This document shows positions 1-64,000 of a stretch of DNA of 64,000 bases, one piece after another. The notes under the pieces are model-generated. The model was not told the origin of the DNA and did no database searches. It was given only the letters and a program-made list of their open reading frames with translations. Source of the DNA: Rhizobium sp. Q54. Its GTDB lineage: Bacteria; Pseudomonadota; Alphaproteobacteria; UBA2966; CAIVPW01. Position 1 is the first letter of the stretch. Each line of letters starts with the position of its first letter. The translations under genes and the position numbers were made by a program. The DNA lies in the NCBI GenBank assembly GCA_945947575.1, contig CAMEYM010000003.1, positions 1-64,000 on the forward strand, read 5' to 3'.

Positions 1-20
1 CCCCCCCCCCCCCCCCCCCC
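1..20. other. poly-C run at window edge
   Basis: Twenty consecutive C bases open the window, followed by two G. Nothing else here resembles it. It is most likely a contig-end or assembly artefact, but it could be a real homopolymer. Confidence 0.6.
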
Positions 21-506
21 GGTAAATCTGTGTCCTCGGCTCGCCGAGCAACCAAACGCAAGAGATCCCGCAATGAACGCACCCACTCGCCGTCTAGTCG
101 CGCTTTCAGGATTGCTCGTCTGCGGCGCATGCTCCCCATGGGCGCGGGGCGACGCGGTACTTGCTGCGGGCGATCGCAGTTCCGGCAGGATCGGACAATT
201 CGGGATGCAGCCGCCCGGGCAACCGGCTACTGCGCGATGCGCAGTCAAGCCGCACGGCTCGACGCCGCTGACATCAACAGACGGACGCCGTGGTCTGCTT
301 TGTCTGTGAGCCCAGGGAGCTCGATTCACGACCTACCGGGATGGGCCACCACACACTGTCGTGCGCAAGTCGCTTGGACTGGTCGCCGGCGGCGCGACAC
401 TGCGACTCGCCAGGGCACCATGATGCGCCGCGAGGGCTCACAAGCTTACGCGCACTCGCGAACACGCGCAGGGCTTGACGGCTGAGACCGTTTCGCGAGC
501 GCGCAG
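21..506. other. 487-base stretch without a convincing gene
   Basis: No reading frame here has both a good ribosome site and a recognisable protein. The best candidate is a 78-codon plus-strand frame at 73-309. Its N-terminus (MNAPTRRLVALSGLLVCGACS) resembles a lipoprotein signal, but the remainder has no recognisable domain. I would not call it a gene without homologues. Confidence 0.4.
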
Positions 507-1319
507 CTAATGCGGTGCGTCGTTGCGGCGTCCCACCAGGGCCGCAATGTCTGCGGCGATCTCCCGCGGTCGCTCCTCCGGCAGGAAATGGCCTGCGCCG
601 GGGAAGCGGGTGAACGATGCTCTCATGGCGTGAGCCGTGCGCTCGCCTTGTTGAATGGGAAAGAAGGGGTCGCTTGTGCCCCAGCCGACGGTACGAGGGC
701 TTGCGATGTTCCCGAGGTGCCGTTCGATTGGGCCATAAAGCTCGGCAAGCCGCGTCAAGCTCTCGGAGAAAATCAGTCGCGTTGAACGCACTTGATTGTC
801 GTCCCCTAGATTCTTGCCGTTCACCGGGCCGCGTGGTCGGCCTTGTCCAAATTTGAGCATGACGTGCAGCGATGCGCGGGAAAACAGCAGGCGGGACACG
901 AGAGGGCCGATCAGGGGGAACACCACTAACGACAGAGGAAACGGTATCGGTGTATCGGCGAAGGCATTCGATGAATAGAGCGCGAGGTGCGACACGAGTT
1001 CGGGGCGCTTGGCGTGCATTGCAATCGCCACCGGTCCACCGAAGTCATGAGCGGCGATTGCGACGCTCACGATGGCAAGCTCATCCAATAGATCTATCAG
1101 CGCGCTGGCCTGGCCCTCAGCGTGCAACTCGCGAAGGTCCATGGATGGCCTACTCCCTCCAAAGCCGATCAGATCCGGGAGCAGCACATCAAATTCCTTG
1201 CACAGCAGAGCGGATGCCTCTTCCCAGACGGCCGAACTACCCGGAATTCCGTGAAGCAGCAGCAACGGAGTTCCAACTCCGAAGCGCCGGTACGAAATTC
1301 CGCTCTTCGACAAGATCAT
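507..1319 (-). CDS. alpha/beta hydrolase with Asp nucleophile (epoxide hydrolase / haloalkane dehalogenase type)
   Basis: A 270-residue soluble alpha/beta-hydrolase-fold enzyme. The oxyanion-hole motif HGIPGS is at residues 23-28. The nucleophile elbow is HDFGG at 91-95, so the nucleophile is Asp92 rather than Ser. That is the signature of epoxide hydrolases, haloalkane dehalogenases and fluoroacetate dehalogenases, which attack carbon through an ester intermediate. Asp217 (GTSDPFF) and His244 (GAGHF) fit the rest of the triad. The substrate cannot be read from the sequence. The gene is divergent from the HxlR regulator at 1372, with 52 bases between them holding a likely operator, so the regulator probably controls it. 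Family call is secure; exact reaction is open. Confidence 0.85.
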   Translation of the reverse strand: MILSKSGISYRRFGVGTPLLLLHGIPGSSAVWEEASALLCKEFDVLLPDLIGFGGSRPSMDLRELHAEGQASALIDLLDELAIVSVAIAAHDFGGPVAIAMHAKRPELVSHLALYSSNAFADTPIPFPLSLVVFPLIGPLVSRLLFSRASLHVMLKFGQGRPRGPVNGKNLGDDNQVRSTRLIFSESLTRLAELYGPIERHLGNIASPRTVGWGTSDPFFPIQQGERTAHAMRASFTRFPGAGHFLPEERPREIAADIAALVGRRNDAPH

Positions 1320-1333
1320 TTGATCCCCGCTCT

Positions 1334-1354
1334 CTGCTTGATAAAATAAAGCAG
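1334..1354. promoter_or_regulatory. inverted repeat, candidate HxlR operator
   Basis: CTGCTT at 1334-1339 and its exact reverse complement AAGCAG at 1349-1354 flank an AT-rich 9-base spacer. It lies in the short divergent intergenic region between the hydrolase and the HxlR-type regulator, where an autoregulatory operator would be expected. Assignment to that regulator is inference. Confidence 0.5.
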
Positions 1355-1371
1355 AATGGTAGGCTACGCGT

Positions 1372-2031
1372 GTGGCGAAACGGGATCAACCACGAAAGGG
1401 CTACGGGCAGTTCTGCGCGCTCGCACGCGCCCTGGATCAGATCGGCAACAGATGGACCCTCCTGATCGTCCGCGAGTTGCTGCTCGGTCCAAAGGCATTC
1501 AGGGATATCCGTGACGCCCTCCCCGGCATCGCGGAGAACCTGCTCGTGTCGCGCCTTGCCGACCTGGAGGAGGACTGCCTCGTCCGGCGGAATGCCGCGA
1601 AGCCGCGTTCGAAGGAGGTGCGGTACGATCTTACCGAACGCGGCCGCGCACTTGAGGGTGCCGTTGCCGCCCTCATCCGCTGGGGTTCCGTGCTGATGTG
1701 GAACGGCCCATCAAACGACTTTCGCAACCCGTCCTGGCTACCGCTTGCGGTTGGAGCAATGGTGGACGATCCAACCGTCAAAGCGCCTCGCGGACAGATC
1801 GTTTTGGACGCCGAGGGCGCGTGCGCGACCATCATTGTCAGCCGATCCGGCCGCCGCGCTGTTGCTGGGATTGGCGCAGAGCCAGACGCGATCATCCGAG
1901 GTGGCTATCCCGCCGTGCTCGCCTTTGTCGCGAGTGGGGGCCGCGCCGCGGGAGGGATCACGATGTCCGGCGACCGCACTCTCGCTACCAAGATGCTGAG
2001 CCAGACCGATGTAAGGGGTGCTCTCGGCTAG
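1372..2031 (+). CDS. HxlR-family winged-helix transcriptional regulator with C-terminal ligand domain
   Basis: 219 residues, GTG start. Residues about 10-105 are an HxlR winged helix: the run CALARALDQIGNRWTLLIVR, then RELLLGPKAFRDI, the recognition-helix region LLVSRLADLEED, and a wing ending in YDLTERG. The remaining ~110 residues resemble the small SCP2-like ligand domain that some HxlR proteins carry, but this part is less certain. Such regulators usually repress a neighbouring detoxification gene and release DNA on binding a small molecule. The divergent Asp-nucleophile hydrolase is the obvious target. A palindrome lies just upstream of this start. Confidence 0.85.
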   Translation: MAKRDQPRKGYGQFCALARALDQIGNRWTLLIVRELLLGPKAFRDIRDALPGIAENLLVSRLADLEEDCLVRRNAAKPRSKEVRYDLTERGRALEGAVAALIRWGSVLMWNGPSNDFRNPSWLPLAVGAMVDDPTVKAPRGQIVLDAEGACATIIVSRSGRRAVAGIGAEPDAIIRGGYPAVLAFVASGGRAAGGITMSGDRTLATKMLSQTDVRGALG

Positions 2032-2176
2032 ACGTGCGCAGCGGACTCGCAAACGCAGGCACGGACGCACTCCCGCTAACGTGCTTTGCCGTCTCGTCCT
2101 CGCCGTGGGGCGCAAGCGAGCACACGGTCGGCATGGTCGGCTGAATCTGCTGCCTTGAGGCCGCACCAGAAGAAAG

Positions 2177-2203
2177 AAGGGCGGCAGGGAGGCTGCCGCC
2201 CTT
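2177..2203 (-). terminator. intrinsic terminator
   Basis: A perfect 11-bp stem (AAGGGCGGCAG pairing with CTGCCGCCCTT) with a 5-base loop. Read on the minus strand it is followed by TCTTTCTTCT, so it fits termination of the gene at 2235-2960. It may also stop leftward or rightward read-through between these convergent genes. Confidence 0.75.
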
Positions 2204-2234
2204 CAGTTCGCCCCCTCGTACCTTCTTATGTTGT

Positions 2235-2960
2235 TCAGCGATTGGTCGCGAGCTTGACATAGGCGCGGTAGGTCTCCGGCGACGGCACGGTCATGTGTGC
2301 CTTTTGCGCGGCGGCCTGGACCTCGTCGTGGTCCCACGGCGTGCGCTTCGTGCTGACGCCATCGACGATCTGCAGGTGGACGCCGGTGGTGCCGAGGCCC
2401 TCGGCAAGGATGGAGCGCTCCATCTCCCAGTACAGCGCGCGCGGCACGGACAGCAGCGCCTTGTTGACGCGCACTTCGCCGTTGTTCATCGCGGCAATGC
2501 ACCGCAGTCGATCGAGCGCGATGTAGAGCGCCTCGCTGACGTAGGGCACCGAGTCGGTCTTGGCGTTCAGCGCGGCGGGAAGGAAGGTGACGCCCTCCGG
2601 AAGGTGATAGTAGGTGCCGGGCGAGAAGTCGCGGTTGCCGCCGCTGCCGGTGATGCGCACGATGGCGTACGGCTTCTGGGTCGCCGGGCTCAGGTACTGC
2701 TCGGGGTCGATGAAGTCGTTATCGCCGACGTTGAAGCCGCCGAGAACGAGGGTGTTCCCGGCCTCGGACTTGGGTGCGCGAGCCGGTGGGCAGTTCGCCT
2801 CGAGCGGGCTGATGGCGGCCACGGCGACGCGAGTCGGCGAGCCGAACATCCAGCCGCGCAGGTAGTCGTACATCTCCGCGCCGTGCGTAGTGACTGCAGC
2901 GAACATCCACACGCCCGCCATCGCCTGAGTCCAGAACAAGGCTTGACCGAAACTACCCAT
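2235..2960 (-). CDS. hypothetical protein with N-terminal hydrophobic segment
   Basis: 241 residues, no family recognised. Residues about 7-25 are hydrophobic (LFWTQAMAGVWMFAAV) and could be a membrane anchor or uncleaved signal. The rest is soluble in character, with a Gly/Pro-rich middle and two Cys (57 and about 154). A purine-rich run (AAGGGGGGG) about 8 bases upstream can serve as ribosome site. It stands alone with its own terminator. The downstream neighbour (regulator at 1372) is convergent and the upstream egt operon is separated by over 200 bases, so context gives no clue to function. Confidence 0.65.
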   Translation of the reverse strand: MGSFGQALFWTQAMAGVWMFAAVTTHGAEMYDYLRGWMFGSPTRVAVAAISPLEANCPPARAPKSEAGNTLVLGGFNVGDNDFIDPEQYLSPATQKPYAIVRITGSGGNRDFSPGTYYHLPEGVTFLPAALNAKTDSVPYVSEALYIALDRLRCIAAMNNGEVRVNKALLSVPRALYWEMERSILAEGLGTTGVHLQIVDGVSTKRTPWDHDEVQAAAQKAHMTVPSPETYRAYVKLATNR

Positions 2961-3187
2961 GCGCGGCCCCCCCCTTAGGGCGCGAACAACGCTCGGCCGG
3001 CTGCGACTGGGGGCGCCGGCGCGGGGAGCGTGTTGCGGTCTGAAATCCCAGACCCAGACACCCCATCCCCATCGGAAAGTCCCAACCTAGGGCTGTACCC
3101 GCGCCTTCCCCCGGTGGCAACCCGCGGGGGTAAAAACGCTGTGAAAGCGCGTAAAGACGGCCGCGCCGCTGGCTACAACCCGCGCTG

Positions 3188-3331
3188 TCAGGTGGCGGGG
3201 CGCGACAGGGACGCGGCGATGGCCGCCTCCCCCGTGGGCAGCGGCGAGAGGGCGAGCGCACCCACCATCAGCAGGCCCGCGAGGATGCTGATCACCAACG
3301 CGGAGCCGGTGCGGAGCAGGAAGAACTTCAT
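3188..3331 (-). CDS. small membrane or exported protein behind egtD
   Basis: A 47-residue frame starting MKFFLLRTGSALVISILAG, with one strong hydrophobic helix at about residues 9-29 and a short polar tail. A GAGG ribosome site sits 8 bases before the ATG, which supports translation. It follows egtD by 92 bases on the same strand and may be the last gene of the ergothioneine operon. The protein is too short to assign. It could be a signal-peptide-bearing peptide or a single-pass membrane protein. The gap to the next gene downstream (2961-3187) shows no other feature I can support. Confidence 0.55.
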   Translation of the reverse strand: MKFFLLRTGSALVISILAGLLMVGALALSPLPTGEAAIAASLSRPAT

Positions 3332-3423
3332 AACTGTGGCCTCGCTTCTTCTTGTTGTTGGCGCGGCTTGTTCGCCGCGCTTTGTGCTTGTTGCCCGGCG
3401 CGCTGCGAGCGCCGAGGTCGCGG

Positions 3424-4422
3424 TCAACCGACGCACAGGTAGTGCAGCGCGAAGTGGCGGTCGCTCCAGGTGCGGATCGGCTTGAAGCCGGCGTGGCGCG
3501 CCAGCGAGCGGAACTCGAGCACGCTGTACTTGTAGGAATTCTCGGTGTGGATGCTCTCGCCGGCGTGGAAGCAGAACAGCCGGCCCGCGACGTACACCGC
3601 CTGGGGGTCCGTGCTGACGAGATGCATCTCGACGCGTCCCTCCGCTTCGTTGTAGGGCGCGAAGTGATGGAAGCGGGCCGGGTCGAAGCCGGCGCCGATC
3701 TCGCGATTGATGCGCGTCAGGAGGTTGCGGTTGAACGCGGCGGTGATGCCGGCGTCGTCGTTGTAGGCGCGCCACAGGATGCGCGGGTCCTTCTTCACGT
3801 CGACGCCGATCAGCAGAGCGCCGTCGCGGCCGACCAGGGTGGCGACGCGGCGCAGGAAGATCTGGGCGTCGGCCGGAGAGAAGTTGCCAATGGTCGAGCC
3901 CGGGAAGAACGCGAGCTTCGGTCCGGGCGGGAGCGAGATGCGCAGCGGCGCCGAGAAGTCGGCAGCAACCGGCGTCACCTGCAGCCCCGGATAGTCGCGG
4001 ATCAGGCTCTGGCCGGCGGTGAGTGTCTCAGCCGAGATGTCGATCGGTACGTATGCCGCGGGCCGCTCCATCGCGTCGAGCACGATGCGCGCCTTGCGCG
4101 GCGAGCAGCCGCCGAACTCGATGAGCTGGGTGCGCGGCGCGACAAACCCGGCGACCTCCGGCATGGCGAGATGCAGCAGCGCCTCTTCGGCGCGCGTCAG
4201 GTAGTAGTCGGGCAGCTCGGTGATGCGATCGAACAGGCAGGAGCCCTGGCGATCGTAGAAGTACTTGCTCGGGATGCCCTTCGGCCGGCGCGTCAGGCCG
4301 GCCAGAACGTCGGCGAGGAACCCGGGCGGCGCCGCTTGCTGCGCGAGCGCCGTCTCGGCCGGGCGGCGGCGTTCGAGCGCCGGGTGCAGCAAGCCATGGA
4401 GGCGAGCGGGATGGGCGGTCAT
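3424..4422 (-). CDS. egtD: L-histidine N(alpha)-methyltransferase EgtD
   Basis: 332 residues. EgtD uses S-adenosylmethionine to trimethylate histidine to hercynine, the first step of ergothioneine synthesis, in the cytoplasm. Family hallmarks seen: KYFYDRQGSCLFDRITELP at about 54-71, the SAM-binding strand IEFGGCSPRK at 101-110, and FPGSTIGNF at 173-181. The SAM-loop residues (FGGCS) differ slightly from the usual LGSGSS form. I chose ATG 4422 because it overlaps the egtB stop by 4 nt (ATGA) and gives the family's usual length; the frame stays open upstream, but that is egtB's shadow. Translational coupling with egtB is expected. Confidence 0.93.
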   Translation of the reverse strand: MTAHPARLHGLLHPALERRRPAETALAQQAAPPGFLADVLAGLTRRPKGIPSKYFYDRQGSCLFDRITELPDYYLTRAEEALLHLAMPEVAGFVAPRTQLIEFGGCSPRKARIVLDAMERPAAYVPIDISAETLTAGQSLIRDYPGLQVTPVAADFSAPLRISLPPGPKLAFFPGSTIGNFSPADAQIFLRRVATLVGRDGALLIGVDVKKDPRILWRAYNDDAGITAAFNRNLLTRINREIGAGFDPARFHHFAPYNEAEGRVEMHLVSTDPQAVYVAGRLFCFHAGESIHTENSYKYSVLEFRSLARHAGFKPIRTWSDRHFALHYLCVG

Positions 4423-5735
4423 GCGTCCTCGGCAAGGCGAAGGCCGGCGAACTGCCAGCGCGCGGTGGGAGGGAAGAAGTTGCGATAGCTCGGGCGGAGA
4501 TGACCGGACGGCGTCGCGCAGGAGCCGCCGCGCAGCACCATCTGCCCGGACATGAACTTGCCGTTGTATTCTCCGATCGCGCCCTCGGGCGCGCGGTAGC
4601 CGGGATACGGAGCGTAGGCGCTCTGGGTCCACTCCCAGACGTCGCCGAACATTTGCAGCAAGCCGGCGCCGGCGGGCGAGGCGCGGGCCGCCACCGGCCG
4701 CAGGTGATCGTTCTCCAAGAGATTGCCGCGCAGCGACCCCGTCGCGGCGGCAACCTCCCACTCAACCTCGGTCGGCAGGCGCCTGCCAGCCCACCGCGCG
4801 TAGGCGTCCGCCTCGAAGAAGCTGACGTTGCACACCGGCGCATCGGCATCGATGCCGGACGTACCGGCGAGGTCGAACACGGTGGCCTCGAGCGTGGGCG
4901 CGCTCCAGTACAGCGGCGCGCACCACCCCTGGGCACGCACCGCGGCGATACCGTCGGCCAGCCACCAACGCGAGTCGTCGTAGCCGCCGTCGCCGATGAA
5001 GGCGGCGTACTCAGCGTTGGTCACTGGCCGGGTAGCGATGCGGAACGGCCGCAGGAAGGCGCGGTGGCGCGGGCGCTCGCAGTCGAACGCGAACGACTCG
5101 CCGGGCGCCGCTCCCACTTCGCAAATGCCGCCGGGGATTTCGCGCCACCCTTGACGCACCGGCGTGGACCGCAGCGGCGCCTTGAGATCGCGGCGGTACG
5201 GCGGGTGCAGCGGATTCTGGAAGAAGGCGTGGCGGATGTCGGTGAGGATCAGCTCCTGGTGCTGCTGCTCATGGTGCAGTCCGAGGGTGACGAGTTCGGC
5301 AACCGCCGGCCAAGCATCGAACGCGCAATCGGCGATCAGGCGCTCGAGGGCGACGTCGACGGCGGCACGATAGGCAAGAACATCGGCGCTGCCCGGTCGC
5401 GACAGCAGGCCGCGCGCCGCGCGCGCGAACGGCGCGCCGAGGGTCTCGTAGTACGAGTTGAAGAGCCCGGTGTAGCGCGCATCGTACGGCGCGTAGCCGG
5501 CGGCGTGCGCGGCGAGAACGAACGTCTCGAAGAACCAGGTCGTGTGGGCGAGGTGCCAGCGCGCCGGGCTCGCCTCGGGCATCGACTGCAGGCCCTGGTC
5601 CTCCGGCGTTAGCGGCGCGACCAAGCGTTCGGTGGTGGCGCGGACGGCGCGGAACTGCGCCAGCGCAACGTCGCGCTCGGCGTCGCCCGCAGCGGGCGCT
5701 GCGGCGGTGGGGGAGGACCGTTGGTAGTGCGACAC
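4419..5735 (-). CDS. egtB: ergothioneine biosynthesis sulfoxide synthase EgtB
   Basis: 438 residues from GTG 5735 (an ATG 72 bases upstream is also in frame). EgtB is a non-haem iron enzyme that joins hercynine to a thiol (gamma-glutamylcysteine or cysteine) using oxygen. The N-terminal DinB-like domain carries the iron ligands: WHLAH at about 60-64 and HHEQQHQE at about 154-161 (HxxxHxE). The C-terminal formylglycine-enzyme-like domain shows RPVTNAEYAAFI, RLPTEVEWEVAA, GDVWEWTQSAY and MVLRGGSCATP. It overlaps egtD by 4 nt. No egtC, egtA or egtE is in the window, so the thiol donor and C-S lyase must come from elsewhere. Confidence 0.93.
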   Translation of the reverse strand: MSHYQRSSPTAAAPAAGDAERDVALAQFRAVRATTERLVAPLTPEDQGLQSMPEASPARWHLAHTTWFFETFVLAAHAAGYAPYDARYTGLFNSYYETLGAPFARAARGLLSRPGSADVLAYRAAVDVALERLIADCAFDAWPAVAELVTLGLHHEQQHQELILTDIRHAFFQNPLHPPYRRDLKAPLRSTPVRQGWREIPGGICEVGAAPGESFAFDCERPRHRAFLRPFRIATRPVTNAEYAAFIGDGGYDDSRWWLADGIAAVRAQGWCAPLYWSAPTLEATVFDLAGTSGIDADAPVCNVSFFEADAYARWAGRRLPTEVEWEVAAATGSLRGNLLENDHLRPVAARASPAGAGLLQMFGDVWEWTQSAYAPYPGYRAPEGAIGEYNGKFMSGQMVLRGGSCATPSGHLRPSYRNFFPPTARWQFAGLRLAEDA

Positions 5736-5820
5736 GGACGTCTCGGCTCCTTGCGCAGTTGCGCGCAAACGGGCGCAAATTGAGCCATCTGCGGCCGCGC
5801 CCCTCAAGGACCCGAAGCGC

Positions 5821-7017
5821 CTACCTCCGCTGGAAGGAAACGCGCATCGCGAGTAGGCCGATCAGCGCAGCAACGGTGAAGCCGGCCCCCGCAAAGAAGG
5901 TCGCGGCCGGTCCGAAGGTGTCCCACAGCACCCCGGCCACGACGCTCGCCAGGAGCAGCGCGACGCCGCTCGCGAGGTAGAAGATGCCGAAGGCGCTGCC
6001 GCTCAGCTCGGGCGGCGCGGTATCGGCCACCATGGCGGATAGGAGCCCCTGGGTGAGGCCCATGTGCAGGCCCCATAACGCAGCACCGAGGAGCACGACC
6101 CATGGCCCGGACGCGAGGCCCAGCACGACGTCGGCGACGATCAGCACCACAAAACCAAGGCCCAGCAGACCGGTGCGCCCAATGCGGTCCGACAGAACCC
6201 CAATGGGGTAGGCGGCGAGCGAGTAGACGAGACTCATCGCCACCATCACCGCCGGCACGATCGTCAGAGCCATGCCGACGTTCTGGGCGCGCAGCAGCAG
6301 GAAGGCCTCGCTGAAGCGCGCCAGGGTGAGCACGGCGCCGACGATGACGACCGCCCAGAAGGCCATGGGCAGGCGGGCGATGCCCGCGAAGAGGACGCGG
6401 GCGCGCGGCGCGACGCGCTCGACGACCGGCTCGCGCACGCCCAGCACGAGCACCAGCACCGAGGCGAGCGCCGGCAGCACGGCGAACCACAAAGCGCCGC
6501 GGATGTCGCCGGCGAGCACGACGAGTAGAAGCATGGCCAATAGCGGACCGGCAATCGCCCCTACGGTGTCGAGGGACTGGCGCAGGCCGAAGGCGGCGCC
6601 GCGCACTTCGGGCGGGGTTACATCGTGGATGAGCGCATCGCGCGGGGCGCCGCGAATGCCTTTGCCGATGCGATCGAGGAAGCGCGCCGCGAACACAAAG
6701 CCAACCGTGCTCGCCATGGCGAACAGCGGCTTCGAGACGGCGGCGAGACCATAGCCCAGCACGACCAGCGGCTTGCGGCGGCGGAACGCGTCGCTGAGGG
6801 TGCCGGAGAACACTTTGACGATCATCGCCGCCGATTCGGCGACGCCCTCGATCAGGCCGAGCGTCGTTGCGCTGGCGCCGAGCACGGTCACCAGGAAGAG
6901 CGGCAACAGGCTGTGCACCAGCTCGGACGACATATCCATGAGCAGGCTGACGAGGCCGAGCGCCCACACGGCAGAGGGCACGCGAGCGCGTTGGAGCGGT
7001 GGGTTCGGGCGGGGCAT
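5821..7017 (-). CDS. major facilitator superfamily transporter, first gene of the egt operon
   Basis: 398 residues with about 12 hydrophobic helices. The MFS loop 2-3 motif appears as GTLSDAFRRRKP (about 92-103) and its second-half counterpart as GVLSDRIGRTG. It ends 85 bases before egtB on the same strand, so it probably shares a transcript with egtBD. By context it may export or import ergothioneine or a precursor; that is inference, since MFS substrate cannot be read from sequence. The next gene (7195) is divergent, leaving a 177-base promoter region. Confidence 0.8.
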   Translation of the reverse strand: MPRPNPPLQRARVPSAVWALGLVSLLMDMSSELVHSLLPLFLVTVLGASATTLGLIEGVAESAAMIVKVFSGTLSDAFRRRKPLVVLGYGLAAVSKPLFAMASTVGFVFAARFLDRIGKGIRGAPRDALIHDVTPPEVRGAAFGLRQSLDTVGAIAGPLLAMLLLVVLAGDIRGALWFAVLPALASVLVLVLGVREPVVERVAPRARVLFAGIARLPMAFWAVVIVGAVLTLARFSEAFLLLRAQNVGMALTIVPAVMVAMSLVYSLAAYPIGVLSDRIGRTGLLGLGFVVLIVADVVLGLASGPWVVLLGAALWGLHMGLTQGLLSAMVADTAPPELSGSAFGIFYLASGVALLLASVVAGVLWDTFGPAATFFAGAGFTVAALIGLLAMRVSFQRR

Positions 7018-7194
7018 GCCGGGGGGACGCGCACACTACGCGTGCATGCGTTGGCAGTCCAAGGGCACGCGTGTCCGAAGTCGGACACCGGCGAACGGAA
7101 GGCCGTTACGGTCCGGCACACTCACGGTCGCTCGGCGCGGCGCTGACGCTGCGCTTGCGCGCCCCGCCCGGGGCTGCTAGGTCGCGCACCTTAT

Positions 7195-7848
7195 ATGTCG
7201 CTGCGCTCGCACATCGGCTGGGGCATCCATTCCCTGATCCAGTCCTACTATCGCGTCCAGGTGAACGGGCGGGTGCTGGAGCATGCCGGCCGCTACGCCG
7301 GCGAGAAGGCCTATCCACCGCAGTACGTGGACCTCGTCCGCCTGACGCGCTTCGTGCACGCGCGCAAGCCGTCGGTGGTGTGGGAGCTCGGCGCCGGGTG
7401 GTCGACGCAGTTCCTGGCCCAAGCGCTCGCCGACAACGGCCACGGCCATCTTTATTCGATGGATGCGGCCGCGGAGTGGGCGAGTCATGCGCGTGCCATG
7501 CTGCCGCCGTGGCTGGGGTCGTGGGTGGAGATCCACCACAGCCCGGTGAGCAAGCAGGACGTCGGCGGCACCTGCGCGGTGAAGTACGCGTGGCGGCCGC
7601 AGCCGATGCCGCAGTTCATCTATCTGGACGGTCCCGCTGGAGCCAAGGAATGCCCGGGCCACGCCGACCTGATCGAGATCGAGGAGCGCCTTGCGCCGGG
7701 CTGTTTCATCGTCATCGACGGCCGCGGCACCACTGCTGAATTCTTGCGCACGAATTTCCGCAGAGAATGGCGCTACTGGCAGGACCCGGGTCCGCTCGGG
7801 CGCTACTTCAGCCAGTTCAACCAACACTATCTCGAACTGCAGCGCTAG
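7195..7848 (+). CDS. class I SAM-dependent methyltransferase-like protein
   Basis: 217 residues. VVWELGAGWSTQFLAQAL (about 61-78) matches motif I of Rossmann-fold methyltransferases, followed by an acidic strand end at LYSMDAA (motif II). Later strands appear at FIYLDGP and CFIVIDGRG. No family-specific catalytic signature is visible, so the acceptor is unknown. It lies between the divergent egt operon and the urea locus; the 186-base gap before urtA holds a sigma-54 promoter, suggesting it is not part of the urea operon. No clear Shine-Dalgarno is visible before the ATG. Confidence 0.7.
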   Translation: MSLRSHIGWGIHSLIQSYYRVQVNGRVLEHAGRYAGEKAYPPQYVDLVRLTRFVHARKPSVVWELGAGWSTQFLAQALADNGHGHLYSMDAAAEWASHARAMLPPWLGSWVEIHHSPVSKQDVGGTCAVKYAWRPQPMPQFIYLDGPAGAKECPGHADLIEIEERLAPGCFIVIDGRGTTAEFLRTNFRREWRYWQDPGPLGRYFSQFNQHYLELQR

Positions 7849-7973
7849 CCTGCCTCGAACTTAGGCGACGCGCCCCGCGCCGCCTATTCTGTGTGCAGAA
7901 CCCGCGCCCGGCGCACCCCGAACGACTCAGGATTCATCTGTGCTGCCAATAGCTTAGGCAGAGTCCGCGACCG

Positions 7974-7989
7974 TGGCACATGCGTTGCT
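7974..7989 (+). promoter_or_regulatory. sigma-54 (RpoN) promoter for the urea operon
   Basis: TGGCAC, five bases, then TTGCT: the -24 GG and -12 GC are separated by exactly 10 bases, as RpoN requires. It lies 45 bases before the urtA ATG. RpoN promoters of nitrogen genes are fired by NtrC under nitrogen limitation, which fits urea uptake and breakdown. A palindrome CTGCC-N9-GGCAG at 7943-7961 sits just upstream; I see no textbook NtrC site. Confidence 0.75.
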
Positions 7990-8034
7990 ATGGGGGCCCC
8001 GGACGCAATTTTTCCAAGCGGGGTTCACGCGAAC

Positions 8035-9330
8035 ATGACGAAGCTTCTGAATTGGGCACGTGCCGCCGCCGTGGCGGCCGGTGCGATTGCCGGCGCTGCG
8101 AGCGCCGGGCCTGCGTTTGCGCAGGCGGTAACTCCGATCAAGGTCGGTGTGCTGCATTCGCTGTCGGGCACGATGGCGATCAGCGAGACCACGCTGAAGG
8201 ACACCATGCTGATGCTGGTGGACGACCTCAACAAGAAGGGCGGCCTGTTGGGCCGGCCGGTCCAAGCGGTCGTCGTCGATCCGGCCTCCGATTGGCCGCT
8301 GTTCGCCGAGAAGGCGCGCGAGCTTCTGGCGCAGCAGAAGGTGGACGTGGTGTTCGGCAACTGGACTTCCGTTTCGCGCAAGTCCGTGCTGCCTGTGTTC
8401 GAGGAACTGAACGGCCTCCTGTTCTACCCGGTGCAGTACGAGGGCGAAGAATCCTCACGCAACGTGTTCTACACGGGCGCCGCGCCGAACCAGCAAGCCA
8501 TCCCGGCAGTCGAGTACCTGATGGGCCGCGACGGCGGCGAGGCGAAGCGCTTCGTCCTGCTGGGCACCGACTACGTCTATCCGCGTACCACCAACAAGAT
8601 TCTGCGCGCGTTCCTGAACTCGAAGGGCATCGCAGACGCGGACATCCTGGAGAACTACACGCCGTTCGGTCACGCCGACTGGCAGACGATCGTCAGCCAG
8701 GTGAAGCAGTTCGCTTCGGCCGGCAAGAAGACGGCCGTGATCTCGACCATCAACGGCGACGCCAACGTTCCTTTCTATAAGGAACTGGCCAACCAGGGCA
8801 TCAAGGCCACCGACATCCCGGTCGTCGCGTTCTCGGTCGGCGAAGAAGAGATCGCCGGTCTCGACGCCACCCCGCTCGTCGGCCACCTGGCCGCGTGGAA
8901 CTATTTCATGAGCGTCGATACGCCGGAGAACAAGGCGTTCATCGCGAAGTGGCACGCCTTCATCGGCAACAACAAGCGCACCACCAACGATCCCATGGAA
9001 GCCCACTACATCGGCTTCAACATGTGGGTGCAGGCGGTGAAGCAGGCCGGCACGACCCAGGTCGATGCCGTCCGCCAAGCCATGTACGGCCAGAAGTTCA
9101 AGAACCTGACCGGCGGCGTCGCCGTCATGAACACCAACCATCACCTGTCCAAGCCGGTGATGATCGGCGAGATCCAGGCCAACGGTCAGTTCGACATCGT
9201 GTGGAAGACGCCGGGCGTCGTTGTCGGGGACGCATGGTCCGACTTCATCCCGGAGAGCAAGCCGCTGGTCGCCGACTGGACCTATCCGTGGGTCTGCGGC
9301 AACTGCGCCACTCCGAAGTTCGCTAACTAG
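8035..9330 (+). CDS. urtA: urea ABC transporter substrate-binding protein UrtA
   Basis: 431 residues from ATG 8035, which begins an export signal (MTKLLNWARAAAVAAGAIAG, cleavage after about PAFAQA). The mature part is a type I periplasmic binding protein: IKVGVLHSLSGTMAISE, LVDDLNKKGGLLGR, FGNWTSVSRKSVLPVFE and YPVQYEGEESSRNVFY are typical of the UrtA/FmdD group. It captures urea in the periplasm and hands it to UrtBC. It heads an operon of five transporter genes followed by urease, behind a sigma-54 promoter. The frame is open upstream to 7891, but that part has no signal peptide and would put the promoter inside the gene. Confidence 0.93.
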   Translation: MTKLLNWARAAAVAAGAIAGAASAGPAFAQAVTPIKVGVLHSLSGTMAISETTLKDTMLMLVDDLNKKGGLLGRPVQAVVVDPASDWPLFAEKARELLAQQKVDVVFGNWTSVSRKSVLPVFEELNGLLFYPVQYEGEESSRNVFYTGAAPNQQAIPAVEYLMGRDGGEAKRFVLLGTDYVYPRTTNKILRAFLNSKGIADADILENYTPFGHADWQTIVSQVKQFASAGKKTAVISTINGDANVPFYKELANQGIKATDIPVVAFSVGEEEIAGLDATPLVGHLAAWNYFMSVDTPENKAFIAKWHAFIGNNKRTTNDPMEAHYIGFNMWVQAVKQAGTTQVDAVRQAMYGQKFKNLTGGVAVMNTNHHLSKPVMIGEIQANGQFDIVWKTPGVVVGDAWSDFIPESKPLVADWTYPWVCGNCATPKFAN

Positions 9331-9526
9331 TCCGCCTACAACGACGGCTATCTCCCGGGCCTGTTGTCCTCCCCTTCAGGCCCGGGGGAGCACCGACCTC
9401 CCTCATCCGCGCGACAAGGATGAGGAAGTTTGGTGCCGAGACCTCACCTCTGAGTCGGGTGAGCACGAGTCTTTGAGTACATAGGCGCAGTCTACCGGCA
9501 AGTTTGGCGACTCCGATGGTGATGCA

Positions 9527-11182
9527 ATGTTGACCCAAGCTGTGGGGCGCTTGGTCCGCGCAACTCTGTTTTGCGCGGCTCTGGCTTCTGGAACGGCGGA
9601 AGCGCAGACGGTCGAGACCAGGTCCATCGACGAGATGGTCCAGGTCCTCGGCATCGGCGACTTCACGGCCAAGATCGAAGCGACGCAGGCGCTTGCGACG
9701 ACCGGTGATCCGCGTCTGGTGCCCATTCTGCAGGCACTGCTCGACAACAATCTCTACGCGCGCAAGTCCGACAACCTGGTCGTCATTGGCAAGGAACAGG
9801 CCGGCACGCTGACCATCATGGATCCGCTGACCGAGAAGCAGCTCGGTCAGGCGGCTCCCGCCGACTTCGAACGCGCGCGCCTCAACAACCGGCTGCGCAC
9901 GGTGCTGCAGACCGCGCTCGGCGCGCTGCAACTCGCCCATCCCGATCCGGCCCGCCGCAAGGCATCCGCCGACGCGCTGTTCAAGACGCCATCCCTCGAG
10001 GTGATCGAGCCGCTCAAGGTGGCGCTGGCGCACGAAAGTAACGGCTCAGCACGCAAGGCGCTGGTGAAGGCTCTGGCCGCCACCGAGCTGCAGTTCACCG
10101 ATCAGGTGCAGGTGAAGCGCGACGCCGTCGTCACCCTTGGCGCCTTCGCCGACCCCGATATCCGCGCCTTCCTCAATGGCCGCATCAACGGCATCAACGA
10201 TGCCGCGCCGCCCGAGCAGCAGGAACTCAAGACCGCGATGATTGCGGCGGTGGCCGAGATCGAGCGCCGCATCGCCACCTGGCAGATGTTCGGCAACGTG
10301 CTGCAGGGCATCTCGCTCGGCTCTGTGCTGCTGCTCGCCGCCATCGGCCTCGCCATTACCTTTGGCGTGATGGGCGTCATCAACATGGCGCACGGCGAGA
10401 TGGTCATGCTCGGCGCTTACACCACGTACGTCGTGCAGATGGCGTTCCGCGAGTATCTGCCGGGCGGCGTCGACTTTGCGCTGCTCGTCGCCATCCCGGC
10501 CGCGTTCGCAGTGAGCGGCCTCGTCGGCATCGCCATCGAACGCGGCATCATCCGCTGGCTGTACGGACGCCCGCTCGAGACGCTGCTCGCCACCTGGGGC
10601 CTGTCGCTGATCCTGCAGCAGGCCGTGCGCACCGCGTTCGGGCCGACCAACATGCAGGTGACGAGTCCGTCGTGGATGTCGGGCGCCATCGAGCTCACCG
10701 GCGGCGTCGTCCTGACCTACAACCGCATCTGGATCGTCGTCTTCGCGCTGCTGGTGTTCGGCCTGCTGATCTTCATCCAGCGCCGCACGCAGTTCGGCTT
10801 GCAGATGCGCGCCGTCACCCAGAACCGGCGCATGGCGCGCTCGATGGGCATCCGCTCCGGCTGGGTCGATGCGCTGACGTTCGGTCTCGGCTCCGGCATC
10901 GCCGGCATGGCGGGCGTCGCGCTCAGCCAGATCGACAACGTCAGCCCGAATCTCGGCCAGGGCTACATCGTCGACTCGTTCATGGTCGTCGTGTTCGGCG
11001 GCGTCGGCAACCTGTGGGGCACGCTTGTCGGCGCGTTCGGCCTCGGCATCGTCAACAAATTCCTCGAGCCCTACGCCGGCGCGGTGCTCGGCAAGATCTT
11101 GGTCCTCGTCGCCATCGTCCTGTTCATTCAGTGGCGGCCGCGCGGACTGTTCGCCCTCAAGGGCCGCGCGGTGGAGGCCTAA
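9527..11182 (+). CDS. urtB: urea ABC transporter permease UrtB
   Basis: 551 residues. A signal-like N-terminus (to about residue 25, TAEAQ) leads into a helical, HEAT-like periplasmic domain of about 200 residues; this extension is normal for UrtB. The branched-chain amino acid type permease domain runs from about 255 to the end, with GISLGSVLLLAAIGLAITFG, the MGVINMAHGEMVMLGAY motif and multiple membrane helices. It forms the channel with UrtC. The 196-base gap after urtA has no gene. Its last codons are duplicated just downstream, before urtC. Confidence 0.93.
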   Translation: MLTQAVGRLVRATLFCAALASGTAEAQTVETRSIDEMVQVLGIGDFTAKIEATQALATTGDPRLVPILQALLDNNLYARKSDNLVVIGKEQAGTLTIMDPLTEKQLGQAAPADFERARLNNRLRTVLQTALGALQLAHPDPARRKASADALFKTPSLEVIEPLKVALAHESNGSARKALVKALAATELQFTDQVQVKRDAVVTLGAFADPDIRAFLNGRINGINDAAPPEQQELKTAMIAAVAEIERRIATWQMFGNVLQGISLGSVLLLAAIGLAITFGVMGVINMAHGEMVMLGAYTTYVVQMAFREYLPGGVDFALLVAIPAAFAVSGLVGIAIERGIIRWLYGRPLETLLATWGLSLILQQAVRTAFGPTNMQVTSPSWMSGAIELTGGVVLTYNRIWIVVFALLVFGLLIFIQRRTQFGLQMRAVTQNRRMARSMGIRSGWVDALTFGLGSGIAGMAGVALSQIDNVSPNLGQGYIVDSFMVVVFGGVGNLWGTLVGAFGLGIVNKFLEPYAGAVLGKILVLVAIVLFIQWRPRGLFALKGRAVEA

Positions 11183-11251
11183 GCGATGTCCGACTCTTGG
11201 ATTTGCGCGCGTTCCGCGCGACTGGGCCGCGCGGTGGAGGCCTAACCGATG
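11161..11251 (+). repeat. 63-base-offset direct repeat across the urtB-urtC junction, with a 19-codon frame
   Basis: The 28 bases at 11161-11188, which cover the end of urtB, its TAA and a following ATG, recur at 11224-11251 with one mismatch. The second copy ends in the urtC ATG. The offset is 63 bases, a multiple of three. The ATG in copy one opens a small frame (11186-11245) encoding MSDSWICARSARLGRAVEA, which ends with the same residues as UrtB and stops 3 bases before urtC. The small frame may couple urtB and urtC translation; whether it is translated is unknown. Confidence 0.8.
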
Positions 11252-12409
11252 CGTCGCACCGGCTCGCTCTTCTTCAGCACCCTCGGTGACACCGGCGGCA
11301 CCATCCTCGTCGCGCTGCTGCTCGCCGCGGCCGTGCTGGTGCCGGTGCTCAATGCCCTGCCCACCGACTCGGCACTGCACATCCCCAACTACCTGGTGTC
11401 GCTGTTCGGCAAGTACCTGTGCTTCGCTCTGCTCGCCCTTTCGGTGGACCTCATCTGGGGCTTCGCGGGAATTCTCAGTCTCGGTCACGGCGCGTTCTTC
11501 GCCCTCGGGGGCTACGCCATGGGGATGCACCTGATGCGCGAGATCGGCACGCGCGGCGTCTACGGCAACGCCACGCTCCCCGACTTCATGGTGTTCCTGA
11601 ACTGGAAGGAGCTGCCCTGGTACTGGTACGGCTTCGACTCGTTCGCCTTTGCCGCGTTGATGGCAATCCTGGTGCCCGGGGCGCTCGCCTTCGTATTCGG
11701 CTGGTTCGCGTTCCGCAGCCGCGTCACCGGCGTGTACCTGTCCATCATCACCCAGGCGCTGACCTTCGCGCTGATGCTGGCGTTCTTCCGCAACGACTTC
11801 GGTTTCGGCGGCAACAACGGCCTCACCGACTTCAAGGACCTGCTCGGCTTCAACCTGCAGGCAAAGAACACGCGCGCATCGCTGTTCGCCGCCTCCGCCA
11901 TCGCGCTGGCCCTGGGGTACATCCTCTGCCGGTTCCTGGTCTCGTCACGCTTCGGGCGGGTCTTGATCGCGGTACGTGATGCCGAATCGCGCACGCGATT
12001 CCTCGGATACCGGGTCGAGCACTACAAGCTGTTCGCCTTCGTCATCTCCGCCATGCTGGCCGGTATCGCCGGGGCGCTGTACGTGCCGCAGGTCGGCATC
12101 ATCAACCCGCGCGAGTTCGCGCCCGCCAACTCCATCGAGGTGGTGATCTGGGTCGCCGTCGGCGGTCGCGGCACCCTGTGGGGCGCGGCCCTCGGCGCGG
12201 TGCTGGTCAACTACGGCAAGACGTACTTCACCGGCGCGTTGCCGGACATGTGGCTCTACGTGCTGGGGGCGCTCTTCATCTTCGTCACCCTGTTCCTGCC
12301 CAAGGGCGTCGGCGGCACGGCCAAGGAATGGCTCGGCAAGCTGTGGCCCACAGCGCGCGCCGCGAAGCCGCCGCTCAGCCCAAGTCCCCAGGCGGGAGTC
12401 GCGGAATGA
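11249..12409 (+). CDS. urtC: urea ABC transporter permease UrtC
   Basis: 386 residues with about ten membrane helices, the partner permease to UrtB. The LivM-type core is visible: LCFALLALSVDLIWGFAGILSLGHGAFFALGGYAMGM (written here as one segment in two parts: LALSVDLIWGFAGILSLG and HGAFFALGGYAMGM, about 60-92), and later GRVLIAVRDAESRTRFLGY and AGIAGALYVPQVGIINP. It starts right after a duplicated urtB end and overlaps urtD by 4 nt (ATGA). Confidence 0.93.
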   Translation: MRRTGSLFFSTLGDTGGTILVALLLAAAVLVPVLNALPTDSALHIPNYLVSLFGKYLCFALLALSVDLIWGFAGILSLGHGAFFALGGYAMGMHLMREIGTRGVYGNATLPDFMVFLNWKELPWYWYGFDSFAFAALMAILVPGALAFVFGWFAFRSRVTGVYLSIITQALTFALMLAFFRNDFGFGGNNGLTDFKDLLGFNLQAKNTRASLFAASAIALALGYILCRFLVSSRFGRVLIAVRDAESRTRFLGYRVEHYKLFAFVISAMLAGIAGALYVPQVGIINPREFAPANSIEVVIWVAVGGRGTLWGAALGAVLVNYGKTYFTGALPDMWLYVLGALFIFVTLFLPKGVGGTAKEWLGKLWPTARAAKPPLSPSPQAGVAE

Positions 12410-13191
12410 ACATGCACCAGCCTGGCGCGCACATCGCTCCCGACCGGGGGCTCGCGCAGACGATCCTCTATCTCGACGACGTCTCGGTGAGCTTCGACGG
12501 CTTCCGCGCGCTCAACAAGCTGAGCTTCTACCTGCTGCCGGGAGAATTGCGCGCCATCATCGGCCCGAACGGCGCCGGCAAGACGACCATGATGGACGTC
12601 ATCACTGGCAAGACCCGGCCCGACTCCGGCCAGGTCTATTTCGGCGGCAAGGTGGACCTTACCCGCCTCGACGAAGCCGCCATTGCCAACCTCGGCATCG
12701 GCCGCAAGTTCCAGAAGCCGACCGTGTTCGAAACGCAGACCGTGGACGACAACTTGCGCCTGGCGCTCAGGGACAAGCGCGGCGTCTACGCGGCGCTGTT
12801 CTCGCGCACCAGCGCCAGCCAGGCTGCGCGCCTCGACGAGTTGCTCACCACCATCGGATTGGCGGACCAGCGCGACATCCTCGCCGGCCTTCTATCCCAC
12901 GGCCAGAAGCAGTGGCTGGAGATCGGCATGCTGCTGGCGCAGGAGCCGCAGCTGCTGCTGGTGGATGAACCCGCCGCCGGCATGACCGACGCCGAGACCG
13001 AGGCGACGGCGACGATGCTGCGCGCCATCGCCAAGGATCGCTCGGTCGTCGTCGTCGAGCACGACATGGAATTCGTGCGCGCGCTCGAGGCCAAGGTCAC
13101 CGTACTGCATGAAGGCTCGGTGCTCGCCGAGGGCTCGATGGAGCACGTCCAGACGCATCCGCGCGTCATCGAAGTGTATCTGGGGCGCTAG
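12406..13191 (+). CDS. urtD: urea ABC transporter ATP-binding protein UrtD
   Basis: 261 residues from ATG 12406, which overlaps the urtC stop. LivG-type ATPase: Walker A GPNGAGKTT (about 58-66), ABC signature in the degenerate form LLSHGQKQWLEIGM, Walker B LLLVDEPAAGMT, and the H-loop VVVEHDMEFVR. It powers urea import together with UrtE. The open frame extends far upstream over urtC, but that is not coding. Confidence 0.93.
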   Translation: MNMHQPGAHIAPDRGLAQTILYLDDVSVSFDGFRALNKLSFYLLPGELRAIIGPNGAGKTTMMDVITGKTRPDSGQVYFGGKVDLTRLDEAAIANLGIGRKFQKPTVFETQTVDDNLRLALRDKRGVYAALFSRTSASQAARLDELLTTIGLADQRDILAGLLSHGQKQWLEIGMLLAQEPQLLLVDEPAAGMTDAETEATATMLRAIAKDRSVVVVEHDMEFVRALEAKVTVLHEGSVLAEGSMEHVQTHPRVIEVYLGR

Positions 13192-13194
13192 ACC

Positions 13195-13890
13195 ATGCTC
13201 GAAGTCGAAGGCCTCGATCTCTATTACGGCGCCAGCCAGGCGCTGCGCTCGGTCAACCTGACCGCGGTCAAGGGCGGCATCACTTGCGTGCTCGGGCGCA
13301 ACGGCGTCGGCAAGACGAGTCTCTTGCGGGCCATCGCCGGCCACCTGCCGGTGCGCGCCGGCAAGATCGTCTGGGAAGGCAAGGACATCCGCGGCGTGCC
13401 TGCCGACGAACGGGCGCGGCGCGGCATCGGCTCGGTACCCCAGGGGCGCGAGATCTTCCCATTGCTGACGGTCGAGGAGAACCTGCGCACGGGCTTCGCG
13501 GCGGTGCCGCGCGCGCTCCGCACCATTCCCGACGAGATCTTCGAGCTGTTCCCGGTTCTGCGCGACATGCTGCGCCGCCGCGGCGGCGACCTGTCCGGCG
13601 GCCAGCAGCAACAGCTCGCGATCGCCCGCGCCCTCGTCACCCGCCCGCGCCTGCTGATCCTCGACGAGCCGACCGAAGGCATCCAGCCCTCGATCATCAA
13701 GGACATCGAGCGCGTCATCCGCCTGCTCGCCATGCGCGGCGACATGGCGATCGTGCTGGTCGAGCAGTACTTCGAGTTCGCCAAGAACCTCGCCGACCGC
13801 TTCCTCGTCTTAGAGCGCGGCCGTGTCGTTGCTTCGGGCGACCGCGCCGCCATGGCCAGCACCGATGTACGCCGCTTCCTTACCGTCTAG
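13195..13890 (+). CDS. urtE: urea ABC transporter ATP-binding protein UrtE
   Basis: 231 residues. LivF-type ATPase: Walker A GRNGVGKTS (about 36-44), signature LSGGQQQQLAIARAL, Walker B LLILDEPTEGIQPS. It begins 3 bases after urtD and its end overlaps the ureD start by 26 nt, tying transporter and urease into one transcript. Confidence 0.93.
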   Translation: MLEVEGLDLYYGASQALRSVNLTAVKGGITCVLGRNGVGKTSLLRAIAGHLPVRAGKIVWEGKDIRGVPADERARRGIGSVPQGREIFPLLTVEENLRTGFAAVPRALRTIPDEIFELFPVLRDMLRRRGGDLSGGQQQQLAIARALVTRPRLLILDEPTEGIQPSIIKDIERVIRLLAMRGDMAIVLVEQYFEFAKNLADRFLVLERGRVVASGDRAAMASTDVRRFLTV

Positions 13891-14734
13891 CGCCGGCATT
13901 GCCGCGCCCCTGGCCGCGGGCAACCGCAGCCACGGCCGCGCCCGCATCGCCTTCGGCCTGCGCGCGGGACGCACGGCGTTGGAGACGCTCTATCAAGAGG
14001 GCTGTACCCGCGTGCTTCGGCCGGCGATGGCGCCCGGCGCTTGGCCCCAGGCCGTCCTCATCAATACGGCCGGCGGTATGACCGGCGGCGACACGCTCGA
14101 CGCCGAGGTGCGTATCGGCCCCGGCGCAGGCGCCGTGGTCACGAGTCAGGCGGCCGAGAAGATCTACCGCTCCTCCGGCGGCGAGAGCCGCGTCACCACC
14201 GAGCTCAACGTTGCCGAGGGCGGCTGGCTGGCATGGCTGCCCCAGGAGACCATCCTGTTCGACGGCAGCCGCCTGCATCGCGAGACCACGATCCGGGTCG
14301 GCAAGGGCGGACGGCTGCTGGCGTGCGAGGCGCTTGCCTTCGGCCGCCAGGCGCGGCGCGAGCAGATGCGCAGCGGCCTGCTGCACGACACCTGGCGCGT
14401 CCTGCGCGACGGCAAGCTGGTGTGGGCCGACTGCCTGCGCCTGGAGGACGATGTCTCCAGCATTCTGGCGCGCACGGCCACCGCCGACGGTGCCGTGGCG
14501 CTGGCGACGGTTCTCTACGTCGCCGACGACGTCACCGGGCTTTTGGAGACCGCGCGCGAGATGACGGCCTGCACCCATGTGACCGCCGCCGCGACCACGG
14601 TGGGCGGCGTGCTGCTGGCGCGCTTCGCCGCCGACAGCACGTACGCCTTGCGCCAGGAGCTGGTGCCGTTCCTCGGCCTGTTCCTGGAGGCCGCCGAAAT
14701 CCCCGCGGCGCTGCCGAGCGCCTGGAGCTTCTGA
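13865..14734 (+). CDS. ureD: urease accessory protein UreD (UreH)
   Basis: 289 residues from ATG 13865. UreD docks on apo-urease and with UreF and UreG helps deliver nickel. Family markers: the [17 protein letters not shown] segment, then [37 protein letters not shown] and [17 protein letters not shown]. An upstream ATG at 13823 is in frame but lies inside urtE; the chosen start gives normal family length. It overlaps urtE by 26 nt and ends 1 base before ureA. Confidence 0.92.
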
Positions 14735-14735
14735 C

Positions 14736-15038
14736 ATGAACCTCACCCCGCGCGAGAAGGACAAACTGCTGCTTTCGTACGCAGCCGTCGTGGCGCGCCG
14801 GCGCCTCGAGCGCGGCGTCAAGCTCAACTACCCGGAGGCGGTCGCGCTCATCTGCGACTTCGTCCTGGAAGGCGCCCGCGACGGCCGCTCGGTCGCCGAG
14901 CTGATGGCCGACGGAGCCAGCGTCATCGGCCGCCACCAGGTCATGGACGGCATCGCCGAGATGCTGCCCGAGGTGCAGGTCGAAGCGACGTTCCCCGACG
15001 GCACCAAGCTCGTCACCGTCCACGAGCCCATTCGATGA
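14736..15038 (+). CDS. ureA: urease gamma subunit UreA
   Basis: 100 residues, exactly the usual length. Begins [17 protein letters not shown] and contains [20 protein letters not shown], standard for the gamma subunit of the urease trimer. It has no catalytic residues. The stop overlaps the ureB start by 4 nt. Confidence 0.95.
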
Positions 15039-15451
15039 TTCCCGGCGAGATCATCCCGGCGAAGGGTTCGCTCACCCTCAACGAGGGCAAGCAGGCCATC
15101 ACGCTGCACGTGAAGAACACGGGCGACCGGCCGGTGCAGGTCGGCAGCCACTATCACTTCTTCGAAGTGAACGAGGGGCTGGAGTTCGACCGCACACGAG
15201 CGCGCGGCATGCGCCTCGATATTGCGGCGGGCACCGCGGTGCGCTTCGAGCCGGGCATGGGCCGCGACGTGCAGCTCATCCCCTATGGCGGCAAGCGCAT
15301 CGTCTACGGCTTCAACGCCCTGGTCAGCGGCGCGCTGGAGCGAAATGCCGCGCCAAAGAAGAAGGCGCCGCCGGCCAAGAGCAAGAAGCCGGTGCTGAAG
15401 CTGGTCAAGAAGGCCCCCGCCAAGGGAACGAAACATGCCCGTCGTCGTTGA
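15035..15451 (+). CDS. ureB: urease beta subunit UreB with Lys-rich C-terminal extension
   Basis: 138 residues. Residues 1-105 are a normal beta subunit ([68 protein letters not shown]). The usual protein ends near residue 101-106; here about 33 more residues follow, almost all Lys, Ala, Pro and Arg (pieces such as [13 protein letters not shown] and [14 protein letters not shown]). The last 17 nt overlap ureC. The tail is basic and probably disordered; its role is unknown. Confidence 0.93.
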
Positions 15452-17144
15452 TCGCCGTTCCTATGCCGCGATGTACGGCCCGACGGTCGGCGACCGCGTG
15501 CGCCTGGCCGATACCGACCTGCTGATCGAGGTCGAAGAGGACCGCACCACCTACGGCGAAGAAGTGAAGTTCGGCGGCGGCAAGGTCATCCGTGACGGCA
15601 TGGGCCAGTCGCAGATGACGCGCGCCCAGGGCGCGGTGGATACCGTCATCACGAATGCGTTGATCCTGGACCACTGGGGCATCGTCAAAGCCGACATCGG
15701 CCTGAAGGGCGGCCGCATCGTCGCCATCGGCAAGGCGGGCAACCCGGACGTGCAGCCGGGCGTCGACATCATCGTCGGCCCGGGCACCGAGGCGATCGCC
15801 GGCGAAGGCAAGATCATCACCGCCGGCGGCATCGACGTGCACATCCATTACATCTGCCCGCAGCAGATCGACGAGGCGCTGGCCAGCGGAATCACCACCA
15901 TGATGGGCGGCGGCACCGGCCCCGCCACCGGCACCAACGCCACCACCTGCACGCCCGGGCCGTGGCACATGATGCGCATGCTGCAGTCGGCCGAGGAGTT
16001 CCCGGTCAACCTCGGCTTCTTCGGCAAGGGCAACGCCAGCCGTCCCGAAGCATTGCGCGAGCAGATCATGGCCGGCGCGTGTGGGCTGAAGCTGCACGAG
16101 GACTGGGGCACCACCCCCGCCGCCATCGACATGTGCCTCAATGTCGCCGACGAGATGGACGTGCAGGTCGCCATCCACACCGACACCCTGAACGAGTCGG
16201 GCTTCGTCGAGAACACCATCGCGGCGTTCAAGGGTCGCACCATCCACGCCTTCCACACCGAAGGCGCCGGCGGCGGTCATGCGCCCGACATCATCCGCGT
16301 CGCCGGCGAGCCGAACGTCATCCCCTCCTCGACCAATCCGACGCGGCCGTACACCGTGAACACCATCGAGGAGCATCTCGACATGCTGATGGTGTGCCAC
16401 CACCTCGACCCGCGCGTCGCGGAAGACGTCGCGTTCGCCGAGAGCCGGATCCGCAAGGAGACGATCGCGGCGGAAGACATCCTCCACGACATGGGGGCGT
16501 TCTCGATCATCTCGTCCGACAGCCAGGCCATGGGCCGTGTCGGCGAGGTGGTGACGCGCACCTGGCAGACGGCCGACAAGATGCGCCGCCAACGCGGGCG
16601 CCTGGCGGACGAGCGCGGCGACAACGACAACGCGCGCGCCAAGCGCTATGTCGCCAAGTACACGATCAACCCCGCCATCGCCCAAGGCATCGCCGAACAC
16701 GTCGGCTCGGTCGAGGTCGGCAAGCTCGCCGACCTGGTGATCTGGTCGCCGGCATTCTTCGGCGTGAAGCCGGCGCTGGTGCTCAAGTGCGGCTCGATCG
16801 TGCTCGCGCAGATGGGCGACGCCAATGCGTCGATCCCGACGCCACAGCCGGTCCACTCGCGTCCGATGTTCGCGCACTTCGGCCGCGCCCGCACCGAGAG
16901 CGCCGTGGTGTTCGTCTCGGAGGCCGCGCTGCAAGGCGAGGTCGCCCACGAGTACGGTCTGCAGAAGCGCCTGATCGCGGTGCAGAACACGCGCACCATC
17001 GGCAAGGCTGACATGATCCACAACGCCGCCTGCCCCCACATCGAGGTCGATCCCGAGACCTACGAGGTGCGGGCTGACGGCGAACTCCTGACCTGCGAAC
17101 CGGCAAAGGTGCTGCCGATGGCGCAGCGCTATTTCCTGTTCTAA
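15435..17144 (+). CDS. ureC: urease alpha (catalytic) subunit UreC
   Basis: 569 residues, normal length. It hydrolyses urea to ammonia and carbamate at a dinuclear nickel centre. Nickel ligands and catalytic residues are in place: His136 and His138 (DVHIH), the lysine that becomes carbamylated at 219 (GLKLHEDWG), His248, His274, and the flap CHH at 321-323 with the general-acid His. An Asp ligand is in SSDSQAMG near 362. Nothing suggests inactivation. It overlaps ureB by 17 nt and ureE starts 2 bases after. Confidence 0.96.
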
Positions 17145-17146
17145 CC

Positions 17147-17614
17147 ATGTGGCTGACGCCCTCCCTGCCCCGCGCGCGCGCGGTGTTGCCGGCTGGGTCG
17201 TGGCTCGCGGCACGCGCCGCCGACTCGATCACCCTGGACTTCGACGCGCGCCATCGGCGGCGCATGCGCATGACGACGGATGGCGGCATGCCGTTCCTGC
17301 TCGACCTCGCTGAGACGCGGCTGCTGCAGGATGGCGACGGACTGGCCTGTGGCGACGGACTGACGATTGTGGTGCGGGCCGCAGAAGAGACTCTCTTGGA
17401 AGTGCGCTGCGACGATCCGACCGAGCTGGCCCGCGTCGCGTACCATCTTGGCAACCGGCATTTGTCGGTGCAGGTGCTGCCAAACTTGCTGCGTCTGCGT
17501 GACGATCACGTCATTGCCGACATGCTGCGCCAGCTCGGCGCGGAGATCGCGGTCGTGAAGGCGCCCTTCACGCCGGAGTCGGGCGCCTACGCCCAGGGCC
17601 ATTCCCATGGCTGA
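17147..17614 (+). CDS. ureE: urease accessory nickel chaperone UreE
   Basis: 155 residues. UreE dimers bind nickel and pass it to UreG. The N-terminal peptide-binding-like part contains LDFDARHRRRMRMTTDGG and FLLDLAETRLLQDGDGL; the C-terminal part has VAYHLGNRHLSVQV with the conserved metal-binding His. The tail (AQGHSHG) is only modestly His-rich, unlike the long His tails of some species. The end overlaps ureF by 8 nt. Confidence 0.92.
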   Translation: MWLTPSLPRARAVLPAGSWLAARAADSITLDFDARHRRRMRMTTDGGMPFLLDLAETRLLQDGDGLACGDGLTIVVRAAEETLLEVRCDDPTELARVAYHLGNRHLSVQVLPNLLRLRDDHVIADMLRQLGAEIAVVKAPFTPESGAYAQGHSHG

Positions 17615-18277
17615 CGCGTCGCTGCTACGCCTGCTGGCGTGGATGTCGCCGGGTTTCCCGGTCGGCGCCTACAGCTACAGCCACGGCATCGAGTACGGCG
17701 TCGCCGCCGGCAGCATCGACAACGCCGAATCGCTGCTCGCCTGGATCGAGGACGTCCTCGCCTGTGGCGCCGGGCGCTGCGACGCCATCCTTTTCGCCCA
17801 CGCCTGGCGCGCCGCGCGCGTCGACGACGCGCTGCGCCTGGCCGAGGTCGCCGAGCTTGCCGCGGCACTGCCCGCGACGCCCGAGCTTGCCCGTGAGACG
17901 CTGCAGCAGGGTCAGGCCTTCGTGCTTGCCGCCGGCGCGGCGTGGCCGGCGCGCGGCATGGCGCTCCTGCGCAGGGGCGGATCGGTTGCCTATCCGGTCG
18001 CGGTCGGCGTGACCTGCGCCGCGCACGGCATCAGCCTGGACGACGGCCTCAAGGCCTATCTGCATGGATTCGCCGCCAACCTGGTCTCGGCCGGGGTGCG
18101 GCTCATTCCTCTTGGTCAAACCCAGGGCCAGCGCATAGTCGCCGCGCTGGAGTCTCCGATCCTGCGCTTGGCGGCGGTAGCCCCCCAAGCACCGCTGTCG
18201 AGTGCGGGGTCGGGGACATGGATCATCGACTGGTGCTCGATGCAGCACGAAACCCAACACACGAGGTTGTTCCGTTC

Positions 18278-18281
<4 letters not shown>
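17607..18281 (+). CDS. ureF: urease accessory protein UreF
   Basis: 224 residues, all-helical accessory factor that bridges UreD and UreG in the activation complex. Markers: [20 protein letters not shown] near the start (about 5-24), the region around [25 protein letters not shown] and the late run [18 protein letters not shown]. The stop overlaps the ureG ATG (ATGA). Confidence 0.92.
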
Positions 18282-18946
<665 letters not shown>

Positions 18947-18960
18947 TCGGGGAGGAAGTC

Positions 18961-19524
18961 ATGTTCCGTCGCATTGCAGTCACCGCCGCGGCGCTTCTCG
19001 CGGCTACTCCAGCCCTCGCCCACACCGGCCATGCAACCGCTGGGTTCGCGCACGGCTTTGCGCACCCGCTCGGCGGCTGCGACCACATCCTGGTAATGGT
19101 CGCGGTCGGCCTGTGGGCCGCGCAGCTCGGCGGCAGCGCGCGCTGGATGCTGCCTGTCACCTTCGTTCTCACGATGGTTGCGGGTGCGCTGCTTGGCTTC
19201 GCGGGAGCGGCGCTGCCGGGGGTTGAGGCCGGCATCCTCGCGTCCGTCGTCGCGTTGGGGGCGGCTATCGCATTCGGCGCGCGCCTGCCGTTGGCGTTCA
19301 GCGCGGCGGCAATCGCCGCGTTCGCGGCGTTCCATGGCTTTGCCCACGGAGCCGAGATGCCGCTCGCGGCGGATGGAGTGGTCTATGGCGCCGGGTTCGC
19401 GCTCGCCACGGCGCTACTGCACCTGAGCGGCCTCGCCTTGGCAGCGCTGCTCGCGCGCACGAAGATGCTGCGGCCTCTGGGCGGGCTGATCGCCGCGGCC
19501 GGCATCGTGCTCGGCGCGGCGTAG
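18961..19524 (+). CDS. HupE/UreJ family nickel permease-like membrane protein
   Basis: 187 residues from ATG 18961, which has a strong GGGGAGG ribosome site; an ATG at 18943 overlapping ureG is also in frame. An export signal (to about TPALA) precedes HTGHAT and the family motif HPLGGCDHILVMVAVGLWA, a His/Asp/Cys metal site in the first helices. FHGFAHGAEMP is a second conserved His segment. Five to six helices follow. HupE/UreJ proteins are thought to move nickel across the membrane, fitting its place as last gene of the urease operon. Confidence 0.88.
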   Translation: MFRRIAVTAAALLAATPALAHTGHATAGFAHGFAHPLGGCDHILVMVAVGLWAAQLGGSARWMLPVTFVLTMVAGALLGFAGAALPGVEAGILASVVALGAAIAFGARLPLAFSAAAIAAFAAFHGFAHGAEMPLAADGVVYGAGFALATALLHLSGLALAALLARTKMLRPLGGLIAAAGIVLGAA

Positions 19525-19534
19525 AAAGAAGTCT

Positions 19535-19572
19535 GCTCCGGCGGCGAAGGGGGAGGATTTCGCCGCCGGAGC
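19535..19572. terminator. hairpin terminator between convergent genes
   Basis: A perfect 14-bp stem (GCTCCGGCGGCGAA with TTCGCCGCCGGAGC) and a 10-base loop directly after the urease operon. It sits between ureJ on the plus strand and csbD on the minus strand and could serve both. The T-rich side is on the minus strand (AGACTTCTTTCT). Confidence 0.7.
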
Positions 19573-19631
19573 CTATTCGCGCGGAACACCCAGTCCGCGG
19601 ATCGCAGAAAGAAGGGAGCGGAGCGACGCGC

Positions 19632-19835
19632 TTAGGGTGTCACGTCCTTTTGCCCCTTCTCGACCTTCTCTTTTGCTTTGTCCTTGAGACCGCCGACCGC
19701 GTTCTGGATCTTGCCCTCGGTCTTCTCGGCCTGGCCTTCGATGCGCCACTTGGCGTCGCCGGTTACCTTGCCGGCAGCTTCCTTGACGGCACCCTTGGCC
19801 TGCTTGGCGGCGCCTGCCACACGATCCTTGTTCAT
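19632..19835 (-). CDS. CsbD family stress protein
   Basis: 67 residues, charged and Lys/Ala/Gly-rich, beginning MNKDRVAGAAKQAKGAVKEA, with the repeated KxxGxxKE pattern of CsbD (GKVTGDAKWRIEGQAEKTEG). The family is induced in general stress in many bacteria; its biochemical role is unknown. A GAGAGGAA ribosome site lies just upstream. It follows an entericidin gene on the same strand, separated by a hairpin. Confidence 0.9.
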   Translation of the reverse strand: MNKDRVAGAAKQAKGAVKEAAGKVTGDAKWRIEGQAEKTEGKIQNAVGGLKDKAKEKVEKGQKDVTP

Positions 19836-19875
19836 CGCGAGTTCCTCTCGGGTTGGGACGCCCCGGCGAGGAGAC

Positions 19876-19893
19876 GGAAGGCCTGCGCCTTCC
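19876..19893 (-). terminator. hairpin between entericidin and csbD
   Basis: GGAAGGC pairs with GCCTTCC around a 4-base loop. On the minus strand it follows the entericidin stop; there is no real T-tract (CCGTCTCCTC), so it may be a weak terminator or a stability element. Confidence 0.35.
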
Positions 19894-19916
19894 CCTGCTG
19901 CCCGGTTCAGATACGC

Positions 19917-20069
19917 CTAGCGATTGCGATTCGCCTCGCGTTCGATGGCGGCACCGCCGCGCTGGATGTCTTCGCCGGCGCCGGCGAAGGTGTTGCAAGC
20001 GCTGATCGCCGGAGCGGCAGCAGCCAGCAGCACAGCGATGAGAACGCCCTTCTTGAGATTCTTGGTCAT
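19917..20069 (-). CDS. entericidin EcnA/B family lipoprotein
   Basis: 50 residues: basic start MTKNLKKG, hydrophobic core VLIAVLLAAAAPAI, lipobox ISAC with the lipidated Cys at about 25, then NTFAGAGEDIQRGGAAIE, the entericidin signature (NTxxGxGxDIxxxG). AAGGAG ribosome site upstream. Entericidins are small stress-linked membrane lipoproteins; the toxin/antidote role is documented only for enterobacterial members, so I do not assume it here. Confidence 0.88.
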   Translation of the reverse strand: MTKNLKKGVLIAVLLAAAAPAISACNTFAGAGEDIQRGGAAIEREANRNR

Positions 20070-20281
20070 GGGACTGCTCCTTGGGTTCGGGGTTGGAGCA
20101 GCCGGGGCGCAGTTCGGGCCTCCGATCCCGCACCTTCGGCTGCGCCGTATACATGCAACCGCGCGGCGTCGGCGGCAGGGCGCCTTCCGGACCGGTTGCG
20201 CGCGCATAGGGAGTAGTCCGGCCGGCGCACCTCTCTTCCGATGGGGGATTGAATGGCCTAGCCTCTCGAGCGGGGAACCCT

Positions 20282-21889
20282 ATGTACGACGTCATCCTGA
20301 TTGGCGCGGGCCACAACGGCCTGGTGTGCGCGACATACCTCGCACGCGCCGGGCTGAAGGTGGTCGTGCTGGAGCGCCGCGGGGTCGTCGGCGGCGCGGC
20401 AGTGACCGAGCAGTTCCATCCCGGCTTCCGCAACTCGGTGGCCGCGTACACCGTGTCGTTACTGCACCCTAAGGTCATCCGCGACCTGGACCTCGCCCGT
20501 CACGGCCTGCGCGTCGTACAGCGCAAGATCTCGAACTTTCTGCCCACGGAGGACGGCCGCTACCTCAAGGTTGGCGGCGGCAAGACCAAGGACGAGGTCG
20601 CCAAGTTCTCCGCCCGCGACGCGGCCCGGCTCGACGCCTACGGCGAGGAGCTCGAAGCGATCGCCGACGTGCTGCGCGAGGTCGTGCTGCAGACACCGCC
20701 CAACGTCGTCGAGGGCAGCCCGGTGCGCGCGCTGGGCGAGCTGTTCAAGGCGGGCAAGCTCGGCAACCGGCTGCGCGGCCTCGGCATCGAGCGCCAGCAG
20801 CGGCTGCTCGACCTGTTCACGCGCTCGGCCGGCGACTACCTCGACGGCTGGTTTGAGAGCGACCCGATCAAGGCGGTGTACGGCTTCGACGGCGTCGTCG
20901 GTACCTATGCCAGCCCGTACACACCGGGTTCCGCCTACGTGCTGCTGCACCACTGCTTTGGCGAGGTGAACGGCATCAAAGGCGCTTGGGGCCACGCCAT
21001 CGGCGGCATGGGCTCGATCACCGAGGCAATGGCGGCGGCGGCGCGCGACGAAGGCGCTGAGATCCGTGTCGGCACGGGGGTGCGCGAGGTGCTGGTCGAG
21101 CGCGGCCGTGCCACCGGCGTCGTCACCGAAACAGGCGATGCGATCAAGGCGCGTATCGTGGTGTCTAACCTGAACCCGAAGCTCCTGTTCCTCAACCTGA
21201 TCGACCAGGGCGCAATCCCAGCGCCGTTCCGCGAGCGCATGCAGAGCTGGCGCTGCGCCTCCGGCACGTTCCGCATGAACGTGGCGCTATCGGAGCTGCC
21301 CAGCTTCACCGTGCTGCCGGGTAAGGAAGCGGCCGAGCACCACACGTCGGGCATCATCCTGGCGCCGACCCTGCGCTATATGGAGCAGGCGTTCTTCGAC
21401 GCGCGCACCACCGGATGGTCCAAGAAGCCGGTCGTCGAGGTGCTGATTCCATCAACCCTCGACAACTCCCTGGCCCCGGAAGGACGCCACGTCGCGAGTC
21501 TGTTCTGCCAGCACGTGGCGCCGGAATTGCCGCCCAACACCCCTGGCGGCGCCTCGTGGGACGACCACCGCGACACAGTCGCTGACCTCATGATCGATAC
21601 GGTCAATTCGTTCGCGCCCAACTTCAAAGCGTCGGTGATCGCGCGCCAGGTGTTCAGCCCGCTCGACCTCGAGCGCACCTTCGGCCTGCTGGGCGGCGAC
21701 ATCTTCCACGGCACGTTGGAGCTTGGTCAGTTGTTCTCGGCGCGCCCAGCGCTCGGCTATGCCGACTACCGCACGCCGATTGCGGGGCTATACCAGTGCG
21801 GCGCCGGCACGCATCCCGGCGGCGGCGTCACCGGCGCGCCGGGACACAATGCGGCGCGCGAGATCCTGAGAGACGTCAGGCGACGCTAG
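20282..21889 (+). CDS. FAD-dependent oxidoreductase, phytoene-dehydrogenase / PYROXD2-like
   Basis: 535 residues from ATG 20282. Dinucleotide-binding motif ILIGAGHNGLVCATYLARAG at residues 5-24, followed by the VLERRGVVGGAAVTEQ second motif. The C-terminus has the family's closing FAD-binding segment (GLYQCGAGTHPGGGVTGAPGHNAA). This matches the PYROXD2-like branch of the carotenoid-desaturase superfamily. No carotenoid genes are nearby, so a carotenoid role is unlikely; the substrate is unknown. It may be co-transcribed with the 21909 gene. Confidence 0.85.
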   Translation: MYDVILIGAGHNGLVCATYLARAGLKVVVLERRGVVGGAAVTEQFHPGFRNSVAAYTVSLLHPKVIRDLDLARHGLRVVQRKISNFLPTEDGRYLKVGGGKTKDEVAKFSARDAARLDAYGEELEAIADVLREVVLQTPPNVVEGSPVRALGELFKAGKLGNRLRGLGIERQQRLLDLFTRSAGDYLDGWFESDPIKAVYGFDGVVGTYASPYTPGSAYVLLHHCFGEVNGIKGAWGHAIGGMGSITEAMAAAARDEGAEIRVGTGVREVLVERGRATGVVTETGDAIKARIVVSNLNPKLLFLNLIDQGAIPAPFRERMQSWRCASGTFRMNVALSELPSFTVLPGKEAAEHHTSGIILAPTLRYMEQAFFDARTTGWSKKPVVEVLIPSTLDNSLAPEGRHVASLFCQHVAPELPPNTPGGASWDDHRDTVADLMIDTVNSFAPNFKASVIARQVFSPLDLERTFGLLGGDIFHGTLELGQLFSARPALGYADYRTPIAGLYQCGAGTHPGGGVTGAPGHNAAREILRDVRRR

Positions 21890-21908
21890 GCAAGCAGCAA
21901 GGAAGCGC

Positions 21909-22505
21909 ATGAGCGAGGCAGCAGGGGAAAAGCCGGCCGGCCAAAGCAGGCTGTGGGACTTCATCAACTCCGGATTTGGCCTGTGGCTCTTGTCCACCAT
22001 CGCGGTCAGCGGCGGCGCCTTTGCGTTTCAGCAATGGCGCGACTGGGTAGACCAGACGAACGCCGAGGAAACCAACCTCATGCGCCTAGAATACGAGGTC
22101 GCCTCGCGGGTCTCCCAGTACCTCGGCTGGTTCGAGGCGCATCTGCTCGTCGAGACGACCGAGGGAACCAAGGCCGTGCACGCCTTCGCGCCCGACACGA
22201 CGCGGGAGCAGATTCTCGCGTCTCTCGAAGTCTTCGCCGACCTGCCGCGTCAGCAAGCCCCGCGTATCCTCGAAGTCTTCCCGGAGTTCCGCGACCGCAG
22301 CCTGATCTCCATCCTCGCCGAGCTCGTGATGTTCGAGGGCAAGGAGCCATACGGGAAGACGATGCGCTATCTGCTCGAGGACGAGCACACGCGCGTGCCG
22401 GCCCCGCTCGACTACGCCCGATTCCGCAAGCACCTCTCGGAAGCGATGCTGCTGCAGGGCCTCGAAGGCTTCGGCCTGCCGTTTACCAACTGCTTCGAGT
22501 GCTAG
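21909..22505 (+). CDS. hypothetical single-pass membrane protein
   Basis: 198 residues, not recognised. A single hydrophobic helix at about residues 22-42 (FGLWLLSTIAVSGGAFAFQQ) is followed by a largely helical, acidic soluble domain and two closing Cys (FTNCFEC). It starts 19 bases after the oxidoreductase, so it is likely co-transcribed with it. Topology suggests an N-terminal anchor with a soluble domain on one side of the membrane. Confidence 0.65.
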   Translation: MSEAAGEKPAGQSRLWDFINSGFGLWLLSTIAVSGGAFAFQQWRDWVDQTNAEETNLMRLEYEVASRVSQYLGWFEAHLLVETTEGTKAVHAFAPDTTREQILASLEVFADLPRQQAPRILEVFPEFRDRSLISILAELVMFEGKEPYGKTMRYLLEDEHTRVPAPLDYARFRKHLSEAMLLQGLEGFGLPFTNCFEC

Positions 22506-22565
22506 AAGCACGCGCGCAGCGCATTCACGCCCTCACCTCCCCTGTGCAGGGGACGCGCGAAGCGG

Positions 22566-24194
22566 CTAGTTGACGAGCAGCCCGGGCGGCAGCCCGGCCG
22601 ACCACCACTGGCGGTGCTCCATCTGGGCGCGGGCGAAGACGAACGAGAAGGCGTTCTGTTGGTCGGTGAAGGGCTTAGCGCCCTGCAGTTCCGCCGGACC
22701 GACGAGGTGGGCAAAGGCGACCGTCGCCGCGAACGCTGACCGCAGTGACTCCGGCACCTGAGTTCCCGGGAACGATAATTGCGAGGGTAGCGCCGTATTG
22801 GTGCCGACCAGGAAGGCGCCGCCGCTCGGGGTGCGGAACTCGAGCACCACGCCGAACGCGCTCGCCACCGTGGCAAGAACGCGCAGGTTGGGCGCGTTGT
22901 CCTGGCCGTCGAAGAAGGTGTTCATCACCACGATGCCGTTGCGGTTGAGGCAAGCGGCGACGTCGGAGAAGAACTCGGCCGTCATCAGATAGTCCGGCGT
23001 ACCGTCCCCGTGGAATAGGTCGACCACGACGATGTCGAAGCGCCCGCGATCCGCCCGGCAGCGGCGTACGTAGGTGCGCGCGTCCTCAATGCGCACATCG
23101 ACGCCGACGGGATCGAAGCCGAAATAGCGGCTCGCAATCTCCGGTGAGTGCGGATTGATGTCCACCACTGTCACCGCCATCCCGGCCTTTTTGAAGCGCA
23201 TCGGCACGAGCCCCGCGGCGACGCCGAGCACGAGGGCCGAGCGCGGGTCCTGGGTGAACGCGAACGACAGCTCTTCCAGCGCATGGGTGTGCAGCGACAG
23301 CGAGATGCCATCGGGGCCGACGTAGTTCTGCACCAGACCTTCCTGCAGATAGAGGCGGCTGTTGCCGCCAGGGCCGACCGCGTCAACCACCTTGATGTTG
23401 CCGTAGAGCGAAGAATACTGCGCAACGACCTCGAAGCCGATGTCACCCTCAGCCGTGAGCGCGCCGAGGTAGGCGTCGCGCCCCGCCGCCAGTGCCACGC
23501 ACAGGGCGACGCCGAGGGCCGCGGCGCTCATTACGGCGCGCCGTGCGCTCGCCATCGGCCGCGTCGCCAGGGCAGCCAGCGCCATCGTACCGAGGCCGGT
23601 GACGACGCCGAGCAGCAGCATGCCGCGGAAGTTGGTGAACATAGGGATGAACACGAACGCAGTAACGAGTACGCCCGCGACCGACCCCACCGTCGAGACG
23701 AAGAACACCCAACCCGCGCCGGCGTCGCCCTGCGGGTCGCTCTCGCGCCGCAGCGCGACGAGCAGCGGATTCATGGCCGACAGCGACACGATCGGCACCG
23801 CCAAGAGGATCGCGCCGCCGACAAAACTGCCGACCACCAGGTCGAACTCGGCGAGTACCGGGAACACCGCCGGATACAGGATCGCGGCGATGCCGATGGC
23901 GATGGACGCCGCCGCGGGGCCGGCGAGGAACAGAGTGAGCAGCTGCTCCGGCGTCTTGCCGATGGCAGCCTTGCCGCCCGCCCAGTAGCCGACGGCGAGG
24001 AACGCCAGCGTGATGGAGAGGATGCCCGACCAGATGAAGAGGGAGACGCCGAAGTACGGCGTCATGATGCGCGAGGACAGCACTTCGAGCGCCAAGGTCA
24101 CGGCGCCCGTAATGAAGATGAAGAGCTCGTAGCGCTTTCTCTGGCTGACCACCGGAATCCCCCGCCCGCGCGCCTTGGACGCGTCGGGCGGCAC
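22566..24194 (-). CDS. membrane-fused spermidine-synthase-like protein
   Basis: 542 residues in two parts. Residues about 22-230 hold seven or more membrane helices, opening with FIFITGAVTLALEVLSSRIM, the usual start of this membrane domain. Residues about 245-520 are a class I methyltransferase-fold domain like spermidine synthase: the strand LVLGVAAGLVPMRFKKAG, VTVVDINPHS, then RIEDARTYVRR and FDIVVVDLFHGDGTPDYLMT. Such fused proteins are widespread but their reaction is unproven; polyamine synthesis should not be assumed. Confidence 0.8.
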   Translation of the reverse strand: MPPDASKARGRGIPVVSQRKRYELFIFITGAVTLALEVLSSRIMTPYFGVSLFIWSGILSITLAFLAVGYWAGGKAAIGKTPEQLLTLFLAGPAAASIAIGIAAILYPAVFPVLAEFDLVVGSFVGGAILLAVPIVSLSAMNPLLVALRRESDPQGDAGAGWVFFVSTVGSVAGVLVTAFVFIPMFTNFRGMLLLGVVTGLGTMALAALATRPMASARRAVMSAAALGVALCVALAAGRDAYLGALTAEGDIGFEVVAQYSSLYGNIKVVDAVGPGGNSRLYLQEGLVQNYVGPDGISLSLHTHALEELSFAFTQDPRSALVLGVAAGLVPMRFKKAGMAVTVVDINPHSPEIASRYFGFDPVGVDVRIEDARTYVRRCRADRGRFDIVVVDLFHGDGTPDYLMTAEFFSDVAACLNRNGIVVMNTFFDGQDNAPNLRVLATVASAFGVVLEFRTPSGGAFLVGTNTALPSQLSFPGTQVPESLRSAFAATVAFAHLVGPAELQGAKPFTDQQNAFSFVFARAQMEHRQWWSAGLPPGLLVN

Positions 24195-24239
24195 TCTAGG
24201 GCCCGGCCGCAGGGCCGTCCACGACCGGCTGGGAGCGTG

Positions 24240-24893
24240 CTAGCCGAACGCGTACGGCCAGAGCTCGAGGATGCCGCGGTAGCACATCTCGATCGCCACG
24301 TAGAGGATCACCAACAGGCCGACGTACGAGATCCAGCGGTGGCGGTTGAGCAGCTTGGCGATGTAGCTGGCGGCCAATCCCATCAGGGCGATCGACAGCA
24401 CCAGTCCGAACACCAGCACCCAGATGTGCTCACGCGCGGCGCCGGCGACGGCGAGCACATTGTCGAGCGACATGGAGACGTCGGCGATGATGATCTGCGT
24501 TGCAGCCTGGGTGAACGTCTTGCGCGGCGCGGTGCCGGCAATTGCCCCGTCTTGGTCGATGTCGGTGTTGCTCAGCGCCTCTCGCGCCTGGGTCTCCTGA
24601 TGCGCGGTGACGCGCAACTCGCGCCACATGCGCCAGCACACCCACAGGAGCAGCAGGCCGCCCGCGAACAACAGGCCGACGATGGCGAGCAGCTGCGTCG
24701 TGATGGCGGCGAAGCTGACCCGCAAGAGCGTCGCGGCGCCGATGCCGAGGATGATGGCGCGGTCGCGCATGGCAGGAGGTAGCCCGGCCGCGGCCAGGCC
24801 GATGATGATCGCGTTGTCGCCCGAGAGCACCAGGTCGATGAGTACGACCTGCATGAACGCGGTCATCCAGCCGGGTTGGAAAAACTCATCCAT
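24240..24893 (-). CDS. TerC family (YjbE-like) integral membrane protein
   Basis: 217 residues, about seven helices. The family's acidic motifs are clear: LIDLVLSGDNAIIIGLA (about 18-34) and ADVSMSLDNVLAVAGAA (about 133-149), whose Asp/Asn residues are thought to bind metal. A Gln/Glu/Arg-rich loop with two Asp (DIDQDGAI) separates the halves. YjbE-type members are linked to manganese export. I looked upstream for a yybP-ykoY riboswitch and did not find a convincing one. Confidence 0.85.
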   Translation of the reverse strand: MDEFFQPGWMTAFMQVVLIDLVLSGDNAIIIGLAAAGLPPAMRDRAIILGIGAATLLRVSFAAITTQLLAIVGLLFAGGLLLLWVCWRMWRELRVTAHQETQAREALSNTDIDQDGAIAGTAPRKTFTQAATQIIIADVSMSLDNVLAVAGAAREHIWVLVFGLVLSIALMGLAASYIAKLLNRHRWISYVGLLVILYVAIEMCYRGILELWPYAFG

Positions 24894-25143
24894 GGTGCGT
24901 TTCCGTGTACCCGGCGTCCGCCCGGGCGCGGGCGCGCCCCGGTCCTACCCCGCCGTGCCGGTCGCGCTCAAGGCGGAAAATTGGCGCAGAGGTTCCAGCC
25001 CAGTGCATGTGGGCATGCCTGGCGAGCCTGCCAAGCGGCACGGAGCCAGGGCCAGCGCCGGTTGCGGTCGGCCCCCGATGCCTTGATAATCCTCGGCATA
25101 AGGCGCATCGAGGCCGCCGGAGCGGCGCCCTGGGGAGGGAAAG

Positions 25144-26115
25144 ATGAAGCGTTCACTGGTCGCGGCGGTCATCGCCGGAGTTTCATTGGTTGCGAGCACC
25201 GCCTACGCACAGCAGTTTCCGGCGCGTGCCATCACCCTGATCGTCCCGTTTGCCGCCGGCGGCCCGACCGACACGGTCGCGCGCGTGCTCGGCGAGGCAA
25301 TGGGCCGCGACCTCGGCCAGCAGGTGGTGATCGAGAACGTAGTGGGTGCGGGCGGCACGACCGGCGCGGCGCGCGTCGCCAATGCGGCCAAGGACGGCTA
25401 CACGCTGCTGCTGTGGCACATCGGCATGGCGACGTCGGACACGCTGTACCGCCGCTTGCCATATCAGACGCTGACCTCGTTCGCGCCGATCGGCCTCGTC
25501 ACCGAAGTGCCGATGACCATCATCGGCCGTCCGCGCCTGCCGGCCGCCGATCTCAACGGCCTCGTCGATTACGTGAAGAAGAACGCCGCCACGGTCACCA
25601 TGGCCAACGCCGGCGTCGGCTCGGCCTCGCACCTGTGCGGCATGCTGTTCATGAGCCAGATCCAGCAGGCGGTCACCACCGTGCCGTATCCGGGCACCGG
25701 CCCGGCCATGACCGACATCCTGGGCGACCAGGTCGACTTCATGTGCGACCAGACCACCACCACCACGCCGCAGATCCAGACGGGTTCGGTGAAGGCGTTC
25801 CTGGTGACGAGTGCCGATCGCCTCGACCAGATCCCCAATGTGCGCACCGCCAAGGAGCAGGGCATGAACTTCGAGCTCGGCATCTGGCACGGCGTGTGGG
25901 CCCCGTCCGGCACGCCGCCGGCCGTGGTCGAGCGCCTGACGCGCGCCCTGCAGTTCGCGCTCGCCGAGCGCCCGGTCGCGCAGCGCTTCGCCGCGCTGGC
26001 GACAGCGCCGAGCACCAAGGAAGAGGCGACGCCGGCGGCGCTCGACGCCAAGGTGAAGTCGGAGATCGCGCGCTGGAAGCCGCTCATCCAGGCGGCCGGC
26101 GTGTACGCGGACTAG
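25144..26115 (+). CDS. tctC: tripartite tricarboxylate transporter substrate-binding protein (Bug/TctC family)
   Basis: 323 residues. Export signal MKRSLVAAVIAGVSLVASTA with cleavage near AYAQ. The mature start FPARAITLIVPFAAGGPTDT and the motif VVIENVVGAGGTTGAARVA are diagnostic of Bug receptors. Bug proteins are periplasmic and bind mono- to tricarboxylates or similar small molecules; ligand not readable. An intrinsic terminator follows it, before tctB, so it can be expressed above the membrane subunits. Confidence 0.92.
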   Translation: MKRSLVAAVIAGVSLVASTAYAQQFPARAITLIVPFAAGGPTDTVARVLGEAMGRDLGQQVVIENVVGAGGTTGAARVANAAKDGYTLLLWHIGMATSDTLYRRLPYQTLTSFAPIGLVTEVPMTIIGRPRLPAADLNGLVDYVKKNAATVTMANAGVGSASHLCGMLFMSQIQQAVTTVPYPGTGPAMTDILGDQVDFMCDQTTTTTPQIQTGSVKAFLVTSADRLDQIPNVRTAKEQGMNFELGIWHGVWAPSGTPPAVVERLTRALQFALAERPVAQRFAALATAPSTKEEATPAALDAKVKSEIARWKPLIQAAGVYAD

Positions 26116-26145
26116 GCCGCGGCGCGAATCAAGATCAAGGAGCAC

Positions 26146-26178
26146 GGGACGGCGCCCGCGACGGCGCCGTCCCTTTTT
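26146..26178 (+). terminator. intrinsic terminator between tctC and tctB
   Basis: An 11-bp GC-rich stem (GGGACGGCGCC with GGCGCCGTCCC) and a six-base loop, immediately followed by TTTTT. This is a textbook rho-independent terminator and lies inside the tct operon, likely setting a high receptor-to-permease ratio. Confidence 0.85.
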
Positions 26179-26760
26179 GTGCCGACCCTCAGGGCCCTTC
26201 GCGTGCGCGACCTCCGCGGCCTCCTGCAGACGAGCCTGCATCGCCACGACCTGATGGTCGGGCTGATCTTCATCGCGTTCGCGCTCTACTTCGTCGCGCA
26301 AACCTTCGGGGTGGTCGGCTTCGCCGCCCTGTTCACCGAGGGCTTTGAAGCCGCGCTGCTCGACGCCGACCTGCCGGTCGGCACGGCGCGGCGCATGGGG
26401 CCGGGATTCTTTCCGCTTCTGCTCACCGGACTGCTGTTCGGCCTGGGCGTGATCCTGGTGGCGCGCGGCGTGCGCGCGACGCCAGACGGCAACATCCAGC
26501 CGATGCCGTGGCGCGGCATGCTGTTCATCCTGGGCGCGACCATCTTTTTCGGTGCGACCGTGCGCGGTCTCGGCCTGGTGCCGACCACCGCCATCGCCGT
26601 GCTGCTCGCGTCCTACGCCAGCCAGCGCATGACGCTGCGTCTCGCCGCTATCCTAAGCGTGGTCCTGACCATCTTCGTGCTGGCCGTGTTCCACTACGGC
26701 CTGGGGCTGCCGCTGCGTGTCTATGGACCGTGGCTCGACTTCCTGTTCGGCGCCGGCTGA
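26179..26760 (+). CDS. tctB: tripartite tricarboxylate transporter small membrane subunit TctB
   Basis: Up to 193 residues with four hydrophobic helices and the TctB core AFALYFVAQTFG...GTARRMGPGFFPLLLTGLLF. The start is uncertain: GTG 26179 abuts the T-tract of the upstream terminator and has no ribosome site; GTG 26203 (behind CAGGG) or ATG 26254 are better or equal choices. It pairs with TctA in the membrane. Its stop overlaps the tctA start by 1 nt. Confidence 0.82.
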   Translation: MPTLRALRVRDLRGLLQTSLHRHDLMVGLIFIAFALYFVAQTFGVVGFAALFTEGFEAALLDADLPVGTARRMGPGFFPLLLTGLLFGLGVILVARGVRATPDGNIQPMPWRGMLFILGATIFFGATVRGLGLVPTTAIAVLLASYASQRMTLRLAAILSVVLTIFVLAVFHYGLGLPLRVYGPWLDFLFGAG

Positions 26761-28268
26761 TGGAAGACCTGCTCGGCAACCTCGGCCTCGGGATGTCGGT
26801 CGCGCTGACCGGCTACAACATCCTGTTCTGCTTCCTCGGCGTGCTGCTCGGCACGCTGATCGGCGTGCTACCGGGCGTCGGTCCCGTCGCCACCATCGCC
26901 ATGCTGCTGCCGATCACCGTCGAGTTCTCGCCGGCGACGGCGATGATCATGCTGGCGGGCATCTACTACGGCGCCCAGTACGGCGGCTCTACCACCGCCA
27001 TCCTAATGAACATGCCGGGCGAGCCGTCGTCGTCGGTCACCGCCATCGACGGCTACAAGATGGCGCGCAAGGGCCGCGCCGGGCCGGCGCTTGCCACCGC
27101 GGCGCTCGGCTCGTTCTTCGCCGGCACGGTGGCGACCTTCGTCATCGCCGTGTTCGCGCCGCCGCTCGCGCGCTATGCGCTCAAGTTCGGGCCGCCCGAG
27201 TACTTCTCGCTGATGTTACTAGGCCTGATCTGCGCCGTGGCGCTCGCCCACGGCTCGGTCATCAAGGCGCTCGGCATGGTGATCCTCGGCCTGTTGTTCG
27301 GCCTGATCGGTGCCGACCTGTTCAGCGGAATGAACCGCTTCACCTTCGGCATCCGCGAACTCTCGGACGGACTGAACTTCGCTGCGGTCGCCGTCGGCAT
27401 CTTCGGCATCGCCGAAATCCTGCGCAATCTCGAGAACGAGCGCGAGCGCGACGCGGTGATCACCAAGGTCACCGGCCTGATGCCGACCAAGGACGACCTG
27501 AAGCGCATCGTCTGGCCGATCCTGCGCGGCACCGGATTGGGCTCGCTGCTCGGCGTGCTGCCGGGCGGAGGATCGATCCTCGCGGCGTTCGCGGCATACA
27601 CCGTCGAAAAGCGCATCTCCAAGACGCCGGAGGAGTTCGGGCAGGGCGCCATCGAGGGGGTCGCTGGCCCGGAGTCCGCGAACAACGCCGGCGCGCAGAC
27701 GTCGTTCATCCCGCTGCTGACGCTGGGCGTGCCCGCCAATCCCGTGATGGCGGTGATGATGGGCGCCATGATCCTGCAAGGCATCATCCCCGGACCGGCC
27801 GTGATCACCCGCAACCCCGACCTGTTCTGGGGCGTCATTGCCTCGATGTGGATCGGCAACGCCATGCTGGTGATCCTCAACCTGCCGCTCATCGGGCTGT
27901 GGGTGCGGCTGCTGACGATCCCGTACTACGTGCTGTTCCCCGCCATCATCGCCTTCGCGGCAATCGGCTCATACTCGATCGCCTCCAACGAGTACGATCT
28001 CTACGCTCTCGCCCTGTTCGGCGCGCTTGGCTACGTACTGGTGCGCTTGGGCTGCGAGCCCGCGCCGTTCCTGCTTGGCTTCGTGCTCGGCCCGCAGATG
28101 GAGGAGCACCTGCGCCGCGCGCTCATCATCAGCCGCGGCGACTGGTCGGTGTTCATGACACGGCCATTGAGCGCCACGCTGGTCGCCGCCGCGGCCGTGG
28201 TACTGTTGATCGTGTTCGTGCCGCAGGTCGCCAAGAAGCGTCGGGCGGTCTTCCAGGAGGAGACGTGA
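26760..28268 (+). CDS. tctA: tripartite tricarboxylate transporter large membrane subunit TctA
   Basis: 502 residues from ATG 26760 (TGATG overlap with tctB). About 11-12 helices with TctA signatures: GVLLGTLIGVLPGVGPVATIAMLLP split as GTLIGVLPGVGPVATIAMLL (about 33-52), YYGAQYGGSTTAILMNMPGE, and the second-half repeat GVLPGGGSILAAFAAY with GPESANNAGAQTSFIPLL. It is the main transport subunit, driven by an ion gradient. The stop overlaps the next gene by 1 nt. Confidence 0.93.
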   Translation: MEDLLGNLGLGMSVALTGYNILFCFLGVLLGTLIGVLPGVGPVATIAMLLPITVEFSPATAMIMLAGIYYGAQYGGSTTAILMNMPGEPSSSVTAIDGYKMARKGRAGPALATAALGSFFAGTVATFVIAVFAPPLARYALKFGPPEYFSLMLLGLICAVALAHGSVIKALGMVILGLLFGLIGADLFSGMNRFTFGIRELSDGLNFAAVAVGIFGIAEILRNLENERERDAVITKVTGLMPTKDDLKRIVWPILRGTGLGSLLGVLPGGGSILAAFAAYTVEKRISKTPEEFGQGAIEGVAGPESANNAGAQTSFIPLLTLGVPANPVMAVMMGAMILQGIIPGPAVITRNPDLFWGVIASMWIGNAMLVILNLPLIGLWVRLLTIPYYVLFPAIIAFAAIGSYSIASNEYDLYALALFGALGYVLVRLGCEPAPFLLGFVLGPQMEEHLRRALIISRGDWSVFMTRPLSATLVAAAAVVLLIVFVPQVAKKRRAVFQEET

Positions 28269-28693
28269 TGCGCGCGGCCCTCGCCTTGCTGCTGGTGGTG
28301 GCGTTCGGCGCGCCGGCGTTCGGCGGCCACGGCGATACCGAGGTGCCGCCCTCGACGCGGCGCTTTGCCGGCAAGGTCTTGGCGCTCGGCGCGCCCGACG
28401 CCAAGGGAGACCTCTACACGTTCCAGGTATCCGTGCAGGAAGAGGCCGTGCTGCCGCTCATCGCCCTGCGCAAAGCGGACGCCATCGCCAAGTCCGAGTT
28501 CGTCGTGGCCGAGGTGAAGAGCTGGCGCGTCACGTTCGTGAGCGGTGAACTGCTCGGCGCCGCCTACCACGTCGCCGACAACACGCCGAACACGGTGACC
28601 GTGGTCGACCTCTATCGTCATGGCCCGCTCAATGGGCTCAAGGCCGGCGACTTGTTCTTCGTCGAAGAAGTCTATTTCCAGCGGCGCGATTGA
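28268..28693 (+). CDS. hypothetical secreted protein coupled to tctA
   Basis: 141 residues with a clear export signal (MRAALALLLVVAFGAPAFGG). The mature domain is small, with beta-strand character (LYTFQVSVQEE, FVVAEVKSWRVTFVSGE, VTVVDLYRHGPLNGLKAGDLFFVEEVYF). No family recognised. It starts within the tctA stop (TGATG), so it is translationally coupled; a periplasmic accessory role in the transport system is a reasonable guess. Confidence 0.7.
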   Translation: MRAALALLLVVAFGAPAFGGHGDTEVPPSTRRFAGKVLALGAPDAKGDLYTFQVSVQEEAVLPLIALRKADAIAKSEFVVAEVKSWRVTFVSGELLGAAYHVADNTPNTVTVVDLYRHGPLNGLKAGDLFFVEEVYFQRRD

Positions 28694-28695
28694 CC

Positions 28696-29169
28696 ATGCG
28701 GCGTCTCGTCCTCGCCGCGCTCCTTGCGGTCACGCTGGCTCAGCCGGCGCGCGCCCAGGACGCCCGCACGCCGACCGACGCCGTCGATGCCTTCCACCGC
28801 GCGCTGACGCTGGCCAACACCGCCGGGGCGTTGTCCCTGCTCGCCCGCGACCTGATCGTGTTCGAGTTCGGCGTGACCGACCCGACGCTGGAGCAGTACG
28901 CCTTCGCCCATATGCCGTTCGACATGAACATCGCCGCTGCGACCCAGTGGAAGGTCGAGACGCGGCGCCAGGGCGGCGGCGGCGACGACTGGTGGGTAGT
29001 GACGACCTATCGCGTCACCGGCACCGACAAGCAGGGTCAGCCGATCGACAACACGACTCTGGAGACGGTACTGCTGCGGCGCACCGCCGGCGCGTTCCGC
29101 ATCGTCCACATCCACTGGTCGACCAACGATCCGAAGTTCAACGCCCAGGTGCCGGGCGCCCAGAAGTAA
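28696..29169 (+). CDS. secreted SnoaL/NTF2-like domain protein
   Basis: 157 residues from ATG 28696. Signal MRRLVLAALLAVTLAQPARAQ, then a compact cone-fold domain: helix DAVDAFHRALTLANTAGALSLLARDLIVFE, a GVTD segment, and closing strands WVVTTYRV, LETVLLRRTAGAFRIVHIHWS. This pattern is typical of DUF4440/SnoaL-like proteins, many of which lack known activity. It begins 2 bases after the previous gene and appears to be the last of the tct operon. Confidence 0.75.
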   Translation: MRRLVLAALLAVTLAQPARAQDARTPTDAVDAFHRALTLANTAGALSLLARDLIVFEFGVTDPTLEQYAFAHMPFDMNIAAATQWKVETRRQGGGGDDWWVVTTYRVTGTDKQGQPIDNTTLETVLLRRTAGAFRIVHIHWSTNDPKFNAQVPGAQK

Positions 29170-29171
29170 CG

Positions 29172-29396
29172 CTAGCGTCCACGCACCCGCTTGATGGTCT
29201 TGATGCGGGCGCGCGGCGGGCCACCGGCGGCGACGACCTTGCGGTCCTGTTCCTCGAGCACGGCGCGGGCGCCCTCCTCGCCGTCCGGGCCCTCCAAGGC
29301 CGCGCCGGGGACTTTCCGATTCGACGAAAGGGTGCCGTCTTCATAGACGACGTCGAACAGTGCGGTCTCGGTATTCTTGCCGCCGCGATTGCGCAT
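29172..29396 (-). CDS. small hypothetical protein
   Basis: 74 residues: MRNRGGKNTETALFDVVYED at the start, then a polar basic stretch ending KTIKRVRGR. An AGGA ribosome site is 8-9 bases upstream. No family recognised. It is convergent with the tct operon and reads like a small conserved soluble protein; existence is likely, function unknown. Confidence 0.6.
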   Translation of the reverse strand: MRNRGGKNTETALFDVVYEDGTLSSNRKVPGAALEGPDGEEGARAVLEEQDRKVVAAGGPPRARIKTIKRVRGR

Positions 29397-29453
29397 GGGG
29401 CACGTCCTAGCGTCCGCCGCATCCAGTGGGAAGCTAATTCTCGATTCTGCGCC

Positions 29454-30935
29454 CTATCCGACCACCGGCTGCGCCAGGATCCACAGGCTTGACATGGTGT
29501 ACCCAACCATCAGCACGACCATCGGTATTTGACTCAGCATAGCCGCGCCCCTCGTGGCGAACTCGCGCAGGGCGACGACGTGGGCGAGGTACACGGCAAT
29601 GACGTGGCCGATGACGATAATGGTCGTGGCGCCGTACCAGAACACGTAGGGACTAACGAGGGCGATGTTGATCTCGTAGCCGCGCGTGCCGAGCAGGTTC
29701 CAGCCCCAGCCGAACGGATCGGAGACCAGCGGGACAATGAACTGTCCCGCCGTCAGCAGCAGCGAGAAGTAGTGCGACAGGTGGTAGGCGACGGCGATCG
29801 GCACCAGGCTGAGCACGAATGTGCAGGCAAGGTACGCGACTGGGCGGTCGCTCCCGGTCAGCCGCGCCATCGCCCAAGCGGTGAGCCAGTAGGCGGCGAG
29901 GAACAGGACCGGGAACAGCGCCAGCGCCGCGGTCATGATGATCTGCAGGTCGCTGACGCCGAAGGCCGACAGGCGGAACAGCAGGTTGGCGACGTCGCGC
30001 GAGCTATAGAGAGCATTGGTGATGGCCTGGAACAGCGGCGTCTCGAGGAAGCCGTCGAACGTCACTGTCGCCAGCATGAGCAGCACGAACGACAGGAACG
30101 ACACCCGCAGGTCAGTATCGCGGGCGAGGCCGGCGCCGTAGGGACGCGCATAGAGATACAGGCGACCGCGCGCGTCACGCTCGGCCACCAGGGGCGCGAA
30201 ACGCGCGAGCACGCCGAACGCAACGCTGAAGGCCTCGCCGTTGTGCAGCCATCGCTCGCGACCGAACAGCATCATGGCGAACCAGGTGAAGGCGGCGTAG
30301 GCGGCGACCGCGGCGGCCAGGTTGCGAGGCACGTCGTTGGCGCTCCAGATCAACTCGGCCCAGGCAAAGCCCAAGAACACCAGGACCGCCGGCCAGGCGC
30401 CGAGGCGCTGGGGGTAGGGCAGTAAGGGGCGCACCTCGCCCGTGGGCGACAGGGCGCGCTCGAGCCAACCGAATGCGGTGGCGAACGGATTGACCAGTGC
30501 CCACAGGTCGCCGAGCAGGGCGCAAGCGAAGGCAAAGCCGACCCACCAGATAACCCATACGAAGGTTGGGATGATGTTCTGGTACGGATCCTGGTCGCCG
30601 AGGAACCCGGCCGCGACGATCAGCGCGAACGCCGCAAAGCCAAGCGCGCGGATCGTTGCGATCGCGGCCGGACGGCACAACCACGCCACCGGCGCGAAGC
30701 GAGCGAGATCGACGCGTGCGTACGCGGCGTCCACGCGCCGTTCGCGCACGAGCACTGCCATCACCACGAACGTCAGCACGATCGTCAACCCCGCGCCGGC
30801 CACCCATAGCCAGAGCGGCAACGGCAGGACGAAGCGCTGGCCAAAGCCGTGCGCAGACGCCGGCGCGACGGATAGACCCAGACTGGCGGCAACGGTGGCG
30901 AGGCCGCACACGGCCCGCCGCAGCAGCTGCCGCAC
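29454..30935 (-). CDS. multi-pass membrane protein, fenitrothion-hydrolase-like annotation family
   Basis: About 493 residues from GTG 30935 (the frame is open to 31076 but the extra part is Arg-rich and unlike protein). A signal-like start ends PASAHGFGQ; HGFGQRFVLPLPLWLWVAG resembles a family that I recall being labelled fenitrothion hydrolase on thin evidence. About 11-12 helices follow, with IIPTFVWVIWWVGFAFACALLGDLWALVNPF as a conserved-looking core (two adjoining helices). I would treat it as an uncharacterised membrane protein; hydrolase activity is not supported by visible catalytic motifs. Confidence 0.7.
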   Translation of the reverse strand: MRQLLRRAVCGLATVAASLGLSVAPASAHGFGQRFVLPLPLWLWVAGAGLTIVLTFVVMAVLVRERRVDAAYARVDLARFAPVAWLCRPAAIATIRALGFAAFALIVAAGFLGDQDPYQNIIPTFVWVIWWVGFAFACALLGDLWALVNPFATAFGWLERALSPTGEVRPLLPYPQRLGAWPAVLVFLGFAWAELIWSANDVPRNLAAAVAAYAAFTWFAMMLFGRERWLHNGEAFSVAFGVLARFAPLVAERDARGRLYLYARPYGAGLARDTDLRVSFLSFVLLMLATVTFDGFLETPLFQAITNALYSSRDVANLLFRLSAFGVSDLQIIMTAALALFPVLFLAAYWLTAWAMARLTGSDRPVAYLACTFVLSLVPIAVAYHLSHYFSLLLTAGQFIVPLVSDPFGWGWNLLGTRGYEINIALVSPYVFWYGATTIIVIGHVIAVYLAHVVALREFATRGAAMLSQIPMVVLMVGYTMSSLWILAQPVVG

Positions 30936-31081
30936 GCTAGGCCGGATCGGCAGGAGTGGATGCGCAGGTACGCGCCATGCGCGCCAGTCTACACCGCTCC
31001 GCTGCTCAACGGACGTATGCCCGGCCGCGCGCCGGCGCCCAACCGTGGCCCGGCAACTTCGGCTGCGGTCTACCAAAACAT

Positions 31082-31107
31082 GCAGGGCGCCCCGAGGGGC
31101 GCCCTGC
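31082..31107 (-). terminator. intrinsic terminator, twin of the one at 37247
   Basis: Perfect 12-bp stem GCAGGGCGCCCC / GGGGCGCCCTGC with a 2-base centre, followed on the minus strand by ATGTTTTGG. It ends the 31128-33065 gene. The stem is identical in sequence to the terminator at 37247-37271. Confidence 0.8.
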
Positions 31108-31127
31108 TGACTACGATCCCGGTTCGG

Positions 31128-33065
31128 CTACTTGTGCAGCACGTCGTTGCCGCCGACGACCACGTCGGTGGGGATCTCGTGCGCCCACGGGCCGGTGTAG
31201 CGGGCCACGTGAAGGCCCGTGTCGTTATCCACCCAGTACACCAGGCCCTTGTCGAAGACCGGGTACGAGCGCGCCACGCCGGCCGGAGCCGGAACGGCAT
31301 GACCGACCTCACGCGGGTTGTAGATGTTCGAGATGTCGATGGCGCGAATGCCGTGGCCGTACCACGACATCACGATCAGGTTCTTGAACACCGTCGGGTT
31401 GTGCGCCTGCCAGTTGAGGTTTCGGCGCGGATCGCCGTTGGCCTCGACGGTCGGCGTCTTGACGCACTCAGCCAACTCGTTCTGGACAACGCCGAACGTG
31501 CTGACCACGGTCGGGAAGGCCTCCGCCTCGACGCTGACGATGTAGTTCATCGAGGTCGGGCAGCCGCCGCGCTCGGTCGACAGCACGACGTAAGCAGGCC
31601 GGGCGCCGTCCGTGTTGTTCTTGTCGAGCGACGGACGGTTCGGCACCGGGATGGCCGAGTGCATGCCGGTCGAATTCAACGAGCCCGGGAACGGATCGAA
31701 GCGCGAGCGATCCTGCATGCGCAACCAGGCGACGACATTGCCGGCCGCGGCCATGGCCTTCACCCCCGGGTCATCGTTGACGACCATGTGCATGCAGTCG
31801 TTGGCGACCTTGGGCAGCTGGCCCGGATCAACCTCGGCGCCGATCACGCCGCCACGGAAGATGTTGGTCGATTCGAAGTTGCATGGCGCCGTCATGGCAG
31901 CGAGTGCCGCGTCGGTGTTGGCGGGGATCGCCTCGGTGTTCATGACGTAGAAGCCGGCGAGGCCGTGCGCGACATAGATGCGCTTGCCGTCAGCAGACCA
32001 CGTCACCTGGTGCGAGACGTTGTTCTGCTGGGTGGGATTGGCGATGGGCTGACCGTTGTAGTTGATGACGCCGGTGTAGTCGGGGAAGCGCCCGTCGCGG
32101 AACAGTCCGGTGGCGTCCGGCCGCTCGCCGCGCGTGGGTCCGCCCACGTCCTGCAGGGTGAATTGGGCGAGGGTTGTGGGCTGCGGCAACAGCTCGCCGG
32201 TGCGTTCGTCGGTGACGGCGTGGATGCGCAAGTCGGAGGTGATCTTGCCTGGCCGATTCGGATCGGGCCGGCCGGCGCCGCCCGACGCCGCGGTGGCGAC
32301 GAGCGTGCGGTAAGGATTCTTCGGATCGATCCACATGCCCATTTCGTGGAGGTCGCCGCCGTGCTCGAGGCCCTTCGCAGACTTCACCACTGAGCAGTCG
32401 GCCGGGTTGAGCTCGTAGGTCCACAGGCCGCCGTCATCGGTCGAGATGTCGCGCATGACGATGATCGTCTCTTGGCCGTTGGCCTTGGTAAACAAGCGTG
32501 CAGACATGATCGAGTCGTCGGCGCCCTTCATAGGCACCGGGATCTCGCCGACTTTGCGCGGCGCCGTCGTCGCGGGATTGTCGGCGATGCGCATGATCTC
32601 CATCGGCCGCTCGCCGCCGCCGCCGTTGGCGTGGCCGGCGACCAGGCACTTGCCGGCGATGGTCAGCGCGCGCCCGTCGCCCTCGCCGTCGAGATCACCG
32701 CCGGCCCATCGGCCATTGGTGGGGTTGAGCGTGGATGGGTTGTACGGCACCCAGTGGATATGCTCGAAGTTGCGCATCAGGCCGAGCTGCTGCTCGAGGA
32801 GCTTCGCGCCGGCGCGCACCTGCGCCTCGGTCGCCATGGGATTGAGGTTGCCCTTTTCGTCGATGCGGCGGGTCGGGATGAGCAGCGGCAGCACGTTGAA
32901 CGGCGCCGGTTGGCAGCCGACCGGGTCGCCCTTTTGGGTGACGCAGTCCGCGCCCGCCTGCTGTGCGACGGCGGCATCGTTCAGCACGAGTGCGGTGGGC
33001 AACAGAAACGCTGCGGCAGTGCCGAGCAGCCCCCACTTGACGAAGGTACGCGCCATGTTAGGCAT
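31128..33065 (-). CDS. large exported protein, probable beta-propeller (LVIVD-like)
   Basis: 645 residues with an export signal (FVKWGLLGTAAAFLLPTALV, cleavage near AVAQQ). The body is rich in short beta strands with propeller-type phrases: TWSADGKRIYVAHGLAGFYV, LIVMSWYGHGIRAIDISNIYNP, LVYWVDNDTGLHVARYTGP. These resemble LVIVD repeat proteins. About nine Cys in the mature part could form disulphides. No enzyme motif seen. A GGGAGGGA ribosome site supports ATG 33065. It is monocistronic with its own terminator. Confidence 0.75.
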   Translation of the reverse strand: MPNMARTFVKWGLLGTAAAFLLPTALVLNDAAVAQQAGADCVTQKGDPVGCQPAPFNVLPLLIPTRRIDEKGNLNPMATEAQVRAGAKLLEQQLGLMRNFEHIHWVPYNPSTLNPTNGRWAGGDLDGEGDGRALTIAGKCLVAGHANGGGGERPMEIMRIADNPATTAPRKVGEIPVPMKGADDSIMSARLFTKANGQETIIVMRDISTDDGGLWTYELNPADCSVVKSAKGLEHGGDLHEMGMWIDPKNPYRTLVATAASGGAGRPDPNRPGKITSDLRIHAVTDERTGELLPQPTTLAQFTLQDVGGPTRGERPDATGLFRDGRFPDYTGVINYNGQPIANPTQQNNVSHQVTWSADGKRIYVAHGLAGFYVMNTEAIPANTDAALAAMTAPCNFESTNIFRGGVIGAEVDPGQLPKVANDCMHMVVNDDPGVKAMAAAGNVVAWLRMQDRSRFDPFPGSLNSTGMHSAIPVPNRPSLDKNNTDGARPAYVVLSTERGGCPTSMNYIVSVEAEAFPTVVSTFGVVQNELAECVKTPTVEANGDPRRNLNWQAHNPTVFKNLIVMSWYGHGIRAIDISNIYNPREVGHAVPAPAGVARSYPVFDKGLVYWVDNDTGLHVARYTGPWAHEIPTDVVVGGNDVLHK

Positions 33066-33208
33066 GAAACTTCCCTCCCAGGATCATCGACCGTTCGCCG
33101 ATCGACGTCGAAATAGTGGACCGCGGTCCGGGGAGCGTCAACGCGATGGCGCGCGGCCGGCGCGGCGGCGCCCGGCGAATTACAGATTATCAGGTGTAGG
33201 ACCTAGGA

Positions 33209-33257
33209 AGGAGTCTTCCGGCTGGCCGGAGGCGCCGCACTATGGAGGGAATCACAG
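33209..33257. repeat. copy of the tRNA-Phe flanking sequence
   Basis: These ~49 bases (AGGAGTCTTCCGG... to GAGGGAATCAC...) match 43643-43692, the DNA just outside the 5' end of tRNA-Phe, with about six differences and one gap. The tRNA itself is not copied. It is continuous with the YkgJ-family fragment that follows. Confidence 0.8.
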
Positions 33258-33380
33258 GGCCCCAGCGGCGCCTCAATGACGAACTGCTCGCCGGGATCCA
33301 TCAAGCCCAGATCGACTTCGCGGTCGTGCAGCACACCGCAATCGTGCGCGCGCCGATGCGCACCATGACAGGACGCTGCG
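33257..33380 (-). pseudogene. frameshifted fragment of a YkgJ-type cysteine-cluster gene
   Basis: Read on the minus strand this encodes VRIGARTIAV, then after a 2-base insertion VLHDREVDLGLMDPGEQ and FVIEAPLGP. That is the C-terminal region of the paralogue at 44274-44822 (VRIGARTIVVLPDREVDLGL, MDPGDKVIVEAQPGPFG). The N-terminal CxxCxxCC half is missing and the frame is broken, so this is a dead remnant. The rest of the 603-base gap (33066-33668) shows no gene. Confidence 0.8.
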
Positions 33381-33668
33381 TCGCATAGTCAAAGCCCCCA
33401 CCGGACCCACCTTGTGAACACGCGTGCCGCCGGCCACGCACCTAGGCTCGGCGGATACTGCAGCATCGGCCGCAGAGAGAGCGCACGCTCCAACCGCCGC
33501 AGTGCGCCGGAAGAGGATCGACACGCTAGACCGGCACGGAGGTGGGCGGCATCGGCGCCATTCTGCACCGCCGCCCCCGCCTTCCCGAGCCGCAGCTATC
33601 CCGAGAGGGGAATCCCGGGCGGCGCCCAATCGGGCCATGCTGCCGCGCAGCCCCGCCCGGAGACCACC

Positions 33669-34787
33669 ATGACGCAGACCAACGCCTCGCCCGGCGAGCG
33701 CATCCATTCCGCGGACCTGCTGCGCGCGTTCCTGATGGTGTCGGTGATCTTCATTCATGCGGGCACGCTCACTTCGGCGATCCCCGCACTGGTGGCCGGC
33801 AACATCCTGGCAACGTTGTTCGTCATGATGGGGTTCTTCCTGCTGTCCGGCTTCTTTGCCGCGATGTCGCTGACGAAAGACCGGTCCGCGGATTTCCTGC
33901 GCAAGCGCCTGGTGTCGGTGCTGGTGCCGCTGGCGGTGTTGCTCCCCACCAACGTCGTCGCCCTGTGGGCGATCGACGCCTACGCGCGAGCGCGCGCCGA
34001 GGCGTTCCCGCGGTTGGAGGTCGGCACGTTGGCCAATCCCTGGCACTTGCACTTCTGGTTCCTGTTCGTGCTCGCTGCTTTCATCATCGCGGCGCCCCCG
34101 CTCAACGCCCTCGCCGAATGGGCGGCGCGAACTCTGCAGCGGCGCGCCCTGCCGCCTCTCGTCCTCGGGCTAGCGCTGGCCACCCTGCTGACGCTGCTCA
34201 GCCGCGCGGCACTCAAGGTCCTGGCGGCGGCCACATGGCCGTCCCTGGACGAGACCTGGCTGGTGCTGGCGGTGGCGCTTTATCTGCCGTCGTACACGAT
34301 CGGATTGCTCGCCTGGCACCACCCCGGGCTGCGCGCGGCGTTGATTGCACCGCGCGCCTCGTATGCAACGGTCTGGCTGGCGACGGCAGCCGCCGGGCTC
34401 GTGGTTCTCTTGCTGAGCGGCATCGATGGACCGCCGCGCCGCGTGGTCGAGGCGCTCACCGGCCTCGCCTTGTTCGGGCTGGCGAGCTTCGCCTTCGCGA
34501 GGCTGGCGCGCGAGCACAGCCCGGCAATGGCGTTCGTCATCGACGCCGCCTACACGGTCTACCTCGTGCACTTCTTGTGTGTGTGGCTGTTCCTCGCAGC
34601 GGCTGGCGCATACATCGAATCGTACGCCGTGCTGTATGGGCTGGCGGTGTGCGTCGGGCTAGCCGTACCGCTGGTCATCCACGCGCTGCTCGTGCAGCGC
34701 TCGGAAATCGCGGCGTTCCTCCTCAACGGGAGGCGCCGCAAGCGCCGTACCGCGCCGGCCGCGGCGCGGCCGGAATTCGTGCGCTAG
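33669..34787 (+). CDS. acyltransferase 3 family membrane protein (OpgC-like), copy 1
   Basis: 372 residues, about ten helices. Starts ERIHSADLLRAFLMVSVIFIHAG, the usual R-x-DxxR...H motif of acyltransferase-3 proteins, where the His is catalytic. FFLLSGFFAAMSL and WHLHFWFLFVLAAF fit the MdoC/OpgC branch, which succinylates or acetylates glucans at the membrane. It ends in a basic tail (RRRKRRTAP). A second homologue lies at 35253. Substrate unknown. Confidence 0.85.
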   Translation: MTQTNASPGERIHSADLLRAFLMVSVIFIHAGTLTSAIPALVAGNILATLFVMMGFFLLSGFFAAMSLTKDRSADFLRKRLVSVLVPLAVLLPTNVVALWAIDAYARARAEAFPRLEVGTLANPWHLHFWFLFVLAAFIIAAPPLNALAEWAARTLQRRALPPLVLGLALATLLTLLSRAALKVLAAATWPSLDETWLVLAVALYLPSYTIGLLAWHHPGLRAALIAPRASYATVWLATAAAGLVVLLLSGIDGPPRRVVEALTGLALFGLASFAFARLAREHSPAMAFVIDAAYTVYLVHFLCVWLFLAAAGAYIESYAVLYGLAVCVGLAVPLVIHALLVQRSEIAAFLLNGRRRKRRTAPAAARPEFVR

Positions 34788-34800
34788 CCGAGCAGAACAC

Positions 34801-34820
34801 GGGCCGCGTTGCCGCGGCCC
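34801..34820 (+). terminator. GC hairpin after acyltransferase copy 1
   Basis: GGGCCGCG pairs with CGCGGCCC around a TTGC loop, 13 bases past the stop. No T-tract follows, so termination is uncertain; it sits between convergent genes. Confidence 0.4.
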
Positions 34821-34827
34821 GAGTCGG

Positions 34828-35061
34828 CTAGGAGAGGACCTGCACCGGCCAGTCCGCGGACTTGGGCGGGGTCTGGTCCATCCGCTCGTGGCCGAGGGCG
34901 ACGTGATCGACCTCGGACCGCAGGATCGAGCGGATCGCCTCGACCAGCTTCATGTGCTGATAGCGCGCCCACGAGGGCTCGCTGCTGGCGGTGACGCGTC
35001 CCTCGGCCCAGGACAGGATATCGTGCAACTGACGCTTGGGAATGTTGCGAATGTCTTGCAT
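34828..35061 (-). CDS. small hypothetical protein
   Basis: 77 residues, soluble and helical in character (MQDIRNIPKRQLHDILSWAE, then RYQHMKLVEAIRSILRSEVD). No family recognised and the ribosome site is weak. It lies alone on the minus strand between the two acyltransferase genes. Protein-like composition is the main support. Confidence 0.5.
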   Translation of the reverse strand: MQDIRNIPKRQLHDILSWAEGRVTASSEPSWARYQHMKLVEAIRSILRSEVDHVALGHERMDQTPPKSADWPVQVLS

Positions 35062-35252
35062 CAGCCAAGCTTAGGTCGTTCCACGGCCCCGGTGTAGCTG
35101 TGCGAGCGAGCTACTCCGATCGGAGGAGGTCCTGCTCGTCCGCGACAGGCGCCTACGCCGAAACTGCGCCGCGCGGCGTCCGGGCGTTGGGTCATGCTGG
35201 CAAAGCGTACCAACCAAAAAGACGCCGGTAACGGCGCGGAAGGTTTCCATCC

Positions 35253-36374
35253 ATGAGCGGCGAGCGCGGTTCCGAGCGCATCCATTCCGTGGATGCGCTG
35301 CGCACTTTCCTGATGTTCGCAGGCATTTTTGTTCACGCCGGGACCGTTGCGGTCCCGGTGCTGCACGGCATCATCTACACCTCCTCTTTGTTCCGCATGG
35401 AGGGCTTGTTCCTCCTGTCCGGATTCTTCGCCGCCATGTCGCTGGCGCGCACCCCCGCGCACGAGTTCATCGCCAAGCGCATGCCGGGCATGCTCGTGCC
35501 GCTGTTGGTGGTGCTGCCCCTCAACTTCGTCGTGCTGTGGCTGGTCGGCGCCTACGCCGAGGCGCGCACCGCGGCGTTCCCCGATGTCGATCTTGGGCCG
35601 CTGCCGCACGCGTGGCACCTGCACCTGTGGTTCCTCATCGTCCTCGCGGGGTTTGCGGCATCAGCGCCGTACCTCAACCCCCTCGCCGCACGCGCGGCCC
35701 CGTTCCTGGCCCGGGCACGCGTCGCACCGATCACCCTGGCGATCGCCCTGCTCGTGGCGATGGAGGTGTGTGCGCGCGCCTCGGTTGAAGCAATGGCGCT
35801 GGTGTGGCCGGGCGTAGAAGCGGAGTGGCTCATCGTCGCGCAGTTCATCTATCTGCCCTTCTACATGCTCGGCATGCTGGCCTGGCATCATCAGAGCCTG
35901 CGCGACACTCTCATTGCTCCGAGCGGCCGCGCAGCAGCCACCTGGTCGCTGGTGGCGGCCGTGGCCTTCGCCTTGGTAATCAGCGGTTTGCTGCCGGGGC
36001 CGGTGAGGGTCCTCACAGAGAACGTTTTCGGTGTGGCCGTGATCGGCGTCCTCTCGTATGGGTTCAAGATCGTGGTGCGCCGACGCACCCCGTTCCTCGC
36101 CTTCCTGTCGGAGTCGGTCTTCACCGCCTACCTGCTGCACTTTGCCTGCATCTGGGTGGTGCTCGCGGCGCTCGGCGGGGTGTTCGAATCCTACTGGCCG
36201 ATCTACGCAGTTGCCGTGGTCGCGGGTTTCGCCGCGCCGTTGCTGGTCCATGCGTACGGGGTGCGCCGCTCGAACGTGATCGGCTTCCTGTTGAATGGGC
36301 GCCGGCCAAAGGGCGCGGAAGCCCCGCGTTCCTCCGCCCCGGCCGTGCTCGCCTCGCAGACTCCGGCGTCCTAG
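35253..36374 (+). CDS. acyltransferase 3 family membrane protein (OpgC-like), copy 2
   Basis: 373 residues and clearly paralogous to the 33669 gene: SERIHSVDALRTFLMFAGIF then VHAG, FLLSGFFAAMSLARTPA, WHLHLWFLIVLAGF, LLHFACIWVVLAALGGVFES and the closing VIGFLLNGRRPK. The catalytic His is kept. Copies are separated by a small opposite-strand gene, so this is a duplication followed by divergence. Its stop overlaps by 4 nt the stop of the convergent gene at 36371. Confidence 0.85.
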   Translation: MSGERGSERIHSVDALRTFLMFAGIFVHAGTVAVPVLHGIIYTSSLFRMEGLFLLSGFFAAMSLARTPAHEFIAKRMPGMLVPLLVVLPLNFVVLWLVGAYAEARTAAFPDVDLGPLPHAWHLHLWFLIVLAGFAASAPYLNPLAARAAPFLARARVAPITLAIALLVAMEVCARASVEAMALVWPGVEAEWLIVAQFIYLPFYMLGMLAWHHQSLRDTLIAPSGRAAATWSLVAAVAFALVISGLLPGPVRVLTENVFGVAVIGVLSYGFKIVVRRRTPFLAFLSESVFTAYLLHFACIWVVLAALGGVFESYWPIYAVAVVAGFAAPLLVHAYGVRRSNVIGFLLNGRRPKGAEAPRSSAPAVLASQTPAS

Positions 36375-37207
36375 GGATAGACCTCCAGGTAGAAGACCGC
36401 GCCGCGCCCGTGGGCGCCCTCCGTGTGGGGCTCGACCGGGAAGCGGCCGGGTAGGTCGGCGACGAACTGCATCGCGGCGGGTGACAACGGCGAAACCCGC
36501 ATCTCGATGTCATAGCCTTCGAGGTGCAGGTTGACGTCGGCGTCGGAGGTCCAGCGCAGCACGATCGTCTCGCCTTGCTTGACGCGCTGGGTATCGGCGC
36601 CCACCACCCTGCCGTTCTGCACCGCAAGGTCGAAGGTGCGCCGCTCGGCCGGCGGCGGCCGCCGGCGCGGGTCGCCGACGCGCAACACGACGCGCTCGAC
36701 GATGACGCGGCCCTCGCGCGCGTAGGCGCGGTGGTCGATGGTGTTCAGGCCGACCGCAACCTCGTGCAAGCCGGGATCGAGCGGCGGCAGGTAGTGGGTG
36801 CGGCTGCTGAAGTCGGCGAAATACTGCCCGTCCACATAGAGGTAGGCGTGGCCGCGGCCCGGCACGTGGCGCTCCTCGAGCGGGCTCGCGGCAAACGCGA
36901 AGTTGGCGACGTCGAGGGTCAGATCCCAGCCACCGTCCGCCGCCGCCCGCACCGCCAGAGTCGCGCTGGGGGCCTCACCCGCGGGCAGGGCCAGCACCTG
37001 GTTCGGGTCGTTGATGTCGTACAGGGTGGCCAGCGTGTAGCCGTGCACGTGGCGGTGGGCATCGGCGAGCTCGCGCACGCTCGGGCCCGGATCGCGATCC
37101 CCCTCCCCCGCCGTCCACGACTGGACGAGCAACGCGACGCCGACCGCGATGACTGCGGCGCCACCAAGGATCGCCAGCCAGGGAATACCGTTCGCCTCTT
37201 TCGCCAT
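36371..37207 (-). CDS. membrane-anchored protein with cupredoxin-like C-terminal domain
   Basis: 278 residues from ATG 37207 (AGGAG about 10 bases upstream). One N-terminal helix (WLAILGGAAVIAVGVALLVQ, about 10-29) anchors it. The middle is beta-rich with YLPPLDPGLHEVAVGLNTID. The last ~75 residues (VKQGETIVLRWTSDADVNLH, then LEGYDIEMRV and FPVEPHTEG) look like a cupredoxin fold, but copper ligands are incomplete, so metal binding is unproven. No family name. It is transcribed after the 37296 gene but a terminator lies between. Confidence 0.7.
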   Translation of the reverse strand: MAKEANGIPWLAILGGAAVIAVGVALLVQSWTAGEGDRDPGPSVRELADAHRHVHGYTLATLYDINDPNQVLALPAGEAPSATLAVRAAADGGWDLTLDVANFAFAASPLEERHVPGRGHAYLYVDGQYFADFSSRTHYLPPLDPGLHEVAVGLNTIDHRAYAREGRVIVERVVLRVGDPRRRPPPAERRTFDLAVQNGRVVGADTQRVKQGETIVLRWTSDADVNLHLEGYDIEMRVSPLSPAAMQFVADLPGRFPVEPHTEGAHGRGAVFYLEVYP

Positions 37208-37246
37208 AGGGCAGGACTCCTTTGCCCCCAGTGTACCCAAAAACAG

Positions 37247-37271
37247 GCAGGGCGCCCCTGGGGCGCCCTGC
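37247..37271 (-). terminator. intrinsic terminator of the carrier-protein cassette
   Basis: Perfect 12-bp stem GCAGGGCGCCCC / GGGGCGCCCTGC with a single central base, followed on the minus strand by CTGTTTTTGG. It closes the five-gene cassette 37296-43275. Confidence 0.85.
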
Positions 37272-37295
37272 GGATCGCGCTAGAAGCGATGACGG

Positions 37296-38285
37296 TTATT
37301 GCGGAACGAGGTGCGGCGCCAAACCGACGCCACCTACACGCCGCGCGACACGCGGTTCCGCCAGCACACGCGCCGAGCTGGGCGCTGCGTCGCCAAACTC
37401 CGGATAGCGTGCGGCCCAATCGAGCACGTCGTCGCGATGCCAGAGAACGAGCGTCACGCGGGGGCGGAAGACACCGCTCTCGTACAAGCGCTTACGCTCT
37501 GCACTGCCCGTGAGCACACCGCAGTCCGGGGGCGCCTGCTCCATCTCCGCCGTGAACGCGCCGTTGTCGATGAACAGGTCGCGCGCCCAGGCTAGGTGCG
37601 GCGTCACGTCGCGCAAGCACTCGGAATGCAGCCACGACATCCCCTGGATGCCCTTCAGGCGCGGCTGCAGCTCCATCGACCGAGCGATGCGATAGAACGA
37701 CCGGCACGCCTCAGTGCGCAGGACGACGGGCTTGTCGCGCCACGGACTAAGGTGAATCGATGCGACCGGAGCAAAGCCGCCGTAGCGCGAGGTCACCTCG
37801 TGCAGCAGGCGCAGGGCGTGGGCAGGCCGCACCCGCATGCGCAGCAACGGCGCGCGGCCGGCACCGCCGACGACCCAGTTGTGCTGCCCAGCCGGGAAGC
37901 GCTGGAGGGTGACGGCTTGCGCCAGTTCATGGAACTCCCAGCTGCTGCAGTCGAGGGTGCGCGCAAGCGCAGGCAGCCGCGCGAGCACGTTGCAGATGTT
38001 GCGCTTCACGGACACATCGACCGGCAGGCCTTCGACGCGCGAGGCTGCGGCTGGAACGGCCGCCAGTAAGGCGAATCGTGCCATGCTGGCTTCCGGCCAG
38101 GACTTGTCCCGACGCAGCGCCATGGTGCGCAGCCATCGTGCACGGGAGAGAAGCGCGAACCATTGCTCGGCGGAACGGCGCCGGGTGTCCGCATAGGCAG
38201 CGAACTCCGTGGCGACAGCCGCCGCGCAGTCCGCCGACGCGCGGCCAAGATCGGCGCGCAGCGCGTCACGCTCTTCCGCCGTCAT
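37296..38285 (-). CDS. unrecognised 329-residue protein, last gene of the carrier-protein cassette
   Basis: 329 residues from ATG 38285 (a GTG directly before it is also possible). Not recognised. Soluble, Arg- and Ala-rich; the conserved-looking centre is LKGIQGMSWLHSECLRDVTP followed by AWARDLFIDNGAFTAEM, with His/Asp/Glu residues that could form an active or metal site. Other parts: WEFHELAQAVTLQRFPAGQH, LSPWRDKPVVLRTEACRSFY. It overlaps the nadE-like stop, so it is translationally coupled and must act with that pathway; a tailoring or condensing enzyme is a guess. Confidence 0.7.
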   Translation of the reverse strand: MTAEERDALRADLGRASADCAAAVATEFAAYADTRRRSAEQWFALLSRARWLRTMALRRDKSWPEASMARFALLAAVPAAASRVEGLPVDVSVKRNICNVLARLPALARTLDCSSWEFHELAQAVTLQRFPAGQHNWVVGGAGRAPLLRMRVRPAHALRLLHEVTSRYGGFAPVASIHLSPWRDKPVVLRTEACRSFYRIARSMELQPRLKGIQGMSWLHSECLRDVTPHLAWARDLFIDNGAFTAEMEQAPPDCGVLTGSAERKRLYESGVFRPRVTLVLWHRDDVLDWAARYPEFGDAAPSSARVLAEPRVARRVGGVGLAPHLVPQ

Positions 38286-39307
38286 CACGGCGCGTTCCCC
38301 TCGATGCTCCCGGACGTGGCGGCGAGCGGGACACCGATGCGCACGGCATCGCGCGCCAGGCGATGCGCGGCGCGCCGCTTGGACTGGAAGTCGCCGCGCA
38401 AGCGCGCGACGGCGGCTTCGTCGAGCCCCAGCGCGGGCGCCACAGTGGCATCGCTGACACCGCGGTTCATGGCATCCAGCAGGACGTCTGCCTGCGCGTA
38501 GGGCAGCGCGAAATAGAACTCCTCTTGAGTCTGCGGCAGACCATAGGTGTCGGTGCTCGGCGCCTGTGCACGGATCTCCGCCGGCACGCCCAGATGGGCG
38601 GCAAGCTCGTAGACCTGCGTCTTGTAGAGATGCGCGATTGGCTTGAGGTCGGCGAGGCCGTCGCCGCCGCGCACGAAGAATCCGAGTTCGTACTCGAGGC
38701 GGTTGGGGGTGCCGAGCACGGCGTAGTTGAGGCGCTCAGCATGATAGCACTCGATCATCTTACGGACGCGCTGCTTGAAGTTGGTCGCGGCGACGACCTC
38801 CAGATAGAGCTCGTGCGGCATGCGCAGGTCGCTGCGCACGCCCTGGGGCGACTCCGCCACCAGGTGGAAGACCGGCAGGCGGCCATCGACGGCGCGCTGG
38901 GTGACGATCTTGTGGCGCCACCCGGCGCCGTAGGCCGGCAGCACCTTGCGAATGGCGGCGTCGCGGCGGCGGTAGCAGCCCAGCGCCTCGAGGCTCGGGC
39001 CGATCGGCTCGACAAGGAACGACACGCCGATCTGGCGGCACAGGCGCTCGGCGCGACCCATGGCGTCGTCCGATCCCTCCCGCTCCGGCATGAGGATGGC
39101 GAGCACGCGCTCAGCACCGAAAGCGCGCGCCGCCAGGGTCACGCATACGGCGGAATCGATGCCGCCGCTGACGCCGACGACGATGCCGCGCCGGTTCAAT
39201 TCGCGCACGGTGGTCTGGACGAGGAACTGCTCGATGCGCTTGGTCTCTACGGCGTAGTCGATGACGAGAGACGGCGGACGCGCTTGCGACTCGGGGAAGA
39301 TGGACAT
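38285..39307 (-). CDS. NAD synthetase-like (NadE family) amidating enzyme
   Basis: 340 residues from ATG 39307, which has an AAAGGA site; ATG 39322 has none. ATP-pyrophosphatase fold with the P-loop VVGVSGGIDSAVCVTLAARA. NadE features continue: MPEREGSDDAMGRAERLC, VLGTPNRLEYELGFFVRGGDG, DLKPIAHLYKTQVYELA and PSTDTYGLPQTQEEFYFALP. In NadE this activates nicotinate adenine dinucleotide for amidation. Its place among a ligase, a carrier protein and an asparagine synthase suggests a recruited role: adenylating a carboxylate for amide formation. It could still be a plain NAD synthetase. Confidence 0.82.
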   Translation of the reverse strand: MSIFPESQARPPSLVIDYAVETKRIEQFLVQTTVRELNRRGIVVGVSGGIDSAVCVTLAARAFGAERVLAILMPEREGSDDAMGRAERLCRQIGVSFLVEPIGPSLEALGCYRRRDAAIRKVLPAYGAGWRHKIVTQRAVDGRLPVFHLVAESPQGVRSDLRMPHELYLEVVAATNFKQRVRKMIECYHAERLNYAVLGTPNRLEYELGFFVRGGDGLADLKPIAHLYKTQVYELAAHLGVPAEIRAQAPSTDTYGLPQTQEEFYFALPYAQADVLLDAMNRGVSDATVAPALGLDEAAVARLRGDFQSKRRAAHRLARDAVRIGVPLAATSGSIEGNAP

Positions 39308-39336
39308 AGGGGTCCTTTTCATTTTCTTGTTCTTCG

Positions 39337-41358
39337 TTAGGCAGGAACGGAAACGGACATTGGTTGCGTCGGTTGGTCGTCCTCCGCAACGTGCAGGGGC
39401 GAGCGGTCAAGGCGCCGACGTGCGTCACGCACGCGCTCGGCGAAGCCCGAGCCGAATTGCTGCCACAGCGACTGCAGCGTGAGCACGCCGATCAGGCCCA
39501 TTTCCTCGCGCTCGGAGGCGAGTTGTCCGTCGCGAGCGCGCGCCTTGGCGACAAGGCGGGCGGTCGCTGCCGCATCGATCAACCCGCTCTGCAGCAGCGC
39601 CCGTTCCGACAGCAATCCATCGAGTTGGCTGCCGCCTTCTTGCAGCAGCGACGTTGCGATCGGCGCGCGGAAGGGGCGCTTCGGCCGCGCCGCGATCGCC
39701 GCCGGCAGCAGGTCGCGCGCGAGGTGGCGCAGAATGAGCTTGTCGCGCGTGCCCAGCAGCTTGTGGCGTGCCGGTTGCGCCAGGCAGAAATCGACGACGC
39801 CCGGATCGAGGAACGGGTAGCGCACCTCGACGGCATTGCCCATGGCGACGCGATCGCCTTGGCTCGCCAGCAGGTAGGGCGCCATGAAGGTGTTCATCTC
39901 GATGAGCTGGGCGTGCTCGAGAGAGCCGGCCGCGTAGCCGTCGCGGGGCATTGCCGCCCGCAGCTGCCCGACGATGCGCCCCAGGTCGTTGCTGCGCCGC
40001 ACGTCCGGTGCCAGCAGGTGCGTCGCCCAGGCGTTGTTGGCCCAGCGCACCGCGTGCGAATAGAACGGGTCGCTCGTCTCGGTGAGGCCGCGCCGGAAGA
40101 ACGACTGCCACAGCGGCGTGGCGCGAGTGCGCTCGTCGCCGACGTACTCGTGGATGCGTCGCAGCAGCGCCGGGCGCATCGCCGAAGATGGCTGGCGCGC
40201 CCAGAAGCGGCGGATGCGGTCCTCTTTGAAGATCGTGTAGCCGCCGAGGATCTCGTCGGCGCCTTCGCCGGACAGCACCGCCTTGATGCCGGAAGCCCGC
40301 ACCAGGCGCGACAGCAGGAACATTGGCACGGGCGAGGCACGCAGGAGCGGCGCCTCGCAATGCCAGACCACTTCGGTAAGAGCCGCGCGGATGGCGGCGC
40401 CGTCGCAAATGGTCTCGTGATGCGCGCTGCGCAGATGGCGCGCGACGGCGCGCTGCGGATCGGTCTCATCGAAGCGCGCGTCCGGGAAGCGGATACTGAA
40501 CGTCGGCAAGCCGTCGCCGCGCTGTGCGGCGGCCAAGCCGGCCAGCACCGACGAGTCGAGGCCGCCACTGACGTAGACGCCCACCGGCACGTCGGCCTCC
40601 AGGCGCAAGCCGACCGCCTGCTCCAGTCGCGCCCGCAGCGCGGCGCTGGCCTCGGCCATCGTCGTCGCATCGAGCGTGGCGGGAGATGGTTCCCAATAGC
40701 GCTGCTCGGTCCGCCGCAAGCGTGCGTCGAAGCAGATCGCCGTCGCCGGCGGAACCATCTCGACGCCACGGAACACGGTACGCGGCGCCACCACCGACCA
40801 CAGCGCGAAGGCCTCGACGAGAGCGGCGGGATCGAGGACCGGGCGGGTACGTCCACCGGCGAACAGGGCCTTGGCCTCGGACGCGAACGCGACGTGGCGA
40901 TCGGACTGCGCAAACTGCAGCGGCAGGATGCCCATGCGGTCGCGCACAAGCCACAGGCAGCGGCGGCGGCCATCCCACAGGGCGAACGCAAACTGGCCGT
41001 TGAGCATGCGCCAGGCGGCCTCGCCGTAGCGCTCGTAGCAGTGGACGATCACCTCGCCGTCGCCCTGCGTATAGAAGCGATGACCGAGCGCCACGAGCTG
41101 CGCACGCAGCTCGCGGAAGTTGTAGATCTCGCCGTTGAACGACAGCCACAGGGTGCGATCGGCGTTGTGGATCGGCTGGGCGGCACCCGCGAGGTCGACG
41201 AGGCTCAGGCGCGCGTGCGCCAGGCCGAACTGCCCGGAGCGGTAGAAGCCGTGACCGTCCGGCCCGCGATGGCCGAGCATCGCGATCATGTCGCGCAATT
41301 CGCCAAAGGTGGGCGGAGAGGAGGTGGGTCCGGCCAGAATGCCAGCGATGCCGCACAT
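39337..41358 (-). CDS. glutamine-hydrolysing asparagine synthase family amidotransferase
   Basis: 673 residues. Class II glutaminase domain starts with the catalytic Cys2 (MCGIAGILAG), then MLGHRGPDGHGFY and LWLSFNGEIYNFRELRAQL. The synthase domain has the pyrophosphate loop VYVSGGLDSSVLAGLAA and later LSGEGADEILGGY, RYPFLDPGVVDFCL. In a cassette with a carrier protein and AMP ligase, such AsnB homologues usually amidate a pathway intermediate rather than make free asparagine. Starts 10 bases after the ligase stop. Confidence 0.9.
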   Translation of the reverse strand: MCGIAGILAGPTSSPPTFGELRDMIAMLGHRGPDGHGFYRSGQFGLAHARLSLVDLAGAAQPIHNADRTLWLSFNGEIYNFRELRAQLVALGHRFYTQGDGEVIVHCYERYGEAAWRMLNGQFAFALWDGRRRCLWLVRDRMGILPLQFAQSDRHVAFASEAKALFAGGRTRPVLDPAALVEAFALWSVVAPRTVFRGVEMVPPATAICFDARLRRTEQRYWEPSPATLDATTMAEASAALRARLEQAVGLRLEADVPVGVYVSGGLDSSVLAGLAAAQRGDGLPTFSIRFPDARFDETDPQRAVARHLRSAHHETICDGAAIRAALTEVVWHCEAPLLRASPVPMFLLSRLVRASGIKAVLSGEGADEILGGYTIFKEDRIRRFWARQPSSAMRPALLRRIHEYVGDERTRATPLWQSFFRRGLTETSDPFYSHAVRWANNAWATHLLAPDVRRSNDLGRIVGQLRAAMPRDGYAAGSLEHAQLIEMNTFMAPYLLASQGDRVAMGNAVEVRYPFLDPGVVDFCLAQPARHKLLGTRDKLILRHLARDLLPAAIAARPKRPFRAPIATSLLQEGGSQLDGLLSERALLQSGLIDAAATARLVAKARARDGQLASEREEMGLIGVLTLQSLWQQFGSGFAERVRDARRRLDRSPLHVAEDDQPTQPMSVSVPA

Positions 41359-41368
41359 GGCGCCTTCC

Positions 41369-42895
41369 CTACTCGGCCAATGCGCCGGCGCGCAGGACGC
41401 GCTTGGCGACCTTGCCGGATTCGGTCGTCGGTAGCGCCGCGCATACCTCGACCAGGCACGGCATCAGCCGCCGCTCCAGTCGCTCGCGGCAATGCCGGCG
41501 GATCTGCTCGGCGGTGAGCTCGGCGCCTTCGTGGGCGACGACCATCACCTTGATGACGTGGCCGTCGTCCGGATCGGGCAGGCCGATCACGGCCGCCTCG
41601 CGCACCGCGTCGAGCTCGAACAGCACGTTCTCGATCTCGCGCGGATAGACCTTCTCGCCCTTCACCTTGAACATATCGTCCTTGCGGCCGACGAAGTGCA
41701 GGTCGTCATCCTCGTCCATGCGGAACAAGTCGCCGGTGAACAGGCGCTTGTCGCCCGTAGGCCCGTCGCGCAATACGTGCGCCGTCTCGGCGGGCCGGCG
41801 CCAATAGCCGCGCATGACGCCCGATCCACGCACTACCAACTCTCCGACGCCACCGCGCGGCACCTCCTGGCCGGCGTCGTCAACGACGGTCGCCTCCAGG
41901 TTCGGGATGGCGTGGCCGACCGACCCCGGCTTGGCATCGGCCTTGGCCGGATCGAGGTATGAGACGCGCGTGCACTCGGTGAGGCCGTACATCGACACGA
42001 AGCGCGCTTGGGGCAGGATCGAACGCAATTCCTGCAGATGTGCGGGCGAGAGCGCAGCGCCGGCGTTGGTGACATAGCGCAGCGCCGACAGATCGACCTT
42101 GCCCTCGCGTGCCAGGCGCAAGGTGGTGGACAGCATGGCGGGAACGGCCGGGAACCCCGTCGCACGCAGCGCCGCAGCGCGCTGCAGAACTTCGAACGGA
42201 TAGGTGAAGGAGCGCTCGAGCGCGACCGCGTAGCCGGCCTGGGTCGCAGTGATGACCTGGAACAGCCCATAGCTGAACGACAAGGGCAGCGCGCTGAGGA
42301 CGATGTCGGTCGGCTGGTTGTCGAGGTAGGTGGCGATCGACCAGGCGTTGTTGCGCACGTTGTGATGCGTCAGCATCACGCCCTTCGGCTCGCCGGTGGA
42401 CCCGGACGTGTAGAGGATCAGGCACAGGTCTTGATCGATGCTCGCGGAGACCGGCGCGCCCTCGCCCGCCGTCAGCAATCCCCGCAGGCCGTCACCCTGA
42501 GCTGTCTCGCCCACCCACAAGACGTTGCAGGCAGATGCGGCCTGGGCGGTCGCCAGCGAAACCCGCGCCCGCGCGGCCGACGCCGCGACCAGACAAGCAG
42601 GCTCGCAGTCGCAGAGTACGAAGGCCAAGCGGTCGGTGCTGATTCCCGCCGAGAGCGGCACGAACACCCCGCCCGCCTTGGCGGTCGCCCAGAGCGCGAC
42701 CACGTACTCGGCGCACGTCTCCAGGAGGCAGGCGACGCGGTCGCCGCGCCGCAGCCCGGAGGCCCGCAACGTGCGCGCCAGTCCGTCGCTTTGTTGCGCG
42801 ATTTCTGAAAACGTGTGGGCGCGCTCGCCGGCCATGAGGTACGGGCGGTCGGCATGCCGCCGCGCGGCGCCGTCGAGGAGATCAGCCAACAGCAT
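41369..42895 (-). CDS. AMP-forming acyl-CoA synthetase / carrier-protein ligase
   Basis: 508 residues, ANL superfamily. Core motifs in order: LILYTSGSTGEPKGVMLTHH (A3), LPLSFSYGLFQV, SMYGLTECTRVSYLDP (A5), FTGDLFRMDEDDDLHFVGRK (A7-A8), then VKGEKVYPREIE and the catalytic-Lys region TTESGKVAKRVL (A10). It activates a carboxylic acid as acyl-AMP and transfers it to CoA or to the pantetheine of the adjacent carrier protein. It begins 14 bases after the carrier-protein gene; substrate not predictable here. Confidence 0.9.
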   Translation of the reverse strand: MLLADLLDGAARRHADRPYLMAGERAHTFSEIAQQSDGLARTLRASGLRRGDRVACLLETCAEYVVALWATAKAGGVFVPLSAGISTDRLAFVLCDCEPACLVAASAARARVSLATAQAASACNVLWVGETAQGDGLRGLLTAGEGAPVSASIDQDLCLILYTSGSTGEPKGVMLTHHNVRNNAWSIATYLDNQPTDIVLSALPLSFSYGLFQVITATQAGYAVALERSFTYPFEVLQRAAALRATGFPAVPAMLSTTLRLAREGKVDLSALRYVTNAGAALSPAHLQELRSILPQARFVSMYGLTECTRVSYLDPAKADAKPGSVGHAIPNLEATVVDDAGQEVPRGGVGELVVRGSGVMRGYWRRPAETAHVLRDGPTGDKRLFTGDLFRMDEDDDLHFVGRKDDMFKVKGEKVYPREIENVLFELDAVREAAVIGLPDPDDGHVIKVMVVAHEGAELTAEQIRRHCRERLERRLMPCLVEVCAALPTTESGKVAKRVLRAGALAE

Positions 42896-42909
42896 CGACG
42901 AATCCGCGA

Positions 42910-43275
42910 TCAGCGCGCCGTCGCGCCTCTTGCTTGCAGTGACCGCCCGACGAACGCGCAGATGCGATCGACCGAGTCGAGGTTGTCCGCAACGATGTCG
43001 GAGTCGGAAATGGTCAGTCCGAACTGCGCCTCGAGGAACGCGATGAGTTCCATGGTGCCGGTCGAGTCGAGAATGCCCGCATTCAACAACGACGCGGCGT
43101 CGTCGAGTTCCGTGGTGGTCCGCAGCAGAATCTCATCGAGGATGTAGCCCCGAACCTTGGCGCGGATGCGCGCCGCATCGGCCAGGGTGGCGTCCGGGCG
43201 CGGCAAGGTAACGACGTCGACCGACGACGTCGTGTCGCGATCAACGGTGGCGATGGATTTCGTGGACGTGAGCAT
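42910..43275 (-). CDS. acyl carrier protein, first gene of the cassette
   Basis: 121 residues from ATG 43275, with a GGAGG site 8 bases upstream. After a ~35-residue polar leader comes a carrier-protein domain: RAKVRGYILDEILLRTTTEL, LLNAGILDSTGTMELIAFLE with the phosphopantetheine Ser in DST (the usual DSL), and ISDSDIVADNLDSVDRICAF. The Leu-to-Thr change after the Ser is unusual but seen in carrier proteins of dedicated pathways. As first gene it sets the cassette's promoter in 43276-43566, which otherwise shows nothing I can support. Confidence 0.85.
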   Translation of the reverse strand: MLTSTKSIATVDRDTTSSVDVVTLPRPDATLADAARIRAKVRGYILDEILLRTTTELDDAASLLNAGILDSTGTMELIAFLEAQFGLTISDSDIVADNLDSVDRICAFVGRSLQARGATAR

Positions 43276-43566
43276 TCGGTAGGCCTCCTGCCCTTGCCAA
43301 CCCTCTGCAAAGGCACAGCCAGTGTTCCCCAACCGCGCAGGGCCCACGAGCGCCAGAAGGCGCTACCGCCAACGGCTACGAAGGTTGGCCCGCCTGACGC
43401 CGGGCTCGGGTCATCGCCCGCCCACGTCTAGGGTAGGACCTCTATGGCGTTCCGGCCCTCACCCGGAACTGCGGGGGCGGAGCGGCGAGTCGAGAATGGT
43501 TGCTAGGTCGGCGTCGGCGGTCGCGACCGCCAATGACCGCGCGAGCGCGTCGGACCAAAGAAAGAA

Positions 43567-43642
43567 TGGTGCCCGGGGACGGACTTGAACCGCCGACACG
43601 CGGATTTTCAATCCGCTGCTCTACCAACTGAGCTACCCGGGC
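43567..43642 (-). tRNA. tRNA-Phe (GAA)
   Basis: 76 bases on the minus strand with the CCA end encoded. Acceptor arm GCCCGGG/CCCGGGC, D-loop AGCTCAGTTGGTAGAGC, anticodon loop TTGAAAA (anticodon GAA), T-loop GGTTCAAGTCC. It lies downstream of the seven-gene cysteine-cluster array and its outer flank is duplicated at 33209-33257. Confidence 0.98.
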
Positions 43643-43716
43643 AGGAGTCTTCCGGGCTGGCCGGAAGCGCCGCGTTATAGAGGGAATCGCTGGGAGCGGC
43701 AAGTTGGGCGAAGCGC

Positions 43717-44259
43717 TCAGGCGCCGCCCGCCTGCACGCGCTGGGCGTGGTAGATCGGCCCCATGGGCGTGTCCTTGGTACCGACGACGATCTTCTCCCC
43801 CGGCTGCATGTGCCCGAGGTCGACGTCCTTGTCCGGCAGGACGCAGATGACGCGCCCGCCGACGTTGACGATGACGTGCTGCTCGCTGCTGGTCGCCCGG
43901 CGCGCCCAACTGCGCAGCTGGCTGTGATAGGGCTCCACCTTCCACGCCTCGGGATACCCCGGATCGACGTAGCAGACGATGCCGATGCCCTGGGCGCGCA
44001 GCACCATGCGCGACTTGGCCGGGTACCACTCTTCGCCAAGAGTCGCCGACAGGCGGTAGCCGCAATAGAACGTCTGGCACGGCTCGGGCCGGTCGTTGTA
44101 AATGCCGCAGCCCTTGCCCGGCTTGCAGTGCGTGCACCAGGTCCACTCCGGCTTGTTCAGCACCTTGATGCCGAGCAGCTTGCAGCACAGCGTGCACGAG
44201 CCGCAGTGACGGCCAGGCACCGGCTCGTCCTTGGTCCCCTGCATGGCTGCTTCGGTCAT
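43717..44259 (-). CDS. YkgJ-type cysteine-cluster protein, array member 7 (last)
   Basis: 180 residues from ATG 44259. N-terminal cluster GRHCGSCTLCCK (Cys at 20, 23, 26, 27), then WCTHCKPGKGCGIYNDRPEP and CQTFYCGY: eight conserved Cys that probably bind iron-sulphur or zinc, as in the CxxCxxCC family. The C-terminal ~100 residues form the array's second domain (VDPGYPEAW, VLPDKDVDLGHMQPGEKIVV). It is the most divergent copy at the C-terminus and the only one separated from its upstream neighbour by a gap (14 bases) instead of an overlap. Confidence 0.88.
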   Translation of the reverse strand: MTEAAMQGTKDEPVPGRHCGSCTLCCKLLGIKVLNKPEWTWCTHCKPGKGCGIYNDRPEPCQTFYCGYRLSATLGEEWYPAKSRMVLRAQGIGIVCYVDPGYPEAWKVEPYHSQLRSWARRATSSEQHVIVNVGGRVICVLPDKDVDLGHMQPGEKIVVGTKDTPMGPIYHAQRVQAGGA

Positions 44260-44273
44260 GGCGCTTGATCTTA

Positions 44274-44822
44274 TCAGCGTTGCGGACCGGCAGCGGACGG
44301 GATGATCCGCTGTGGCCCCGCCTTGCGCGCGTTGTAGACGACGCCGAACGGCCCAGGCTGCGCCTCGACGATGACCTTGTCGCCCGGGTCCATCAGGCCG
44401 AGGTCGACCTCGCGGTCCGGCAGCACCACGATGGTGCGCGCGCCGATGCGCACGATCATCTGCCGATTGGCGGGGACCACCTGCTCGGCCCAACTCTTGA
44501 GCTGGGCATAGTACGGAGGCTCCTTCCAGGCGTCTGGCCGCCCCGGATCGACCACGGCCGTGATGCCGCCGTGCGGCTCCCGTACCAGCACGATCTTGGA
44601 GCGCGCCGGGTGCCAAGCCTCCGGCAGCTCGGGCGACGCGAGGTAGCCGCACCGGAAGGCGCGGCAGCTGGGCGGACGATCGGAGTAGATCGCGCAACCC
44701 TGCCCCGGGCGCGCGTGCTGGCACCAGACGCCGTTGGGCTTGGCGAGCTCGACGATGCGCAGCACCTTGCAGCACAGCGTGCAGGTGCCGCACGAGCGCT
44801 CGGGCGCGGCGGCGTCGCTCAC
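44274..44822 (-). CDS. YkgJ-type cysteine-cluster protein, array member 6
   Basis: 182 residues. Cluster RSCGTCTLCCK (Cys 11, 14, 17, 18) followed by WCQHARPGQGCAIYSDRPPS and CRAFRCGYL. Second domain: GITAVVDPGRPDAWKEPPYY, VRIGARTIVVLPDREVDLGL, MDPGDKVIVEAQPGPFG. This copy is the closest match to the broken fragment at 33257-33380. Start ATG overlaps the stop of member 5 by 4 nt. Confidence 0.9.
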   Translation of the reverse strand: MSDAAAPERSCGTCTLCCKVLRIVELAKPNGVWCQHARPGQGCAIYSDRPPSCRAFRCGYLASPELPEAWHPARSKIVLVREPHGGITAVVDPGRPDAWKEPPYYAQLKSWAEQVVPANRQMIVRIGARTIVVLPDREVDLGLMDPGDKVIVEAQPGPFGVVYNARKAGPQRIIPSAAGPQR

Positions 44823-45406
44823 TTCTTCGCCGCCGCCGGCGCCCTGGGCACCGCGACGCGCACGGCGTAGCCCGAATCGGCGCGGCGCGCCCGGTAGATC
44901 GGCCGCCCGGCGGGACCGGGGGCAGTTTCGATGACGAGCGGCTCGTCCATCTCCATCGGCCCAAGGTCGAAGTCCTCATCCGGCAGCACCGCGATCGCGC
45001 GCTTGCCGATGCGTACGACGACGTACTTGTTCGATGCCAACAGCTCGCGCGACCACGACTTCAGCTGCCGGTAGAACGGCTGCTCGCGCCAGGCGTCCGG
45101 GCGGCTCTGGTCCACCACCGCGGTGATGCCGCCGGTCGCGTCGGCCATCAACACGATCTTGGACTTCGCCGGAAACCACTCCTCGGACAGGTTCGACGAC
45201 AGGTAGCCGCAGTGGAACTTGCGGCACTCGTGCGGACGGTCCGCGTAGATGCCGCAGCCCTTGCCTTGCTTGACGTGCGGGCACCACACGCCGTGCGGCT
45301 TGTTCAATGCAGCGATGTGCAGGACCTTGCAGCACATCGTGCAGGTGCCGCACGACTTGCCGGCGGCGGGAGCGCCGCCCTCGTTTGGAGTGGCTACGTC
45401 GGTCAT
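44819..45406 (-). CDS. YkgJ-type cysteine-cluster protein, array member 5
   Basis: 195 residues, the longest intact copy because of a C-terminal extension (YAVRVAVPRAPAAAKK) and a longer leader. Cluster [11 protein letters not shown] (Cys 19, 22, 25, 26), WCPHVKQGKGCGIYADRPHE, CRKFHCGYL. Second domain: GITAVVDQSRPDAW, VVRIGKRAIAVLPDEDFDLG. The ATGA overlaps on both sides couple it to members 4 and 6. Confidence 0.9.
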   Translation of the reverse strand: MTDVATPNEGGAPAAGKSCGTCTMCCKVLHIAALNKPHGVWCPHVKQGKGCGIYADRPHECRKFHCGYLSSNLSEEWFPAKSKIVLMADATGGITAVVDQSRPDAWREQPFYRQLKSWSRELLASNKYVVVRIGKRAIAVLPDEDFDLGPMEMDEPLVIETAPGPAGRPIYRARRADSGYAVRVAVPRAPAAAKK

Positions 45407-45957
45407 GGCGCCCGGCTTTCATCCGCGTTCTTGCTCGGCGCGCCATCGGCACGCCGCGCGCGATACAAAGTCTTGCCCGTCGGCGCCTGCGCCGTCTCGA
45501 TGATGACGCGCTCACCCGGACCCATTTGGCCGAGGTCAGCGTCCTCCTCGGGCAGGATGGCAATCGTGCGGTTGCCGACCCGCACCAGCACCTGGCGATT
45601 GTGCTGCAGGAACGCGGCCGACCAGGTCTTGAGCTGCTGGTAGAACGGCGGCGACTTCCAAGCATCCGGCCGCCCGGCATCAACCACGGCGGTGATGCCG
45701 TTTTCGACATACATCAGGACGATCTTGGAACTGGCCGGAAACCACTCCTGCGAGAGTCCTGGCGAGACCAGCCAGCCGCAATGGAATTCACGGCACGAGC
45801 CCGGGCGCTCGGTGTAGATGGCGCAGCCGCGCCCGGGCTTGGCGTGCGGGCACCACTCGCCGTGCGGCTTGTGCAGCTCATCGATTGCCAGCACCTTGCA
45901 GCACAGCGTGCAGCTGCCGCACGAGCGGCCGGGTGCGATGGTCGCGGCGTCGCTCAA
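45403..45957 (-). CDS. YkgJ-type cysteine-cluster protein, array member 4 (TTG start)
   Basis: 184 residues. No ATG fits the family N-terminus; TTG 45957 does, and it overlaps the stop of member 3 as TTGA, the same 4-nt geometry used by ATG in the others. Cluster RSCGSCTLCCK, WCPHAKPGRGCAIYTERPGS, CREFHCGWL. Second domain: GITAVVDAGRPDAWKSPPFY, VRVGNRTIAILPEEDADLGQ, MGPGERVIIETAQAPTG. Coupled re-initiation would make a TTG start workable. Confidence 0.85.
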   Translation of the reverse strand: MSDAATIAPGRSCGSCTLCCKVLAIDELHKPHGEWCPHAKPGRGCAIYTERPGSCREFHCGWLVSPGLSQEWFPASSKIVLMYVENGITAVVDAGRPDAWKSPPFYQQLKTWSAAFLQHNRQVLVRVGNRTIAILPEEDADLGQMGPGERVIIETAQAPTGKTLYRARRADGAPSKNADESRAP

Positions 45958-46508
45958 CCCGCCGCCTCGGAGGCCGCCGGCTGCGGAAAGCCCGCGCCCT
46001 TGGCCTCTTTGCGTACGCGGTACTGCGGGCCGACCGGGCCCGGCATCATGTCCAGGAAGAAGGAGTCGTTTGCTCCAACCATGCCAACGTCCGCGTCCTC
46101 GTCCGGCAGGATGACGATGGCGCGCGCGCCGATGCGCAACAGCATGATGCGCCCCATCGGTGACATGACGCGCGCCCACGACTTGAACTGCTCATAGTAG
46201 GGCGCTTGGCGCCACACGTCGGGACGGCTCGGGTCGATCTGCGCGGTGATGCCGCGCTCGCTGGAGGACAGGACGATCTTGCAGCGCCCCGGGTACCAAG
46301 CGTCCGACAACGACCCGGTGGAGAGGTAGCCGCACAGGAACGCACGGCACGAGTGCGGGCGCGTCTCGTAGGTGCCACACCCCTTGCCCTGCACGACGTG
46401 CTTGCACCAGGTGCCGCTCGGCTTGTCGAGTTCGGACACCTTCATGAGCTTGCAGCACAGAGTGCAGGTGCCGCAGCTGCGGCCCGGCACGAGCTCGGCG
46501 AGTTTCAT
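45954..46508 (-). CDS. YkgJ-type cysteine-cluster protein, array member 3
   Basis: 184 residues. Cluster RSCGTCTLCCK (Cys 12, 15, 18, 19), WCKHVVQGKGCGTYETRPHS, CRAFLCGYL. Second domain is more diverged: GITAQIDPSRPDVWRQAPYY, LLRIGARAIVILPDEDADVG, then DSFFLDMMPGPVGPQY where others have an acidic strand. It carries an extra Cys (YPGRCKIVL) and a tail ending PQPAASEAAG. Overlaps members 2 and 4 by 4 nt. Confidence 0.9.
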   Translation of the reverse strand: MKLAELVPGRSCGTCTLCCKLMKVSELDKPSGTWCKHVVQGKGCGTYETRPHSCRAFLCGYLSTGSLSDAWYPGRCKIVLSSSERGITAQIDPSRPDVWRQAPYYEQFKSWARVMSPMGRIMLLRIGARAIVILPDEDADVGMVGANDSFFLDMMPGPVGPQYRVRKEAKGAGFPQPAASEAAG

Positions 46509-47053
46509 GGACCGGCGACCTCTGGCTTCTTCACCTTGTGGGCGCTGTAGATGCGGCCCAAGGGCCCGCGCCGCGCCTCGCAGATGATGCGGTCGCCCGG
46601 ATCCATTTCACCGAGGTCGACGTCCTTGTCGGGGAGCACGGCGATCGCGCGGCGGCCGACGCGCACCGTCACCTGACGGTTGCGTGGCACCCCGGACAGC
46701 GACCATGACTTGATCCGCTCGTAGAACGGCGGCTCCTTCCATGCGTCGGCGCGGCCCGGATCGACGTACAAGACGATCCCCGACGGCTCGCCGACCACAA
46801 GGAAGCGCGCCTTGGCCGGCAACCACTCCTCGGTGAGCGTGTCCGACTGCAGATAGCCGCAATAGAAGTCGCGGCACGACTGCGGCCGGGTCGCGTGGAT
46901 CGTGCAGCCCGTGCCCTGCTTGCAGTGCCCGCACCACGTGCCCATCGGCTTCTTGAGCTCGGGCACCATCATGAGCTTGCAGCACAGGGTGCAACTGCCG
47001 CACGAGCGGCCTGGCACGGTCTTGATCGGGCGCGGCGCGGCGATCTCCGTCAT
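46505..47053 (-). CDS. YkgJ-type cysteine-cluster protein, array member 2
   Basis: 182 residues. Cluster RSCGSCTLCCK, WCGHCKQGTGCTIHATRPQS, CRDFYCGYL (with an extra Cys in CGHC). Second domain: GIVLYVDPGRADAWKEPPFY, VTVRVGRRAIAVLPDKDVDL, GEMDPGDRIICEARRGPLG. Position GCxIY reads GCTIH here. Overlaps members 1 and 3 by ATGA. Confidence 0.9.
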   Translation of the reverse strand: MTEIAAPRPIKTVPGRSCGSCTLCCKLMMVPELKKPMGTWCGHCKQGTGCTIHATRPQSCRDFYCGYLQSDTLTEEWLPAKARFLVVGEPSGIVLYVDPGRADAWKEPPFYERIKSWSLSGVPRNRQVTVRVGRRAIAVLPDKDVDLGEMDPGDRIICEARRGPLGRIYSAHKVKKPEVAGP

Positions 47054-47628
47054 GGCGCGGCGTCCACCGGCGTCTGTGCCGGTATCTTTTTCGCCTCGTA
47101 GCGCGTGCCGGTCGGCGTGGGACGCCAGCCGATCTCGATGCCTTCGCCGGACTCCATCACGCCGAGCTCGACGTCGCTGTCGGGCAGGATGGCGGTGACG
47201 TGCTCATCGACTCGCACAATGACGAACCAGCCCTCCGCCATGCCCTGGCGCGACCACGCCTTGAGCTGCCCGTAGTACTGCGGCTGCTTCCAGATGTCCT
47301 TGCGGTCGCGGTCGACGACCGCGGCAATGCCTCCATCCACCTTCATCAGCAGCATGCGCGCCTGCTGGGGCCGCCAGCTCTCGCCCACACCCGGCGAGGT
47401 GAGGTACCCGCAATAGAACTCGCGGCAGGACTTGGGGCGCGTCGCGTAGATGCCGCAACCGGAACGCGGCGCGCAGTGGGTGCACCACGTGCCCTGCGGC
47501 TTATTGAGCTCCGGCACCACCATCAGCTTGCAGCACATCGTGCACGTGCCGCAGGCGCGGCCGGGCACGAGCGGCACGTCGCCGCCGGCGCCGAGCGGGT
47601 TGCCGTCACGGCCTCCCGGGGCACTCAC
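47050..47628 (-). CDS. YkgJ-type cysteine-cluster protein, array member 1 (first after yacG)
   Basis: 192 residues from GTG 47628, which overlaps the yacG stop (GTGA). Cluster [40 protein letters not shown]. Second domain: [58 protein letters not shown]. Its Gly-rich leader ([16 protein letters not shown]) is unique. The frame is open to 47718, but that part overlaps yacG and reads as shadow. Confidence 0.88.
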
Positions 47629-47840
47629 GACTCGTCTTCCTTGCCTTCTTGGGATGGGGCGGTCGGGTCGTCGCTGGTGGCCGGTTCGCCCGGGATGGCG
47701 TAGGAGCCGCTCAGCCAACGGCCAAGGTCGAGCTGCCTGCAGCGCGCGCTGCAGAACGGCTTGTGGCCCTCCACGACCGGCTTGCCGCAGATCGGGCAGC
47801 CGCTCTTGCCCCGCGGCCGCATGCTCGCCACCGTCCCCAT
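47625..47840 (-). CDS. yacG: DNA gyrase inhibitor YacG
   Basis: 71 residues from ATG 47840 (AAGG site upstream). Small zinc protein: CPIC at 15-18 and FCSARC at 29-34 supply the four Cys ligands, followed by [17 protein letters not shown], the family's conserved tail. YacG binds GyrB and blocks DNA binding. It heads the eight-gene minus-strand operon that includes the cysteine-cluster array. In related genomes as I recall it yacG follows maf and a ribonuclease gene; here the pqq locus lies between. Confidence 0.92.
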
Positions 47841-47849
47841 GGTACTGCC

Positions 47850-47879
47850 TTCTACCCCGCCCGCCGTGCGGGGTATAGT
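47850..47879 (+). promoter_or_regulatory. candidate promoter and palindrome for the LysR gene
   Basis: TATAGT at 47874-47879 could be a -10 box, with TTCTAC 18 bases upstream as a poor -35. Between them a palindrome CCCCGC-N7-GCGGGG could be a regulator site. It lies in the 89-base divergent gap between yacG and lysR. Confidence 0.35.
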
Positions 47880-47929
47880 GGAGGCGGCCCCGGTTGCCGC
47901 GTCCACGGGCCGCCGCGCCGGGTCATTCC

Positions 47930-48922
47930 ATGATCACGCTCCATCAATTGCGAATTTTCTGGGCCGTCGCGCATGCGGAATCGCTGACGCGCGCCAGCAA
48001 GCTGCTCGGTCTGGCGCAACCTTCGCTGTCCCAGCAAATCGCCAAGCTCGAGGAAAGCATCGGCACCCAGCTGTTCGATCGCAACCGCAACCAGCTGCAA
48101 CTGACCGACGCCGGCAAGTTCCTGCTGCGCAAGTCCGAGCTGATCCTCGCCAGCGTCGACGAGGCGATGGCCGGCCTGCAGGAGTTCACCGAAGGCGCGC
48201 GCGGCGTCATCTCAGTCGGCGCGCTCAACTCGATCGCGCGCGTGATCCTGCCGCGCGCCATGCGCCGCATGTCCAAGGTGTTCCCGTCCGTCGAACTCGA
48301 CGTGCACGAGGTCTCGCCCGGCGAAGCGCTCGAATTGCTCTATGGCCGCCGCCTTACGGTCGCGCTGGTCGCTGAAGATTCGATCGCCAAGAGCAACGTC
48401 TCGTTCCGCCGCTTCGAAGTGTTCAGCGACCCCTACGTGCTCGCGGTGCCGAAGGGCATCGACCTGTCCAAGGTCAACGACCCGTGGCACGACCTCGGCG
48501 AGGCGGAGCGCAAAGTCCTCAACAGCGCCATTCAGTTCAGCTTCGGCACCGCCCACCAGCGACGCATGGAAGAGTGGTTCCAGCTCAACGTGCCGCAGCA
48601 TCGCGTCGTCACCCAGGTGCGCACCTACGAGGTCGCGCTGTCGTTGGTGCAAGAAGGCCTCGGCGTCGCCGTCGTGCCGGCACTCACCGCGCGCCTCGGC
48701 ACCGCCATCGACTTCGGTGTGCAGCTCTACAAGGTGGACCTGCCCGACCGCCGTATCATCGGGCTGATTCCCAGTCAGTACGCGCGCATCGAGCCCTACG
48801 CGACCTTCATCGCGGCGCTGGAACAGGCCGGTGCCGAGGTGGAGATCCCCTCGGTTCTGCCTCAGCCGCCCTTCATCCGGGCGATCGGCGCCGAACGTGC
48901 TACCCCCGCCAAGGTCGGCTGA
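47930..48922 (+). CDS. LysR-family transcriptional regulator upstream of pqq
   Basis: 330 residues from ATG 47930. N-terminal winged helix: [55 protein letters not shown]. The effector-binding domain follows ([45 protein letters not shown]). It lies 150 bases before pqqA on the same strand, so control of the pqq genes is plausible. The effector is unknown. Confidence 0.9.
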
Positions 48923-49072
48923 CGGCAACGGATTCCGCCGCCATCGCATTTGCCTATGGCCGACATAGGCGGGCACCCAAATGCCTCGGATAGATTTCGC
49001 CGCAGGGCGCACTCGCCGACACTGCCATCGTTCGATCCGTTGTGGGATCGCCACCTTCCTGAGGAGACGACC

Positions 49073-49150
49073 ATGGCCTGGAAGACCCCGAAGATCACCG
49101 TCATCAGCGTCGGCATGGAGATCAACTGCTACGCCTGCGCCGAGCTCTAA
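49073..49150 (+). CDS. pqqA: PQQ precursor peptide PqqA
   Basis: 25 residues: MAWKTPKITVISVGMEINCY then ACAEL. Glu16 and Tyr20 in the EINCY segment are the two residues cross-linked by PqqE to become PQQ. GAGGAG ribosome site upstream. Position 19 is Cys where many PqqA have Met or another residue, and there is a second Cys at 22. A strong hairpin follows before pqqB. Confidence 0.93.
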   Translation: MAWKTPKITVISVGMEINCYACAEL

Positions 49151-49181
49151 AGCTCAGCTTCCTCGCCCTCGCGAGGATCGC

Positions 49182-49210
49182 AAACGCCCCGGAGCATAGC
49201 CGGGGCGTTT
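49182..49210 (+). terminator. terminator/attenuator between pqqA and pqqB
   Basis: AAACGCCCCGG and CCGGGGCGTTT form a perfect 11-bp stem with a 7-base loop; the 3' arm ends in TTT and continues CGCGTTT. It would cut transcription after pqqA so that the peptide precursor is made in excess over the enzymes. Confidence 0.75.
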
Positions 49211-49321
49211 CGCGTTTGAGGCGGGCGCCACGGGTCTGGGTTCGATGCGCTTGGTGTCACGACCGCCGGCTATGTCTCGCATAGATTAACCACCCACCGG
49301 GCGCGCGATAGGGTGCCGCCG

Positions 49322-50254
49322 ATGTTGCAAGTAATCGTTCTCGGTTCGGCGGCGGGCGGCGGTTTCCCGCAGTGGAACTGCAACTGCACCCTGTGCAAGC
49401 GCGCCCGCGCCGGCGACCCCAAGGTCAAGCGGCGCACCCAGTCCTCGCTGGCGGTCTCGTCGGGCGACGGCAAGTGGTTCCTGCTCAACGCATCCCCGGA
49501 CCTGCGCAAGCAGATCGACGACAACGCTGATCTGCATCCGGACAGCGCCAGCACGCGGCACAGTCCCATCGCCGGCGCCGTGCTCACCAATGCCGACGTC
49601 GACCACATCGCCGGGCTGTTGAACCTGCGCGAGAGCCAGCCGCTTGCCGTCTACGCGACACGCCGCGTGCATGCCGTGCTCGACCGCAACTCGGTCTACG
49701 GCGTGCTCAATCCCGCCTATGTCGACCGCCGCCCGCTCGACCTCGATCAGCGCACCGATCTCGCCAGCAAGGACGGCGTCATCAACGGCATCGCCGTTGA
49801 GCCGTTCGCCGTGCCCGGCAAGGTCGCCCTGTACCTCGAGGATCCGAGCCAGGCGAACATGGGCTCGACGGCCGAGGACACCATCGCGCTGAAGGTCACC
49901 GAGCGCGCCTCCGGCCGCAGCTTCTTCTACGTGCCGGCCTGCGCCTCGATGCCGCCCGCCCTGGCGCGGCGCCTCACCGGCGCCGACCTCGTCTTCTTCG
50001 ACGGCACCGTCTGGAAGGACGACGAGATGCTCGCCACCCGAACCGGCAAGAAGACTGGCGGCCGCATGGGCCACATGCACCTTTCCGGCGACGACGGCTC
50101 GGTCGCCGCGTTCGAAGACCTCGGCGTCAAGCGCAAGGTGTTCGTCCACATCAACAACACCAACCCCGTGCTGGCAGAGGACTCGGCCGAACGCCGGTTC
50201 GTCGAAGCGGCGGGATGGGAAGTCGGCTACGACGGAATGAAGGTGACCCTGTGA
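49322..50254 (+). CDS. pqqB: PqqB, metallo-beta-lactamase-fold PQQ biosynthesis protein
   Basis: 310 residues from ATG 49322. Starts LQVIVLGSAAGGGFPQWNCN followed by CTLCKRA, the structural zinc site CxCxxC. The metal loop is TNADVDHIAGLLNLRE. Later: SMGSTAED-like region (ANMGSTAEDTIALKV), VFFDGTVWKDDEM and RMGHMHLSG. It is proposed to hydroxylate the Tyr of the precursor. It overlaps pqqC (GTGA). Confidence 0.93.
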   Translation: MLQVIVLGSAAGGGFPQWNCNCTLCKRARAGDPKVKRRTQSSLAVSSGDGKWFLLNASPDLRKQIDDNADLHPDSASTRHSPIAGAVLTNADVDHIAGLLNLRESQPLAVYATRRVHAVLDRNSVYGVLNPAYVDRRPLDLDQRTDLASKDGVINGIAVEPFAVPGKVALYLEDPSQANMGSTAEDTIALKVTERASGRSFFYVPACASMPPALARRLTGADLVFFDGTVWKDDEMLATRTGKKTGGRMGHMHLSGDDGSVAAFEDLGVKRKVFVHINNTNPVLAEDSAERRFVEAAGWEVGYDGMKVTL

Positions 50255-51069
50255 ACAAGATGCAGACCGTAGAGCGACCCGCCCCCACCTCCTCCGCGCC
50301 GCTTGCGATGCGTCTGCGCAGCGTGACATGGAACACGCCGCATCCGCAGATGCGCAACGCCGATGAACTGGAAGCGCGGCTGCGCGAGATCGGCGCGACG
50401 CGGTACCACAACCTGCACCCGTTCCATAAGCGCCTGCACGGCGGCAAGTGCACCAAGGGCCAGGTGCAGGCGTGGGCGCTCAATCGCTACTATTACCAGT
50501 CCACCATTCCGATGAAGGACGGGGCCGTGCTGGCGCACATGCGCGATCCGCGCGTGCGGCTGGAGTGGCGCCACCGCCTCGAGGACCACGACGGTACCTA
50601 CGAGACAGAGGGCGGCATCGCGCGCTGGTTCAAGCTCACCGACGGACTCGGCCTCGACCGCGATCTCGTCGTCTCGACGCGCGGTATCCTTCCCGCAACG
50701 CGCTTCGCGGTGGACGCATACCTGAACTTCACGCGCGACCGGCCGACCCTGGAAGGCGTCGCCTCGTCGCTGACCGAGCTGTTCGCGCCCGGCATCCACC
50801 GCGAGCGCATCTCCGGCATGCTGGAGAGCTACAGCTTCATCACTGACGACGTGATGGCGTACTTCCGCAAGCGCCTGAACCAGGCGCCGCGCGACGCCGA
50901 CTGGTGCCTCGAATACGTGCGCACCAACGCCCGCACCCAAGAGGAGCGCGAGGCCGTGTGCGACGCGTTGCTGTTCAAGTGCGAAGTGCTGTGGACCATG
51001 CTCGACGCCCTCGACTACGCCTACGTGCACGGCAACGTGCCCCCCGGCGCGTTCGTGCCTGAGGCCTAG
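50251..51069 (+). CDS. pqqC: PqqC, pyrroloquinoline-quinone synthase
   Basis: 272 residues from GTG 50251 (ATG 50260 possible). Cofactorless oxidase that performs the final ring closure and eight-electron oxidation. Markers: YHNLHPFHKRLHGGKCTKGQ, the run WALNRYYYQSTIPMKDGAVL, HRLEDHDGTYETEGGIARWF, FAPGIHRERISGM. Active-site His and Tyr residues are kept. The ~30-residue N-terminal leader is slightly longer than usual. Confidence 0.94.
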   Translation: MNKMQTVERPAPTSSAPLAMRLRSVTWNTPHPQMRNADELEARLREIGATRYHNLHPFHKRLHGGKCTKGQVQAWALNRYYYQSTIPMKDGAVLAHMRDPRVRLEWRHRLEDHDGTYETEGGIARWFKLTDGLGLDRDLVVSTRGILPATRFAVDAYLNFTRDRPTLEGVASSLTELFAPGIHRERISGMLESYSFITDDVMAYFRKRLNQAPRDADWCLEYVRTNARTQEEREAVCDALLFKCEVLWTMLDALDYAYVHGNVPPGAFVPEA

Positions 51070-51072
51070 CGT

Positions 51073-51399
51073 ATGGAGCGCGTCGTCCTCAGCGAGTCTT
51101 CGGTGCCTGCCTTCCCGCGCGGCGTGAAGTTTCGCTTCAACAACGCCAAGCAGCAGTGGGTGATCCTCGCGCCGGAACGCCTGCTCGAGCCCGACGAGAC
51201 GGCCGTCACCGTCCTCAAGCTGGTGGATGGTCAGCGCACTCTCGGCGGCGTCATCGACGCGCTGATGGCGATGATCACCATCGACCCGCCACCGCGCGAC
51301 GTGGTGGCGACCGACGTCGTCGCCATGCTGCAGGACCTCGCCGACAAGGCGTTCCTGATCGACGCGGCAAAGGTGCCGCAGAAAGCCGCTGCCCGATGA
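51073..51399 (+). CDS. pqqD: PqqD, PqqA-binding chaperone
   Basis: 108 residues. RiPP-recognition-element fold: FPRGVKFRFNNAKQQWVILA, ERLLEPDETAVTVLKLVDGQ, RTLGGVIDALM. It presents PqqA to the radical-SAM enzyme PqqE. It starts 3 bases after pqqC and its stop overlaps pqqE by 4 nt. Confidence 0.92.
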   Translation: MERVVLSESSVPAFPRGVKFRFNNAKQQWVILAPERLLEPDETAVTVLKLVDGQRTLGGVIDALMAMITIDPPPRDVVATDVVAMLQDLADKAFLIDAAKVPQKAAAR

Positions 51400-52532
51400 A
51401 TGTACGCGTCGAACCGCCTCTCGCTTTGCTCGCCGAGTTGTCGCACCGCTGCCCGCTGCAGTGCCCGTACTGCTCCAATCCGCTGGAGCTCGAGCGCTCC
51501 GGCAAGGAGCTCGACACCAAGACTTGGACACGCATCCTCGACGAGGCCGCCGCCATGGGCATGCACCAGGTGCACTTCTCCGGCGGCGAGCCGACCGTGC
51601 GCAAGGACCTGGAACAGCTGGTCGAGCACGCCACCAAGGTCGGGCTCTACACCAACCTCATCACCTCCGGCGTTCTCCTGGACGAGAAGCGCCTGCGCGC
51701 CCTCGCCGACCGCGGCCTCGAGCACGTCCAGGTCAGCTTCCAGGACACCGAGGAAGCCAACGCCGATCGCATTGCCGGCTTCAAGGGCCACCAGAAGAAG
51801 CTCGAAGTGGCGCGCCTGGTGCGCAAGATCGGCCTGCCGCTGACGGTGAACGCCGTCGTCCACCGCCAGAACATCGACCATGTCCCCGACTTCCTCGAGA
51901 TGGCCGTCGAGCTCGGCGCCGAGCGCATCGAGATCGCGCAGGTTCAATATTATGGCTGGGCGCTGAAGAACCGCGCCGCCTTCATCCCGACCTACGAGCA
52001 GCTCCAGCGCACCACCAAGGTGGTCGAGGAGGCGCGCAAGCGCCTCAAGGGCGTGCTGGTGATCGACTACGTCGTGCCCGATTACTACGCCAAGCGCCCG
52101 AAGACGTGCATGGGCGGCTGGGCGCGGCGATTCCTGAACATCAGCCCGGCCGGCAAGGTGCTGCCCTGCCACGCCGCCGAGAGCATCCCAAACCTCGCTT
52201 TCGACAGTGTGCACGAGCACAGCCTGCAGTGGATCTGGGACAACTCGGTCGCGTTCAACAAGTACCGCGGCACCGACTGGATGCCGGAGCCGTGCAAGAG
52301 CTGCGACCGCAAGGAGATCGACTGGGGCGGCTGCCGCTGCCAGGCCTACGCGCTGGCCGGCGACGCCGGCACCGTCGACCCGGCCTGCGAGCTCTCGCCC
52401 CTGCACGAGGCGATCTTCGGCCTCGCCATGAAGGAGGCCAGCGCCGAGGCGCCCGAGTTCATCTACCGCCGCATCGGCACCGACGAGACGCCGGACGCGC
52501 CGGTGTTCGGACACCGCGAACCGGCGGAGTAG
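51396..52532 (+). CDS. pqqE: PqqE, radical SAM PQQ cross-linking enzyme
   Basis: 378 residues from ATG 51396. Radical-SAM motif CPLQCPYC (Cys 19, 23, 26), then HFSGGEPTVRKDL. The C-terminal SPASM region has the auxiliary-cluster Cys: KTCMGGWARRFLNISPAGKV, LPCHAAESI, PCKSCDRKEIDWGGCRCQAY. It forms the Glu-Tyr C-C bond in PqqA. Last gene of the plus-strand pqq operon; convergent with maf, 19 bases apart. No pqqF or PQQ-dependent dehydrogenase lies in the window. Confidence 0.95.
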   Translation: MNVRVEPPLALLAELSHRCPLQCPYCSNPLELERSGKELDTKTWTRILDEAAAMGMHQVHFSGGEPTVRKDLEQLVEHATKVGLYTNLITSGVLLDEKRLRALADRGLEHVQVSFQDTEEANADRIAGFKGHQKKLEVARLVRKIGLPLTVNAVVHRQNIDHVPDFLEMAVELGAERIEIAQVQYYGWALKNRAAFIPTYEQLQRTTKVVEEARKRLKGVLVIDYVVPDYYAKRPKTCMGGWARRFLNISPAGKVLPCHAAESIPNLAFDSVHEHSLQWIWDNSVAFNKYRGTDWMPEPCKSCDRKEIDWGGCRCQAYALAGDAGTVDPACELSPLHEAIFGLAMKEASAEAPEFIYRRIGTDETPDAPVFGHREPAE

Positions 52533-52551
52533 TTCGCGGAGGCAACCCTTG

Positions 52552-53118
52552 CTATCGGGCCAGTAGCCCATCGAGCAGCGCCGCCGTCTCGTGCAGGGGC
52601 AGGCCGACGACATTGGAGTAGGAACCGTTGATGCTTTTCACCAGCGCGGCGAAACGGCCCTGGATGGCGTAGCCGCCGGCCTTGCCGTGCCATTCGCCGC
52701 TGGCGATGTAGGCGTCCACTTCCGCATCGGTCAACCGCTTCACGATCACCGCGGTCGTCACGAGGCGGCTGCGGGTCTTGCCGCCAGACACTACGGCGAT
52801 GCCCGTGTGCACGCGATGGCGGCGCCCCGAAAGCAGCGCCAGACACTTGCGCGCGGTTGCCTCGTCCTCCGCCTTGGGCAGGTTGCGGCGGCCGACCGCG
52901 ACGGTCGTGTCGGCTGCCAGCACGACGTCGTCCGGAAAGCGCGCCGCGATCGCGGCGGCCTTGGCGAGGCCAAGTCGCAGCGCCAGCGCCGGCGGCAGTT
53001 CGCCCTTCTTGGGCGTCTCGTCGATCTCGGGATGCTCGATGCGATCGGGCGCAATGCCGATCTGGCGCAACAGCTCGAGCCGGCGTGGCGACGCCGAGGC
53101 GAGCACGAGCGCACGCAC
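52552..53118 (-). CDS. maf: Maf family nucleotide pyrophosphatase
   Basis: 188 residues. Starts LVLASASPRRLELLRQIGI, the Maf signature (SxSPRRxELL), with VVLAADTTVAVGRRNLPKAE and VKSINGSYSNVVGLPLHET. Maf proteins hydrolyse non-canonical nucleoside triphosphates. It follows infA on the minus strand, as usual in alphaproteobacteria; a ribonuclease G/E gene would normally come next, but the pqq operon is there instead. Confidence 0.92.
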   Translation of the reverse strand: MRALVLASASPRRLELLRQIGIAPDRIEHPEIDETPKKGELPPALALRLGLAKAAAIAARFPDDVVLAADTTVAVGRRNLPKAEDEATARKCLALLSGRRHRVHTGIAVVSGGKTRSRLVTTAVIVKRLTDAEVDAYIASGEWHGKAGGYAIQGRFAALVKSINGSYSNVVGLPLHETAALLDGLLAR

Positions 53119-53148
53119 TGGACGACCGCTCTACTTGTAGCGGCCGAC

Positions 53149-53367
53149 CTACTTGTACCGAAAAGTGATGCGACCCTTGGTGAGGTCGTAGGGGGTCATT
53201 TCGACCAGGACCTTGTCGCCGGCCAGCACGCGAATGCGGTGCTTGCGCATCTTGCCGGCGGTGTGGGCCAGGACCTCGTGCCCGTTGTCGAGCTTGACCC
53301 GGAACATCGCGTTGGGCAGCAGCTCCATGACCGTGCCCGGAAACTCCAACAATTCCTCTTTCGCCAT
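53149..53367 (-). CDS. infA: translation initiation factor IF-1
   Basis: 72 residues, the standard length: [73 protein letters not shown]1/OB fold, binds the ribosomal A site. A short GC hairpin (CCCCC/GGGGG, 53394-53408) lies upstream towards the phosphatase gene. Confidence 0.97.
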
Positions 53368-53448
53368 TCGCTCTCCGTCAACGTGTGGGGGGTCCCCCGA
53401 GAAGGGGGTCGAATTGGGGCCTATGAATCCCTCGCCTGCCAGGCCAGT

Positions 53449-53922
53449 TCAAGACCTTTCCTGGACAGTGCCGGGCTTGGGCCGGGTCAGGCCGCCGAAC
53501 GCCTCGTCGATGCGCCGGGCCAAGGCGTCGCGCGCCTCGCGGTAGGCGGCCAGGATGCTCTCCCGGCTGCCGCGCGCCGCCGTCGCGTCGAAGGTCGGCC
53601 AAAACACCAGCTCGCACGCCATGGTGCGGGTGAGTTCCACCGCCCTGTGCTGGGCTGAGGGCGAGAGCGACACGATCCAATCGAACGAGGTGTCGTGCAG
53701 GTCCTTGAAGGTCTTGGGCTGGTGCGCCGCCATATCGACGCCGATCTCGGCCAGCACCGCTACCGCGAAAGGGTCGGGCTCCTCGCCGGCCCGCACGCCC
53801 GCCGAATCGAAGTAGACGACGTCGCCGTAGCGCGCCTTGGCGAGACCCACTGCCATCACCGAACGCACGGTGTTGTTGTCGCAGGCGAACAGGACGCTGG
53901 CGGGCGCGCGCTGCATGGTCAT
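53449..53922 (-). CDS. low-molecular-weight phosphotyrosine phosphatase / arsenate reductase family
   Basis: 157 residues from ATG 53922 (ATGA overlap with the UPF0262 gene). P-loop SVLFACDNNTVRS carries the nucleophile Cys and Arg, with CDNN in place of the usual CxGN. The acid-loop Asp may be in FDSAGVRAGEEPDP; DWIVSLSPSAQHRAVELT follows. Phosphatase and arsenate-reductase members share this fold; the location beside infA is conserved and argues for a housekeeping role. Confidence 0.85.
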   Translation of the reverse strand: MTMQRAPASVLFACDNNTVRSVMAVGLAKARYGDVVYFDSAGVRAGEEPDPFAVAVLAEIGVDMAAHQPKTFKDLHDTSFDWIVSLSPSAQHRAVELTRTMACELVFWPTFDATAARGSRESILAAYREARDALARRIDEAFGGLTRPKPGTVQERS

Positions 53923-54392
53923 GTCCGCCGGTGCAGCACGCACAACAGCGTGAACAGGCGCCGCGCCGTATCGAAATCGAGATCGACGCGGTCCTTCAGC
54001 CGTTCGACCAAGAGGTCGGCACCCTCGTTGTGCAGGGCGCGGCGGCCCATATCTAGGGTCTCGATGCGCGCCGGCGTCGCCGTCTTGATGGCCTCGTGGT
54101 AGCTGTCGCAGACGATGAAGTAGTCCTTGATGATGCGGCGGAACGCCGACATGCCGAGGATGATGCGGCCGATCTCGGCGTCCGCTTCGCTGCGCACATC
54201 GAACACCAGGCCGGCCGGCTCGATGCCGAGGCGCAACCGGTAGGGGCCGCGCACATGGCCGCGCGGCGCGAAGTGATTCTGCTGCAGAAGGTCGTAGATC
54301 GCGACCGCGCGTTCCTGCTCGACGTCGGGGCTGCGGCGCACGACCGTGCGCTCGTCCAGCGTCAGATCGGCGATGCGCTGGGAGTCCGGCAT
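53919..54392 (-). CDS. UPF0262 family protein
   Basis: 157 residues. Matches the alphaproteobacterial UPF0262 family by its QRIADLTLDERTVVRRSPDV start, the central VRGPYRLRLGIEPAGLVFDV and FRRIIKDYFIVCDSYHEAIK, and the end DTARRLFTLLCVLHRR. Function unknown. It lies in the usual place between hisD and the phosphatase. Confidence 0.9.
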   Translation of the reverse strand: MPDSQRIADLTLDERTVVRRSPDVEQERAVAIYDLLQQNHFAPRGHVRGPYRLRLGIEPAGLVFDVRSEADAEIGRIILGMSAFRRIIKDYFIVCDSYHEAIKTATPARIETLDMGRRALHNEGADLLVERLKDRVDLDFDTARRLFTLLCVLHRRT

Positions 54393-54406
54393 GCTCGCAA
54401 CGAGTT

Positions 54407-55699
54407 TCAGGAGCCGAGGCGGATGCGCACCGAAAGAGCGTGCGCGCCGAGGCCTTCGGCATCGGCAAGCGTCGCGGCGGTCGGCCCGAGCGCCCGCAGG
54501 CTTGCCTCGGTGTAGCGCATCAGCGAGGTGCGCTTGAGGAAGTCGAGCACCGACAATCCGGACGCATAGCGTGCCGCGCGCGCCGTGGGCAGCACGTGGC
54601 TCGGCCCCGCCACGTAGTCGCCGATGGCTTCCGGCGTCATGCGGCCGAGGAAGATGGCGCCCGCGTTGTGCACCTGCGCGGCCAGCACGTCGGGATCGGC
54701 GGTGGCGATCTCCAGATGCTCAGGCGCCAGGCGATCGACCAGCGCCGCCCCTTCCGCCAGCGTGCGGCAAACGATGATGGCGCCGAAGTCGCGCCAGCTC
54801 GCGCTCGCGATCTTGACGCGCGCGAGGCGCGGCAGGGTCTTGTCCACCGCGCGCGCCACGGCGTCGGCGAACGCCGCGTCGTCGGTGATCAGGATCGACT
54901 GCGCCGTCTCGTCGTGTTCGGCCTGGCTCAGCAAGTCGGCGGCGATCCAGTCGGGATTGTTGGCGCCGTCGGCGATCACCAGGATCTCGGACGGGCCCGC
55001 CACCATGTCGATGCCGACGGTGCCGAACACCTGGCGCTTGGCCGCCGCGACGTACGCGTTGCCAGGACCGACGATCTTGTCCACCGCCGGAATGGTCTTG
55101 GTGCCGAACGCGAGCGCGCCCACCGCCTGGGCGCCGCCGATACGGTAGATCTCGCGCACGCCCGCAATCTTCGCGGCCGCCAGCACCAGGCCGTTGAGCT
55201 CGCCGCGGGGAGTTGGCACCACCATGGCGAGGCGCGGCACTCCGGCGACCTGGGCGGGAATCGCGTTCATCAGCACGGACGACGGGTAGGCGGCCTTGCC
55301 GCCCGGCACGTACAGGCCGACCGCGGCCAGCGGCGTCCAGCGATAGCCGAGCTCGGCGCCGTGCTCGTCCACGTAGCGATCGTCGGCCGGCATCTGGCGC
55401 GCGTGGTACAGGCGGATGCGTTCCGCCGCTTTCTCCAGCGCGGCGAAGTCAGCGGCCGGCACCTGCGCCGCGGCGCGCTCGATCTCGTCCGGCGGGATCC
55501 GCAGGGTCGCGGGCGTCAGCGCGAGCCCGTCGAAGCGCTGGGTGTACTCCGCCACCGCCTCGTCACCGCGCGCCTGCACGTCGGCCAGAATCGCCGCGAC
55601 CGCAGCATTCACATCGGCCGACGTCTCGCGCTTGGCGCTCAACAGCGCGGCGAAGCCGCGCTCGAAGTCCTTGGACTTGGTGTCAAGCCGCGTCGGCAT
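54407..55699 (-). CDS. hisD: histidinol dehydrogenase
   Basis: 430 residues. Two-step NAD oxidation of histidinol to histidine, zinc-dependent. Signatures: [59 protein letters not shown] and [15 protein letters not shown] with the zinc-ligand Gln/His. It overlaps hisG by 17 nt. Together with hisG it gives two of the histidine genes; the others are outside. Confidence 0.96.
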
Positions 55700-56360
55700 C
55701 TATGGCCTCGCGGAAGCGTTCGATCCAGGCGCCCATTTCGTCGGGACGCGTCTTGAGCGCGGCGCGGTTCACTGCCAGCCGCGATGTGATGTCGGCGATG
55801 TGCTCGACCTCAACCAAGCCGTTGGCCTTGAGCGTTGAGCCGGTCTCGACGAGGTCGACGATGCGGCGGCATAGACCAAGATTCGGCGCGAGCTCCATGG
55901 CGCCCGACAGCTCGATGCACTCCGCTTGCACGCCGCGCGCCGCGAAGTGCTTACGCGTGATGCTCGGGTACTTGGTGGCGACGCGCACGTGGCTCCAGCG
56001 CGAGGGATCGTCGCTCGCCACCATGGCGACAGGCTCGGCCACCGACATGCGGCACTTGCCAATGCCGAGATCGAGCGGCGCGTAGACCTCGGGGTAGTCG
56101 AACTCCATCAGCACATCGTTGCCGGCGACACCGAGCTGCGCCGCACCGAAGGCGACGAACGTCGCCACGTCGAACGAGCGCACGCGCACGATCTTGATGT
56201 TCGGGTCGTTGGTGTCGAACAGGAGCTTGCGCGTCTTCGGGTCGTCGAAGGCGGCCTCCGGCTCGATGCCGGCGCGCTTCACCAGCGGCATCACATCCCG
56301 CAGGATGCGGCCGCGCGGCAACGCCAGCACGATCGTGCCGTCGGGAAGGGTGGCGTCCAT
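55683..56360 (-). CDS. hisG: ATP phosphoribosyltransferase, short form
   Basis: 225 residues. First step of histidine synthesis. Begins [40 protein letters not shown] and [20 protein letters not shown] carry the PRPP-binding segment. It lacks the C-terminal regulatory domain, so it is the short form that needs a HisZ partner, not seen here. Confidence 0.95.
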
Positions 56361-56366
56361 GCGCGC

Positions 56367-56828
56367 CTAGCCTTTATCGATGGAATGCTTGGGCAGGCGC
56401 CGGCCCGCCCACGGCTCGCCCATGTCGAGCAGATTGCAGTCGATGCACTCGACGTCGAGGCGGATGGAGCTGCCGCCCGCGAACGCGAGACGCACTTCGG
56501 CGGCGCCGTCGTCGCGCGGTTTTGCCTCGATGGCCAGCAGCTCGAGCACCGCGTCGGGTCCGCGGCTGAGGTCCTTGCTTTGCACGCCGAGCACGCCGTT
56601 GAAGTGCACGCCCGACTTCACCCAGCGCTTCTTGCCGTCGCCGTAGTGGTCCTCCCCGCGGAAGCGGCTGAACACGGCCGCGAAGCGGCGCTCCTTGGGC
56701 AAGTAGGTGATGTCGGTGGCGAGCGTCACCGCGTCCTGGAGGCAGGCCGAAATGATGGTCAGGTCCTCGGCGTCGTTCGCCGTGAGCTTGAGCGGGGTAG
56801 CTGCCATCGGGGGCGGGTTCAGGTCCAT
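56367..56828 (-). CDS. DUF2948 family protein
   Basis: 153 residues: LKLTANDAEDLTIISACLQD, AVTLATDITYLPKERRFAAV, FSRFRGEDHYG, VLGVQSKDLSRGPDAVLELL, IRLDVECIDCNLLDMGEPWA. Recognised as the DUF2948 family that sits before hisG in alphaproteobacteria. Function unknown. It ends 6 bases before hisG, so it heads the his operon. Confidence 0.88.
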   Translation of the reverse strand: MDLNPPPMAATPLKLTANDAEDLTIISACLQDAVTLATDITYLPKERRFAAVFSRFRGEDHYGDGKKRWVKSGVHFNGVLGVQSKDLSRGPDAVLELLAIEAKPRDDGAAEVRLAFAGGSSIRLDVECIDCNLLDMGEPWAGRRLPKHSIDKG

Positions 56829-57144
56829 CGGGTGCTAACGGATTGGCGGAGAAACTAATTCGGCCGCTGCGGGCAATCCAGCGCCGCGGATTCTTCGACG
56901 AAATACGGTGGATGCGGGCGGCTTGCGGGAAGAGCGGCGCGAGCGCGTCGCCGGCTTTCGAATTCAGTTCCTCGTGGCGGCCGGGCGGAGCCCCCGCGGG
57001 GAAGAGGCAGCCGTGGACGTTCTCCATCGATGGAATGAACCATGTCGTGGCTTTCGTCTATGGACGCGTGGATCGACTTGCGGGGCGTGCGGGGCCTCTT
57101 GGGGTGGATGGCAGTCCACATAGGGCGCGCGTCGTGTCGTGTCA

Positions 57145-57268
57145 ATACTATTGGTATCTATCTCGGCAGCCTCGACGCATAAATATGCGGAATCTAGGCA
57201 GAACACCTTGCTGTGAGGCAGCGGGGGATCAGAATGCAATAGATAGGGTTTGATACGTTTAGTATCAA
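57145..57268. promoter_or_regulatory. AT-rich region with paired palindromes upstream of the DUF2948-his operon
   Basis: The 503 bases between murA and DUF2948 hold no convincing gene. About 57130-57270 is much AT-richer than its surroundings. It contains ATAC-N5-GTAT twice: 57145-57157 and 57253-57265 (the second extends to TTGATAC-N5-GTATCAA, 57250-57268). A third palindrome GCATAAATATGC is at 57177-57188. The pattern suggests a regulator binding two spaced sites; on the minus strand it lies before the his operon. Confidence 0.5.
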
Positions 57269-57331
57269 GTGCGTGCGAACCATGCTCGCGGAGGCCATCC
57301 CCACCCTGCGTTCCCTGAAGCGGGGAGGACC

Positions 57332-58609
57332 TTAGCCGGGGACGCGCTCGATGTCGGCGCCGCATGCCCGGAGCTTCTGGTCGAGGCTTTGGTAGCCGCG
57401 GTCGAGGTGGTAGACGCGGTTGACGATGGTCTCGCCCTGGGCGGCGAGCCCGGCGAGCACGAGGGAGACCGAGGCGCGCAGGTCGGTGGCCATGACCGGG
57501 GCACCCTTCAGGGTCTTCACGCCGCGCACGATGGCGGTGTTGCCCTTGATGGTGATGTCGGCGCCCATGCGCGCCAGCTCCGGCACATGCATGAAGCGGT
57601 TCTCGAAGATGGTCTCGGTGATGACCGAGGCGCCGCTCGCGGTCGCCATCAGGGCCATCATCTGGGCCTGCATGTCGGTGGGAAAACCGGGGAACGGCGC
57701 GGTCGAGATATCGACGCCGCGCACCGCGCCGTTGGCGGTGACCTTCAGGCTGTCGCGCGCCGATGTCACTTCGACGCCGGAGTGCACGAGACTCTCCACC
57801 ACCGCGCCCATCAGCTCGACGCCGGCGCCATTGAGCTCGACGTTGCCACCGGTGATGGCGGCGGCGATGGCGTAGGTTCCGGCTTCGATGCGGTCGGCGA
57901 CGACACGGTGATTGGCGCCGTGCAAGCGCGGCTTGCCACGGATGACGATGCGCGGCGAGCCGGCGCCTTCGATCTCGGCGCCCATGGCGACGAGAAGGTG
58001 GGCGAGGTCCACGACCTCGGGCTCGCAGGCGGCGTTCTCCAGTACCGTCTCACCTTTGGCAAGGGCGGCGGCCATGAGCAGGTCCTCGGTGCCGCCGACG
58101 GTGACGGTCGGGAATCGCACCGCGCCACCCTTCAGCCCGTTGGGCGCGCGGGCGTGGATGTAACCGTCCTCGATCTCGATCTCGGCGCCGAGGTCCTTGA
58201 GCGCGGCGAGGTGCAGGTTCACCGGACGCGTGCCGATGGCGCAGCCACCCGGCAGCGAAACCTTGGCCTCGCCGAAGCGCGCGACGAGCGGACCCAGCAC
58301 CAGCACTGAGGCGCGCATCTTGCGCACCAGGTCGTACTCGGCCGTGAGGTTGGTGATGTTCTTTGCGTTGAGCGCGAGCGTTCGGCACGCCGCGCTGTTC
58401 TTGTCCCACGCCATCTCGACGACGACGCCATGCGACATCAGCAAGTCCATCAGTGTCTTGATGTCCATCAGGTCGGGGACATTCGACAGCTTGACGATGT
58501 CCTCGGTGAGCAAGCTCGCCACCATTAGCGGCAGGGCCGCGTTCTTGGCGCCGCCGATGGCGATCTTGCCGCGGATAGGGTTGCCGCCGCGGATGCGAAT
58601 GCGATCCAT
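57332..58609 (-). CDS. murA: UDP-N-acetylglucosamine 1-carboxyvinyltransferase MurA
   Basis: 425 residues. First committed step of peptidoglycan synthesis. The active-site Cys is at 123 ([20 protein letters not shown]), so the enzyme should be fosfomycin-sensitive by family rule. Substrate-binding segments [16 protein letters not shown] and [11 protein letters not shown]-like ([20 protein letters not shown]) are intact. Confidence 0.96.
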
Positions 58610-58632
58610 AGAGTCTTATCTTCCTTGGGCTC

Positions 58633-58818
58633 TTATTTTCCGTCCGGGCGGAGGAGGGTCGGCCGCTCGGGGCCCTCATCGGGGCCGCGTTCGCGGGCCC
58701 GCTCCTTGCGCCGGCGCAAATTGTTGCGCAGCGCGTCGGACAGGGCCTCCTTCTCGACGCGCCCGTTGGGCACGTTCTTGCCGAAGTTCGGGCCAGGCGG
58801 CCTGGAGCGGTCGGTCAT
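58633..58818 (-). CDS. small basic protein upstream of murA
   Basis: 61 residues from the ATG encoding MTDRSRPPGPNFGKNVPNGR. It is polar and Arg-rich, with LSDALRNNLRRRKERARERG as a likely helix. The same-strand position 23 bases before murA and the recurring FGKNVPNGRVEKEALSDALR segment suggest a real, conserved small protein of unknown function. Confidence 0.65.
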   Translation of the reverse strand: MTDRSRPPGPNFGKNVPNGRVEKEALSDALRNNLRRRKERARERGPDEGPERPTLLRPDGK

Positions 58819-58959
58819 TTCTTGGCGACCGTTTTCAAGGCCAATTGGGGCCGCGTCAAGGCCGCGCACCCCACCCGTCCGCAGCTTCGCTTGCTGGCGG
58901 GGGTCTTTTTTGGCAAGGTCCGCCGCGCTAGACGGCTGAGCCGTCCTTTTCTACCCGGC

Positions 58960-59034
58960 GCCCACATAGCTCAGAGGTAGAGCACTCGCTTGGTAAGCGA
59001 GAGGTCGATGGTTCGATTCCATCTGTGGGCACCA
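58960..59034 (+). tRNA. tRNA-Thr (GGT)
   Basis: 75 bases with CCA encoded. Acceptor GCCCACA/TGTGGGC, D-arm AGCTCAGAGGTAGAGC, anticodon loop TTGGTAA (anticodon GGT), T-loop GGTTCGATTCC. A small hairpin with CTTTTCT (58931-58951) lies just upstream. Its 3' end adjoins a metalloprotease-like gene of different composition. Confidence 0.98.
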
Positions 59035-59079
59035 CTCCCCGAAACGAGTTCGATGCCCGGCGCGCTTCGGCACCGCAAG

Positions 59080-59970
59080 CTATGCGGTCGGGCAGAAGCG
59101 CTCGAAGTAGGCAATCCTGCTGGGAATCGCGGAACGCACGGAGTTCGCAAAGAACGCTCCGACGCGTTCCGATCGGAACTTCGCCCCGAAGTACGCGACG
59201 AAACTCTCTGCGACATCCTCGCGATCGCCTTGCAGGGGCGAGACCGCCCGAACGCCGGCGGCATATCGAGAGACATAGACGCCATCCGTGACGACCGCGT
59301 TCTTGTAGGCGAACGTGGCGTACCCCGACGTAGGATTGTCGAACAATAGATGGGCGAGTTCATGCAGCAGAACTTCCTCGGCCATCCTGCTTTGCCTCGA
59401 TCGGTTGAAGAAGTCTTCGAAGATGTAGATGGACGACGTTGCGGAGACCGCTGCCGCCGCTACGCCACCGGTATCAAGGCCGAGACCTGCCGAGTTCTGT
59501 ATCTTGACCTCTTTCACCTGCGTTAGGACGCACGCGGGCATCCTTCCGAGTTCTGTCGACAACGCGACCGCTTTTTGCCGGGCTTGATTGAGGTCCGGGT
59601 TTTCCGCTGCGTTGACGATGACCTCTATGTTGCGGTTGTTCGTGTACGAGGAAGCAAACACGTACGCGCGCTGATTCGTCGTTCCGTTGCCCGCCCGAAA
59701 CAGGGACGCGGAGGCGCCCTTGTCCTCCGTTGCGACGTACGTCGTCCGATCGGTTTCGTTGATGATGGAGGGATGTCCCGTCGTCGAAGGACACCCTGCC
59801 GGCTGCGCCTGGAGGCAGACGATCCGCAGCCCGTCGATCGTATCGATGCGGAGCCCCGCCAGACGCTGATCTGTACGAGCGATCTCCTCGGCGCTTTGTA
59901 CACATCCCAGCAGTCCAACGAGGCACAGGACCAATGGCAATGAGGGCGCCGGCGCCTTAGCGAAGTTCAT
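59080..59970 (-). CDS. putative zinc metalloprotease lipoprotein
   Basis: 296 residues. Lipoprotein signal LPLVLCLVGLLGC with the lipidated Cys at 23. A zinc-protease motif HELAH is at 203-207 (EVLLHELAHLLFD), and a downstream acidic site REDVAESFVAYF at about 250-261 could give the third ligand as in gluzincins. Early Cys pair (about 52 and 60) may form a disulphide. Base composition looks less GC-rich than its neighbours and it lies beside a tRNA, both consistent with transfer. Substrate unknown. Confidence 0.75.
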   Translation of the reverse strand: MNFAKAPAPSLPLVLCLVGLLGCVQSAEEIARTDQRLAGLRIDTIDGLRIVCLQAQPAGCPSTTGHPSIINETDRTTYVATEDKGASASLFRAGNGTTNQRAYVFASSYTNNRNIEVIVNAAENPDLNQARQKAVALSTELGRMPACVLTQVKEVKIQNSAGLGLDTGGVAAAAVSATSSIYIFEDFFNRSRQSRMAEEVLLHELAHLLFDNPTSGYATFAYKNAVVTDGVYVSRYAAGVRAVSPLQGDREDVAESFVAYFGAKFRSERVGAFFANSVRSAIPSRIAYFERFCPTA

Positions 59971-60069
59971 CGTCGGGCGCCCTTTCCCCAGAAGACGCGC
60001 TTGTCGAGCCTGACACGGCGATCAAGCAGGTGCAATTGCAGGCGTTGCGCCTCCCGCCCCTGCCCCGGT

Positions 60070-61104
60070 TCAGGCGACGCCCGCTGCCTTGGCGGCGATG
60101 CGGCGCCACAGGAAAGCTCCCGCGGCCACCAGTGCCGCGATGACGAACACGAGCAGATACTCGACGAGCGGGATGCGCAGCACCTCGTGCACGTTGGCCA
60201 ACGGCCGCGCGGTCGAATAGACGAGCGCAATTCCGCCGACGTAGGCGACGACGAACAGGGCTCGCACCCAGCGCGGCAAGCCCAAACCGTGCATCTGCGT
60301 CAGGATGAACACGGACGCGAAGCCGAACAGGAACATCGGCCACAAGCCGTTCTTTTGCTGCACCGCGACCATCGTCCCGTGCACGATGACCAGCGTCTCG
60401 AGCGCCAGCGTCCACCACCTGTTGGTGTGGACGCGCGTGAAGAACAGGCTGCCCTGCAGCATCAGCAGGGCCGTGTAGAACGTGCCGAGCAGGTGACCCC
60501 AGGTCGCCTCCATCGGGTGGTACCAGAACGTGTACACCACGGCCCAGGAGAACAAATAGCCGTGGTACTTGCGGGCGAAGCGGCCGCTCTCCAGCAGCAC
60601 GGAGGCGCGCTTGCCGAACGCCAGGCCACGGCGCTGGTTCTCCATCAGGAGCACCACGACCAGCAGTAGCACGACGGATGCCTGCGACGACCAGATCGAC
60701 ACGTCCTGGGCCAACCCGTCGTAGGTGACGTGCGTTTGCGCCAGATGCAGCAAGACGAAGAACGCGTTGACCGCCAGCGCCGAAGCGTTGAACCAGTGCA
60801 CGCCCCTGGTCGTCTTGGGCTGCTGCCGCTGCGCGGCAAAGATCAGGCCCCAAATGGCGAGTTGGTGCGCGGCGTAGCAGGCCCAGGCCACCGCACGGGT
60901 CAGCGCCGTGGGATCCGGCAGCTTCCAATAGTAGTGAGAGGCACCGGTGTCCGGCGCGAAGGCGATCGGCTTGAGCAGCGGATCGAGCGCGGCAATCAAC
61001 CCCGCGAACCCGATCGAGAAAGCGATCCCGGCCCACAACGCCGTGTTCGACGAGAGCGGTGTGGACGTTTGCTGCGGCTCCTGCACGGGTTCCCCCTCGG
61101 ACAT
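60070..61104 (-). CDS. hypothetical multi-pass membrane protein
   Basis: About 344 residues from ATG 61104 (MSEGEPVQEPQ); an upstream in-frame ATG at 61182 gives a less protein-like leader. About nine to ten helices, e.g. TALWAGIAFSIGFAGLIAAL, WYHPMEATWGHLLGTFYTAL, VYTFWYHP. His/Trp-rich stretches lie between helices. No transporter or enzyme family recognised. Divergent from pirin at 61251. Confidence 0.65.
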   Translation of the reverse strand: MSEGEPVQEPQQTSTPLSSNTALWAGIAFSIGFAGLIAALDPLLKPIAFAPDTGASHYYWKLPDPTALTRAVAWACYAAHQLAIWGLIFAAQRQQPKTTRGVHWFNASALAVNAFFVLLHLAQTHVTYDGLAQDVSIWSSQASVVLLLVVVLLMENQRRGLAFGKRASVLLESGRFARKYHGYLFSWAVVYTFWYHPMEATWGHLLGTFYTALLMLQGSLFFTRVHTNRWWTLALETLVIVHGTMVAVQQKNGLWPMFLFGFASVFILTQMHGLGLPRWVRALFVVAYVGGIALVYSTARPLANVHEVLRIPLVEYLLVFVIAALVAAGAFLWRRIAAKAAGVA

Positions 61105-61250
61105 CGTCTCTTTATAGAGGATACGTCCGCACCGGCCGGGTGGTTCACCCACGGCGCCGGACTGGGGCTCGCGGCAATCCATCCGCGAACCCGTCGACGA
61201 CGCAGTCGCAACACCACAAGATCAGCACAACCTCCTGAAGGGCAGCAGAC

Positions 61251-61949
61251 ATGATCCGGTTCCGCGATCGCATGGCGCGCGGCGAGACGCGCACCGGATG
61301 GCTCGACAGCCGCCACACGTTCTCCTTCGGCGGCTACCGCGACCCGGAGCACATGGCGTTCCGCACCCTGCGCGTCATCAACGAGGACCGCGTCATCCCC
61401 GCCGCCGGTTTCCCGATGCACAGCCACCGCGACATGGACATCCTCAGCTACGTGCTGGAGGGCGAGCTCGCCCACGAGGATTCCCTGGGCAACGGCACCG
61501 TCATCCGCCCCGGCGACGTGCAGCGCATGAGCGCCGGCACCGGCATCACGCATTCGGAGTTCAATCCGTCTAGGGATGCGCCGGTGCACTTCCTGCAGAT
61601 CTGGATCATCCCGGAGGAGCGCGGCATCGCTCCGAGCTACGAACAGAAGACCTTCGGCCCCCTCGAGACGCGCGGGCGGTTGGGCCTGGTCGCCGGCCCG
61701 CGCGGCGAAGGCGGCGTGGTGACCCTCCACCAGGACGCGCGCCTGTACGTTGCCAAGCTCGCGCCCGGTGAGTCCGTGCAGCACACGTTGGCGGCCGGGC
61801 GCGGCGCCTGGGTGCAGGTCGCGCGCGGCATCGTGAGTCTGAGCGGTACGGAGCTGCGCGAAGGCGACGGCGCCAGCGCCGAGAGCGAGCCGCTGCTCAC
61901 CCTAGCCGCCGACACCGAGGCCGAGGTGCTGCTGTTCGATCTCGCCTAA
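61251..61949 (+). CDS. pirin family bicupin protein
   Basis: 232 residues. Pirin N-cupin: RMARGETRTGWLDSRHTFSF, GGYRDPEHMAFRTLRVINED, then the metal site FPMHSHRDMDILSYVLEGEL (His-x-His) with HSEFNPS later. The C-cupin has PGESVQHTLAAGRGAWVQVA. Related YhhW proteins have quercetin 2,3-dioxygenase activity; others act in redox regulation. Its role here is not evident. Confidence 0.88.
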   Translation: MIRFRDRMARGETRTGWLDSRHTFSFGGYRDPEHMAFRTLRVINEDRVIPAAGFPMHSHRDMDILSYVLEGELAHEDSLGNGTVIRPGDVQRMSAGTGITHSEFNPSRDAPVHFLQIWIIPEERGIAPSYEQKTFGPLETRGRLGLVAGPRGEGGVVTLHQDARLYVAKLAPGESVQHTLAAGRGAWVQVARGIVSLSGTELREGDGASAESEPLLTLAADTEAEVLLFDLA

Positions 61950-62168
61950 CGCCGCAGACGGTACGCCATCCCGCAGACCGACCGACGGCCCCGCGTCGAG
62001 GCGCAGGCCGAAGCGCATGGCCGCGACGTCGAGGGCGTGCGAGCGCGCGGCCGCTTCCCGCCACAGTTGGGCGGCCGGCACCGGCTGGTGGTTCGCGTTC
62101 TGCGCGGGCAAAGGCTCCGCTGCCGGCTCGCTCGAAGGAGCGGGCCAGGCCCAGGTCGTCGGACGCAT
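61902..62168 (-). CDS. small hypothetical protein convergent with pirin
   Basis: 88 residues from ATG 62168, with a strong GGGAGG site 6 bases upstream: MRPTTWAWPAPSSEPAAEPL then LPAQNANHQPVPAAQLWREA and SHALDVAAMRFGLRLDAG. Pro/Ala-rich first half, more ordered second half. Its 3' end overlaps the pirin 3' end by 48 bases, an unusual arrangement. Existence is plausible from the ribosome site; no family. Confidence 0.45.
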   Translation of the reverse strand: MRPTTWAWPAPSSEPAAEPLPAQNANHQPVPAAQLWREAAARSHALDVAAMRFGLRLDAGPSVGLRDGVPSAALGEIEQQHLGLGVGG

Positions 62169-62407
62169 GGTTTCCTCCCTGCGTCGCCGGCCAGAAACGA
62201 AGCCCGGTGGCGCAGCGACTTCGCAATCAGCGAAGCGATGAAGCCCGCGCGACGCGGGCGCGCGGGAGGTACGGCGCGCCGGAATCCGCCTCAACCTATT
62301 CCGGGCATAGTGAAGAAGTATTCGCGGGCACGACAGGCCGCAGCAAAAGATTGCGCCGCGCTGTCAGGCAGCCGCAACGAGCGATATGCGCGCTCGGAAC
62401 GAGCGAG

Positions 62408-62758
62408 CTACGGCAGCTTGCTGCCTTGCAGCCGCTTGATCGGGATCGCCTCAAAGTCGACGCCATCGAGGCAGCGCACGTTGATCGCCCATTTCCCCGG
62501 CGCTGTCCGCGGCCGCCGGAACGGCAGGATGCCGCACGCCTTACAGAAGTAGTCGCGTGCCGTGTGCGTATGCCACTGATACAGCGTGAGGTGGTCGATC
62601 GGTGTCAGCAGACGGAAGTCGGAGGGGTCGACGCGATGCATCAGGCCCCCGCGTTTTCGGCAGATCGTGCAGTCGCACGCCCGCACATGGTCGAGGTCGG
62701 CGTCGATCTCGAAGCGAACTGCGCCGCAGTGGCACGAGCCGAGATAGGTCTTCTTCAT
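62408..62758 (-). CDS. GFA/CENP-V family zinc protein (glutathione-dependent formaldehyde-activating enzyme-like)
   Basis: 116 residues from ATG 62758 (MKKTYLGSCHCGAVRFEIDA). Zinc-binding Cys pattern of the family: CHCGAVRF, ACDCTICRKRGGLM and YFCKACGILPF. Family members are often annotated as S-hydroxymethylglutathione synthase, but many are not involved in formaldehyde metabolism. It stands alone; no formaldehyde genes are nearby. Confidence 0.85.
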   Translation of the reverse strand: MKKTYLGSCHCGAVRFEIDADLDHVRACDCTICRKRGGLMHRVDPSDFRLLTPIDHLTLYQWHTHTARDYFCKACGILPFRRPRTAPGKWAINVRCLDGVDFEAIPIKRLQGSKLP

Positions 62759-62911
62759 TTCTTCTCGCCGAGCACGCAGGGGCATCCGCGAAGGACCGGC
62801 CCGCTCCGGGATGTCCGCAGAGCCCGCGGACCGCAGCATTGTGATCGAGGATCTTGGGCCCGCGGCACGGGCTGCTTGCTGCGGGGAGGCTCCGGGCGCA
62901 TACTATATCTT

Positions 62912-64000
62912 GTGCTTCCGTTCTGTCGGCGCCTAAGCCCTGGTGAGACTTGCGCCGGCCGCCTTGCGGCTGCACCCCAGGCATTCCGCCATCCCGAGGC
63001 CTTCCGCGGTGCGACCCGCGCCGCCGTTCTGCTGGCGAGCAGCGTGGCGCTGGCCGGTTGCTCGACCGGCATCGGCGAACGCATCACGTCTTGGCTGCCG
63101 GATTGGGAGCTGCCGAGCTTCGGCCGCCGTCCCGCCCTGACCGAGCCGATGCCGACGCCGCCACCGCGCCGGCCCTTGGTGGTGCCGCCAGCTGCCGCTG
63201 CGGCAACACCCGGCGCACTGCCCGCCCCCAATGCACTGGCGTTGGCGAACCCGCAGGAGCGCCCGCGCGAGACGCTGGCGGGCGGGGGCCGCGCCGCCGG
63301 TGATGACGGCACAGAACGCCCCGGTGCCCGCACCCGCGGCGCAGCAAAGCACGCCCCTCGCCGTCCTCCAGCAGATGGCCCAAGGGCAGGCCCTGCCGCC
63401 GCCGCCGGCGGCCGCTCCGCTGCCGCCACCGCCACCGGCGCTGACCGCGCCCGCCGCTGCCGCGGCAGCAGCCGCCCCCGTTCCGCCAACGCCGGCACCC
63501 GTCCAGACGCCCGCACCGGCACCGGTTGCACCACCCGCGCCTGCCGTTGCGGCACCTGCACCCATCGTTCCGCCGGCGCCCCAGCCAGCGCCCGCGACGC
63601 CGCGCGCCGCCGTTGCTGCTCCGGCGCCCGCGCTGGCCCCTTTGCCGCGCAACGTGCTCGCCGCCGAGGCTGCCGATGACAACACCGTCGTCGGACGCAT
63701 GCGGCGCGTCGAAGCGGGCCTCGCCCAGATGCAGCAGGAGTTCGCCGGCCTGCGGCCGTCCATCGAGCGCCTGGTCGCCATCGAGGCGGACCTCGACGAG
63801 CTCGTCGCGCAGTTGTTCACCGTGATCACGCGCGAGCCCGCGACCGCCGAGGCGGCGCCCCGCCCCGCGACCCCGCCGGCGACGACAACGAGACCCGGTG
63901 CGCCCGTGGCCCTGCTGCCGGCGCAGCCCGCGCGTCCGCCTGCCGCGACCGCGCCCGCCGCAACCACTCCCGCGCCGGCGGCAACCGCGCCGCGTCCGGC
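62912..64000 (+). pseudogene. Pro/Ala-rich lipoprotein gene with apparent frameshift, runs off the window
   Basis: A lipoprotein signal (AAVLLASSVALAGC, lipobox LAGC) is followed by STGIGERITSWLPDWELPSF, then Pro/Ala linkers. The only in-frame start is GTG 62912. After ETLAGG the coding sense moves to the +1 frame at a G5 run (63284-63288); removing one G would join it to APPVMTAQNAPVPAPAAQQS and onward. The second frame is open to the window end with a helical domain (VGRMRRVEAGLAQMQQEFAG, LVAIEADLDELVAQLFTVIT). This is either a sequencing error, a real frameshift, or two genes. Homology unknown. Confidence 0.55.

Follow-up and report, generated by a model that had tools for sequence, protein, structure and literature searches.

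We find support for a dedicated, conserved gene module, present in Rhizobium sp. Q54 as a five-gene operon, that combines a carrier protein, an AMP-forming ligase, an AsnB-family amidotransferase and a NadE-like ATP pyrophosphatase with a fifth, more variable component. We put the probability at about 0.5 that this is a self-contained acyl-amide module, in which an amidated acyl group would be moved to an amine, most likely that of an amino sugar in a glycan. The operon was studied within a window of 64,000 nt, the whole stretch of DNA that was analysed (positions 1 to 64,000 of contig CAMEYM010000003.1), and alongside loci from other genomes that encode relatives of the NadE-like protein.

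The operon and its surroundings

All five genes are on the minus strand, arranged head-to-tail in the transcription order carrier, ligase, AsnB, NadE-like protein and fifth protein, with gaps of 14, 10 and 14 bases along the operon and an ATGA overlap between the NadE-like gene and the fifth gene. The first gene (42910-43275) encodes an acyl or peptidyl carrier protein of 121 aa with an N-terminal extension and a serine in a DST motif (PF00550, 26.2 bits against a cut-off of 20.8). It is followed by genes for a predicted AMP-forming acid:carrier ligase of 508 aa (41369-42895; PF00501 AMP-binding, 287 bits; PF13193 AMP-binding_C, 61 bits) and for AsnB, a class II asparagine-synthase-family amidotransferase of 673 aa (39337-41358; TIGR01536, 452 bits against a cut-off of 267). 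The NadE-like ATP pyrophosphatase (38285-39322; PRK00876, 422 bits against a cut-off of 313) lacks a glutaminase domain and has 345 aa, or 340 aa if translation starts at an inner ATG at 39307. The last gene (37296-38285) encodes a protein of 329 aa that we propose, from its position in the operon and a weak fold match, to be a GNAT-like N-acyltransferase. An intrinsic terminator (37271-37247, minus strand), with an 11-pair stem that includes 10 G-C pairs and is followed by a T-run, ends the operon, and a tRNA-Phe(GAA) gene (43567-43642, minus strand) lies just upstream of it. This layout agrees in every element with the first-pass annotation, which had described five closely spaced or overlapping minus-strand genes, a carrier with its serine in DST and a closing terminator. 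That annotation had also noted the absence of a polyketide or peptide synthetase, and none was recognised among the called gene starts of the window in a partial domain scan; nor was an exosortase, by reading and a partial domain scan from the same gene starts.

The genes around the operon include seven tandem paralogues on the minus strand (43717-47628), encoding proteins of 180-195 aa with a CGxCxxCCK motif. The members of this array that were scanned have no above-cut-off Pfam match, one of them having a sub-threshold match to a CxxCxxCC family. On the other side, downstream of the cassette and on the opposite (plus) strand, are two genes for Acyl_transf_3 membrane acyltransferases (33669-34787 and 35253-36374).

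A four-gene core recurs in unrelated genomes

Scanning one genome per species with an alignment of the NadE-like protein yielded at least 561 confirmed relatives, and we read 84 loci, namely those of the best 80 of these at least 561 NadE-like (PRK00876) relatives plus four others. A ligase gene is found no more than 6 kb from the NadE-like gene at 76 of the 84 loci, and carrier and AsnB genes within the same distance at 71 each; all three are present at 61 loci, many contigs being cut. The hosts are Alpha-, Beta- and Gammaproteobacteria, together with contigs labelled Myxococcota, Planctomycetota, Geothrix, Nocardioides and Verrucomicrobia. S. meliloti carries the cassette on pSymB, as an asnB-carrier-ligase-nadE cluster next to minCDE, and many genomes of Azospirillum, Mesorhizobium and the Lysobacter group have it too. 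Gene order is variable, with carrier-ligase-AsnB-NadE, AsnB-carrier-ligase-NadE and NadE-AsnB-ligase-carrier all observed, and Azospirillum has the same order as the window, carrier-ligase-AsnB-NadE-acyltransferase. That the core set stays together though its order varies speaks for function, and the arrangement cannot be due to chance, as dozens of unrelated genomes have kept it. Protein distances within the core are correlated with those of the NadE-like protein (r = 0.91 for AsnB, 0.78 for the carrier and 0.55 for the ligase, values that include the shared ancestry of the genomes), the permutation maxima being 0.10-0.15, with none above 0.15. This linkage indicates that the core genes form one pathway. 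The first-pass annotation had suggested a search for the co-occurrence of all five families; the four-gene core does recur, but the fifth slot often holds another family, such as a tandem GNAT in Azospirillum.

The NadE-like gene is probably separate from NAD synthesis

The genes of the core appear in public records as nadE, asnB, acyl carrier protein and AMP-binding or adenylate-forming enzyme. Taken at face value, these names would describe two housekeeping enzymes, an NAD synthetase and an asparagine synthetase, whose genes merely happen to lie beside those of a ligase and a carrier, and the first-pass annotation had allowed for the case in which the two are the organism's only enzymes of their kind, with no conserved linkage to their neighbours. 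We found the reverse. Rhizobium sp. Q54 has another NadE-family gene, a frame of 562 aa on contig 18, and a search with TIGR00552 of 19 whole genomes with a cassette gave, in all 19, another strong match that is distinct from the cassette gene. These second frames are nearly always 550-660 aa long (439 aa in G315), and 550-660 aa is the size of glutamine-dependent NAD synthetase. Other AsnB-family genes, two of them full-length by model match, are present on contig 7 of the same genome, and the linkage of the cassette genes is conserved across the 84 loci. In addition, the same-genus sister genomes G001-G003 have no NadE-like gene. Given this redundancy of NadE in the genome of Rhizobium sp. 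Q54 and in the other 19, we rejected the housekeeping explanation, which we now consider extremely improbable. That all the genomes tested have a second gene of the NadE family instead supports the view that the NadE-like protein probably no longer serves NAD synthesis. A PRK00876 match above cut-off was also found in the archaeon Methanosarcina acetivorans, which was included as a control genome.

The cassette is accessory

The cassette is accessory, being rare in the class and deleted in a sister genome. Only 2 of the 289 genomes sampled from the class have a member of the NadE-like subfamily. One genome of the same genus, G004, has the carrier, AsnB, NadE-like and fifth genes on one contig and the ligase gene (54% identical) on another; the separated ligase gene adjoins gyrA-like and coaD-like genes (L111, L134). 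No NadE-like gene was found in G001 or G003, nor did the flanking stretches that we read contain a cassette. In G002 the sequence on both sides aligns collinearly with that of the window, at 80-89% identity, but the four core genes are missing: a few dozen bases after the tRNA-Phe gene comes what remains of the fifth gene, a damaged stub (L109, C17, approximately 7390-7970), which places the deletion junction just downstream of the tRNA gene. The simplest reading of these alignments is that G002 has probably deleted an ancestral cassette. Since G002 would have lost the cassette and kept only a stub, the cassette appears to be dispensable. The region of the CGxCxxCCK array is also present in G002.

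Predicted chemistry of the core enzymes

From the families of the core proteins, we propose that the ligase would adenylate a carboxylic acid and load it onto the carrier protein. AsnB would take ammonia from glutamine and activate a carboxylate with ATP to form an amide, and the NadE-like PP-loop enzyme would likewise activate a carboxylate with ATP to form an amide, such that the acid or product would bear one or two carboxamides. As the NadE-like protein has no glutaminase domain, it probably uses ammonia, perhaps supplied by AsnB.

AsnB has GATase_7 and Asn_synthase domains, the glutaminase Cys2 (in MCGI) and an SGGLDSS motif; among the AsnB ORFs of the relatives' loci, the catalytic Cys is kept in 67 of 71 and SGGxDS in 70 of 71. 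The best NCBIfam match of the ligase is ligase_PEP_1 (TIGR03098; 406 bits, under its cut-off of 592), and the carrier matches NF052616, the ornithine-lipid carrier of OlsHI, with 52.6 bits, under the cut-off of 130. In the adenylation domains of nonribosomal peptide synthetases, an Asp in the substrate pocket binds the alpha-amino group of the substrate. The corresponding stretch of the window ligase is FSYG, as compared with FDGS in an NRPS adenylation domain, so that the Asp position is occupied by Ser. The pocket without Asp hints that the substrate of the window ligase may be something other than an alpha-amino acid. The residue at this position differs among relatives, being Asp in many, Gly in Azospirillum and Tyr in others, and we therefore make no substrate call beyond this hint for the window enzyme.

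The NadE-like protein has a PF02540 NAD-synthase domain (153 bits) and an SGGIDS ATP-pyrophosphatase motif, SGG[IV]DS being intact in all 84 NadE-like relatives. It shares the PP-loop and two NAD-synthase blocks with solved ammonia-dependent NadE enzymes (e.g. 2e18) but belongs to a subfamily of its own, PRK00876, which has an inserted stretch: a run of some 60 residues that separates the two blocks, conserved in the five relatives aligned, lies outside the match to solved NadE. An alternative possibility is that the PP-loop chemistry of this enzyme is not amide-forming and involves another nucleophile or a nucleotide product, which would leave AsnB as the sole amide former of the pathway. Both the conserved stretch and the missing glutaminase domain would fit such a change of reaction. 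We nonetheless consider it improbable, since the protein has kept the NadE block GTxNxxE...GDGxAD...PIxxLYKxQV along with the ATP motif, and we saw no other cofactor domain.

The fifth position

In Azospirillum, the gene that comes after carrier-ligase-AsnB-NadE encodes a 368-aa protein annotated as GNAT. Two families occupy this slot, the 368-aa Azospirillum type (29 loci) and a 371-aa, mostly rhizobial type (19 loci); they are homologous (hhalign probability 98.6%, 302 columns), and a tandem-GNAT protein of either family is found near the core at 47 of the 84 loci. The model of the Azospirillum-type protein (pLDDT 89.1) has the tandem-GNAT fold of N-myristoyltransferase and Eis (Foldseek E approximately 1e-12, Z 21-22). 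Because the slot holds an N-acyltransferase at over half of the loci, acyl transfer can be proposed: the fifth protein would take the acyl group off the carrier and attach it to an amine, most likely that of an amino sugar in a surface or secreted glycan.

The fifth protein of the window has no Pfam or NCBIfam match, as is the case with Pfam GNAT models for several true GNAT members of the slot families. We also considered it as a sequence homologue of the slot GNATs, and set this aside when hhalign detected no similarity to either family. Its structure model has a pLDDT of 55.8 overall and near 80 for residues 190-300. The three top Foldseek matches are all to the teicoplanin N-acyltransferase Orf11* (4mfk), with an E of 0.05, which is in the chance range; the same applies to the superposition of residues 126-289 on Orf11* (VIA Z 7.5, 3.0 Å, 124 residues). 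Comparison of this low-confidence model with Naa50, NAA60, FdhC and LasI gave Z values of approximately 6. Matches to ion channels and tRNA synthetases were discarded, as they rest mostly on low-confidence N-terminal helices or poor superpositions. With the match in the chance range, a GNAT-like fold for the fifth protein is a lead, strengthened by position, rather than a result. The fold resemblance to known GNATs is weak for the fifth protein (to Orf11*) and strong for the slot GNAT elsewhere (to Eis and N-myristoyltransferase). Orf11*, Eis and N-myristoyltransferase use CoA thioesters, which differ from the carrier-bound donor proposed here.

A search of the rest of the Rhizobium sp. Q54 genome for a GNAT of the usual slot families, run without a positive control, detected none, and the fifth protein had no match in plasmids. 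A family of approximately 310 aa, encoded at L112 (1006-1932), L113 (1525-2454) and L115 (826-1806), is distantly related to it (20-22% identity, with BLAST pieces of approximately 30%) and has the motifs SSW(F/W)(Y/H)DP and ISP(R/N)LA(Y/F)L. The L112 and L115 members have no Pfam name and no plasmid matches, and those at L113 and L115 adjoin a polysaccharide deacetylase-like gene.

Glycan loci and the likely acceptor

Of the 84 loci, 39 contain genes of one or more clusters that we classed as glycan- or exopolysaccharide-type, only some of which were domain-checked. Azospirillum cassettes have glycosyltransferases and a polysaccharide deacetylase nearby, the Shinella cassette has an exopolysaccharide transport gene nearby, and two other relatives have an XrtA polysaccharide deacetylase and an exosortase nearby, the exosortase being beside L086. 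The suggestion in the first-pass annotation that the pathway modifies the cell surface thus gains from the many copies in exopolysaccharide loci, but is not borne out in the window itself, where no glycan locus adjoins the cassette. A gene for a PrmC/HemK-family methyltransferase is present at 15 of the 84 loci and a KAS III family gene at four. In the PrmC/HemK members that have been characterised, the group methylated is the amide of a glutamine side chain, and a carboxamide product would explain the presence of such a methyltransferase. Elsewhere in the genome of Rhizobium sp. Q54, on contig 7, is a glycan locus with two AsnB-family genes and sub-cut-off matches to an amino-sugar transaminase, a NeuD-type acetyltransferase and UDP-GlcNAc 3-dehydrogenase, such that amino-sugar acceptors may exist in the organism's own genome.

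We tentatively propose, in its most specific form, that a NAD-synthetase paralogue was recruited, as the constant partner of AsnB, into a portable module for acid loading and N-acyl transfer that puts a carboxamide acyl group, probably N-methylated in some lineages, on surface glycans, although at this level of detail we hold the proposal to be possible rather than probable. It is also possible, if doubtful, that there is no surface modification, and that the product of the module is a small N-acyl amino acid amide, soluble or exported, which would act as a signal or compatible solute much as N-acetylglutaminylglutamine amide (NAGGN) does. The gene logic of NAGGN synthesis (AsnO and Ngg) is that of an acyltransferase and an amidotransferase, an AsnB-family amidotransferase and an acyltransferase being common to both systems, and the score of AsnB with TIGR03104, the model of the NAGGN amidotransferase, is 334 bits, though this is under the cut-off of 570. 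Moreover, neither the window copy nor those on S. meliloti pSymB and in M. ciceri have recognised glycan genes next door. Against a soluble product stand the 39 loci with glycan-type clusters and the gene content: NAGGN synthesis has no carrier protein or ligase, whereas the cassette adds both as well as the NadE-like protein, and has no Ngg-like gene among its five.

Relation to known systems and implications

The transfer of a carrier-bound amidated acyl group to a glycan amine would have a mechanistic parallel in butirosin biosynthesis, in which an acid is loaded on a stand-alone carrier and then transferred to a sugar amine; the cassette has no decarboxylase, monooxygenase or cyclotransferase. 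With the exopolysaccharide set of the XrtA/PEP-CTERM system, the cassette has in common a ligase, a carrier and AsnB in an exopolysaccharide context, but its ligase and AsnB score far under the curated thresholds of the two models concerned, TIGR03098 and TIGR03108, the latter being the second-best NCBIfam match of AsnB (375 bits against a cut-off of 817). We know of no NadE-like partner in the XrtA/PEP-CTERM set.

We did not find the gene combination described in open-access full texts, searched by exact-word matching. A study of flocculation in Shinella zoogloeoides (PMC9012009) reports two asparagine synthetase genes in the exopolysaccharide cluster of Zoogloea and Aquincola, and the words ligase, acyl carrier and amidotransferase are absent from it. 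The terms asparagine synthase, amidotransferase, ligase and acyl carrier are absent from the description of the PEP-CTERM system (PMC1569441), and two further papers (PMC6351105, PMC3538637) name asnB without the cassette set. Likewise, we found no description in the open-access literature of a surface-glycan carboxamide modification or of such a use of the NadE fold. Given that the core genes carry the names nadE and asnB, metabolic models are likely to misread both as housekeeping genes. If our proposal is correct, an amide-forming role would be added to the NadE fold, and bacteria would have a portable means of furnishing glycans with acyl groups that bear amides.
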